43,616 nt of DNA from Candidatus Gastranaerophilales bacterium (lineage in GTDB: Bacteria > Cyanobacteriota > Vampirovibrionia > Gastranaerophilales > Gastranaerophilaceae), in contig CALUTK010000011.1 of the NCBI GenBank assembly GCA_944323675.1, positions 1 to 43,616 on the forward strand. Direction: 5' to 3'. The notes beneath the pieces were generated by a model that was not told the origin of the DNA, searched no databases, and saw nothing but the letters and a program-made list of their open reading frames with translations. A program made the translations under genes and the position numbers. Below, in pieces: positions 1 through 43,616 of this stretch (positions are counted from its first letter, which is position 1; every line of letters starts with the position of its first letter).

Positions 1-2942
1 TAGTCGTTTTTAATCTGCGCCATTCGTTCCATGGATGGCAATTGCGTAAACGCGTCCGCGTGCTCAAACACGTATTTGAACGTTTCGTTTATTGTAGCCT
101 GACCCGCTGCAAGGTTTGCAACAGGCGTGTTCAGAACTGAAGGGTTGAATGCGTCTGACGGGTTGCCTGAGTTGCTGCCGCCGCGTGTGAAAAGGAAGTA
201 GCCGCCGTCATCCTCACGTACTTCGTAGTCTACATTGTACTTATAGATTGGGGTGTACGCGGTCTGGTACTGATCCGGAAGCTCGCCTGTGCCGTTTACT
301 ACATTATTCATTAAACCTGTTTCTGCAAAGTATATCTCCGTTGTGTCGCGGCCGGCTGGGGCGTCTGTCAGAAGATTCATCCCAACTACGTGCAAGTTCC
401 CGCTGTGGCTGCCATAGGCAGGGGCAGTGACGCGGTCCATTGTCTCGTTTAAAAGGTCGACATCTGCGAGAAATTTGGTGTCGCCTCCTATCGTGACATT
501 TGTTAATTCCGCCGCGTTTGCCCGATTGTTTATCATATTCAAGATACCTGAATTTGCCGTTAATACGTTCCCGTTCAGAACATCATCGCGCGTTGCAAGG
601 TGAAGGGTCAGGTCGTTCAGTTCGATGTTTGCACCGCCTTCGATATTGTTATTTAATTGGACGTAGCCTGTTTCATCGCCTGTGAATTTTACAGTATAGC
701 CGGCGGCACCGTTAATCGTGTCGTCGATGATGAATTTGCCGTCTGTGTTTGCGTTGATACCCAAGGTTGCGTCCGCTGAGTCTACATAAATTGCCTCAGG
801 GCGTTTGCCGTCTTTGTCTTCGACATAGTTGCCGCTTATGATTGAGGTATAGCCGCTGTTTGATTCAAGGTTCAAATCTGTTGATGTATTAATCGCGCCG
901 CCCTGCGCCGTACCGTTTTTTGCCTCTGCGTAGTTATTGACGAAGGAGGAATTAATAATGCCGCCGGTAATTTTAAAAAATGCATCTTCAGGAAAATCTT
1001 TTACCGGACTTTCTGTTGTATTGCCGTATTCTGCAGCTTCTGCAAGAGCTTCCTTGTATTCATCAGGAGATAATTCCATAACATCACTGGTTACCAGTAT
1101 TTTATAGCCTTCTTCTAAGGCGGCTTTTATGTTTGCCATATCGCCCTCGCTTATTGCATAATAGAAGGTTTGCTGATCGCCATTATCTGAATTAATTATT
1201 GTGTAAGATTCTACCTCTATTATCTTTGACGGGTCGGATATGTTGGTTCCGCCGATTATTCCATCATTAATAATCGCACCACCAGCGGCCATTGAATTAG
1301 CGCCAGTTGCTGTCGCACAGTTTCCTATGAAGTCACCAGTGATATTGCCGATTGTACCATAGCTATATATCGCGCCTCCATAGCTTGAGTTCGCAAAGGC
1401 ATAGTTACTAATAAAATCGCCTGTTATATCGCCAATTTCGCCACCATTATATATCGCACCGCCCATGGTTGAGGACGCTGAACCATAGACGGATGATGCC
1501 GTCACATAATTGCCAATGAAATCGCCCGTGATATCACCGCTTTCACCACTATTATAAATTGCACCGCCGTGAACGTAGGCGTCATATACTTGTGCTAACG
1601 AAGACACATAATTACCTATAAAATCTCCTGTAATATTACTAATTTTTCCATTCCAATTATTATATATCGCACCGCCCCCAGCGCTGTTCTCTGTTAAAAC
1701 CACCTTATTGTTAATATCTATATCATCTAAATTTTTAGATACATAATTACCAATGAAGTCACCCGTTATTGCATTTATTTCTCCCTCATTATAAATTGCA
1801 CCGCCTTTGGCACTTATAGAGATAGTATAATATTCATCATAAACTTGGCTGAACTGATAACGCTGAATTACATGATTACCAATAAAATCACCGGTTATAT
1901 TGCCGATTTTAGCATCCCAATTAGCAATTGCACCACCCGTAGAATCATAATCATCTGTATGAGTAAACTCCAGTCTCTCTCTTGACACATCAGATATATA
2001 ATTATTTACAAAATCGCCCGTAATAGAAGAAATTTCACCGTGGTTATTAATTGCACCGCCTATGTTGTATCCGTCATCCGATACTGCACCTTTTTCGTTA
2101 TTTGAAACAAAATTATTGATAAAGTCGCCGGTGATATCACCGATTATCGCAGCGTTGTCGTTATAAATCGCCGCGCCACCTGAGCTTTCATTACCCGAAA
2201 CATAGTTACCAATGAAATTGCCAATGATTGTATCAATTTTGAAGCAATTATAAATAGCACCGCCATTGGCTCCAGCTCTTGAATTATTATAATTACCGAT
2301 AAAATCGCCTGTAATGGAAGCGATTTGGCCAATGTTATATATCGCACTACCATACATGTATGTTAAACCAGCAAAGCCATGATCTATGTCGACACCGCCC
2401 TGCATTATGGTTACATGGTTATAGTTTTTCGTCGGGTCTTTCCAAAATATTAGGTCGTAGTCGGCTGCACTGCCTGATACAAGCGTCCTGCCGCCGCTAC
2501 CGTCGTCCTGCCACTTAAAATACGTCGCCGTCGCTCCGGCTGACGATACCTCACCATAATCCGTCGCCATATAATACGTCAAATCATGGTCATCTGCACT
2601 GCCCGCAACAAGTCTGCGATTTCCGTCCGTTTCTTCCCATTTAAAATATAGTGGATACGTGTTTTCTTCTTCTACGTTTCCTAATTCATTCTTCAGGTGT
2701 ATTTCATAATAGCGAGGTGTTAGTTCATACGTCTCTTTGTTTATTTCATACGTGAGGATTGTGTTTTCGTTTTCTTCCGTGACTTCTGTCACTGTGTACG
2801 CGCTGTCTTCTCCGAGAGTCGGCGTCATATCCGCCGCGCTTGCACTCAAGGTCGTTAAACCCAGCAAACTAGCACAGAGAAGCTGTTTTAACATACCACC
2901 CCCAGAAGCACATATACTGCGCGTTTTCAGACTGTTATTCAT
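1..2942 (-). CDS. autotransporter-like repeat adhesin, partial (C-terminus off window)
   Basis: An uninterrupted minus-strand frame runs from an ATG at 2942 to the left edge (980 codons, no stop). The start is preceded by a GAGG Shine-Dalgarno; a second in-frame ATG at 2894 would begin the signal peptide directly (MLKQLLCASLLGLTTLSASA). Residues about 97-170 hold two copies of a roughly 40-residue unit containing YFKW and LV.GSA.D.DL. Residues about 198-560 hold around ten copies of a GGAIYN...ITGDFIGNYV unit, suggesting a beta-helical passenger. Beyond these the protein is Asn/Thr-rich, and the visible end (VFEHADAFTQLPSMERM) resembles the linker before an autotransporter beta-barrel, which would lie outside the window. 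Probable surface adhesin; ligand unknown. Secretion type is inferred, the repeats are seen directly. Confidence 0.8.
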   Translation of the reverse strand, partial: MNNSLKTRSICASGGGMLKQLLCASLLGLTTLSASAADMTPTLGEDSAYTVTEVTEENENTILTYEINKETYELTPRYYEIHLKNELGNVEEENTYPLYFKWEETDGNRRLVAGSADDHDLTYYMATDYGEVSSAGATATYFKWQDDGSGGRTLVSGSAADYDLIFWKDPTKNYNHVTIMQGGVDIDHGFAGLTYMYGSAIYNIGQIASITGDFIGNYNNSRAGANGGAIYNCFKIDTIIGNFIGNYVSGNESSGGAAIYNDNAAIIGDITGDFINNFVSNNEKGAVSDDGYNIGGAINNHGEISSITGDFVNNYISDVSRERLEFTHTDDYDSTGGAIANWDAKIGNITGDFIGNHVIQRYQFSQVYDEYYTISISAKGGAIYNEGEINAITGDFIGNYVSKNLDDIDINNKVVLTENSAGGGAIYNNWNGKISNITGDFIGNYVSSLAQVYDAYVHGGAIYNSGESGDITGDFIGNYVTASSVYGSASSTMGGAIYNGGEIGDITGDFISNYAFANSSYGGAIYSYGTIGNITGDFIGNCATATGANSMAAGGAIINDGIIGGTNISDPSKIIEVESYTIINSDNGDQQTFYYAISEGDMANIKAALEEGYKILVTSDVMELSPDEYKEALAEAAEYGNTTESPVKDFPEDAFFKITGGIINSSFVNNYAEAKNGTAQGGAINTSTDLNLESNSGYTSIISGNYVEDKDGKRPEAIYVDSADATLGINANTDGKFIIDDTINGAAGYTVKFTGDETGYVQLNNNIEGGANIELNDLTLHLATRDDVLNGNVLTANSGILNMINNRANAAELTNVTIGGDTKFLADVDLLNETMDRVTAPAYGSHSGNLHVVGMNLLTDAPAGRDTTEIYFAETGLMNNVVNGTGELPDQYQTAYTPIYKYNVDYEVREDDGGYFLFTRGGSNSGNPSDAFNPSVLNTPVANLAAGQATINETFKYVFEHADAFTQLPSMERMAQIKND
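1262..2352 (-). repeat. tandem GGAIYN/ITGDFIGNYV coding repeats
   Basis: About ten imperfect repeats, each roughly 28-45 codons, alternate a conserved 20-residue core with variable-length spacers. The core DNA differs at synonymous sites between copies, so the array looks old rather than freshly expanded. This segment is visibly more AT-rich than the flanking parts of the same gene. Confidence 0.75.
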
Positions 2943-3126
2943 ACCAAATCCTCGCTTTCTTTAGCTTTGGGTCCACTTCATCCGCTTTGTAACATACTTG
3001 CCTCTTGCATTTTACCGCTTGGGCTTTCGGCTTGCGGCTTTTGATCTTGCGCCCGACCTTCACCCGTTACTTATCGGACTCTGTTTCTGCGATCTTGAAT
3101 TTTTTAAGAATTTTGTTACCTTTCGT

Positions 3127-3170
3127 TATATTGGATATTATTTAGATATCCTTTGGATATATTCAATATA
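3127..3170. promoter_or_regulatory. AT-rich inverted repeat upstream of adhesin
   Basis: Arms TATATTGGATAT (3127-3138) and ATATTCAATATA (3159-3170) pair with one mismatch, and GGATAT occurs inside as a smaller inverted repeat. It lies about 185 bp upstream of the adhesin start. It could be a protein-binding site or a hairpin; no function is shown. Confidence 0.3.
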
Positions 3171-3339
3171 ACTCGTTTTCTTTTATTTTTAAAGTGGCTC
3201 TTTGAATTTCGGGGTAGATTCAAGCGGCTTGAATAAAGAATTTTCAATAGTTTTCAGCTTTGTAAAATTTTGTGAAGCAGAGGGGCAAGAGGGTTGATTG
3301 TTAAGGAATCGTAATGATTCGTTTTTCGCAATTCCGTAT

Positions 3340-3510
3340 TCCACACCCTCACCCTCTCCCGTGGCATTGCTAACTTTTCATTGCTACCCCTCCTCGAAAT
3401 CAAAGATTTCGGTCCTCCCGCAAGGGGAGGACAAAATCTTAAAATTCATTGCAATAGAATGTTAACAATCCCCTCTACCGTAGGGAGAGGGTGGAAAAAG
3501 AAATCCCTCC
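3340..3510. repeat. dispersed GC-rich palindromic repeats (degenerate copy)
   Basis: CCCTCACCCTCTCCC at the left, then GAAATC-AAA-GATTTC, TCCTCCC-GCAA-GGGGAGGA and CCCTCT...AGAGGG hairpins, ending in CCTCCGGCGC. The same sequence modules recur at 17071-17287 and 43140-43520. Confidence 0.6.
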
Positions 3511-3627
3511 GGCGCGTCTGCTTTATCCTCATTTTCAAGGGATACTCTGATTTACCCCTCGCCCGCCCTACTGGTACTTAGTTGGGCATTAGGACGACTT
3601 TCAACTTTTTAACAGATTCAACACTTA

Positions 3628-5157
3628 TTACAACTCTATGTCGGTTTCTTTTATCGGAGCACCGATTACACGCTCCAATTCCGCCGCGTTTATATTGTAG
3701 TTTAAGACGTTTGAATAATAATCCAGCTGAGCATTTAGGTATGTGTTTTCAGCGTCTTTAAATTCTATTGCATCACCTAAGCCGACCTGATATCTTCTGA
3801 ATGCCTGATATTGACGTTCCTTTGCCTGCTGGAGAGCAAGTTTTGAAACACCTATACTGTCATGGGAGTTCATTAGATTTATATAGGCACTTTTTACTTC
3901 CAGATAAACATTCTGCCGCTGCTGTTCGTAATCCGCTACAGCTTTTCTGTAAGTCGCAGTCGCCTCATCAACCTGTTTTTTCAGCAACATCAGGTTCAAA
4001 GCCGTATAATTCAACTGAACGCCGAACTGATAACCGTAATCGCTGTCAATCTGTCGTCCGCCCTGATTGTATGAACCAAATGCGCTGATATCAGGTGCAA
4101 ATGCACGTTTTGAACTTCTGACATTCATTTCAGCAGCGCTAACCTGTTTTTTTGCCGAAAGCAATGCAGGACGCGACGCTTCCGCGGTTTCCAGCAGGTT
4201 CTGGAAGTTTACGTCATATGCTTTTGTGTTTAATTTATCTTTTAAAATTACTCCCTCAAGTTCCGGAATACCAACTGCGTTTGCAAGTTCTGCAGCCGCA
4301 AGTTCTAGTGTATTTTTCGCTTTGATTAAGTTAACCTTTGCGTTCCCGAGGTTGTATTCCGCTGTCGTTACATCTATTTTCGCCTTTTTCCCGATATGGT
4401 AATGAGCTGATGCCTGCTTCAACTGCAGTTCGAAATCCTTTACGGTATCTTCATACACGGTCTTTTGAATTTCCGCAAAAAGTAGATTATAGTATGCAAC
4501 TTTTACATTATAAATTACAAGTTCTATACTTGTTTCAGCATCATATCTTGATGATTCAAAATTCCGTTTTGCCATATCAGCAGCGGCTTTTGTTTTTCCG
4601 AAATCAAACAGAAGCATATCCGCGGAAATCGTCGGCATATAATACATGTTATAACGCTGGTTCATTGCACGCATATAGGAACTGTTCATTGTCATAAACA
4701 TATCGTTTCTGGAATAATTAACTCCCGCGCTCAAGGTCGGAAAGTAATTTGACCACGCCTGACCTATACGGGATTTAAAAATTTCAGAATTACTAATCGC
4801 TGACATAATTGTCGGGTTATGGGTGATTGCAAGTTTTATGCAATCGCTCAGGGTAACTTCGCCGTTCATATCAGCGTATTCAATCTTACTGTTAATCACG
4901 GGGAATTTAGTTTCATACATGCCTTCCGCTTCTTTGGAAGTCGCTTTTTTACTTTTGGCATTTTCGGCGTTTTTACGTTTCTCCCTCTTCAGGTTAACTT
5001 TCTTTTTCTTTTCCGGTTTAACAATTTCTATCTTCTCCGGCTTTTTGGCAATATTTGTTGTATCAACAGCTTTTGTCTCAGTATTCTTTGCGAACGCCAA
5101 GTTTCCTGTTAACGTCAAAACCGAACATATTAATAATACATTGAGAACCTTTTTCAT
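3628..5157 (-). CDS. TolC-family outer-membrane efflux protein
   Basis: 509 residues with signal peptide [24 protein letters not shown] strongly basic segment (residues about 40-75, Lys/Arg-rich) precedes the two OEP repeats (about 105-500), which have the long amphipathic helices of the family. It should form the trimeric outer-membrane exit duct for the RND pump encoded just upstream; its ATG overlaps the pump's stop by 4 nt, so the genes are translationally coupled. The basic insert between signal and OEP domain is not part of the usual TolC plan. Substrate unknown. Confidence 0.9.
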
Positions 5158-8100
5158 TTTACCGAAATCTCCAAATCTTTTTCCGTAATTTCTTTTTTAG
5201 GGAACAGGTCAACAAATTCCTGAACGATAACATAGAAGGCAGGTGTCAGAACCGCGCCTAAAGTTGCGGCTGCAATCATACCGCCGAATACCGTAGACCC
5301 GACAGAAATTCTTGAATTTGCGCCGGCGCCTGTTGCGAATAGCATCGGCATTACACCTAAGATAAATGCCATTTCCGTCATCATAATAGCTCTGAATCTT
5401 AATTTTGCAGCTTTAATTGCCGCATCTTTAACGGAAAGTCCGTGTTTTTCGTGCTCTTCTTTCGCAAATTCAACAATCAGGATTGACTGTTTTGCTGCAA
5501 GACCGACAAGCGTAATCATACCGACCTGCGAATAAATATCAAATGACTGGTTAATCATCATCTGGAATATCAAGGCACCCAATGCCGCAATCGGGGAAAT
5601 TAACAATACCGCAATCGGGATCGTGTAACTTTCATACAATGCTACAAGGAAGAGGTATACGAAGACAAGCGCCATACCTACAATCATTGCGGTCTGTCCC
5701 GAGGCTTCTCTTTCCTGAGCGGAAGTACCTGACCAGTCAAATGTTATATCAGACGGAAGTACGCTCTTTGCAACTTCTTCCATTGCGGCCATAGCATCGC
5801 CTGAGCTTTTTCCCGGTGCCTGCTGACCTTGAATTTGTACTGATTTATACTGGTTGTATCGTGAAATTGACGCCGTACCTACAGTCTGTTTCAGTTTTAC
5901 GATTGATAATATCGGAACCATTACACCGTTTTTATTTTTTACATATATTCCTGATAAATCACTCGCTTTATTTCTGAAATTACTTTCAGCCTGCATTTGA
6001 ACCTTAAATACACGGTCATATTTATTAAAGTCGTTTACGTAATAAGTACCGAGCATTGAGGTGAGGGTTGAGTATAACTCCTGCAAATCAACATTCTGCG
6101 CAAGCGCTTTATCATAATCAATATCAACTATATACTGAGGAACATTTGCCTGGAATGATGTATAGACGCTCGATAATGACGGATTCTGGTTTGCGGCGGC
6201 AACGAGTTTGTTTGCCCAGCTTTCCAGATCCTGCGCTGTATATTCACCCTGCGAAAGCATCTGGAATTCAAACCCGCCCATCATACTCATACCGTTAATT
6301 GCCGGCGGTGAAAATGACATAATAGATGCTTCTTTTGTATTTGAGGCAACCGCCCTTACTTTATTCAATATCGCAACGTGCGACAAATTCGTTTCTTTAC
6401 CCTGTAATTTATATTTAATCCATTTTACAGGATTCATTTTTCTTGCTGCATAATCATCAAGCTGTATAATTACGGTAGATTGGTTTGTGGCACCGTCACC
6501 GCCGAATACAGTCAATTTTTCAGGGTTAACCCCAGGGATATCTTTTATCTGTTCGGTGAATCTTCTTGAAACTTCTTCTGTTCTGGATAATGATGCACCG
6601 TCTGGAAGAGTTATTGTCGCAAGCAGAACACCTTGATCTTCATCCGGAATAAACCCTGTTGAAATTGTTTTAAATGACAAAAGTGTCAGCGCAAGAACTG
6701 CAACATAAAATATTGCAACAAGCTTTTTGTTATAAACAAATTTAGTTACGTATTCAATATAAAAATCTTCAAGTTTCGCAAACATATCATTGAATTTATG
6801 AACCCAGACGGCAGTGCGTTTGCCTATTCTTGCTTTTATTCTGTCAACAATTTCAAGCCAAGGATATTTTTTATAATCATGGTGCTGCTGTTCTCCTTTA
6901 TGCCCGAAGAAATGCGAACACATAGCAGGGGAAAGCGTGAGCGCACAGATTGCTGAAATTGCGATTGAAACCGCAATACATACGGCAAACTGCTTATACA
7001 TGACACCCGTCATGCCTGTCATAAAGATAATCGGAACAAATACCGCCATCAAAACAAGTGCCATTGCAACAAGGGCAAAACCTACCTCCTGCATTGTCAA
7101 TTGAGTTGCAATAATCGGAGATTTACCTTCTTCAATGTGCCTGTTTACGTTTTCGATTACAACGATAGCGTCATCAACTACAACCCCGACTGCAAGTACC
7201 AGCGCAAAAAGTGACAACAGGTTAATCGTCATTCCCATTGCCTTCAAGGCAAAAAACGTACCTATCAATGACACCGGAATTGTAACACAAGGAACAAGTG
7301 TTGCCATTCCGTCGCCTAAGAACAGGTAAATAATTATAACAACGATTAATGCGGTCAAAAGGATTGTGAATTCAACTTCCTTCATAGATTCGTGGATAAA
7401 GTCCGCATCATCTTTTACGTATAAAATTTTAATACCGTTTGTCATACGGTCGTTTAGTTCGTTAACCTTTGCTTTAACAGCTTTTGAGAGGTTAATAATG
7501 TTCGCGTCAGGCAATTGCGAAATTACAACAACCGCTGAAGGTTTGCCGTTAACAAGACCTAAGTTTGAATAAGATTCCGCACCGAGTTCAACCCTTGCAA
7601 TATCTTTGATTTTAACGTTAGTTCCGTCCATATTTGAACGGATAATTATATTTTCAAATTCTTTAACGTCTGAAAGTCTACCCGGAGTTTTTAAAGTCAT
7701 CTGGAGTGCCTGCTTTTCATCCGTCGGTAATTGCCCCAGGGCACCTGTTGCAACCTGTGTGTTCTGGTTTTTAATAGCCGCCTGAACTTCGCTTGTTGAA
7801 ATATTCAAACCAGCCATCTTTTCAGGGTCAAGCCAAATTCTCATAGAATAATTGCCGCCGCCGAATACCATTACATCAGCAACACCCTCTACACGTTTCA
7901 ATTCATCTTTAATATATATTGAACCGTAGTTTGTCAAATCCAATTGAGTCCAGTCGCCGGATTCAGGATAAAGTGTCAAAATAATAGCACCTGAGCCTGA
8001 TGAACGGCTTATCGCAGTAACACCCGTTCTTTGAACATCTTCAGGCAGCTGTGACTGAACACGCTGGATAAGATTTTGGACATTCATAAGGTTAATGTTT

Positions 8101-8420
8101 TTATCTGTACCAACCTTAAAATAAAGAGTTAATGTATAACTGCCATCTGTTGAAGTTGAGGTCATATAGGTCATATTTTCAACACCGTTGAGCTTATTTT
8201 CAAGAACTGTCGCAACGGTGGATTCAATAACCTCGGCACTCGCACCCTGATAGTTAGCAGATACCCTGACCTGCGGAGGGGTTACTTCAGGATAACTTTC
8301 CTGCTTCAAACTCAACAGTGAAATCAACCCTAAAATCACTATACACAATGATATTACAAGTGCAAATCTCGGTTTTCTTATAAAAAAGAACAGTTTTTCT
8401 TTGTCAAATATTTGTTTCAT
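5154..8420 (-). CDS. RND efflux pump inner-membrane subunit (AcrB/HAE1-like)
   Basis: 1088 residues, close to the family length. After a short N-terminal tail TM1 spans about residues 17-38. The proton-relay Asp pair is in TM4 ([13 protein letters not shown]) and the relay Lys is in TM10 ([16 protein letters not shown]). Two large periplasmic loops follow TM1 and TM7, as in AcrB. Proton-driven drug or amphiphile exporter working with the adaptor (8436-9614) and TolC protein (3628-5157), all on one transcript; 15 nt separate it from the adaptor stop. All key charged residues are present, so it should be active. The substrate cannot be read from sequence. Confidence 0.95.
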
Positions 8421-8435
8421 TAACCTTTACCTGTA

Positions 8436-9614
8436 CTAATTTTCCGCTTTTGTCTCTGCAGGTTGAGCCGCAGTTTTTTCTGTATCGTTAACTATTTTAA
8501 GCTTCTGACCTTCTGCCGAAATATTCTGGATACCCGAAACCACAATTACATCAGAAAGTGTAAGCCCGCTATCTACAACCCAGTTGTTATTAATATTGTC
8601 GCTTACCTTAATGTTTTTTCTGACGGCCTTATTATCTTCAACAGCCCATACGTAATACCCGCTCATAGCGTCACCCTTTGTACAGGACTGCGGTATTGTT
8701 ATATAATTAACCTTTTCCGGCGCTGTCAGTTGAACCTTCATATAAGCACCCGGTACAAGCCACATTTTGGAATTGTCAAAGGTTGCTCTCATATATACGG
8801 AACCTGAATCTTTATCAATTTTGTTATCTACAAAGTTAACTTTGCCGATTTTGTCATACCAGTTGCCGGCGCTGAACTGTACTTTTACTTCAACGTCTTT
8901 ATATCTGTCGCTTGCCTTGAGAAGTTTCACAAAATCATCGTTTTTTAGACTGAAAGTTACATAAACAGGATTAACGCTTGAAATATTAACAAGCCCGCCG
9001 GAGGTTGCAGTTACGTAGTTGCCTTCCGTAATATTAACTTTACCGATTCTTCCGTCTATCGGAGATTTTATGGAGGTGTAACCGAGATTAACTTTCGCAA
9101 GTTCAAGCTGCTGTCTTGCCGCATCAAGAAGGGCTTTGTTCTGGTTTCTTGTTGCAAGGCTCTGGTCAACGTCTGACCGGCTTATCAAGTCTTCTTTTAT
9201 AAGGGCATTGGCTCTATTCAATTCCTGCTGGGCATTTTTTAACAATGCCTGATACTGGTTAACGTTTGCCGCCGCGTTGTTTACATCAATCTGGTATTCT
9301 CTCGGATCTATCTGGAAAAGAAGCTGGCCTTTTTTTACAAAATCTCCTTCTTTAAAATATTTTTTTATCAAAAATCCCGGAACCCTTGCAACAAGGTCAA
9401 CGGAGTATTGTGCCTCAACTCTGCCGGTTGCTTCTGCTGAGACATTCACGGATTCCAGATGAGGATTAGCAACCTCAACTTCTTTCGGCATTCTCATCGC
9501 CTGTTGCTGAATTAAACCTGTTATAAATACAGATGTTTTATTATAAATAATAGGAACAATGATAATTAATAAAACGACAATTGCCCATTGTTTTCTGGTC
9601 AAACTAATCTTCAT
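8436..9614 (-). CDS. RND efflux periplasmic adaptor (MFP/HlyD family)
   Basis: 392 residues from the ATG at 9614, chosen because GGAGAG lies just upstream; the frame extends four codons to a TTG, but that TTG overlaps the Shine-Dalgarno. An N-terminal membrane anchor (residues about 8-30, no lipobox Cys) is followed by a lipoyl half-motif (VDLVARVPGFL...GDFVKKGQLLFQID), a coiled-coil hairpin (about 85-150) and a second lipoyl half (SPIDGRIGKVNITEGNYV). It bridges the RND pump and TolC. First gene of the efflux operon. The C-terminal tail is Ala/Thr/Glu-rich. Confidence 0.93.
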   Translation of the reverse strand: MKISLTRKQWAIVVLLIIIVPIIYNKTSVFITGLIQQQAMRMPKEVEVANPHLESVNVSAEATGRVEAQYSVDLVARVPGFLIKKYFKEGDFVKKGQLLFQIDPREYQIDVNNAAANVNQYQALLKNAQQELNRANALIKEDLISRSDVDQSLATRNQNKALLDAARQQLELAKVNLGYTSIKSPIDGRIGKVNITEGNYVTATSGGLVNISSVNPVYVTFSLKNDDFVKLLKASDRYKDVEVKVQFSAGNWYDKIGKVNFVDNKIDKDSGSVYMRATFDNSKMWLVPGAYMKVQLTAPEKVNYITIPQSCTKGDAMSGYYVWAVEDNKAVRKNIKVSDNINNNWVVDSGLTLSDVIVVSGIQNISAEGQKLKIVNDTEKTAAQPAETKAEN

Positions 9615-9642
9615 GCTTCTCTCCAATTAATATTAACGGTCA

Positions 9643-9696
9643 TTTTACAGTAGAATTTTCTACATTAAATGTAAAATATTATTAAGCGCCTGTCAA
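9643..9696 (-). promoter_or_regulatory. efflux operon promoter with palindromic operator
   Basis: On the minus strand a -35 TTGACA (9696-9691) and -10 TACATT (9673-9668) are separated by 17 bp. The -10 is embedded in a 34-bp dyad (9643-9676): outer arms TTTTACA/TGTAAAA, inner core GTAGAA-N2-TTCTAC. This is a typical site for a dimeric TetR- or MarR-like repressor, but no such regulator gene is adjacent. Confidence 0.6.
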
Positions 9697-9773
9697 TAAA
9701 AAACACTATGAATACATCAAACAGAGTATATTTAAAAACAGACACAAAAATGTCCGCTTTTTATAATTAATTC

Positions 9774-9789
9774 AGGGATTTATATCCCT
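9774..9789 (-). terminator. weak hairpin downstream of P-type ATPase
   Basis: AGGGAT-TTAT-ATCCCT hairpin 22 bp beyond the ATPase stop. It lacks a clean U-tract, so termination is only possible, not shown. Confidence 0.3.
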
Positions 9790-9811
9790 TGATTCATCAC
9801 TTTTCAAAATT

Positions 9812-11677
9812 TTATTTTAATGCCCTGAGTGCATTTATTACAGCGATAAGAGTCACACCGACATCTGCAAACACAGCCCCCCACATTGTAACGAACCCGA
9901 ATGCACCTAGTATCAGGAACAATATTTTTACCCCTATTGCAAATATGATATTCTGTTTGACGATTTCCATAGTTTTTTGAGCAATAGAAATTGCTTTTAG
10001 TATTTTAGAAGGCTTATCATCCATAATAACGACATCAGCGGCCTCAATAGCAGCATCAGACCCGAGCACGCCCATTGCAACCCCGATATCCGCACGCGTC
10101 AAAACAGGGGCATCATTTATTCCGTCGCCCACAAATATTACACTTTTGTTCTTCTCTTTCGTTTTTATAAGTTCTTCGATTTTTTGAACTTTATCCGCAG
10201 GAAGAAGTTCCGAATAAACCTCATCAGGATCAAGCATCAGAGCAGTATAATTAGCGGCAGCAGAGGAATCTCCGGTCAAAATTTCCGTCATAATTCCAAG
10301 CTCCTTTAAACCTCTTACTGCTTCTGAGGCATCTTCTTTTATTTCATCGGAGATTACAATGTAGCCGAGGCATTTTTTATTTTTAGCAGTATAAATAACC
10401 GTTCCGGATTCATGAACAGGTTCAAATTTAACTTCTGATTTCTGCATCAACTTTTCATTACCCGCAAGAACAATATATCCGTCAACAAGTGCTTTTACGC
10501 CCATGCCGGCAATTTCTTCCACATTTGTAACTTCATCAGAATCAATGTCTTTACCATATGCCTTTTTTATTGACAGTGCAATCGGATGGTTGGAATAATT
10601 TTCCACCTTTGCGGTAAGTTCCAGAAGTTCTTCCGGCGTTATGTCTTCTTCCGCAACAATCTCTGTTACTGCAAAAGTTCCGTGTGTAAGGGTTCCGGTC
10701 TTATCAAAAACAACAGCCTGAGGTTTTGAAAGTGCTTCTAAATAACAGCTGCCTTTGATTAAAATACCGTGTTTTGATGCCCCGCCGATTCCCGCAAAAA
10801 AGCTCAACGGAACAGATATTACAAGCGCGCAAGGACACGATATTACAAGAAAAGTCAACGCACGGGAAAACCATACACCGAACTGTCCGTCAACAAATAT
10901 AGGAGGAATCAAAGCAAGAATTAGAGCACCTGCAACAACAACAGGTGTATATATTCCGGCAAATTTCGTAATAAAATTTTCAGCCTTAGCTTTTTTGGAG
11001 TCTGCCTCTTCCACAAGCTTCAAAATCTTTGCAACAGTCGATTCACCAAATTTTTTGCTTACTTTTATTTTTATAACACCGTTAGTATTAATACAGCCGC
11101 TTACGGCAGTATCACCAGGTTTTAACTGCCGCGGAACAGGTTCTCCCGTCAGGGCGGAAGTATCAACAACAGCCTGCCCCTCTACAATCACGCCGTCAAG
11201 CGGGATTTTTTCACCGGCACTCACTATAATAATATCATCTATATTTATTTCTTCCGGAGATTTTTTTTCAATTTTTCCGTTTATTTCAACATTCGCATAA
11301 TCCGGCCTTATATCCATTAATTCCGTAATAGATTTACGCGATTTTGCAACTGCTTTATGCTGGAAATACTCTCCTATCTGGTAAAGCACCATAACCATAA
11401 CAGCTTCCGGATACTCACCTATTGCGATAGCCCCGATAGTCGCAAGACTCATTAAAAAATTTTCATCAAATACAGCCCCGCGCAATATATTTTTCCACGC
11501 GAGCAAAAGCACATCCCCGCCGGCAATCAAATATGCTGCAAAAAACACAAGAAATTCCCCAAAACCGGTCAACTTGAAATATATTGCCGTAATAAGCAAT
11601 AATATCGCTATAAATACCCTTAATAACGCCGGCATTTTTGTACCGTGGTTGTGATGATGTTCGTGACAATCGCACAT
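9812..11677 (-). CDS. heavy-metal-translocating P1B-type ATPase (Zn/Cd/Co-like)
   Basis: 621 residues. It has the TGEP actuator loop (about 177-180), the metal-site CPC in the transmembrane core (281-283), the phosphorylation site DKTGTLT (325-331), the HP locus (SNHPIA) and the hinge GDGINDAP. CPC plus the HP locus identify a P1B metal pump; the SmtB-like neighbour favours zinc, cadmium or cobalt. The usual N-terminal HMA domain is absent, replaced by a 12-residue Cys/His cluster (CDCHEHHHNHG) that could bind metal. The start has an AAAGG box. Expected to export excess metal from the cytoplasm under control of the divergent repressor. Confidence 0.93.
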   Translation of the reverse strand: MCDCHEHHHNHGTKMPALLRVFIAILLLITAIYFKLTGFGEFLVFFAAYLIAGGDVLLLAWKNILRGAVFDENFLMSLATIGAIAIGEYPEAVMVMVLYQIGEYFQHKAVAKSRKSITELMDIRPDYANVEINGKIEKKSPEEINIDDIIIVSAGEKIPLDGVIVEGQAVVDTSALTGEPVPRQLKPGDTAVSGCINTNGVIKIKVSKKFGESTVAKILKLVEEADSKKAKAENFITKFAGIYTPVVVAGALILALIPPIFVDGQFGVWFSRALTFLVISCPCALVISVPLSFFAGIGGASKHGILIKGSCYLEALSKPQAVVFDKTGTLTHGTFAVTEIVAEEDITPEELLELTAKVENYSNHPIALSIKKAYGKDIDSDEVTNVEEIAGMGVKALVDGYIVLAGNEKLMQKSEVKFEPVHESGTVIYTAKNKKCLGYIVISDEIKEDASEAVRGLKELGIMTEILTGDSSAAANYTALMLDPDEVYSELLPADKVQKIEELIKTKEKNKSVIFVGDGINDAPVLTRADIGVAMGVLGSDAAIEAADVVIMDDKPSKILKAISIAQKTMEIVKQNIIFAIGVKILFLILGAFGFVTMWGAVFADVGVTLIAVINALRALK

Positions 11678-11712
11678 AAATTTAGCCTTTCTAAATAATA
11701 AATTATATCATT

Positions 11713-11742
11713 ATTATAATTGAACAACTGTTCAATTGTCAA
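11713..11742 (-). promoter_or_regulatory. P-type ATPase promoter with ArsR/SmtB operator
   Basis: Minus-strand TTGACA (11742-11737), 18-bp spacer, TATAAT (11718-11713). The spacer contains TGAACA-AC-TGTTCA (11721-11734), matching the box in the divergent arsR promoter. A repressor bound there would block RNA polymerase. Confidence 0.7.
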
Positions 11743-11780
11743 CCATTTGATTTTCTTTTTTTACAAAAATAAACATACAG

Positions 11781-11808
11781 TTGAACAATTGTTCATATGT
11801 GGTATAAT
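11781..11808 (+). promoter_or_regulatory. arsR promoter with autoregulatory operator
   Basis: TTGAAC (11781-11786), 16-bp spacer, TATAAT (11803-11808). The perfect palindrome TGAACAATTGTTCA (11782-11795) overlaps the -35 and spacer. The predicted transcription start falls on or next to the ATG at 11815. Confidence 0.7.
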
Positions 11809-11814
11809 AAATAT

Positions 11815-12165
11815 ATGGAATTTAATACAGACAACAAAATGAAAACCGACAAACACCAGTATATCACTACTAAATGCCAATTGCCTGACATTAATATATT
11901 ATATGAACTTTCTGATTTTTTCAAAATTATGGGGGACAGCACAAGGCTGCAGCTTTTGTGGGCTTTAGAGGAATCTGAATTGTGCGTCGGAGAACTTGCG
12001 GAACTTCTTAATATGACAAAATCCGCAGTATCTCACCAATTAAAAGTTTTAAAAACAGCAAAACTTGTACGCAGCCGTAAAGACGGCAAAAATGTATACT
12101 ACTCGCTTAATGATCACCACGTAAAATTAATTCTTGAAAAAGCACTTGAACATATTTGCGAATAG
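11815..12165 (+). CDS. ArsR/SmtB-family metal-responsive repressor
   Basis: A winged helix-turn-helix protein of 116 residues from the ATG at 11815. An upstream in-frame ATG at 11797 lies before the -10 box and cannot be transcribed from this promoter; 11839 is another possible start. The recognition helix is in LLNMTKSAVSHQLKVLK. The C-terminal helix DHHVKLILEKALEHICE places Asp, His, His and Glu at the spacing of the SmtB alpha-5 zinc site (D-x-H-x10-H-x2-E). Metal binding should release the two operators and derepress the ATPase. No Shine-Dalgarno is visible, and the transcript is probably leaderless. It converges with the SulP gene one base beyond its stop. Confidence 0.9.
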   Translation: MEFNTDNKMKTDKHQYITTKCQLPDINILYELSDFFKIMGDSTRLQLLWALEESELCVGELAELLNMTKSAVSHQLKVLKTAKLVRSRKDGKNVYYSLNDHHVKLILEKALEHICE

Positions 12166-12166
12166 C

Positions 12167-13771
12167 TTATCCCTGAGCAAGTTTCAACGCATTTTCTCTC
12201 GCTTTTGCTTCATCAAATGTTATGGATTCACTCCGGATAAGTTTTCTGACTCCGAGTTTCAATACGGATGCTGCAAGTTCTCTGTTATTAAATATTATAA
12301 CAGGCTTAATTTTACGGCTTTGTAAAGTCAGGAGAAGATCCTCAAGCGCAAACACAGCCGAAATATCCATTGTTTTAATATTCTGGCAATCTATAATAAC
12401 ACATTTTGTCTCAAGAACTTCATCAATATTACTCATAAGCCTTGACGCAGACCCGAAGAAGAAAACCCCGTTAATATGTATTGTCATGATTTTATTCTGA
12501 ACATCCTCGTCAAACGTGCTTTCTTTCATATTAACTTCAAACTGTTTTGCAATATTCACCGCAAAAAGAATTGAAGATAATACAACCCCTATTCCGACTG
12601 CAAGAATTAAATCATCAAATACGGTAATCAAAAATACAAGACACATAACAATCAAATCGTGTTTTGGCGCAGCTTTTATAACCTTTATAAATTTATAATC
12701 AATTATACTGACTCCGACTTTTATAAGAATTGCAGCAAGAACGGTGAGTGGAATTTTAGAGGCAGCAGGCGCAAGGAAAAGTACAACCCCAATAAGAAAA
12801 AGGGAATGAATGACACCTGAAAGTCTTGTGGTTCCGCCTGATTTAATATTCACAACCGTACGCATGGTGGCACCTGCACTTGCAACCCCTCCGAACAATC
12901 CCGCAAAAAGATTGCCTAACCCTTGTCCGATTAATTCTTTATTCGGATTATGTTTGGTTTTGGTAAGAGAATCCGCTACAAGTGATGTCAAAAGAGAATC
13001 AATAGACCCCAGAACCGCAAGCGTCAGAGCAAGCGTCACAATAGTTTCAGCGTCTTTCAGGCTGAATACCGGCGCAATAAATTCAGGAAATGATGTCGGG
13101 ATTTCTCCGATTGTTTTCACATCCAGATTAAAAATAACAGCCGCTCCCGTGGCAAGAATTAAGGCTATCAAAGGAGCCGGAACAGTTTTCGTAATCTTAG
13201 AAGGAGTTAAAAATACTATCAACAAAGTAAAAAGACCTAAAAGCGCCGCTGATGTATTAACATCTCCTGTGGATTTCAGCATATGGATAAACCCCTGAAC
13301 TGGAGTCCCGTTAAAGTCAATTCCGAGTAGAGGATTTAACTGCAGCAGAATAATAATTGCCCCGATACCGCTCATAAACCCTGAAATCACAGGATACGGA
13401 ATAAAATTCACAAACTTGCCGACTTTTGCTAATCCGAAAAGTATCTGAAAAATTCCGGCAAGAAAAATAGCACTGAAAACGATATGGAGGTTATCCCCGT
13501 GAAGAGCCGCAATAGATGCGACAACAACAGCCATCGGGCCTGTCGGCCCCGTAATCTGGGTCGGAGTTCCGCCGAATACAGAGGCAAAAAATCCGACGAT
13601 TATTGCGCCATAGATACCGGCCGTAGCGCCTAATCCGCTTGCAACACCAAGTGCAATCGCAAGAGGCAGCGCTATTATACCGGCGGTAATTCCGCCTAAA
13701 ATATCCCCTTTAAGGTTTGCCGCAAATGCTTTCATAAGTTCTTTTATACCAGAACAGAAAATTTTTGGCAA
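12167..13771 (-). CDS. SulP-family anion transporter with STAS domain
   Basis: 534 residues. The N-terminal two thirds are membrane-spanning with the SulP landmarks QITGPTGPMAVVVA and a Ser/Gly-rich SGFMSGIGA segment. The C-terminal STAS domain (about 420-525) contains IIDCQNIKTMDISAVFALE. Members carry sulfate, bicarbonate or dicarboxylates; the sequence alone does not decide. The start is a TTG at 13771, with AGGGG from the end of the DUF4186 gene as ribosome site; the first internal ATG (12 codons later) lacks a good one. Only 2 nt separate it from the DUF4186 stop, so the two are coupled. Confidence 0.88.
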   Translation of the reverse strand: MPKIFCSGIKELMKAFAANLKGDILGGITAGIIALPLAIALGVASGLGATAGIYGAIIVGFFASVFGGTPTQITGPTGPMAVVVASIAALHGDNLHIVFSAIFLAGIFQILFGLAKVGKFVNFIPYPVISGFMSGIGAIIILLQLNPLLGIDFNGTPVQGFIHMLKSTGDVNTSAALLGLFTLLIVFLTPSKITKTVPAPLIALILATGAAVIFNLDVKTIGEIPTSFPEFIAPVFSLKDAETIVTLALTLAVLGSIDSLLTSLVADSLTKTKHNPNKELIGQGLGNLFAGLFGGVASAGATMRTVVNIKSGGTTRLSGVIHSLFLIGVVLFLAPAASKIPLTVLAAILIKVGVSIIDYKFIKVIKAAPKHDLIVMCLVFLITVFDDLILAVGIGVVLSSILFAVNIAKQFEVNMKESTFDEDVQNKIMTIHINGVFFFGSASRLMSNIDEVLETKCVIIDCQNIKTMDISAVFALEDLLLTLQSRKIKPVIIFNNRELAASVLKLGVRKLIRSESITFDEAKARENALKLAQG

Positions 13772-13773
13772 TA

Positions 13774-14127
13774 CTACCCCTGTTTAGATAACTGCCGGTT
13801 TATCCATTCCATAATTATATCAACCAGATAATTTTGCTCGGCGGCTGTAAGTTCTCTCCCTTTCGAAAACCCGTGCCACTTGCTTATACACCCGCGGCAG
13901 CAGCAGGCAGTTGCATGCTGGGCTGTAAAAACCGGATGGTTTCGCATAGGGGTCTGCTTCCCGTCATTTTTTATAAAAGCCGGCGCTATCCTCTTAGCAA
14001 TAAAATCCTCCGCGTGGCGCCTTATGGTATCAAGCCCCTTGGCGTCAATATATTCCCTGTCTTTTTTAGAAAGTTTAAATTTGCTCCTGAATTCGGATTT
14101 TGCAAGTCTTTCAAAAATATCTTCCAT
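13774..14127 (-). CDS. DUF4186 family protein
   Basis: 117 residues, the full length of this uncharacterised family. Characteristic stretches are GLDTIRRHAEDFIAKRIAP, NDGKQTPMRNHPVF and a CCCRGC...WHG cluster that could hold metal. GGAG lies 9 nt before the ATG. It is soluble, without signal peptide or membrane segment. It is first in a two-gene unit with the SulP transporter, but no function is known for the family. Confidence 0.85.
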   Translation of the reverse strand: MEDIFERLAKSEFRSKFKLSKKDREYIDAKGLDTIRRHAEDFIAKRIAPAFIKNDGKQTPMRNHPVFTAQHATACCCRGCISKWHGFSKGRELTAAEQNYLVDIIMEWINRQLSKQG

Positions 14128-14264
14128 AATAAATTACTCCGACCGCTTTTATATTATAAAATTATTGCCATAAGTAAAATTTCTCCGCCATCAATATTTT
14201 ATATCTAAAAATATATTTTTGTAGTAATATATTTCTATTAAAAAATAAGAAACAGGGGGAAAGT

Positions 14265-14936
14265 ATGTTAGAAAAGATTAAAAATTTTACATCCGCGCAT
14301 CTGGATTTTAAAATTTATCCCGTAACGTGGATTGCAATAATTAACGCATTACTCATAGCACCTTGCATTTTATATCTGCCGCAAAAATACGGGTATGAAA
14401 ACGGGTTACTGGAAAATATCCAGCTTGTTGCACTCCTTGCGGGTTTTATACTTTGCCTTGTATACCCGAAATTCAACAAGCCCGATGAAACAGAAGACGT
14501 GGAAAAACAGCATACCTCTATGGTAAAATTTTTCCGTTTTGCAGCGCTCGTTATCATAATTTTATTTTTACGAGAAATTAATTGCGGACGCACAATTTTC
14601 TTCCCGGTTCCTGGTGAAGTAAATACTTTCTACGGCTGGAAAGACATTAAATACGGCTGGCTTGCTCACCCTCTGTACGGGCTTTATATGGCATACGTTG
14701 CTTTCTATTTCTTCTTTAATAAATTGTTCGTTACACTCTGGAACATCGTGAAAAACATTAAATTCCCTGTATGGAACGTGCTTTTAATGATTGTCGGTAT
14801 GATTGGCGGAACTTTAGGCGAAGAAGTTTATCACAATATGGTTATGGAAGAAATAACTGAACTTCTGTTCTACGTATCACTTTCAGGTATTATCTACCTT
14901 TACGCATACAACAAAAACTTTCAATTAAAAAAATAA
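14265..14936 (+). CDS. polytopic membrane protein of unknown function
   Basis: 223 residues with about six hydrophobic segments (roughly 17-36, 51-68, 88-106, 132-150, 168-184, 196-213). Conserved-looking polar islands sit at membrane edges: LREINCGRTIFFP after the third segment and GEEVYHNMVMEEITE between the last two. An acidic/His-rich loop of that kind could be catalytic or metal-binding, but I do not recognise the family. AGGGGG precedes the ATG by 6 nt. It is transcribed divergently from DUF4186 and 45 nt upstream of the secreted protein at 14982. Confidence 0.75.
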   Translation: MLEKIKNFTSAHLDFKIYPVTWIAIINALLIAPCILYLPQKYGYENGLLENIQLVALLAGFILCLVYPKFNKPDETEDVEKQHTSMVKFFRFAALVIIILFLREINCGRTIFFPVPGEVNTFYGWKDIKYGWLAHPLYGLYMAYVAFYFFFNKLFVTLWNIVKNIKFPVWNVLLMIVGMIGGTLGEEVYHNMVMEEITELLFYVSLSGIIYLYAYNKNFQLKK

Positions 14937-14981
14937 CCTTATGGCGGCACACCACCTGCCGTAAAAGAAAAAGGAGAATAT

Positions 14982-15632
14982 ATGAAAAATTTTATAATTT
15001 TACTTGCACTGTTAATGGTCTCAAATAGTGCCTTTGCATATGAATATTCAACAACCGTACTGAATTCAGTAAACGTTAACCAGCGGGTTAACTATAACCC
15101 GGCAACCTCAAAATGGAAACGCAACGTTAATCCTGAAAATATAAACTTCATAAAAAAAATGACAATAGGAAGCGGAAGTTATTCTGAATACGTGTCAGAC
15201 AGCCATTACTATGATACAAATACGACTTACGAATTCCTTGACAACGGAAAACTAATCGGACACAACATGCATCTTTTAAAATTCTCTGAACTCGGATTTG
15301 AAGATAATAAAATTACCCATAAAACACTCAGCGAAGAAGAATTAAAAATTTTGTTTCCTGATGTAAAAATAGTTTATATTTCAAAATTTAAAAATAACAA
15401 AATTATTCTGAAAAAACCGTGGAGAAAATCCAGAACATATCTTCTTGTGAACGATACAAACAGAGATTTTTACAAATACTATTTTGAAAATTACAGCGGC
15501 CAGCCTGAACTGATAAAAGGTTTATTCACTGCTGATAAGCCGCAGACTTTAATCTATTCACACTTTGGAAGCAGAGATGACCTATTCCCTATTTTAAAAA
15601 TAAAAGTTAAAAACAGTATGTTCGCAAAATAA
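14982..15632 (+). CDS. secreted protein of unknown function
   Basis: 216 residues with a clear signal peptide (MKNFIILLALLMVSNSAFA) and a strong AAAAGGAG ribosome site. The mature part is rich in Lys, Asn and Tyr, without cysteines or repeats. Periplasmic or outer-membrane-associated location is likely. The short gap to the upstream membrane protein suggests co-transcription. Not matched to any family from memory. Confidence 0.75.
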   Translation: MKNFIILLALLMVSNSAFAYEYSTTVLNSVNVNQRVNYNPATSKWKRNVNPENINFIKKMTIGSGSYSEYVSDSHYYDTNTTYEFLDNGKLIGHNMHLLKFSELGFEDNKITHKTLSEEELKILFPDVKIVYISKFKNNKIILKKPWRKSRTYLLVNDTNRDFYKYYFENYSGQPELIKGLFTADKPQTLIYSHFGSRDDLFPILKIKVKNSMFAK

Positions 15633-15664
15633 TTCAGCCCAAAGCTGCCTGCCGCAGTCTAAAG

Positions 15665-16366
15665 TTAGTAGGAGATTTTTGCACCTTTTGCTTGGTTTTG
15701 CAAAATTGTTTTAAGCTCTTCCAATTCTTCTTTATTCATTTTGCCGACAGAAATTTTGTGTCCCATGTTATCAATAACAATGTTTCCTTTTGCATCCATA
15801 TCGTAATCGTATCTTATCGGATTCAATTCCTTTTCTGTATCGTCAAATGAAACTTCTTTGAGGCTGCCGTCATAATTCAGCGAAAAAGACATTAACGGAC
15901 TTTTATAAGAATGATAGCCGGTTTCCGGATCCCTATATTCATGATAAACATGATATAAATTTAAAAACCCCGGATATGTTTGTTCTGTAAACACGGTTCT
16001 GTCATTAAGTATCGTATCTTTTAATTTTTGAATACTAATCTCTGCAGTAGTGCGCGGCTTTTGAGGAGTTTGATTTTGTGCAGAATCAAGAGCTTTCACC
16101 GCTGAAACTTCCGGCATATAAATCTTATCCGAAATTTTCAGCCCGTTCATTTCTTCAACAGTTTCAAGATTATTCAGCTTTGCTATTAACAGCATATAAT
16201 TACTTATTTCCTGATTTGTTGCATCTTTTTTGTTCAAAGCTTTTTTTGCAAGATTCCACAAATTATCGCCTCTCTGCATTGTGTGAACTTCGCCTCGATT
16301 AACTTCGGGCAGGCGGCTCATAACGTAATTAATATATGCCTGTTCCCCAGAAACTTTTTCAACCAT
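15665..16366 (-). CDS. LysM-domain protein
   Basis: 233 residues. The LysM domain is at about residues 22-71 (MQRGDNLWNLAKKAL...GLKISDKIYMP), a fold that binds peptidoglycan or related glycans. No signal peptide is visible at this start, which has AAGGGG upstream. The C-terminal half (about 90-233) has a Tyr-rich segment (YHVYHEYRDPETGYHSY) and an acidic, Lys-rich end. Role unknown; export would need a route other than a standard signal peptide. Confidence 0.8.
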   Translation of the reverse strand: MVEKVSGEQAYINYVMSRLPEVNRGEVHTMQRGDNLWNLAKKALNKKDATNQEISNYMLLIAKLNNLETVEEMNGLKISDKIYMPEVSAVKALDSAQNQTPQKPRTTAEISIQKLKDTILNDRTVFTEQTYPGFLNLYHVYHEYRDPETGYHSYKSPLMSFSLNYDGSLKEVSFDDTEKELNPIRYDYDMDAKGNIVIDNMGHKISVGKMNKEELEELKTILQNQAKGAKISY

Positions 16367-16422
16367 TTTTTCCCCTTAAAAATTTCCCCTGTATTAATAT
16401 AAAAACATTTTGCTTAAAATAA

Positions 16423-16450
16423 TTGCCTGATTAATTATAAAAAGTATAAT
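16423..16450 (+). promoter_or_regulatory. promoter of leaderless secreted-protein gene
   Basis: TTGCCT (16423-16428), 16-bp spacer, TATAAT (16445-16450). Only six bases separate the -10 from the ATG at 16457, leaving no room for a Shine-Dalgarno. Confidence 0.6.
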
Positions 16451-16456
16451 AAGAGT

Positions 16457-16900
16457 ATGCAAAAGATTATTCTATGCAGTATTCTAATATTAAGTGCCCA
16501 GGTCTGTCTTGCAGCCCCGCAGGAAAACGGATTCAGCGGGAAATTCGTAAAAAAATTCAAAAACTGTGAAGTGTATTCAGAACCTTTTACCTTCAATATG
16601 TACGGAACAGTTTTTCACGATTTCAAACAAATCGAGGGCTGGAACGGAAATTACTGCGGTTATAAACAGATTACAGGCACCGCTAACGGACAGCTTGTCG
16701 TAACGTGTAATTTTTCAAGGGAACAGGTAAAAACTCTTTATAACGCACTCCTTCTTAAACCGGAAAAATACGGCAAGGATAACCCGACGGAAAGAATCTG
16801 GCGGCAGCACATGCATAACCCTGATATATGTAAATTTGTCCGCTCGGAATATTACTCAAAAGGGTTTCAGGTTGATGAGAAGTATCTGCCTAATTTTTAG
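16457..16900 (+). CDS. small secreted protein of unknown function
   Basis: 147 residues with signal peptide MQKIILCSILILSAQVCLAA. The mature part has four cysteines (near NCEVY, YCGYK, VTCNF and DICKF), compatible with two disulfides in an oxidising periplasm. Composition is aromatic-rich, with no repeats. It is divergent from the LysM gene. Translation probably starts at the very 5' end of the transcript. Family not recognised. Confidence 0.75.
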   Translation: MQKIILCSILILSAQVCLAAPQENGFSGKFVKKFKNCEVYSEPFTFNMYGTVFHDFKQIEGWNGNYCGYKQITGTANGQLVVTCNFSREQVKTLYNALLLKPEKYGKDNPTERIWRQHMHNPDICKFVRSEYYSKGFQVDEKYLPNF

Positions 16901-16989
16901 TCATTCCGAACTCGTTCCCGGTTAGCACTGCCGCAGCATTCCACGACTTTGCGATTTCGCATAACTTGAACAAATTGATTAATTTGAGA

Positions 16990-17008
16990 TCCTGAAACAA
17001 GTTCAGGA
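16990..17008. repeat. hairpin repeat TCCTGAA-ACAAG-TTCAGGA
   Basis: A 7-bp perfect stem followed by TGACAG, of the dispersed kind whose minus-strand translation reads VILNLFQDL in many bacteria. One copy in this window. Confidence 0.6.
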
Positions 17009-17070
17009 TGACAGATACTACACTTCTATCAGTTTTTCTACGGAATGACGTGTTTTTACAGAAACGTTTA

Positions 17071-17118
17071 CCCCTCACCCGGCACTACGTGCCACCCTCT
17101 CCCTCAAGGGGAGAGGGG
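17071..17118. repeat. dispersed repeat, copy 1 of an exact 41-bp pair
   Basis: 17071-17111 is identical over 41 bp to the reverse complement of 43236-43276. It contains the inner palindrome GGCACTACGTGCC and a CCCTCTCCC...GGGGAGAGGG stem. Confidence 0.8.
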
Positions 17119-17160
17119 ATTTTACATATGTCAATTCAATAGCAGAATTAGAGAGAACGG

Positions 17161-17227
17161 ATTGGATTTGTTTTCGAAACGATAGCGGGAGCAGCGCGGG
17201 AGCGTGTTGAGAAAATAAATCCAATCA
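17161..17227. repeat. long inverted repeat with internal direct repeat
   Basis: Arms 17161-17176 and 17212-17227 (GATTGGATTT.TTTTC) pair over 16 bp with one mismatch. The 35-bp loop holds GCGGGAGC twice (17186-17193 and 17197-17204). The layout resembles a small non-autonomous element or a structured RNA; nothing here decides between them. Confidence 0.5.
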
Positions 17228-17248
17228 CAGTTATTCTTTGACTAAATC

Positions 17249-17287
17249 CTCCGGTGCATTAGCGCTGCCTCCTTTATATAAGGAGGT
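17249..17287. repeat. CCTCCGG-type hairpin repeat
   Basis: CCTCCGGTGC, an AGCGCT element, then CCTCCTT-TATAT-AAGGAGG. The same order of modules occurs at 43289-43328. Confidence 0.55.
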
Positions 17288-17393
17288 TATGCCCTCTCTG
17301 TAAAGTTTTGTAAAGTCTTTTCAGTTTTCCCCTAAAGTTTCAATGAAATATTCCGTATAGAAAAATGAGAAGGTAATATGGAGTATTAAAGTT

Positions 17394-17567
17394 ATGTACG
17401 ATTATGAAGAATTAAAACAGTCTATAGACAGCAAAAGAGAAGAAGAATTTAAAGCTTTAAAAGCAGAAATTAACGGGCTGGAAAGCTTTTTTGAAAAGTG
17501 TTTTAAAGTATTTTTTGAAAGTTCCGCCGCTAAATCCGAGCGGGATTTCAACGTAACCTCGCTATAA
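17394..17567 (+). CDS. small acidic/helical ORF, 57 residues
   Basis: Starts MYDYEELKQSIDSKREEEF and ends DFNVTSL. It is rich in Glu/Lys and Phe, predicted mostly helical, possibly coiled, with one Cys. A GGAG lies about 10 nt upstream. A good intrinsic terminator follows 7 nt after its stop, which supports expression. No family recognised; it could also be a chance frame within a small RNA. Confidence 0.5.
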   Translation: MYDYEELKQSIDSKREEEFKALKAEINGLESFFEKCFKVFFESSAAKSERDFNVTSL

Positions 17568-17574
17568 TTGTTAT

Positions 17575-17603
17575 AAAGACGGGTTTTTGACCCGTCTTTT
17601 TTT
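17575..17603 (+). terminator. intrinsic terminator
   Basis: Stem AAAGACGGGT (17575-17584), loop TTTTG, ACCCGTCTTT (17590-17599), then further T residues. It ends the 57-residue ORF on the plus strand; on the minus strand it lies directly after the zinc-ribbon/TonB gene but with a poorer T-tract. Confidence 0.85.
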
Positions 17604-18210
17604 ATCTCAATTTTATTTTTATAACCCCGTTTTCTGTAAACACATCAGCAGTGAATTTCACTCCCGCAAAGCCGGTTGGCGGAATATCAACTTTTGCGGT
17701 ATTTTTCATCATTCTGATAACTTCGTTATTGAAAAGCGTTCCGCCTTCTTCTTTTATCAAACGCCGATTTGTAAGTTTTCCGTTTTTATTGACCTTAAAT
17801 TCAATTTTGCAGCGGCCGTTGTCTATTACGTCACGGGTCTCTATGTTTCCGTATAAAGTATTTTGAAGTTTTAATTTATAAACTGACAAAGGATTATCTT
17901 TTGAACCCGCGGTATCCGGCAGTGTATCATCCCATATTTTATCTATGGAAGGAATATTCCTGATTGTTTTTACGTTTTCAGGCTGAGGGGACGGCTGCTG
18001 TACAGATTTCTGCTGCGGGCTAAATCCAAACCATATCCAGCCTGACAAAGCAATACATATCGCAAAAATTCCCCACGACAGCAGCTGCTTAGGCGTAACA
18101 GACACCCCGCATCCCGCCATGGAAGGGGCTTCTGTAAATTCATCGTTTCCGCAGTCACAGTAATCAGGTTTTTCTTTATGTAATTTTTGACAAACAGTAC
18201 ATTTAAACAC
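17602..18210 (-). CDS. zinc-ribbon / single-TM / TonB-C-like fusion protein
   Basis: 202 residues from a GTG at 18210. Residues 1-25 form a four-Cys zinc-ribbon-like knuckle (CTVC...CDCGNDEF). One membrane segment follows at about 45-65 (SWGIFAICIALSGWIWFGF), then a Pro/Gln linker (PQQKSVQQPSPQPE). The C-terminal half (about 110-202) resembles the TonB C-terminal fold (YKLKLQNTLYGNI...CKIEFKVNKNGKL..RRLIKEEG..FNNEVIRMM). Topology would put the ribbon in the cytoplasm and the TonB-like domain in the periplasm. Its own promoter suggests independent or additional expression relative to the upstream vWA/FHA cluster. Partner and energy source unknown. Confidence 0.7.
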   Translation of the reverse strand: MFKCTVCQKLHKEKPDYCDCGNDEFTEAPSMAGCGVSVTPKQLLSWGIFAICIALSGWIWFGFSPQQKSVQQPSPQPENVKTIRNIPSIDKIWDDTLPDTAGSKDNPLSVYKLKLQNTLYGNIETRDVIDNGRCKIEFKVNKNGKLTNRRLIKEEGGTLFNNEVIRMMKNTAKVDIPPTGFAGVKFTADVFTENGVIKIKLR

Positions 18211-18216
18211 ACAAAT

Positions 18217-18244
18217 ATTGTATAATCCCCAAAATCCGGTGCAA
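18217..18244 (-). promoter_or_regulatory. promoter of zinc-ribbon/TonB gene
   Basis: Minus-strand TTGCAC (18244-18239), 16-bp spacer, TACAAT (18222-18217). Six bases separate the -10 from the GTG start, so this is another probable leaderless transcript. Confidence 0.5.
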
Positions 18245-18274
18245 TCCTTCTTTCAAATGAATTATATTTTCCCG

Positions 18275-18412
18275 CTACTGTTTAACGAATTTTTGAATTT
18301 GAAGAACCACTGTTTTATTTATTGACGGTTTTGTAAAACCTGCCGCCGCAGTCACTACAAATAATGCCGCTATTATAAAGCATACATAAATTGTTAAAGA
18401 GTTTCTATTCAT
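18275..18412 (-). CDS. 45-residue single-TM peptide
   Basis: Begins MNRNSLTIYVCFIIAALFVV and ends VLQIQKFVKQ. The first half is one hydrophobic helix, the second half is basic. Its ATG overlaps the stop of the upstream TonB-C-like gene by 8 nt (ATGAATAG), with GAGAGG about 10 nt before, so translational coupling is likely. It resembles small membrane subunits or pseudopilin-like fragments in size only; function unknown. Confidence 0.5.
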   Translation of the reverse strand: MNRNSLTIYVCFIIAALFVVTAAAGFTKPSINKTVVLQIQKFVKQ

Positions 18413-19196
18413 AAATATTTATCCTCTCTAAATCATTATAATCTTCCGGATTTGCAAGATTTGTTTCCAATCCTATTAAAAATAGCCCCCGCATCGTTGT
18501 ACTGTTTCGGACTGAACCCTTCGGAAATGTCAATAACTGAGTTCTCGGAAGCTGCCTGATTGCCGCAACAACCTTTTCCTTTTCTCTGCTGTAACGGGGA
18601 TTTGTGCAAAAAGTCTTAATTCCGGTAATATTTTTATATTTGTCAACTTTAAAAGAAAAATAAAAAGCTGTTCCTACCGGAGCATCAACCCCGGATGTCA
18701 TCATGACTTCATTCATTATATCACTCCGCCACTTATTCCAGGCAATAAGCTCTTCCCGCCTTGTAAGCTTTCTGTCAGAAGTTGTTTCTTCCGTCGATTG
18801 TTCCAGAAACTCTCCCATCTGTGCCTGTATTGCTTTTGGAATTTGCGAAACAATTTCCTCATTTGGATTAGTTTCGCTGACAATCATTTTTTCCTGTGAT
18901 GCAGTGTAGGAGGGCTGAACTATGATTTTTTCTTCTGACGCCGAATTTGAGGGGTTTATAACAGCTTTTTCATCTGTCAAAAATGCAGACGGTTCAATCT
19001 TTACAGGGCGCGGAACCCTTTTCGGCTTTTGTGATAACAATTTTAATTCTTTTTGAGTGAGTTTTTCGCTGTATCTTTCCAGCTTAAAATCAGAACCTTT
19101 TATCACAAAAGTTTTATGCAGTTTCGGAGATGTCAAGCCTGTCACTACTGTCAAAAAAACTATTGAAATTATCAAAAATATTTTTAAAAATTTCAT
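18405..19196 (-). CDS. secreted or anchored protein with TonB-C-like domain
   Basis: 263 residues. A hydrophobic N-terminus (about 2-23) acts as signal or anchor. Residues about 67-112 contain three similar 14-residue segments around AFLTDEKAVINPS, ASEEKIIVQPS and ASQEKMIVSE. The C-terminal domain (about 147-250) begins REELIAWNKWRSDIMNEVM and contains FSFKVDKYKNITGIK, a pattern seen in TolA/TonB C-terminal domains. It lies 2 nt from the FHA-like membrane gene, so the two are co-transcribed. Likely periplasmic adaptor of the cluster, by inference. Confidence 0.65.
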   Translation of the reverse strand: MKFLKIFLIISIVFLTVVTGLTSPKLHKTFVIKGSDFKLERYSEKLTQKELKLLSQKPKRVPRPVKIEPSAFLTDEKAVINPSNSASEEKIIVQPSYTASQEKMIVSETNPNEEIVSQIPKAIQAQMGEFLEQSTEETTSDRKLTRREELIAWNKWRSDIMNEVMMTSGVDAPVGTAFYFSFKVDKYKNITGIKTFCTNPRYSREKEKVVAAIRQLPRTQLLTFPKGSVRNSTTMRGLFLIGLETNLANPEDYNDLERINIYE

Positions 19197-19198
19197 AA

Positions 19199-20800
19199 TT
19201 AATCTTTATCAATTTTAGCAATTAATTCATCGCAAGCGTAAATATCAAAGTTTGTCTGGCTCAACAATACTGTTTCTGCGAGCAGTAATGCAGTCGGAAC
19301 AAGTGCCGCAATGAAACTCAGTGCAAGACCTTTAAAATCTCCGCCGATTTCCGTCATAAAATATGAAACGTTCATTGTGAATTCAATAAAGATTATACAA
19401 AGTGCAATCCACAAATATCTTCTGTTATCCGCTCTGAGTTTTTTAACGCCTTCAAGCCCGAAGATATTTACGCCGTGCTGTCTGTAGTCGCTAAAACCGT
19501 CCTGCTTTATAACTTCAGACCCTTGAATTTTCTTTGAAGCAGTAAACGCAGCAACAAACGAGAAAAATGCAAATATAATTAAAAATGTTGCAAGAACAAG
19601 AAATATCGGGCTGAATCTGAGTCCGGAAATTCTTACCCACCCTGCGGCTTCCGGAAAGCACATCGCAAGAGTATTAGATACACCGTAAGCAAGAAACGGG
19701 GCAGTTAAAATTCCGAGCACAACCTCTCCTATGGATTTTAACTGCAAAGTAAACTGTCTGTCTTTAATGTTACGGATTTTAGTTGAACTTAAACTGTTAA
19801 TGTATCTATCAATCCATACTCTGTATGCTTTTATAACAGCTTCAAAATCTTCTCTGAATTCAAGTTTATTCAAAGCTGCCTGCCACTCTGAACTGTTGCA
19901 GGTAAAATAACCGCAGGCAATTGCAACTGTTGTCATTATTCCGGTAAAGAAAAGAGAGATAAATACTGCAAATGACATAAAGTTATTCACGTTCATAAAA
20001 TAAATCAAATTAACAGTATAAATTCCCAGCAAAAATATTGCGGAAAGCCAGAGCATGAAATTCTGGGCAATCCTTGAAGTTTTAATGCTGTCTTTTACGA
20101 CATTATTCTGCAAAAATAAACATACACCCTGTTTTAACATCAGGCAGATAGCAAAAATTATAAGGGTATAAATTACCCATACCTTGATATTAGTCGGAAG
20201 ATACAGATATTTTTCGGCCTCTTTTACAGTTAACCCCATAAGATAGTTTGACACTGCAAACGCGTTGATTATTGCGCAGCCGAGAAGTGCAATATGCAGA
20301 AATATATTTGTTTTTGTATTAGTTGATAATTTATGACGGAGTTCGTTTATAGAATATGCAACCTGTTTAATAATCGCAACTCGTGCATTTTCAATAGGTT
20401 CGCGCTGTTTTTCAATCTTCACTCTTGTAATAGTTGCAGAATCATTACCGTAAATATGTTTTAAATCGTCCTCGTTTAAATCTTCCCCGCCAATCATTGA
20501 AACGGATTTTGGCTGATGAACAAGTTTTATACCAATGTATTCAGTCGTATCGGCAAAGACAATCTTGCAAACATTTGTAAGTTCAATTTTTTGTAATGGT
20601 TTTCCTTTAAAAAGAATTTTTTCATTACGGAAATTATTTATAATGTAATATTTACCCGTAATTTTATCTGTCTGAACCGTCAAAAGAACATCATAACCTG
20701 TATTAACAACGAAATCACAGTTTTTATCCGAACCTATATTAATAAGGTCTTTATCCTCAAAAGTTTTTTCCTGTGCGGACGATATAATAACAATTGACAT
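19199..20800 (-). CDS. FHA-like domain fused to multi-TM membrane protein
   Basis: 533 residues. Residues 1-95 look like a degenerate forkhead-associated domain (INIGSDKNCDFVV, then alternating strands), but the usual Ser-x-x-His phosphothreonine-binding motif is not visible. A charged linker follows (about 105-160), then about eight hydrophobic helices between 165 and 515. No transporter signature is seen. It sits 12 nt after the vWA gene and 2 nt before the TonB-C-like gene. FHA and vWA domains commonly scaffold complexes, so this may be the membrane core of an envelope assembly. Confidence 0.65.
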   Translation of the reverse strand: MSIVIISSAQEKTFEDKDLINIGSDKNCDFVVNTGYDVLLTVQTDKITGKYYIINNFRNEKILFKGKPLQKIELTNVCKIVFADTTEYIGIKLVHQPKSVSMIGGEDLNEDDLKHIYGNDSATITRVKIEKQREPIENARVAIIKQVAYSINELRHKLSTNTKTNIFLHIALLGCAIINAFAVSNYLMGLTVKEAEKYLYLPTNIKVWVIYTLIIFAICLMLKQGVCLFLQNNVVKDSIKTSRIAQNFMLWLSAIFLLGIYTVNLIYFMNVNNFMSFAVFISLFFTGIMTTVAIACGYFTCNSSEWQAALNKLEFREDFEAVIKAYRVWIDRYINSLSSTKIRNIKDRQFTLQLKSIGEVVLGILTAPFLAYGVSNTLAMCFPEAAGWVRISGLRFSPIFLVLATFLIIFAFFSFVAAFTASKKIQGSEVIKQDGFSDYRQHGVNIFGLEGVKKLRADNRRYLWIALCIIFIEFTMNVSYFMTEIGGDFKGLALSFIAALVPTALLLAETVLLSQTNFDIYACDELIAKIDKD

Positions 20801-20812
20801 AACTTAGCCTTT

Positions 20813-21481
20813 CTATCTGTCGAGTGCATGGACAAAATTTTTAATTGTTTTATCAACATTTTGTTCAGGGGAAATAAGGAGTTTCTTTTCGCCGAGAACA
20901 GGCCCGAGTTTTTCTTTAACCATATCAAGTTTTTCGGGATGAGCATACAAAAACATCATTGCAAGATCAGGCGCATATTTTTGAACATTTTTAACATTAT
21001 CAGGAAGAGTGTCCCAATTTATTTGTTTTTCAACGGCGCCCTCGTTTTCCAGATCTCCAAGAACGACAACTGCAGGGAGATAACCGTTTTTCTTCATAGT
21101 AAGCGCGTGAGAAAAAGCTTTTTTAAGTCCGACCCCGTAAGCAGTTCCGTAATCCGATTCATCATATTTGGTAAAAGCATTCATAGCCTTATCAATACCT
21201 GAACCGTTAAAAGGAGCACCTTCATAAATTAAATAAGCATCTTCAGACACCCTTAAAATCTTTACTGTATCTTCCGGATCCAGAATATTGCAAATCTGAC
21301 GGACAGTTTTCTTTTGAGCGGCAAGTCCCTTCTGGTTTGAAGCCGAGGAATCAACTACAAAAATTACGGCTGCCGGTTTAAAATCATCTACTTTAATATG
21401 TTTGGCTGCACTAAAAATAAGCTTTCCTATAATGGAAATAGCAAGAATAAGCAGTCCTATAATTATCAGTCTTTTATTCAT
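20813..21481 (-). CDS. membrane-anchored von Willebrand factor A protein
   Basis: 222 residues. One N-terminal helix (about 4-24) anchors a vWA domain. The metal-ion-dependent adhesion site looks complete: DSSAS after VIFVV, the Thr in DYGTAYGVGL, and the Asp in VVVLGDLENEG. A functional MIDAS suggests divalent-metal-dependent partner binding, probably in the periplasm. First gene of the cluster running down to 18275. It is short for a Bat-type protein, with no second C-terminal membrane segment. Confidence 0.8.
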   Translation of the reverse strand: MNKRLIIIGLLILAISIIGKLIFSAAKHIKVDDFKPAAVIFVVDSSASNQKGLAAQKKTVRQICNILDPEDTVKILRVSEDAYLIYEGAPFNGSGIDKAMNAFTKYDESDYGTAYGVGLKKAFSHALTMKKNGYLPAVVVLGDLENEGAVEKQINWDTLPDNVKNVQKYAPDLAMMFLYAHPEKLDMVKEKLGPVLGEKKLLISPEQNVDKTIKNFVHALDR

Positions 21482-21502
21482 ACATCAACTCGTTTTTATT
21501 TC

Positions 21503-21531
21503 ATAGTACCATATATACATGGCAAAATCAA
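21503..21531 (-). promoter_or_regulatory. promoter of vWA/FHA/TonB-C cluster
   Basis: Minus-strand TTGATT (21531-21526), 17-bp spacer, TACTAT (21508-21503) with the extended -10 TGG. The spacer includes the near-palindrome CCATGTATATATGG (21522-21509), which could be an operator. Confidence 0.5.
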
Positions 21532-21554
21532 TATTGCGATAATTTCGGGGGTTA

Positions 21555-21563
21555 TGGTATAAT
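21555..21563 (+). promoter_or_regulatory. extended -10 promoter of plsY
   Basis: TGGTATAAT at 21555-21563, 22 bp before the plsY start; a GGAGAG ribosome site lies between. It is back to back with the vWA promoter. Confidence 0.55.
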
Positions 21564-21585
21564 TTTTGCAGAATAAGGAGAGAGT

Positions 21586-22194
21586 ATGGAAAAAATATTT
21601 GAATTGCTGATTGTATTTATAACAGCGTATTTAATCGGATCAATTCCGACAGGATATATAATTGTGAAAACCTTTACCGGCGAGGATATTCGCACAATAG
21701 GTTCGGGCTCTACGGGTGCAACAAACGTAAAAAGAGTTATGGGGAAAAAATGGTTTTTCATAACGCTTTTGCTGGACGCATTTAAAGGTGCGCTTCCGGT
21801 TATTCTTGCACAATTATTCACGTCGACATTTACCGGAATAGGACTTTTACCTGTAGTTGCGGCAATTGCTGTAATACTCGGACACAGCAAATCTATTTTC
21901 CTTAAATTCACGGGCGGAAAATCAGTTGCATCAGGCGTCGGAACAATTCTTGCTCTAAACTGGCAGGTCGGGTTAATGATTGCACTCATCTGGGCGGTTA
22001 TAACTTATTCTACAAAATATGTTTCAGTCGGTTCTATAATAGCACTTGCAATTTCCCCGTTTTTAATGTGGTGGTGCAAAGCACCTTTAGCATACATCGG
22101 ATACTGTGTTCTTGGCGCACTTTATATAATCTGGCTCCACAGAAGCAACATTAAACGACTGATTAAGGGTGAAGAAAATAAAGTCAGAGAATAA
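21586..22194 (+). CDS. plsY: glycerol-3-phosphate acyltransferase PlsY
   Basis: 202 residues, the usual length. It transfers the acyl group from acyl-phosphate to glycerol-3-phosphate, the first committed step of phospholipid synthesis, in the inner membrane. All three signature loops are present: GSIPTGY, the GSGSTGATNVKR loop and GHSKSIFLKFTGGKSVASG. Five to six membrane helices. A GGAG site sits right before the ATG. Monocistronic in this window. Confidence 0.96.
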   Translation: MEKIFELLIVFITAYLIGSIPTGYIIVKTFTGEDIRTIGSGSTGATNVKRVMGKKWFFITLLLDAFKGALPVILAQLFTSTFTGIGLLPVVAAIAVILGHSKSIFLKFTGGKSVASGVGTILALNWQVGLMIALIWAVITYSTKYVSVGSIIALAISPFLMWWCKAPLAYIGYCVLGALYIIWLHRSNIKRLIKGEENKVRE

Positions 22195-22261
22195 AATTTT
22201 AATTGTGCTGAGACAGGAAATGCCGGTACCCTTCCGGACAAAACAGAACGATTAGGCAATA

Positions 22262-22327
22262 AAAAAGTATCATTAATCAAAAACATAAGGATTATGAGGA
22301 TACGTTTCTTGAAAAATGATACTTTTT
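22262..22327. terminator. 13-bp inverted repeat with 40-nt loop
   Basis: AAAAAGTATCATT (22262-22274) and AATGATACTTTTT (22315-22327) pair perfectly. The loop is long for a terminator. It lies between the converging plsY and 22344 genes and could end both, since each arm has T residues on its 3' side. A GC-rich hairpin (CCGG-TACCCTT-CCGG) lies about 30 nt upstream. Confidence 0.5.
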
Positions 22328-22343
22328 ACTCTGTTAAATTACC

Positions 22344-22856
22344 TTAACAGAAAAATCTGTTTGTCTGGAATACGCTGAATCCGGAACCAAAGTAAGGAGT
22401 GGCAAGCGTAGAAGGCATTGCAACCCCGTTAAGCATACCGCCAAAGATACCAGGACTTGTGTAGGTCGGACCTCCCATCATTCCGAAACATCCGCCCATA
22501 GCCAAAGGTGGTGGAGTACAACATCCGCCGCCAAAGAAACCGCCGCCCCACGCCCAAGGCGATGTCACTGCATTAAACAATGACGCCCCTAAAAGCCCGT
22601 TCATGCCTTTTATATTAGCTTCTTCAGAGCCGTATCCTGCCATATTGTTTATCAAAAAGCCAAGGTTTGAACCTGTTGTACGACGCATATCATAAGCAAC
22701 TTCGTTTCTTACAGCACCGTTCATAACATTCAAACCGAAATTCATTATAGACGTGCCGGTATCCGCGCCCTGCCGTCTATCCTCAACTGCGCCCAGGGCA
22801 CTCCCTAATAAATTATTAACCTGACTTAGTGTGTAATTTAATCTTGGAATATCCAT
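22344..22856 (-). CDS. Gly-rich protein of unknown function
   Basis: 170 residues with no signal peptide. The N-terminal half is Asn/Gly/Ala-rich and probably helical; residues about 104-135 are a Gly/Cys/Pro cluster (WGGGFFGGGCCTPPP). It ends NRFFC with a terminal cysteine. GAGAG lies 7 nt before the ATG. Not recognised; lineage-restricted by appearance. It is divergent from the 166-residue unknown at 23032. Confidence 0.65.
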   Translation of the reverse strand: MDIPRLNYTLSQVNNLLGSALGAVEDRRQGADTGTSIMNFGLNVMNGAVRNEVAYDMRRTTGSNLGFLINNMAGYGSEEANIKGMNGLLGASLFNAVTSPWAWGGGFFGGGCCTPPPLAMGGCFGMMGGPTYTSPGIFGGMLNGVAMPSTLATPYFGSGFSVFQTNRFFC

Positions 22857-23031
22857 AATAAATCTCTCAAATTATATATTGTATATATATAAAAAATTTC
22901 TTTTCGCGATAATTGCCATGATTTCGTTGAATTGTTAAGACATGTTACAAAAAATACACGGATAATTAAAGATTCTAACATACTCTGCCGATATAAATAA
23001 CATAAGGAAATTATAAAGGGATATATTACTA

Positions 23032-23532
23032 ATGGCATTAAGTGTTTCACAAAATTACAATTTAGGTATTGACAGAGCAACCTTAAATCAGGTTTCTCAG
23101 GAAATCCTCAAACGTGCGGCAGAAAAAAACAGCCAATACAAAACTGCTGATAACTTCAATTTCTTCCAGCCGAGAGACCTTGGTATTGACCTTTATAACA
23201 ACAAAATTGATACAAATATGCAAAAACAAATCGCTCTTAACAATTCAGGGCTTCAAATCCAGTTGAGCCAGGAAGCAATGAATGCGATTTATACATTGAA
23301 TACAAAAGCAGCACAAAATGTTCAGAAAAATGTTGAAGGCAAAATGACTGTTGCGGTAAACGAAATTACAGTTCAGGAACAGAAAAATCCTACACCAAAA
23401 TTCAACAGCCTCATAAGCCTTGCAGCAAGCAAAGATAAAAACGGTTCAAATCCATTTTACCACGGTGAATTATTGATGGGCAGCCACAAAAAAGAAGAAA
23501 AAACTGAAGAAAAACAATCAATCTTCGCTTAA
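23032..23532 (+). CDS. protein of unknown function (166 residues)
   Basis: Soluble, Asn/Gln/Lys-rich, without signal peptide or membrane segment. It begins MALSVSQNYNLGIDRATL and has a charged C-terminal tail (HKKEEKTEEKQ). GGG lies about 11 nt before the ATG. Its TAA shares bases with the stop codon of the converging 23529 gene. Possibly a lineage-specific structural or secreted-effector protein; no family recognised. Confidence 0.65.
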   Translation: MALSVSQNYNLGIDRATLNQVSQEILKRAAEKNSQYKTADNFNFFQPRDLGIDLYNNKIDTNMQKQIALNNSGLQIQLSQEAMNAIYTLNTKAAQNVQKNVEGKMTVAVNEITVQEQKNPTPKFNSLISLAASKDKNGSNPFYHGELLMGSHKKEEKTEEKQSIFA

Positions 23533-23915
23533 TCAACTATATCATCAATCGGCTCATCATCACCTGACATATTTAGAGATTCTTCGATATCACTTTCCCC
23601 GTGTTTACTTTTTATGATATCGTTTTTTCTTTTTTGGGAGTTTTTCTCCATTTCCAGTTTTTTGGCATTGATAACATTTGCGACATTCATCATCGCAAGA
23701 GAATTCAAAGTTGCGCGGAGGACGGCGCTTCTGTCCATATAGCGTTCATGTCCATCCTGCAGTTCTTCTTCCTCTTTTTTCTGCTGGGCAAAATATTCTC
23801 CGCCCTGACCCATTTTATCATCCTGAGTTCTGGCGGCAGTACCGGATATGTCACCGCTTTTAAAATTGAAAGCGCCGCCAATCCCGAAATACCCTGCTGA
23901 CCTGTTATCGACCAT
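23529..23915 (-). CDS. protein of unknown function (128 residues)
   Basis: The N-terminus MVDNRSAGYFGIGGAFNF is Gly-rich, the middle (about 45-60) is a charged coiled stretch (QQKKEEEELQDGHE), and a hydrophobic/Asn-rich helix (about 63-85) precedes an acidic tail ending DDEPIDDIVD. No signal peptide. It converges on the 166-residue unknown with a 4-nt overlap of stop codons. Similar composition of the two neighbours hints at a shared lineage-specific context, but no function can be given. Confidence 0.6.
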   Translation of the reverse strand: MVDNRSAGYFGIGGAFNFKSGDISGTAARTQDDKMGQGGEYFAQQKKEEEELQDGHERYMDRSAVLRATLNSLAMMNVANVINAKKLEMEKNSQKRKNDIIKSKHGESDIEESLNMSGDDEPIDDIVD

Positions 23916-24101
23916 AATCTTTATCCTCTACACTATTTTAGAAAAACACAAAATCGCATTTTTCTCATCATTCACGTGTTTACTAGAGTATAACTAATTT
24001 AATGTTATATTAACTCATCTAAATAAATTATTTTGCTAGGATGTTAAAAAATATTTACATCTAATCTATTGCTGACGCGTTTGAGCCGCTTATCTCAGTT
24101 T

Positions 24102-24177
24102 AAGAGTGAAGAGTGAAGGGTGAGGTGTGAAGGGTTCAACAATAATAGGTCCTTTCACACTTCACACTTCACATTCC
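24102..24177. repeat. GTGAAGGGTGA-type imperfect inverted repeat
   Basis: Purine-rich direct repeats (GAGTGAAGAGTGAAGGG) at the left pair imperfectly with CCTTTCACACTTCACACTTC at the right. Related sequence occurs at 24245-24300, 43097-43129 and 43340-43412. Confidence 0.55.
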
Positions 24178-24185
24178 AAAAGCTG

Positions 24186-24215
24186 GATTCTTTCGGGCTT
24201 CGCCCTCAGAATGAC
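24186..24215. repeat. dispersed repeat, copy 1 of an exact 30-bp pair
   Basis: Identical over 30 bp to the reverse complement of 43054-43083. The core is the palindrome GGGCTTCGCCC, with TTTC before it and TCAGAATGAC after it. Confidence 0.8.
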
Positions 24216-24303
24216 GTGGAATTTTCCTTAGTGCTTTAGTAACTTTTAACCACCCCTTCACCCTTCACTTAATTGCACTTATCGTCCCTTTACCCATCAC
24301 ACA

Positions 24304-24335
24304 AAAAAGGAATCTGAATAAACAGATTCCTTTTT
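24304..24335 (-). terminator. intrinsic terminator of rpmB
   Basis: AAAAAGGAATCTG (24304-24316), loop of 6, CAGATTCCTTTTT (24323-24335): a 13-bp perfect stem with T-runs at the 3' end in both directions, 30 nt past the rpmB stop. Confidence 0.9.
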
Positions 24336-24365
24336 AAAAAGATTAAACAAAAAGTCTGGTGACAA

Positions 24366-24554
24366 TTACGCTTTTTGAACTTTGCCTGCTTTTAAGCAAG
24401 AAGTACAAACCTTGATTTTTTTAGCAGAACCGTTAACAACGGCTTTAACAGTTTGCAAGTTAGGTTCCTGCGTATGAACAATTTGTTTATGCGAAAAAGT
24501 CAATTTCGCTGCTTTAATCGGCTTTTTGCCGCAGATTTCACATTGTTTAGACAT
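24366..24554 (-). CDS. rpmB: 50S ribosomal protein L28
   Basis: 62 residues, normal length for L28. It begins MSKQCEICGKKP and has two CxxC pairs (CEIC and CTSC), the zinc-binding form of L28, with the conserved SH..HTQ..NLQ segment. Structural component of the large ribosomal subunit. AAGGAAG precedes the ATG. Own promoter and own terminator make it a single-gene unit. Confidence 0.96.
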   Translation of the reverse strand: MSKQCEICGKKPIKAAKLTFSHKQIVHTQEPNLQTVKAVVNGSAKKIKVCTSCLKAGKVQKA

Positions 24555-24590
24555 AATAATTCTTCCTTTTCTAGCTAGTTGCGTAATTTC

Positions 24591-24618
24591 ATCATATCGA
24601 AAAAATTACAAAAATCAA
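24591..24618 (-). promoter_or_regulatory. rpmB promoter
   Basis: Minus-strand TTGATT (24618-24613), 16-bp spacer, TATGAT (24596-24591), 37 bp before the rpmB start. Confidence 0.55.
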
Positions 24619-24642
24619 GTGACATGTTAAATTTCATTAATT

Positions 24643-25212
24643 TTAACGAATCTTTCTTGCAAACGACAATCCTGCGGGCAAATCCAAAACCGTATGCAAA
24701 TAATCGGGGTGAGAATTTATCGCATCTATATAGGTTTGGACTTTCTCCTTATGGGATAAAACATTGTCGCAGGTATAAATTCCGCCGGCTTTCAAATGCG
24801 GATGAATAAGTTTAAAATATTCAACGGATTCCCGTTTATTTGCGTCAACAAAGGCAAAATCAATCTTAAAATCATCAGGAAGCACCTTTAAAACATCACA
24901 GGCTTCACCGGGACGGATGGTTACGATATCGGAAGTCCCGCATTTTTCAAAGTTTGCACGCGCAATTGAATAACGTTTTTCATAAAATTCAATTGTATCA
25001 AGAGTTCCGCCATTTGCCTTCAATGCCTTTGAAAGCCAGATACCAGAATACCCGTTGGATGTTCCGACCTCAAGCCCGCACGTTAATCTTTCATTTTTAA
25101 TAAGATTATACAAAAAAAGGGCTGTCGGGCGTGAAATATTCCAGAAATCGCGCTGTGTTTTTTCAAGCGCCGTCAGGGTTGCTATTGTTATTTCATCAAA
25201 ATCCGTAATCAT
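24643..25212 (-). CDS. SAM-dependent O-methyltransferase (class I, OMT-3-like)
   Basis: 189 residues. SAM-binding motif I is LEVGTSNGYSGIWLS, the acidic motif II is LDTIEFYEKRY, and the putative metal-ligand Asp residues are in FAFVDANK and YTCDNVL. This arrangement is that of cation-dependent O-methyltransferases (catechol/caffeoyl type). Acceptor unknown. Its ATG overlaps the beta-propeller stop by 4 nt, making it last in the grpE-dnaJ operon. Shorter than the usual 210-220 residues. Confidence 0.85.
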   Translation of the reverse strand: MITDFDEITIATLTALEKTQRDFWNISRPTALFLYNLIKNERLTCGLEVGTSNGYSGIWLSKALKANGGTLDTIEFYEKRYSIARANFEKCGTSDIVTIRPGEACDVLKVLPDDFKIDFAFVDANKRESVEYFKLIHPHLKAGGIYTCDNVLSHKEKVQTYIDAINSHPDYLHTVLDLPAGLSFARKIR

Positions 25213-26645
25213 TTTCCTATTTTCTTAATCTTATTGGCAACAACAATTGAACTGACAGGCGTTGCTATAGGATTACTTGCAACAACGGTTTTGGTTTCAA
25301 GGTTTAGAATAATATATTTGCCGGCCTTTGCATCCGTAATAAGAGCGAGGTTAGTGCCGTCAATTTTATTTATTTTTGTTGAAAATCCTTCTGTCGGAAG
25401 CATTATAGTATCGGTTAGTTTATCTCTTGAAGTGTCAACGACTTCTATAGTATTTTGAGAGGCACCGAGGATAAACAAATTATTGCCGTCAACCAGCATA
25501 TCAACAGGTTTTGCGGCTACTGAATTTTCCGAAAGCAGAGAAAGTGTTGAATAATCAACTATTGCAAGACGATTCTGGGTACGGCTTGTTATATAAACTT
25601 TCCCGTTTACATAAGCAATCTTTGATACATTCGGGAATTTCCCGATTTCTTTAAGCAAATATTCATTATCCAGTTCGACCGCCCAGATTGTATTTGTCTG
25701 CTTATCGTTATAAAAAATCTTTTTACCGTCATCGCTCAGAATAATTTTCTCACACATCCCGTTAAGCTTAATCTGTCTTTTGAGCGTCATTGTCTCAAGA
25801 CTCAAAACGTATATGCTTGCGTCATCCGGACTTGAGATATAGGCAATCTTGTTCGGATAATCCATTATTATCTCATCAGGCTGGGATTTGAGTTCAATTT
25901 GTTTTATGACTTTATCGTCAGCAAGGGAAATTATATCAACAGCCCTTTTTCCGTAAGATGTTTCAAGCAGAAACATATCATCATAACCTTTTATCATAAT
26001 TGGAATATGTTTTTGCTGAAGTGCATATTCAGGAATTTTCTTTTCCGGATTAACTACCTGAATATTCTTTGAAAAACTTGTTGATACGTACAAAATTTTA
26101 TTTTTTAATTCAGGAATCTGTGCAAGCGAATTAATTGTGTTGTCGCTGACTGTTTTCGGCTGAACAATAGGAGTAGTCACAAGAGAATCCTTTGATGTCG
26201 GGATTTCAAGGTTACCGATAATATTTTTCAGATTCTGCGGAATGCTTAAATTCGCAGGAACAAGCATATCCTGCGGCAAAAGCCCCATCCTGACTTCAGT
26301 CGGAATATCTGTTAATTTTGCAAGAGTTTTATTACCTTTTTCATCCACTATCATTTTCATCAGGACATAGTCATTGCTGAAAATAACAACGTCCGGTTTC
26401 TGGGATAATTTTTTTCCTGCAGGATAAGTTGATTTAATTTTAAATTCATCTTTTTTATCAAATTTAGACGGAATTAACGGAAGATAAACAGTACCGTCAG
26501 GCAGAATAATTACACCGTCAAAGCGGAAAGTAGATTTTGGAAATTCTTTTGTAATGCTGTTCTTAACCTCATCAGGCAATATGGTTGCATTAACAGAAAC
26601 AGCAGTCATAGCGGCAATTGCCAGTGCAATTATAATTTTTCGCAT
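25209..26645 (-). CDS. secreted beta-propeller (YncE/YVTN-like) protein
   Basis: 478 residues with signal peptide [20 protein letters not shown]. Residues about 190-470 consist of repeating blades with ILYVSTSFSKNIQVV, IAYISSPDDASIYVLSLE, KIFYNDKQTNTIWAVEL and NLFILGASQNTIEVVD, typical of YVTN/YncE propellers. The N-terminal 170 residues are a separate region. Likely periplasmic protein-interaction scaffold. Its ATG overlaps the dnaJ stop by one base. An envelope protein in a chaperone operon is unusual. Confidence 0.82.
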   Translation of the reverse strand: MRKIIIALAIAAMTAVSVNATILPDEVKNSITKEFPKSTFRFDGVIILPDGTVYLPLIPSKFDKKDEFKIKSTYPAGKKLSQKPDVVIFSNDYVLMKMIVDEKGNKTLAKLTDIPTEVRMGLLPQDMLVPANLSIPQNLKNIIGNLEIPTSKDSLVTTPIVQPKTVSDNTINSLAQIPELKNKILYVSTSFSKNIQVVNPEKKIPEYALQQKHIPIMIKGYDDMFLLETSYGKRAVDIISLADDKVIKQIELKSQPDEIIMDYPNKIAYISSPDDASIYVLSLETMTLKRQIKLNGMCEKIILSDDGKKIFYNDKQTNTIWAVELDNEYLLKEIGKFPNVSKIAYVNGKVYITSRTQNRLAIVDYSTLSLLSENSVAAKPVDMLVDGNNLFILGASQNTIEVVDTSRDKLTDTIMLPTEGFSTKINKIDGTNLALITDAKAGKYIILNLETKTVVASNPIATPVSSIVVANKIKKIGK

Positions 26646-27772
26646 TATTGAAATACTCCTTTTACCTTATCCATCAAAGATTCTTGAGGTTTCTTACCCG
26701 ATTTTAACTCGTAAAGCTGCTTATACAAGTTTCTCTCGGCTTCCGACATCTGGGTCGGGATTTTAACCGTAACAACGACAATATGATCGCCTCTCTGAGA
26801 CGGTCTTGACAAAATCGGGATACCGGCATTTTTTATTTTTATAGTGTTGCCGTTTTGAATACCCGCGTGAACCTGAATTTTTTGTTCGCCGTCGAGGGTT
26901 TTAATAACGATTTCATCCCCGAGAGCAGCCTGAGCTGGTGAAATCTCCAGTTTAGTATAAACATCCACACCGTCACGTGTGAAATAATCTGACGGTTTTA
27001 CGTGTAAGACAACATACAAGTCACCGGCTCTGCCGCCATTTGTACCTGCATCCCCCTCGCCTGAGACTCGAATTTTGGAATGGTTGTCAACACCTGCCGG
27101 AATTTTAATTTCAATTTTCTTTTCTTTTTCAATTTTTCCGTAGCCCTTGCAGGTTTTACAAGGATTGGAAATTTTCTGACCTGTACCGTGGCAGTCAGGA
27201 CAAGGGCTTATCTGAGTGAAGGCGCCTAAAGGAGTTCTGGCGACAGTCTGAACCTGACCGGCACCGCCGCAGGTTGGACATACTATAGGTTTTGAACCCT
27301 TTTCCGCACCTATACCTTTACAATCAGGACAATGTTCAAGGTGGTCAAACTTAACTTCTTTTGTTACACCGAAAACTGCTTCCTCAAAAGATATTTCAAC
27401 ATCAGCTCTAATATCATCTCCGGGCTGCGGAGCATTCGGGTCAGGTCTGCCGCCGCCAAAACCGAAACCGCCAAAGCCGCCGAAAAATGTGTTAAAAATA
27501 TCATTCAAATCGCCAAAACCGCCTTCAAAAGGGCCGTTCGTATTAAATCCGGCATTTTTAAGTCCGTCCTCGCCGTAGCGGTCATAAGTCGCGCGCTTAT
27601 TGTCATCCATTAAAGTTTCATAAGCTTTTCCGAGTTCTTTAAATTTTTCTTCGGCATCCGGGGCTTTATTTACATCAGGGTGTAAAGTTCGCGCTTTCTT
27701 TCTGAAAGCCGATTTTATCTCATCTTTTGAGGCGTTTTTTTGAACGCCCAGTATTTCGTAGTAATCGCTCAT
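26645..27772 (-). CDS. dnaJ: chaperone DnaJ
   Basis: 375 residues, full length. J domain (1-67, HPD in TLHPDVNK), Gly/Phe region (about 74-115, [12 protein letters not shown]), four zinc-finger repeats ([32 protein letters not shown]) and the C-terminal substrate-binding domain. Stimulates DnaK ATPase and delivers unfolded clients. It follows grpE by 34 nt. dnaK and hrcA are not in this window. Confidence 0.97.
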
Positions 27773-27806
27773 TTAATTTTCCATCTTCCTCAAAGTCTGT
27801 ATTCTT

Positions 27807-28385
27807 CTAATCTGCAGCCGCGACATTTACAAGAGCCGGACGTAATACTTTATCGCCAATCTTATAACCCTTTTGAAGCACTGCTATTACTGTATTTTCC
27901 GGATGTTCATCAGTCGGAGTTCTCATAACCGCTTCATGAAGGTTAGGGTCAAATTCTTTATTTTCAGCGTCTATCTGCTCAAGCCCCAATTTTGTAAGCG
28001 CATCTATAGTCTGCTTATGAACAAGATTGAAACTTTCTTTAACCTTCTCGCAATCTTCAACATTTTCAAGCGCTTTTTCCCCGCGTTCAAAGTTATCGAG
28101 AACCTCAAGCATTTTTTTCATTGTATTTTCCATGCCGAATTTCAAAAGATTTTCTCTCTCCTGCTCCTGACGTTTTCTAAAGTTATCAAAATCAGCGGCA
28201 AGCCTTAAATACTGATTATTTAGTTTGTCATAATCTTCTTTTAATTTATCAAATTCACTGTTTAATTCATCAGATTCAGACTCAATTTCCTCAGGTTTGC
28301 TATTTTCTTCAACCTGTTCCGTTTCCTTAATCTTTTCATCCTCAGAATGTTTTTTGAAAGGATTGTTACTGTGTTTATGTGACAT
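27807..28385 (-). CDS. grpE: nucleotide exchange factor GrpE
   Basis: 192 residues. An acidic disordered N-terminus, a long coiled coil (about 45-100, FDNFRKRQEQERENLLKFG) and the compact C-terminal wing (VLQKGYKIGDKVLRPALV) match GrpE. It releases ADP from DnaK. AGAGG lies 7 nt before the ATG. First gene of the operon grpE-dnaJ-propeller-methyltransferase. Confidence 0.96.
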   Translation of the reverse strand: MSHKHSNNPFKKHSEDEKIKETEQVEENSKPEEIESESDELNSEFDKLKEDYDKLNNQYLRLAADFDNFRKRQEQERENLLKFGMENTMKKMLEVLDNFERGEKALENVEDCEKVKESFNLVHKQTIDALTKLGLEQIDAENKEFDPNLHEAVMRTPTDEHPENTVIAVLQKGYKIGDKVLRPALVNVAAAD

Positions 28386-28407
28386 ATCTCTACCTCTTAC
28401 ACTAACT

Positions 28408-28436
28408 ATAATATACTATTTATTATAAGTTATCAA
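28408..28436 (-). promoter_or_regulatory. grpE operon promoter
   Basis: Minus-strand TTGATA (28436-28431), 17-bp spacer, TATTAT (28413-28408). I see no CIRCE element (TTAGCACTC-N9-GAGTGCTAA) here, so HrcA control is not indicated. Confidence 0.5.
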
Positions 28437-28542
28437 AGTTAATTCACAAGGAAAATTTATTATTTTTTAATAATTAAAACGTAATACGATGACGGTAAAT
28501 TATATAGTTCACTCTGATTACAGTAACCTTTCCCGAAAATTA

Positions 28543-28551
28543 TGCTATAAT
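28543..28551 (+). promoter_or_regulatory. extended -10 promoter of uvrC
   Basis: TGCTATAAT at 28543-28551, without a recognisable -35. Seven bases separate it from the uvrC ATG and no Shine-Dalgarno fits, so the transcript is probably leaderless. Confidence 0.55.
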
Positions 28552-28558
28552 CAGAAGT

Positions 28559-30217
28559 ATGAACGAAAATTTAAAACAAACACTGAAACTTCTGCCGTCA
28601 CTTCCGGGGTGTTATATTTATTACAATAAGGATAATGAAATTATCTACGTCGGAAAAGCCAAAATTCTTAAACGCCGCGTGATGAGTTATTTCAACAAAA
28701 AACACCACGACAGTGTGAAAGTTCAGGTGCTTGTATCCCAGATCGAGCGGATGGAATACATTATCACAAACACAGAAGTCGAAGCCCTCATTCTGGAAAG
28801 CCACCTTATAAAAAAACATAAACCAAAATACAATATCCTTTTAAAAGACGATAAAAAGTATCCGTATTTTTTAATTACGGATGAAGATTTTCCGCGGATT
28901 ACGGTCGTGCGCAAAAAAAATCTTAACCCTGAAAAAGGAAGATACTACGGCCCTTATACGGATATTCGCGCGATGTATTCAACGCTTGATTTTTTGAAAA
29001 AAATCTTTCCGCTCAAACAGTGCAAAACGCCTAAGTTCAAAGACCGTCCGTGCCTGTATTATCAGATAGGACGCTGTATGGCGCCATGCCAGAATAAAGT
29101 TACCAGTGAAGAATACAAAAATCTTGTAAAGCAGGCGGAACTTTTTCTTGCCGGCAAGCAATCGGAACTTATGGCGCAGTTGATGGAACAGATGCAAAAG
29201 TATGCAGCCTCCGAACAGTTTGAAAAAGCCGCACGCCTCAGAGACAGTTATAACGATTTGAAAAAAACGCTTGAAAAACAAAAAGTCGTTTATGAAAATA
29301 CGAAACTTAATGAAGATATAATCTCCATGCTTAACGAGGACGGAATTTTCGCCATTGTAATTTTGATGATTAGAGAAGGCAGGCTTATTGATAAAAAAGA
29401 TTTTGTCTATGAAGTTGAAGAAGAGGATAAGACCGAATTTTTCGCAACCTTCTTCAAAGAATACTACAATACTCTCCAGCTTGAATTCCCTGATAAAATT
29501 GTCTCAAACGAACTTGAAAAAGTAGGAGAAAAAGCACTTTATGAGGAGTGGCTTGAGATTATAGCACACAAAAAAGTCAAAATAAGTTACGGGAAATCCG
29601 CTCAAGGGAAAGAACTCCAGATGCTTGCGGATAAAAACGCCCGCGTTGTTCTCGACAATGCCAAAATAAAAAAAATGGTTAAAATCAATGAAGATTTCAA
29701 CGAAATCGGCTCGTATCTTGCGGAAAAACTTCACCTTAAGAATTTTCCGCACAGAATGGAATGCTACGACATTTCACACATTCAGGGGACAAATACAGTT
29801 GCCTCAATGGTTGTGTTTATAAACGGACTGCCTAAAAAATCAGAATACAGAAAATTCAAAATCCGCTCAACAGAAGGCAAACCTGACGATTTCCAATCAA
29901 TGAAAGAAGTCTTAACCCGCCGGATGTCGCATCTGGGCGAAAACAAATGGGAAAAACCTGACCTGATGATAATCGACGGCGGCAAGGGGCAGTTGTCGAG
30001 TGTTATGGAGATTATAGAAGGACTGGGCGTAAAAGATATTGACGTGGTCAGCCTTGCAAAACGCAATGAAGAAGTATTTCTCCCGCATCAGTCAGACTCC
30101 GTAATCCTCCCGCGCGATTCAGGAGCGCTGTTTTTGTTCCAGAGAATCCGTGACGAGGCACACAGATTTGCCATTACATATCACAGAAACCTTCGTTCAA
30201 AGGCGCTCAAAAACTGA
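28559..30217 (+). CDS. uvrC: UvrABC nuclease subunit C, lacking C-terminal HhH domain
   Basis: 552 residues; typical UvrC is about 600. Present are the GIY-YIG nuclease (about 10-90, GCYIYY...IYVGKA), the Cys cluster, the UVR UvrB-binding helix pair (about 200-235, QFEKAARLRDSYNDLKK) and the RNase H-like 5'-incision domain (CYDISHIQGT, MIIDGGKGQL, RDEAHRFAITYHR). The protein ends at RNLRSKALKN, exactly where the tandem helix-hairpin-helix DNA-binding domain normally begins. The next bases are a T-run, with no continuation of the HhH sequence in any frame. Nucleotide excision repair; 5' incision may depend more on UvrB contacts. Confidence 0.95.
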   Translation: MNENLKQTLKLLPSLPGCYIYYNKDNEIIYVGKAKILKRRVMSYFNKKHHDSVKVQVLVSQIERMEYIITNTEVEALILESHLIKKHKPKYNILLKDDKKYPYFLITDEDFPRITVVRKKNLNPEKGRYYGPYTDIRAMYSTLDFLKKIFPLKQCKTPKFKDRPCLYYQIGRCMAPCQNKVTSEEYKNLVKQAELFLAGKQSELMAQLMEQMQKYAASEQFEKAARLRDSYNDLKKTLEKQKVVYENTKLNEDIISMLNEDGIFAIVILMIREGRLIDKKDFVYEVEEEDKTEFFATFFKEYYNTLQLEFPDKIVSNELEKVGEKALYEEWLEIIAHKKVKISYGKSAQGKELQMLADKNARVVLDNAKIKKMVKINEDFNEIGSYLAEKLHLKNFPHRMECYDISHIQGTNTVASMVVFINGLPKKSEYRKFKIRSTEGKPDDFQSMKEVLTRRMSHLGENKWEKPDLMIIDGGKGQLSSVMEIIEGLGVKDIDVVSLAKRNEEVFLPHQSDSVILPRDSGALFLFQRIRDEAHRFAITYHRNLRSKALKN

Positions 30218-30287
30218 TTTTTTTTATATTTGATTTTTTATTATTTGCGCTATAATACTGTCAGCCCCCGGTTATTGAGGAGAAGAA

Positions 30288-31178
30288 ATGAAACGACGTT
30301 TAACAGGCGTTATAAATGGTGCCATCGCAGCCGCAAGCTACGGGACAAATCCGCTTTTTGCCCTTCCTTTGTTTGCTTCTGGAATAGGAGTAAATTCTGT
30401 TCTGTTTTACAGATATTCCTTTGCGGTTATTCTGTATTTTTTATGGATTAAATTTGTAAAAAAATCATCGCTCAAACTCTCAAAAAAAGAATTTTTCCCG
30501 ATTTTCCTGCTCGGAATATTCTTTTCACTTTCATCCCTCACGCTTTTTGACGCGTTCAAATACATTGAGGCCGGAATTGCCTGTACAATCCTCTTTATAT
30601 ATCCGCTGCTTGTAGCAATTATGATGTGGGCTTTTTTCAAAGAAAAAATGACAAAGACCGTTATTTTTTCAATACTGCTTACGTCTGCCGGAATTGTTCT
30701 TTTATATAAAGGAAAACCCGGTTTAGACCTGAACATGCACGGAATAATCATGGTGCTGTTATCAGCACTTTTATACGCGCTTTATATCATAGGGGTAAAA
30801 AATATTCCGTCCGTAAAACACATCAAATGCGACAAGCTTAGTTTTTATGTAATGCTGTTCGGCCTACTGGTATATATAGTCAACCTGAAATTCTGCACGG
30901 AACTACAGATAATCGACAGACCTTTAATGTGGCTGTGCGCATTATCATTGGCTCTTTTCCCGACAATAATATCACTTGAGACTATTACTATTTCCATAAA
31001 ACTTATCGGCTCAACGACAACAGCAATCCTTGGAGCGCTTGAACCTTTAACCGCAATATTTTTCGGAGTGCTTCTTTTTCATGAGCAGCTTACGCCGAGA
31101 ATTATCGCAGGTGTAATTCTTATTCTGACCGGAGTTATACTTATTGTAACCCGCAAAATTTCGCATAAGAGCAATTAA
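30288..31178 (+). CDS. EamA/DMT-family transporter
   Basis: 296 residues with about ten membrane helices in two homologous EamA halves (halves begin near residues 5 and 150). Features include FSLSSLTLFDAFKYIEAGIA in half 1 and GSTTTAILGALEPLTAIFFGVLLFHEQLT in half 2. Inner-membrane exporter or permease for metabolites; substrate unknown. A GAGGAG site precedes the ATG, with a -10 TATAAT at 30251-30256. It converges on the corrinoid-protein gene with a 4-nt gap. Confidence 0.9.
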   Translation: MKRRLTGVINGAIAAASYGTNPLFALPLFASGIGVNSVLFYRYSFAVILYFLWIKFVKKSSLKLSKKEFFPIFLLGIFFSLSSLTLFDAFKYIEAGIACTILFIYPLLVAIMMWAFFKEKMTKTVIFSILLTSAGIVLLYKGKPGLDLNMHGIIMVLLSALLYALYIIGVKNIPSVKHIKCDKLSFYVMLFGLLVYIVNLKFCTELQIIDRPLMWLCALSLALFPTIISLETITISIKLIGSTTTAILGALEPLTAIFFGVLLFHEQLTPRIIAGVILILTGVILIVTRKISHKSN

Positions 31179-31182
31179 TTCA

Positions 31183-32319
31183 CTAAACTTTTACATATTC
31201 TTTTACAAAATCAGAAATTGCATATGCCTCAACTGTTCCGACGACTATTTCAAAGTCGTCGCCGGCTCTGTGAATTTCTTCTTCCAATTCGTCCTTCATA
31301 TGTGCAAGAAGCCCCGGAATAATAATTTTCCTGTTTTTAACTTTATTTGCAAAATCCCATTTTTTAAGAATTTTTGCAACCATCTGTGCGGTGAATTTTT
31401 CAGCCGACCACGCTGTCAAAACGCTCATCCCGTCAGCAGGTGTCACAATTAAATATGACGGAACATTCAAACTTTCAAGTTCATTGGCCACTGCAAAAAA
31501 CGTCAGTGCAAAGTTCGTTGTCATAAATATTATGGAATTTTCATCAGGGTTGTTAAATTCATAAATTTTCGCTTCCACCTGCAGAGGTTTTTGCGGATCC
31601 GTAAATATGTTCTGCCTCAAGGTCATCAGGGTTGAAATCAAGGCTTCATCGAATTTATCAAAAATTAGCATATTTGCGTATTTACAGATATAAAATGACG
31701 CTCTGGCACACAAATCTCCGCCTTCCCCGTGCATAATAACACACACCGGTTTTGCATACTTTTCGTCTTTTTCTTTGATTGCTTTTGTCCTGATTTCAAT
31801 GAGTTTTCCGCGTGCTGCTTTGAAGTCCGAATCCTCTAATACCTCAACCGGAAGCGATTTAAATTCCTCATAAGAAATGACATTTAAACCTTCAGTCAAA
31901 TCTTTTGGCACTGCACCTTTCAAAATCACAAGGTCAATTTTCATTGCTTCACTGACCCTCGTAATCTCAAAATCACGCACACGTTTCAGTTTTTCCCGCC
32001 AGCCTTTTTGTTCTGTATCAATTAAAATTGCAATTGCTGTTTTATTGACAAAAGTTTTTTCGTGGCGGTAGAGAACGTTTTCCCCGCCTATTTTTAAACC
32101 GTTAATTTCAATAGTATTTTGCGGCTGTTTGCTGTTCTGTTCAAAAAATTCTTTCAAATCCTGAGGCGCACAAGGACACTTTGAAATTTCAACCTGTTTT
32201 TTGGCAAGTTTCAGGGCAAACGCCATACAGGTCGGACATCCGCATTTTTTGCAGTTGGAATTTTCTGCCTTTTTGGCTGCAGGTAAGTATTTGAAAATTT
32301 GCAATCCCGAAAGTTCCAT
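31183..32319 (-). CDS. corrinoid iron-sulfur protein large-subunit-like (AcsC/CdhE)
   Basis: 378 residues against about 446 in acetogen AcsC. N-terminal 4Fe-4S motif Cys23-x2-Cys26-x4-Cys31-x16-Cys48, the exact spacing of the family. The middle is a shortened barrel-like region. The C-terminal part (about 265-375) carries the B12-binding features TNFALTFFAVANELES and GMSVLTAWSAEKFTA, then IIIPGLLAHMKDELEEE. In acetogens this subunit carries the methyl-corrinoid between methyltetrahydrofolate and acetyl-CoA synthase. Its ATG overlaps the small-subunit stop by one base. No other CODH/ACS gene is in the window. Confidence 0.85.
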   Translation of the reverse strand: MELSGLQIFKYLPAAKKAENSNCKKCGCPTCMAFALKLAKKQVEISKCPCAPQDLKEFFEQNSKQPQNTIEINGLKIGGENVLYRHEKTFVNKTAIAILIDTEQKGWREKLKRVRDFEITRVSEAMKIDLVILKGAVPKDLTEGLNVISYEEFKSLPVEVLEDSDFKAARGKLIEIRTKAIKEKDEKYAKPVCVIMHGEGGDLCARASFYICKYANMLIFDKFDEALISTLMTLRQNIFTDPQKPLQVEAKIYEFNNPDENSIIFMTTNFALTFFAVANELESLNVPSYLIVTPADGMSVLTAWSAEKFTAQMVAKILKKWDFANKVKNRKIIIPGLLAHMKDELEEEIHRAGDDFEIVVGTVEAYAISDFVKEYVKV

Positions 32320-33158
32320 TAGTTAAAAAGTCCTTTCATAATTCCTACACTTTGAGGGTTATTCAGCACTATTATATTAGCGCCGGCAGCCGCAACTGCA
32401 CCGGCAGAAGCGATTTCAAACATCTCAGCACGCTCTTTTAAATTTCCCCAGCTTGAGGTATAATTATCCGACTTAGCCTCTTTAGTCTTTAAAGATTCTT
32501 CCGTCACAAAACTAATCAGCGGCATATCGAGGTAATCATCCCCCTTAAATCCTTCCAGCTTAACCTTTTCCATAATACTGTAACCGTATTCAAGCCCGTA
32601 GCCAAGCCCTCCGATATCCGTATCAATTAGAATTTTATCAAGCGGCTGTCCAAGATCTGATGATAGAATATTCAGTTCTTTTGCAAGGTTAATATCAATC
32701 GGACTTCTCAATACGATAATGTGTCCGCCGGCAGCAACAGACGGAACAATTGATTTATAGGTATTTTCATTTGCAAAAGCAACTATAGACTGACGGTCGA
32801 GAACTTTAGTCAGCGCCGGCAGAAGTTCGCTGTCAATTGAATCATTGTTTACCCCTCTTACCATAAGAGGCTTTTTTATTTCAGGTAAAAGGCTTTTTAA
32901 AACCGTACAGGCATCTTCAACCTCTGAAACATCACTGATATTAAACTTCAGCCCAAGGATATCACAGTCCGTTTCCTGTGCCATTTGAATAAGTTTCAAT
33001 CTGTCGGAAGTTTTATAAAAATCTTTTACAATTTGAAAATTCTCCTCCGGATTAAAAATTGAAAGCTCAAGACAAAATAGCGGTTTAAATTCAAGCGAAC
33101 TTTCGCCGCCGATATGGAGTTTTTGTAATTCGACTGTTCTTATACTATGCTCGCTCAC
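32319..33158 (-). CDS. corrinoid iron-sulfur protein small-subunit-like (AcsD/CdhD)
   Basis: 279 residues against about 320 in acetogens. TIM-barrel of the pterin-binding type; family features include [43 protein letters not shown] and the late [17 protein letters not shown] at 33158 is the best start; it overlaps the end of ftsH by 14 nt, which suggests coupling. It forms a heterodimer with AcsC in the CODH/ACS system. Placed between ftsH and acsC-like, in one operon. Confidence 0.85.
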
Positions 33159-35025
33159 TTCTGACTCTGTCCATTAATTCCATAAATTCTTTTTCGTCAA
33201 GAGTTTCTCTGTCAAGAAGTTCTTTAGAGATAACTTCAAGCATATCACGGTTTTTGGTGAGAAGTTCTTTTGCCAATTCATAGCGTTCATCAACGATTTT
33301 CTTAACTTCTTTATCAATTTCAGCGGCAACTTCTTCTGAAAAATCGCGTCTCATACCGAAATCACGACCCATAAAGATATGCTGTTCATCCTTGCCGTAA
33401 GCCATGTTGCCCATTTTTTCGCTCATGCCGTATTTAGTAACCATATTACGGGCAAGTGCGGTGACTTTTTCAAGGTCGTTGCTTGCGCCTGTTGTGATAG
33501 AATCTTTACCGTAGACAATTTCTTCCGCAACTCTGCCGCCAAGAATCATTGTGATATTATCCAAAATCTGGGATTTTTTCATTGTTAAATGGTCTTTTTC
33601 AGGAAGAGTCATCGTGATACCGAGCGCCATTCCGCGCGGAATTATTGAAACCTTATGCAAAGGATCCGTGTTTTTCAATAATTTAGCCAAAAGAGCGTGA
33701 CCGACTTCGTGATAGGCAGTATTTTCTTTTTCTTCGTCAGAAATAATTCTGCTTTTCTTCTCAGGCCCTGCCATAACCTTGTCAATAGCTTCTTCAAGAT
33801 TTGCCATTGTAATTGTTTTCTGATCGTGGCGCGCCGCAAGAAGTGCCGCTTCGTTTAATAAGTTCTGCAAATCTGCGCCGGTAAATCCTGGCGTACGTTT
33901 TGCAAGAATTTTCAATTCAACTTCTTTATCAAGCGGTTTATTTTTTGCATGAACCTGTAAAATCTGTTCACGGCCTAAGATATCAGGTTTATTGATAACA
34001 ATTTGTCTGTCAAAACGACCCGGTCTTAAAAGTGCGTTATCCAAAATGTCAGGTCTATTTGTTGCGGCAATTACGATAATATTTGTATTTTCGTCAAATC
34101 CGTCCATTTCAACAAGAAGCTGGTTAAGGGTCTGTTCTCTTTCATCGTGGCCGCCGCCCATGCCGGCACCACGCTGACGCCCGACCGCATCAATTTCATC
34201 AATAAAAATAATACAAGGCTGATGTTTTTTCGCCTGATCAAACAAATCTCTAACACGGCTTGCACCGACACCGACAAACATTTCAACGAAATCGGAACCG
34301 CTTATAGAAAAGAACGGAACACCTGCTTCGCCTGCAACAGCTTTAGCCATCAAGGTTTTACCTGTCCCCGGAGGCCCAACAAGAAGAACTCCTTTCGGAA
34401 TTTTTGCCCCGAGTTTAATATATTTGTCGCCGTTTTTCAAAAAGTCTACGATTTCTTCTAATTCCTGTTTTTCCTCATCAATACCGGCAACATCCTTGAA
34501 TGTAGTTTTTACTTTGTTATCAAGAAGCATTTTAGCTTTGCTTTTGCCAAATGACATAGCCTGTGAGCCGCCTGCCTGAATACTTTTTGCCATTACAACA
34601 AGGAAAACTATGAACAACAGCGGCAGAAGCAGGGTTCCGAGAAGCGCCATAACCTGTGATGATTCACTTGGTTTTTTGACTTCAATCTGGACATTTGCAT
34701 CTTCAAGTTTTGTCATAAGGTTTGAATCTTTTGGAGTCAAAACTTTATACTGGACGAGAGGAGTTTTCTTCTCGACACCGAAAGGGTTAGGTTCTGCAGG
34801 TTTTTGAGCCTGTTCAGCTTTCGGCTGTTTTTTAGGTATTGCAATCAGATAATCATCAGCTTTCTGAACCTTAGAAAATTCGCCGCTTTCAAGTTTCTGG
34901 ATAAAATCAGAATAAGATAATTCCGACGTACTTGTTGCAGGCCCTGACATAAATACTGATGAAACAAATACCATTACAATAATTGCCAGAACTATATACA
35001 TACCTGCTGATTGATTTTTATTCAT
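33145..35025 (-). CDS. ftsH: ATP-dependent zinc metalloprotease FtsH
   Basis: 626 residues. Two N-terminal membrane helices (about 7-27 and 127-147) flank a periplasmic region. AAA+ module with Walker A GPPGTGKT, Walker B IIFIDEID, the second region of homology ([16 protein letters not shown]) and the zinc site HEVGH. A Lys/Pro/Gln-rich insert (about 67-85) is in the periplasmic part. Degrades misfolded and regulatory membrane proteins as a hexamer. The promoter lies 35-62 bp upstream. First gene of an operon with the corrinoid-protein pair. Confidence 0.97.
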
Positions 35026-35059
35026 TATTTCCCTCTCTTATAAAATTTTGCTCACAATC

Positions 35060-35111
35060 ATTATAACCTAAAAACGAGATTTTTCAATTTGTAAAAAGGA
35101 TTTTTATCCTT
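35060..35111 (-). promoter_or_regulatory. ftsH promoter with upstream hairpin
   Basis: Minus-strand TTGAAA (35087-35082), 16-bp spacer, TATAAT (35065-35060). Just upstream is a small inverted repeat AAGGAT-TTTT-ATCCTT (35096-35111) that might be an operator. Confidence 0.6.
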
Positions 35112-35314
35112 CAGCCATCTGGAATCACAAACGCCTATAAATGATTAAATATTTGAAAGATTCTCACGATTTTCTTCTTATTTACCCCGCTCCATACAGC
35201 CCTGCCGCAAAGAAATTCAATTTTTATTGAACTTCATAACTATTTTAACAATTTTTAAATTTACTGGCAATTTTTTCTTTTCAGCTATTTTGTATAATCG
35301 GAAGGAATTTTCAT

Positions 35315-36976
35315 ATGCAGATAAACAAGATTTCATTTATAAATATACAACCCCGTTTTACACAAAATAATCAGCTGAAAAATACGCCCCCGTCTGATAG
35401 CGGTATAGAAAACACCAGAAGCCAGCTTCCGACAACGGCACAGTATCTGGCATTCACCGGCGGATACAGCCTTGATTTGTCCAGCACAATTAAACACCTC
35501 GACAAACTTGCAGAGAAAAAATCAGACGTCTATCCGCCTCAAATCCGCGAATGGGCAGGGATTATCCTTGAAGAAGGCAACAAAACAAAAGAGACCCTCA
35601 TAAGTATTCATAAAAAATTCTACGAAAACCTGAAAGACTGCTTTACTCTTGAGGAAGCAAAAGAAAAATTTCCTGAATTTAAAGACGTTATTCCGGCTGA
35701 CAGTGTAAAAGCTCACGAAGGCAGCTTCATTGACGATTTTCAAAAAGGTAAACTTGAATACTTTGATACCGATGAAGATTTATCACTCCAGCTTTTAAAG
35801 TTATACTGGGGCGAAGGATTTTCTCTGAACGATTTACGGAAATATTCAGACGGAAAAAGTTTAAGCCACACCCTGAATAAACTAAATATTCCGACCGTTG
35901 ACAGAACCTACGGACACGTATTAAAACTTTCGGATCCTGAATATAACGAGCGTTTAACAAAACAAATGACAGAAAAACGACTCGCAACAATGGATAGAAA
36001 AGCTCAGGAAAACGATGGCGAACCGGTTTTTATAAAACGCGGGCCGCTATCAGAAGAACATAAAAAACATATTTCAGAAGGCTTGCTAAGATACTATCAG
36101 CAAAATCCGGAAGCAATTTATAATCTTTCTGAGCGCCAGCGGAAATTTTATGAAGAGAATCCTGATAGGGCCAGAATTTTAAGCCGCGTCGCAACAAAAG
36201 CATGGCACATCTTCGGCGCGGATAACATTAAAGCCGCAATGTCCGCATTTATGAAAAATCACGGCGTAAAGACATTCAATACTTCAAAACTTGAAACTCC
36301 GCTTTCAATGACAAAAGACGAAAGCCGTACATTAAAACATTTCTGGGCAGAAAACGAATGGGCCAGAAAATCATTCTCAAAAAACATGACCTATGCCTGG
36401 AAAAAGGTAAAAGAAGAACAATCAATTATATATGAAATGCGGGTTGCCCCTGAAGGATTTATAAAAAGATTTATCAACTGGGCTCAGAAAAGAGGTATTC
36501 CTCTACAAGAAAGCGACTTTATAAGCAGATTTGACCCGAATGGTGATAGAAGCTACAAAAATCCGCTGCTTGACAAATATACAAGAGACTTTGTGGACAG
36601 TCTGCCTGGCGGAAGCACCATGATGGCAAATTCGTATTTCCTTGCACTGTTGAATGTAAACCGCGAAATTTCTAAAATGGATTTGTCTAAATTAGACAAA
36701 GAAACCGCCGCCACCTGTAAAACAATACAACAGGTAATAAAAGCAAGCTTATTTGAACATCCTGATTTGCCTCTCAGCCAGAATAATTTTAGAGTCCTTG
36801 AAGCAAACGAAGTACAGGGAATTTTCGGCCTTTTAAGGAGCAGATGCCTTGAAATTCATAACCCGAAACTTGCAAAAATATTTGAGCGCCACATGGATAA
36901 GGCATACGATTATATTGCAAAAAACTGGAAACCGGGCAGCCCTATCAGAATGAACCCTTATGGTATGGACTTATAG
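35315..36976 (+). CDS. lineage-type protein with NUMOD3-like segment
   Basis: 553 residues, no signal peptide. The N-terminus MQINKISFINIQPRFTQ and a later YLAFTGG (residues 44-50) are of a style I associate with Gastranaerophilales proteins. Residues about 240-300 contain GPLSEEHKKHISEGLLRYY followed by repeated NPEAIYNLSERQRKFYEENP, resembling NUMOD3 helices that accompany homing-type nucleases, but no nuclease domain is recognised. The rest is helical and charged. A GGAAGG site and a TATAAT (35293-35298) precede the ATG. It converges on the TolR genes. Function unknown; DNA binding is only a hint. Confidence 0.7.
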   Translation: MQINKISFINIQPRFTQNNQLKNTPPSDSGIENTRSQLPTTAQYLAFTGGYSLDLSSTIKHLDKLAEKKSDVYPPQIREWAGIILEEGNKTKETLISIHKKFYENLKDCFTLEEAKEKFPEFKDVIPADSVKAHEGSFIDDFQKGKLEYFDTDEDLSLQLLKLYWGEGFSLNDLRKYSDGKSLSHTLNKLNIPTVDRTYGHVLKLSDPEYNERLTKQMTEKRLATMDRKAQENDGEPVFIKRGPLSEEHKKHISEGLLRYYQQNPEAIYNLSERQRKFYEENPDRARILSRVATKAWHIFGADNIKAAMSAFMKNHGVKTFNTSKLETPLSMTKDESRTLKHFWAENEWARKSFSKNMTYAWKKVKEEQSIIYEMRVAPEGFIKRFINWAQKRGIPLQESDFISRFDPNGDRSYKNPLLDKYTRDFVDSLPGGSTMMANSYFLALLNVNREISKMDLSKLDKETAATCKTIQQVIKASLFEHPDLPLSQNNFRVLEANEVQGIFGLLRSRCLEIHNPKLAKIFERHMDKAYDYIAKNWKPGSPIRMNPYGMDL

Positions 36977-36977
36977 A

Positions 36978-37367
36978 TTAAATTTCACTGACTGAAATAC
37001 TTGTAATACCGGAGTTTCTTGCAGAATCCATAACCCTTACAACAGCACCGTGGGTTGAATTGCCGTCTGTTTGAATCATTAAGCCGTCAGGGAAATCTTT
37101 AGCCTGCGCTTTTAAAGTGTTTTCAAGAGAATCAGCAGGGATTTCTTCCCCGTTGATGTAATATCTGTTATCCGAGGATACGTCCACCGTTAAAATTTTC
37201 GTATCTTTTTGAACCTGTTCTTCCGCAACATTTTCAGGAACAGTTAAATTCAACCCCTGCTGATCAAGAAGCGGCGCAATTACCATCATTATAATCAGAA
37301 GCACAAGAAAAATATCCGTAAGCGGTGTAATGTTTATTTCATTAAAAGTGTTACGTTCGCGACTCAT
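36978..37367 (-). CDS. ExbD/TolR family protein (second copy)
   Basis: 129 residues. A short cytoplasmic start (MSRERNTFNEI) is followed by one membrane helix with the conserved proton-path Asp (NITPLTDIFLVLLIIMMV) and a periplasmic domain (about 50-129). With TolQ/ExbB it forms the proton-driven motor that energises TonB or TolA. It follows the first TolR by 2 nt. It differs strongly from it in the periplasmic domain while the membrane helix is nearly identical. Confidence 0.92.
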   Translation of the reverse strand: MSRERNTFNEINITPLTDIFLVLLIIMMVIAPLLDQQGLNLTVPENVAEEQVQKDTKILTVDVSSDNRYYINGEEIPADSLENTLKAQAKDFPDGLMIQTDGNSTHGAVVRVMDSARNSGITSISVSEI

Positions 37368-37369
37368 AT

Positions 37370-37822
37370 TTATGCTCCCTGATTTTCATTCTGCTTTTGT
37401 AAATCTTTTTGTTCTTTTTTAGTAAGCGGCTCGCCTGCTACGATAAGCTTTTTATACTCAGCATCCTGAGCCGCATTCATTACTTTCATAATTTCGGAAC
37501 TTTTTACCTGCTCATCAGCCTTTACTACAACTTCAGGCTTTTCGATTGAGGATTTCAGCGCAATAAGTTCATCCGTCAATGTATCAGGGTTTATCTCACG
37601 CCCGTTTACGTACATCAAACCGGCCTTTGTAATTGATACTGTTGCATTTTTCTGTTCAATAGCAATCCCGCTGTTGATTTCCGGAACCGATATCGCATTA
37701 TCCATTGACTGAAACGTCGGTGCCACAACCATCATGATAATTAACAGTACCAGAAAGATATCCGTTAACGGTGTGATATTTATTTCGGTAAACATTTTAC
37801 CTTTTTTTGAACTCATTGCCAT
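37370..37822 (-). CDS. ExbD/TolR family protein (first copy)
   Basis: 150 residues. The membrane helix INITPLTDIFLVLLIIMMVV carries the conserved Asp. The periplasmic domain (about 45-130) is followed by a Lys/Gln-rich tail (KKEQKDLQKQNENQ). AAGGAA lies 8 nt before the ATG. It sits between TolQ and the second TolR. Two tandem copies suggest a heteromeric motor or two partners sharing one TolQ. Confidence 0.92.
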   Translation of the reverse strand: MAMSSKKGKMFTEINITPLTDIFLVLLIIMMVVAPTFQSMDNAISVPEINSGIAIEQKNATVSITKAGLMYVNGREINPDTLTDELIALKSSIEKPEVVVKADEQVKSSEIMKVMNAAQDAEYKKLIVAGEPLTKKEQKDLQKQNENQGA

Positions 37823-37857
37823 TTTAATTTTCCTTCAAATTTTCCGTTATTGGCTGA

Positions 37858-38505
37858 CTACATTGAAATATTTGTCGAAATTTTTGTTGATTTGTCGTTT
37901 TCAGAATCAACAAAGCTTAAGAATAACAGCTTAATCAACTGAAAATCGTCCTCATAGCGTTTAACAATAGATTGGAAAGAGTTGTAGAAAACAACCGCAA
38001 CAATCGCAACACCAAGACCGAAAGCAGTTGCAATCAAGGCAGATCCGATACCCATTGCAACAGCTGCAGATTGGTTACCCTGAGTTGCAAGATCCTGGAA
38101 TGTATAAAGAATACGAACAACAGTACCGAACAACCCTAAAAATGGTGCTACACCACCGATTGTACCTAAGATTGTTAAGTGGCTTTCGAGTTTTCTTGTA
38201 GCGAGCGCTGCTGCAATATCAAAAGAACGTGAAAACCCGTTTCTCTGTTCCGAGAAAATTCTGACGGCTTCTTCCGTCACTTCACCTATCACACCGCCGC
38301 ATTGAACCGCTAAATTCTGTGCGCCCTGAAGGTTGTTTTTTGCAAGTTCTTTTTGAAGTTTCGGGATAAAAAGAACAACATCTCTTTTGTTTCTTTTGTA
38401 AACTGAAACTCTGTTCAATACAACCATTACAACAAGGATGGAACAAACCAGAATAGGCAATAATACCGGCCAGTCCAATTTAATTGAGTTAAGTAAAAGT
38501 TCCAT
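37858..38505 (-). CDS. MotA/TolQ/ExbB proton-channel protein
   Basis: 215 residues with three membrane helices (about 14-32, 113-133, 150-172). Family core: LTILGTIGGVAPFLGLFGTVVRI and SALIATAFGLGVAIVAVVFYN. It forms the pentameric channel around the TolR/ExbD helices and converts proton flow into movement of the TonB-like protein. It is 98 nt downstream of the TonB-like gene, with two hairpins in the gap, and 35 nt upstream of the first TolR. Confidence 0.93.
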   Translation of the reverse strand: MELLLNSIKLDWPVLLPILVCSILVVMVVLNRVSVYKRNKRDVVLFIPKLQKELAKNNLQGAQNLAVQCGGVIGEVTEEAVRIFSEQRNGFSRSFDIAAALATRKLESHLTILGTIGGVAPFLGLFGTVVRILYTFQDLATQGNQSAAVAMGIGSALIATAFGLGVAIVAVVFYNSFQSIVKRYEDDFQLIKLLFLSFVDSENDKSTKISTNISM

Positions 38506-38550
38506 AGTTTTTAATCCTCTTTATTAAGTAATTACATTGTTTTTTATTTT

Positions 38551-38596
38551 GCCGCGGCCTGTATAATTCCGGCCGGCGGATTGACCGCTTACGCGG
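38551..38596 (-). other. two hairpins between tonB-like and tolQ genes
   Basis: CCGC-TTAC-GCGG (38585-38596), then a GC-rich stem of GGCCGGC with GCCGCGGCC (38551-38577) with a small bulge. Neither is followed by a T-tract on the minus strand. They may stabilise or attenuate the transcript between the two genes, allowing different protein ratios. Confidence 0.4.
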
Positions 38597-38603
38597 GAGA
38601 TTT

Positions 38604-39857
38604 TTAATATCCGGACGCTCCGAATACGTTGTAGTCAAAAGTAAATTGAATATCAATACTTTGACCTTTAAATTCTGCCGGAAGCGGTTTAAATGGCGCT
38701 GTGAGTTTAACCGCATTTAAAGCTGCGTTATCGGCACTCGGAAGTCCTGATGATTTAAATACGCTGCAGGAAAGAAGTCTGCCGTCTTTAGCTATTTTGA
38801 ATAACAGAACAACGCGCTTGCTTTCGTTTCCTTTCGGCGGATTCCAATTCATCTTGATACGACGTTGGAGTTCTCTCATATAAGGCCCGAAATCAGGTTC
38901 TCTGATTGCATCAATTCCAGGTCTGCCGTTAGGATTTCCAGGTCCGGGATTTCCTAATGAGCCTGAACCGCCTCCGCTTTTAGCGAGTTTAGAGCCTGAG
39001 GATGAACCTCCGGTCGGCGCAAGTACAGGCGCAGGTGTATATTTTCTTGCGGAAGAAGAACCGCCTGCGCTACCCATAGCAGGAGAAGCGCCGCCTTTTG
39101 CAAGTTTCCCTGAACCGCTTATAGGACCTGTAGCATAATGACCGCCGGTTGTACCGCCCTTAGGTACAGGAACCTGAAATGCCGATGACGGCTTTGCAAC
39201 CGGTTTTGGCGTATTCGGCGGCTTTATAGAAGGTTTTGCTGTCGGCGGATTAGGTTTTGCAGGTGCCACAGCCTTTGGAGCCGGCGGAGCCGGCGTCGGC
39301 TTAGGCGCAGGTTTTTCAACAGGTTTCTGAATCAAATTCTGCAAAGGATTCTTTGCCGGAGCCGGCTTTTGAGCCTGTTTTTGTACAGGTTTTTGTACAG
39401 GTTTCGGAGTTTGTTTCGGTGCAGGCGCAGGTTTTGCCTGAGCAACCGGAGCCGGAGTGCTTGCCTTTGCAGCAGGCGCCGACGGCGTTGACGGCATTGA
39501 AACTTTCCTTGTCGGGTCATGATGCCCGCCTGCTCGTGAATTCCTATCCGCACGGTAAGGAGTATTCTTATTAATAGGAGTGTCCTCCTTATCCACAAGA
39601 ACAAACTCTATATCGTTCATTTTAGGTTTCGGTTTTTCAAACAGATGCAAATTAAAGCCGAGAAGCATTAAAATTAGAGTTATCAGCCAAACCGCCCCAA
39701 CTGCCGACGGGTGAAGCAGAACTGAAATCCAGAAAGATTTTTTCAGTGTCAGTCCTTCTTTATCCTCACGCAGAACCGCAGGGGTAGTGTATCCTGAATT
39801 CTTTTCAGACTCCTCTTCTTCTAATAAATTATTGTTGTATTTGTTTACGATTGACAT
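38604..39857 (-). CDS. TonB/TolA-like energy-transducing protein
   Basis: 417 residues. A cytoplasmic N-terminus (about 1-42), one membrane helix (about 43-66), a Pro/Lys/Gln/Ala-rich periplasm-spanning linker with KPVQKPVQKQAQKPAP repeats (about 110-240), a Gly/Ser-rich stretch (about 240-315) and a C-terminal TonB domain (about 325-417, YMRELQRRIKMNWNPP...LLFKIAKDGRL). It connects the TolQ/TolR motor to an outer-membrane partner. No tolB, pal or TonB-dependent receptor is in the window, so Ton and Tol roles cannot be separated. The gene heads the cluster 39857-36978. Confidence 0.9.
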   Translation of the reverse strand: MSIVNKYNNNLLEEEESEKNSGYTTPAVLREDKEGLTLKKSFWISVLLHPSAVGAVWLITLILMLLGFNLHLFEKPKPKMNDIEFVLVDKEDTPINKNTPYRADRNSRAGGHHDPTRKVSMPSTPSAPAAKASTPAPVAQAKPAPAPKQTPKPVQKPVQKQAQKPAPAKNPLQNLIQKPVEKPAPKPTPAPPAPKAVAPAKPNPPTAKPSIKPPNTPKPVAKPSSAFQVPVPKGGTTGGHYATGPISGSGKLAKGGASPAMGSAGGSSSARKYTPAPVLAPTGGSSSGSKLAKSGGGSGSLGNPGPGNPNGRPGIDAIREPDFGPYMRELQRRIKMNWNPPKGNESKRVVLLFKIAKDGRLLSCSVFKSSGLPSADNAALNAVKLTAPFKPLPAEFKGQSIDIQFTFDYNVFGASGY

Positions 39858-39938
39858 TGTATTTACCTATCTGCAACCCTTTTGCTAATCTTTTATAATA
39901 TTATTCTTAAATTAAAAATAATATTATCGGCTGACCGG

Positions 39939-40685
39939 CTAGTAATTTGAATTATATATTGCCGGGTTAACAGTAATTGGCTGGGTAAGCACCAATTCTA
40001 TATTTGAATTAGCAGGGATAACGACATCGTCTCCTTTATCCCAAACTGATTTGATAAGCCCTCCGCCTGCGCCGACAGCAGTCCCGAGCGCTGCGCCTTT
40101 ACCTATATCACCGCCAGCAAGAGCGCCAAAAACAACACCTGATACAGCACCTGCACCAGCGCCGACCGTCAGATCTTTCGCGTAATCTTTCGCTACATCA
40201 GCCTTTGTTCCGCCGACAAGCATTCCGCTGTTGTCGCTTGTTTTCACAATTGCGGAAATCGGAATCTGTATTCCATACGGAGTTATTATCTGGGTAAATC
40301 TTAGCATTAATTTACCGTTTATGCTTCCGCGCTTTGCTTTGGAAACTTCCAATACAGTACCGGTCACAGAACTTCCTGCAGGAGCTATAAGGTTATTGTT
40401 GTAATAAAAATCAGACCCCAACGCAACAGTGACAGTCTGCCCGAGAGTTAAGTTCGCCGAATTTAACGGCATTGTTACAAGCGCCGGCATAGATTGTCCT
40501 GCCGGAACCGTTACAACGCTTCCGCGCAGAGTTCCGTTGCCTGTCATTTGAGGTTGTGTGTAATATGCAGGTTGTTTTTGATATTGAGGTGCCGGAGTAT
40601 TCTGGGTATATGAATAGTTCCCCGCTGCGAAAGCAGCGCTGCCGGCCGCAATTAGTGCCGCTATCAATATATTTCTTTTAAACAT
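39939..40685 (-). CDS. secreted protein with barrel-like and glycine-zipper regions
   Basis: 248 residues from the ATG at 40685, chosen for its GGAAGGG site; the frame opens 8 codons earlier at a TTG. Signal peptide MFKRNILIAALIAAGSAAFA. Residues about 55-165 have the spacing of a VirB10/TrbI-like barrel (VPAGQSMPALVTMPLNSA...APAGSSVTGTVLEV...GIQIPISAIV). Residues about 185-220 are a glycine zipper (GAGAGAVSGVVFGALAGG), likely membrane-inserting. It ends with another PANSNIEL strand. Probably envelope-associated; partner unknown. Confidence 0.75.
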   Translation of the reverse strand: MFKRNILIAALIAAGSAAFAAGNYSYTQNTPAPQYQKQPAYYTQPQMTGNGTLRGSVVTVPAGQSMPALVTMPLNSANLTLGQTVTVALGSDFYYNNNLIAPAGSSVTGTVLEVSKAKRGSINGKLMLRFTQIITPYGIQIPISAIVKTSDNSGMLVGGTKADVAKDYAKDLTVGAGAGAVSGVVFGALAGGDIGKGAALGTAVGAGGGLIKSVWDKGDDVVIPANSNIELVLTQPITVNPAIYNSNY

Positions 40686-40755
40686 AAGCAAGTTCCCTTC
40701 CTTAAACAATCACATATCACTCAATAATAACATTGTATTTCGGATTTTACATTTG

Positions 40756-41361
40756 TCAATTTGTTAAGGTGTGGGTTATCCAGGCGGAATCCGACAGTAT
40801 AATAATTCTGTTTTCCCCCGATGTGATAACCGCGTGGCTCCCCATTTTTCTTTCGCGTCCGGGACGAATTTGAAGTGTCGTATTATTTCCTATTCCTGAT
40901 TGATAATGCGGCATTTTCACCCACGACGCAGGCTCTGACATCTCACCGCCTATAAGATTGTTATTTGCTGTGTAAATATATCCGCGTATAGGCATTTCAA
41001 ACCCGTCCGGCAGAATAACTTTATTAATCTTAATCATCATGGAAGCGTTAGTACCGACAACAGGCTCATGAACCTGCTCAACATACCCGTAAAATTCCGA
41101 ATTCTGCGGGATTATATTGGTTTCGTGCATATATAAATCATTAGTAGATGTAAAACGGACCTTGTATCCGACAGGACAGTATTGCGTTGAAATCTCCTGA
41201 GCGCTCACAACAGGAATAAAAGTTCCCGCCGGAACCTCTATTACATCGTAACTCCTTAAATCAAGCCTGACATCGTCCATTACAGGATCTTCCGCAGCAA
41301 TACACACACCGCCTGCTATGCTCAAAATCCCGATAAAAAGAATTAACAATACCCTCTTCAT
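40756..41361 (-). CDS. secreted protein with barrel-like region
   Basis: 201 residues from the ATG at 41361, which starts a clear signal peptide (MKRVLLILFIGILSIAGG); the longer frame to 41451 lies upstream of the promoter. Residues about 35-140 follow the same plan as the 39939 product: EVPAGTFIPVVSAQEIS, IIPQNSEFYGYVEQV, LPDGFEMPIRGYIYT. It lacks the glycine zipper. Probable paralogue or partner of that protein. No Shine-Dalgarno; a -10 box ends 7 nt before the ATG. Confidence 0.75.
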   Translation of the reverse strand: MKRVLLILFIGILSIAGGVCIAAEDPVMDDVRLDLRSYDVIEVPAGTFIPVVSAQEISTQYCPVGYKVRFTSTNDLYMHETNIIPQNSEFYGYVEQVHEPVVGTNASMMIKINKVILPDGFEMPIRGYIYTANNNLIGGEMSEPASWVKMPHYQSGIGNNTTLQIRPGRERKMGSHAVITSGENRIIILSDSAWITHTLTN

Positions 41362-41368
41362 AGTATTT

Positions 41369-41396
41369 ATTATAACATTTTTTCCGAAATATTCAA
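41369..41396 (-). promoter_or_regulatory. promoter of leaderless secreted-protein gene
   Basis: Minus-strand TTGAAT (41396-41391), 16-bp spacer, TATAAT (41374-41369) with an extended TGT. It is divergent from the trpS -10 at 41415-41420; ACAAAAT-TTAT-ATTTTGT lies between them. Confidence 0.6.
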
Positions 41397-41457
41397 CAAA
41401 ATTTATATTTTGTGTATAATAAAAGCAGATTTTACGGCATAGAGAGGACAATAAGTT

Positions 41458-42459
41458 ATGAGAGAAAGAATAGTTTCGGGAATGCGCCCTACAGGAAAGT
41501 TACACCTTGGACATTATCTTGGCGTTATTCAAAACTGGGTTGAATTACAGCATAAATACGACAGCTTTTTCTTCGTAGCTGACTGGCACGCCCTCACAAC
41601 AAAATACGACAGCACGGAAAGCTTAAAAGAAAATACTCTTGATGTTGCCATAGACTGGCTTGCATCAGGAATTGACCCTGAAATTTCAACTGTTTACGTA
41701 CAGTCACTTGTGCCGGAAATCGCTGAATTAAATGTTTATCTTGGAATGATTACCCCGCAAAACTGGGTTGAGCGCGACCCGTGCCTTAAAGATATGGTTA
41801 AAATTTTACGTTCCAAAGAGGGACAAAATTCCCAAATGAGTTACGGACTTCTTGGTTATCCCGTTTTAATGAGCGCGGATATCATGATGATGAATGCGAC
41901 TCATGTTCCTGTCGGAATCGATCAGGTCGCACATATTGAAATTACCCGCGACATCGCAAGAAGATTTAATCAGGTTTATAAAGAAGAATTCTTCAACGAA
42001 CCGAAACCGCTGCTTAATAACTGCTCTTTAATCTGCGGTCTTGACGGAAACAAAATGGGTAAATCTTTCAAAAACGATATAAAAATTTCCGACACTGAAG
42101 AAGAAACAGCTAAAAAAATTATGACGGCAATCACTGATAGAAGCCGCCTGAGAAAAACAGACCCGGGCCACCCTGACGAATGCGAAGTTGCCTTCAAATA
42201 CTGGGAGATTTTCGGAACAGAAGATCAGGTTGCAAAAGTCCGCACTGAATGCGAAAAAGGCGAACGAGGCTGCGCTGACTGCAAACGCCAGCTCGGGGCA
42301 TTGATTAACGAAAAACTTGCGCCTATCAGAGAAAAACGCCGCTACTATGAAACTCATATTGATGAGGTAAAGGATATCTTAAACGACGGCTCTAAAAAAG
42401 CAAGAACAGAAGCCCAAAAGGTTCTCTCTCACGTGAGGGAACTCGTTAAAATGTATTAA
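41458..42459 (+). CDS. trpS: tryptophanyl-tRNA synthetase
   Basis: 333 residues, full length. Class I signatures are HLGH (in TGKLHLGHYLG) and the KMSKS variant KMGKS (in GNKMGKSFKND). Charges tRNA-Trp. A GAGAGG site lies about 9 nt before the ATG and TATAAT at 41415-41420. No T-box or trp leader is visible. Its stop overlaps the stop of the converging small HTH gene. Confidence 0.97.
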   Translation: MRERIVSGMRPTGKLHLGHYLGVIQNWVELQHKYDSFFFVADWHALTTKYDSTESLKENTLDVAIDWLASGIDPEISTVYVQSLVPEIAELNVYLGMITPQNWVERDPCLKDMVKILRSKEGQNSQMSYGLLGYPVLMSADIMMMNATHVPVGIDQVAHIEITRDIARRFNQVYKEEFFNEPKPLLNNCSLICGLDGNKMGKSFKNDIKISDTEEETAKKIMTAITDRSRLRKTDPGHPDECEVAFKYWEIFGTEDQVAKVRTECEKGERGCADCKRQLGALINEKLAPIREKRRYYETHIDEVKDILNDGSKKARTEAQKVLSHVRELVKMY

Positions 42460-42692
42460 TTTCTGTCCTTAAACTCGATATCAATATTAAGAATATCCAT
42501 TATTTGATAAATTTGCAGCATGGTAACTGACTTGCGCCGGAATTTCGCGGAAAAATTACTGAGGTCTTTATTGGTTCCATATTTTTCAGATACTTTTTCC
42601 AGTAATTGAGTCAAATTCATTCCCTGATTTGAAGCTTTATATTGTATGAAATTTTTTAGTAATTTAAGCTGATTTTCCGCTGCTTCTTTCAT
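42456..42692 (-). CDS. small helix-turn-helix-like protein
   Basis: 78 residues from the ATG at 42692, with AGAGGG just upstream; the frame opens five codons earlier at a TTG. The middle (QGMNLTQLLEKVSEKYG, then LSNFSAKFRRKSVTMLQIYQIMDIL) matches the pattern of compact helix-turn-helix proteins that many bacteria carry in several copies. Probably a DNA-binding regulator. It is divergent from the ribbon-helix-helix gene; the shared gap has AT-rich imperfect inverted repeats (42744-42788). Confidence 0.65.
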   Translation of the reverse strand: MKEAAENQLKLLKNFIQYKASNQGMNLTQLLEKVSEKYGTNKDLSNFSAKFRRKSVTMLQIYQIMDILNIDIEFKDRN

Positions 42693-42825
42693 CAAGCCCT
42701 CTCTCAAAATAATATATTGAATTGTAACATTATTTGATTAATCAGTTGATATATAGCTGTTATAATCATATATTGGTTATATACAACTATCTATATTACA
42801 AAAGATTAACATTTAAAAGGACTTT

Positions 42826-43101
42826 ATGCCAAAAGTAGTACTCTCAATGCCCGAAAAATTTCTAAATGATGTTGACAACATCGCAAAAAAAGAAAGTCGA
42901 ACCAGGTCTGAATTAATCAGAGAAGCGTTAAGAAGTTATATCTATAAGGGACTAACAGCAACGCAAGCAAAACAGCAACGGATAGAAAAGCGACCTTACT
43001 CCGCACCAGAGAGGCATAGGGTTAGGGGCAAAAACTCACTAAAGAAAATTTATGTCATTCTGAGGGCGAAGCCCGAAAGAATCAAGCTTTTAGAAAAGTG
43101 A
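42826..43101 (+). CDS. ribbon-helix-helix (CopG/Arc-type) protein with repeat-derived C-terminus
   Basis: 91 residues. Residues 1-45 are a clear ribbon-helix-helix domain: strand PKVVLSMPEKF, helix NDVDNIAKKE, turn SRTRSELIREALRSYI. Such proteins repress as dimers and are common antitoxins. From about residue 67 the sequence turns basic, and residues 77-86 (VILRAKPERI) are translated from the dispersed repeat at 43054-43083, so the original C-terminus appears replaced. AAAGG precedes the ATG. No toxin gene follows. Confidence 0.8.
   Translation: MPKVVLSMPEKFLNDVDNIAKKESRTRSELIREALRSYIYKGLTATQAKQQRIEKRPYSAPERHRVRGKNSLKKIYVILRAKPERIKLLEK
43054..43083. repeat. dispersed repeat, copy 2 of exact 30-bp pair, inside coding sequence
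   Basis: Reverse complement of 24186-24215 over 30 bp. It lies in frame within the ribbon-helix-helix gene, supplying its residues 77-86. Confidence 0.8.
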
Positions 43102-43142
43102 AAAGTAAAGAGTGATGAGTGAAGGGACTTATTATTATTACT

Positions 43143-43220
43143 ACCCCCCTCTCCCCTTGCGGGAGAGGGATGAATTTGTTAATGAGCGTGAGCGAATTTA
43201 CAAATTCGGGTGAGGGGTCT
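43143..43220. repeat. CTCTCCC hairpin repeats with GCGTGAGC centre
   Basis: CCCTCTCCCC-TTGC-GGGAGAGGG at the left. Then AATTTGTTAATGAGCGTGAG to ATTTACAAATTC, an inverted repeat about an AGCGTGAGCG core, then GGGTGAGGGG. Confidence 0.6.
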
Positions 43221-43235
43221 TTTTGTTCACCCTCG

Positions 43236-43276
43236 CCCCTTGAGGGAGAGGGTGGCACGTAGTGCCGGGTGAGGGG
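43236..43276. repeat. dispersed repeat, copy 2 of exact 41-bp pair
   Basis: Exact reverse complement of 17071-17111 (checked base by base). Contains GGCACGTAGTGCC. Confidence 0.85.
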
Positions 43277-43288
43277 TATAAGAGAAAA

Positions 43289-43334
43289 CCCTCCGGCGCT
43301 AACGCGCCACCTCCCTTGGTAAGGGAGGCGTTTT
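43289..43334. repeat. CCTCCGG hairpin repeat, possible terminator
   Basis: CCTCCGG, GGCGC-TAAC-GCGCC, then CCTCCCTT-GGT-AAGGGAGG followed by CG and six T. The last hairpin would work as an intrinsic terminator on the plus strand, possibly for the ribbon-helix-helix gene. Confidence 0.55.
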
Positions 43335-43420
43335 TTGTCCCCCTTTCAACTATTCACTCGTTCAACCTTTCCACTAAACTACCCCATCACTCCTCACTCT
43401 TCGCATTTCACTATAAAAAA

Positions 43421-43454
43421 GGCTGGATTGCTTCGCTGACGCTCGCAATGACAT
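43421..43454. repeat. GCTTCGCTGACGCTCGCAATGAC-type dispersed repeat
   Basis: GGCTGGATTGCTTCGCTGAC and CGCTCGCAATGACATC: same overall plan (GGATT...hairpin...AATGAC) as the 24186 and 43054 repeats, with a different hairpin core. A sequence of this kind is common between genes in many bacterial genomes. Confidence 0.55.
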
Positions 43455-43616
43455 CCCAGTTTTACAAGGGAAAACCCCTCTCCCTCTGGGAGAGGGTGTC
43501 CGCAGGACAGGAGAGGGTTAACATCGCGAAGAAAGATTAGTTTATTTGCTCTCTCCCCTTGCAAGACATTGGTTTGTTGTTAGGCAGGTTTGCACAACCG
43601 ACAGAAACCAAAAGGC

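Follow-up and report, generated by a model that had tools for sequence, protein, structure and literature searches.

A conserved five-gene operon of gut Gastranaerophilaceae that may encode an undescribed trans-envelope tether or transducer

Which envelope device might be encoded by a tightly packed run of genes that joins a vWA protein, an FHA-like domain on a membrane protein and TonB/TolA-like arms? The question is raised by a 43,616-nt stretch of DNA (the window), contig C11 of a 1.81 Mb genome that is 95.5% complete and whose close relatives carry the label Candidatus Gastranaerophilales, with one from the same genus being a Candidatus Scatousia. A first-pass annotation made from the letters of the window had described four genes here, and all four ORFs are present on the minus strand where it placed them: the vWA gene (20813..21481; 222 aa), the FHA/8-TM gene (19199..20800; 533 aa), the TC gene (18405..19196; 263 aa) and an ORF for a 45-aa membrane peptide (18275..18412). 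The last of these is preceded by a GAGAGG ribosome-binding-like motif and overlaps the TC gene by exactly the 8 nt that had been claimed (18405-18412). The description of these four genes holds, but a fifth belongs to the unit and had been omitted: a zinc-ribbon gene on the same strand (17602..18210; 202 aa) at a spacing of 64 nt from the 45-aa ORF. A bidirectional terminator-like hairpin (17575..17599, minus strand; AAAGACGGGTTTTTGACCCGTCTTT on the plus strand) lies 2 nt past its end. Consistent with the earlier statement that no named system has this composition, we found none in Pfam, NCBIfam, PADLOC, PDB profiles, Foldseek or the open-access literature, and the open-access PMC articles searched contain no description of an operon of this kind. 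The architecture of the unit is well supported; for its function, the reading that we infer to fit best is a tether or transducer across the envelope, of a kind not described before and resting on a new membrane platform.

A collection of 84,980 species genomes yielded 80 loci. The vWA gene stands immediately upstream of the FHA/8-TM gene in all 78 of them that are readable on their contig, and the TC gene follows immediately downstream in 78 of 79, with a median gap of 2 nt. The zinc-ribbon gene was called in 64/80 loci (the other 16 include contigs ending early), plsY lies upstream in 59/80, and the 45-aa peptide, which is missing in several genera, was called in 50 and recognised by motif in 11 more of the ~75 loci with room for it. 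The first-pass annotation had stated that its proposal would fall if the gene order were confined to the source strain; the order is instead kept family-wide over the 80 loci, and the conservation of order, spacing and protein sequence is far beyond chance. Of 59 related genomes, 30 have the FHA/8-TM gene; these 30 and no others have the vWA gene, and 29 of them have the TC gene. Weak matches to the TC C-terminus also occur in one class-level outgroup (G058) that lacks the other operon genes. The genomes counted are not independent of one another, as 13 of the 59 belong to one genus; by genus, the FHA/8-TM gene is present in 18/40. All but one of the 30 operon-bearing genomes come from a single family, and the exception (G051), 66% complete, may be a mis-binned genome. 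In the class-wide (138/289) and phylum-wide (62/146) samples, every genome with a match, among the matches listed, again belonged to this family. The operon is nearly confined to a single family of cyanobacteria-related gut bacteria, the Gastranaerophilaceae. Composition, order, conservation and co-occurrence are direct observations, and composition, order and co-occurrence together indicate a functional unit. Two divergent genera (L157 and L159) have a reduced unit of vWA, FHA/8-TM and zinc-ribbon proteins from which TC is absent, so that, where loci were read closely, the vWA and FHA/8-TM pair is always left with one or more arms of the TonB/TolA type. A second cluster in the source genome, on contig C13 (L004:5964-12271), encodes an FHA/8-TM protein 52% identical to that of the window, TC-like and zinc-ribbon proteins, and two other, divergent vWA proteins; it has a TrbI/VirB10-like gene directly upstream and an MlaD-like gene downstream.

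The FHA/8-TM protein would be the platform of the predicted complex. In its AF2 model (51 homologues; mean pLDDT 78.9, pTM only 0.54), residues 1-95 form an FHA beta-sandwich with the FHA-1 domain of Rv1747 as best Foldseek match (6ccd; probability 1.00, TMt 0.77), and the eight TM helices that follow agree with both the model and the positive-inside pattern. By their K+R counts, loops 4 and 6 are cytoplasmic, indicative of an N-in/C-in topology with a cytoplasmic FHA-like domain. The pThr-binding residues (GR, SxxH, N) are absent: the Arg position after the conserved Gly is Thr, Ser or Asn in 51/51 homologues, and no SxxH occurs in the equivalent stretch of the 51 aligned sequences, equivalence having been set by sequence inspection rather than by superposition. 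The protein had been annotated as a degenerate FHA domain on an eight-helix membrane protein, which agrees with these results. For its two membrane halves, hhalign gives a collinear alignment (E=0.0036; for example AFGVSNYLMG with AYGVSNTLAM) that scores 26.3, whereas none of 60 column shuffles scored above 20.4. This suggests a 4+4 TM duplication, and such an internal repeat is likely, although the signal is modest. Conservation is highest in the second membrane half (0.85, versus 0.63 for the FHA domain), which carries the invariant membrane-embedded residues E473 and E509, to which K223 in TM2 and invariant Asn/Thr residues can be added. Nothing significant was returned for the protein by Pfam, NCBIfam, PADLOC or PDB-chain profile searches, and the membrane part had no credible Foldseek match to solved structures, viral models being likewise unconvincing; a structural match to an already named system, the other outcome that was to count against the annotation, was therefore not encountered for this protein. 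Standalone FHA-like proteins (~100 aa; 99 aa in L142 and L143) that lack the membrane domain are encoded in several genomes of one genus. The FHA fold on a membrane protein is shared with Rv1747 and FhaA of M. tuberculosis, but the 8-TM protein has no ABC ATPase, lacks the pThr residues and has a membrane domain that is unrelated by sequence searches.

The vWA protein has an N-in membrane anchor with a conserved Lys20 and no Asp, then a short stretch, and then a vWA domain that the positive-inside pattern places in the periplasm. It matches Pfam VWA_2 above the cut-off (E=4.3e-8; VWA, 5.8e-5), and the five MIDAS-type positions checked (D44, S46, S48, T113 and D143; DxSxS + Thr + Asp) are invariant in 30 homologues, in line with the MIDAS-containing anchor of the first-pass annotation. 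A contact between the vWA and FHA-like domains had also been proposed; we reject it because the topology separates the two, the former being periplasmic and the latter cytoplasmic by the positive-inside pattern.

Two of the remaining products are candidate arms. The TC protein combines a membrane anchor and a long variable linker with a C-terminal domain that AF2 models mostly at pLDDT >90 as alpha-beta-beta-alpha-beta and for which the best PDB matches in Foldseek are TonB/TolA C-terminal domains (top match 6sly, probability 0.99). The TonB-C-like fold that had been suggested for this 263-aa protein is thereby supported despite the absence of any convincing or recurring Pfam match among 35 homologues, of significant NCBIfam, PADLOC or PDB-chain matches, and of a sequence-profile match to the window's own TonB. 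The sequence-level TonB_C match in the operon is to the zinc-ribbon protein instead (PF03544 E=1.4e-5 and TIGR01352 3e-6, both above cut-off), which hhalign also matches to the window's TonB (probability 96.6); its TonB_C domain follows an N-terminal CxxC..CxC zinc ribbon and one TM helix. In L049, L050, L054 and L064 the zinc-ribbon gene appears as two adjacent ORFs (ribbon and TM, then TonB_C), which could be either a real split or a frameshift. The TC anchor is characterised by a T..P-x-[MLI]-H motif (conserved T16, P24 and H27, the His following the helix), and the SHLS TM-helix motif of TonB and TolA is absent from it in the homologue alignment; the zinc-ribbon anchor was checked for SHLS by eye only. 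The TC protein had been called secreted. It looks membrane-anchored instead: read by eye, its anchor does not conserve the small residues that signal peptidase would need, and the 45-aa peptide, which consists of an anchor and nothing more, is homologous to it. The homology is evident when 51 peptides are compared with 79 TC N-termini by hhalign (probability 97.1, E=6e-11), and it takes in the TM helix and a stretch reading P-x-[MLI]-[HN]. The short internal repeats reported for TC (SASEEKIIV/TASQEKMIV) are present, but they are part of the variable linker, and relatives such as L035 do not have them. A protein with a TC-type C-terminal domain is also encoded in a class-level outgroup (L154:2736-7747) after two predicted lipoproteins, whose repeat-like N-termini may be beta-propellers.

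The predicted folds and topology thus describe an inner-membrane platform, a periplasmic vWA domain and TonB/TolA-like arms. The step from there to a trans-envelope tether or transducer is taken by analogy with the well-established Tol-Pal and TonB systems and with the membrane-tethered vWA transducers proposed in PMC12204202. We infer that the five products form an inner-membrane-based, periplasm-spanning complex acting, like Tol-Pal, as a tether or transducer between the inner and outer membranes, a proposal that we hold tentatively and to which we would give a little less than an even chance. The 8-TM protein with its two 4-TM repeats would serve as the platform, and its FHA-like domain, devoid of pThr-binding residues, would probably make a fixed protein-protein contact in the cytoplasm. 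The vWA protein would be anchored beside the platform with its metal-site-type adhesion domain facing the periplasm, and through their linkers and C-terminal domains the two arms, TC and zinc-ribbon, could extend to partners in the outer membrane or bound to peptidoglycan. The 45-aa peptide may be a spare anchor, probably docking on the platform at a site of the same kind, and the complex would most likely tether the membranes or pass force or conformational change between them. The absence from the operon of any outer-membrane gene and of any energising gene speaks against this proposal, as do the 16 loci in which the zinc-ribbon gene was not found, the genera that lack the peptide, the TC C-terminal relatives that G058 has apart from such an operon, and the low pTM of the platform model. 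A sensor, or a module that recruits an enzyme, would be an equally good reading of the vWA domain. If the vWA domain and the arms were to sense the periplasm or outer membrane and the 8-TM protein to relay this to an FHA-like domain recruiting a cytoplasmic partner, the operon would be a signalling unit, as might be expected from a membrane unit with an FHA-like domain on its cytoplasmic face and a vWA domain on its periplasmic face, from the zinc ribbon at the cytoplasmic end of the fifth protein, and from the persistence of standalone FHA-like proteins in one genus. We consider such a role unlikely, as the pThr-binding Arg, Ser and His positions are missing throughout the homologues, conservation peaks in the membrane half and not in the FHA domain, and among the genes recognised beside the operon no kinase, phosphatase or regulator recurs consistently. 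A defence function was dropped because there was no PADLOC match and synteny is stable family-wide, often with plsY.

The tether or transducer that we favour shares with Tol-Pal (TolQRA-TolB-Pal) and TonB-ExbB-ExbD the inner-membrane-anchored arms, disordered linkers and TonB/TolA-type C-terminal domains, and the operon may work like a Tol or Ton system. It should not be classed as one, however, because it encodes neither TolQ/ExbB nor TolR/ExbD and the TC anchor lacks SHLS; in their place are the new 8-TM protein and the vWA protein. A search of the genome (95.5% complete) for the Plug domain of TonB-dependent receptors found none, which disfavours TonB-dependent uptake and makes a Tol-like role the better fit. 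The genome encodes two OmpA-family proteins. Its only ExbB gene (37858-38505) is in the same window, 17 kb away and outside the operon, raising the possibility that the arms are driven by the single ExbB-ExbD set (36978-38505) with the 8-TM protein as an adaptor only. ExbB is indeed present in 59/59 relatives, including 30/30 with the operon, but this co-occurrence is uninformative because the 29 operon-less genomes have it equally; with an ExbB gene outside the operon's transcription unit and a TC anchor lacking SHLS, we regard this arrangement as rather improbable.

Of the options offered by the first-pass annotation (an envelope motor, secretion or surface-assembly device), an envelope device remains the best reading, whereas motor, secretion and assembly are unproven and the operon has no TolQ/ExbB gene. 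A new type of motor is conceivable in which the 8-TM protein replaces TolQ/ExbB and uses the proton-motive force to drive the TC and zinc-ribbon arms. It would then be the first member of a new kind of inner-membrane motor, powered by ion-motive force and unrelated in sequence to MotA/TolQ/ExbB, its membrane-embedded glutamates driving the arms and the periplasmic vWA adhesion domain, with the peptide held in one of two pseudo-symmetric docking sites. The invariant E473, E509 and K223 with their accompanying Asn/Thr residues are what such a motor might need, its pairing with TonB/TolA-type arms in an operon free of TolQ/ExbB is near-obligate, and motor-coupled vWA proteins have already been proposed (PMC12204202). 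We nevertheless judge it improbable: the 8-TM family has no match to PF01618 (MotA/TolQ/ExbB) and no such fold appears in its Foldseek list, the invariant charges could have a structural role, and the SHLS helix motif is missing from the TC arm. The membrane-tethered, motor-coupled vWA force transducers proposed in that work (Mol Biol Evol 2025) resemble the present vWA protein in having an N-terminal TM helix, a periplasmic vWA domain and an adjoining gene for a multi-TM protein. They differ in that the membrane neighbour here is not TolQ-like and stands alongside TonB/TolA-like arms, and in that the operon's vWA protein has neither a proline-rich linker before the domain nor a helix Asp. Two traits that would mark such a transducer, TolQ-like motor synteny and SHLS or a trans-pore-helix Asp, were not found here, no TolQ neighbour being recognised.

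The ExbD-ExbD-ExbB-TonB run of the window is accompanied by a TrbI/VirB10-like gene (39939-40709) situated 81 nt from the TonB gene, the whole spanning 36978-40709. Genes of the same TrbI/VirB10-like family are found upstream of the vWA gene in 41/80 loci and directly upstream of the C13 cluster, though not beside the window's own cluster, and could point to a secretion or surface-assembly machine formed together with the operon's products. This has a slim chance of being correct, considering that the TrbI match is under the curated cut-off (E=0.0082; ComB10, 0.0097) and that the surroundings show no recognisably conserved gene for an ATPase, pilin, secretin or cargo. Apart from these weakly matched neighbours in relatives, none of our results suggests secretion.

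If the operon does encode a trans-envelope tether or transducer, uncultured gut Gastranaerophilaceae would link their inner and outer membranes in an undescribed way, with a TonB/TolA-type arm retained and a new family of membrane proteins in place of, or in addition to, the usual motor. This would bear on how TonB/TolA-like arms were recruited by different inner-membrane partners and would provide a testable way into the envelope biology of a lineage in which these genes have no known phenotype. The operon also occurs in records titled Fusobacterium sp. CAG:439 (L049) and uncultured Brachyspira (L042), which, judged by their operon content, look like Gastranaerophilales under other names.
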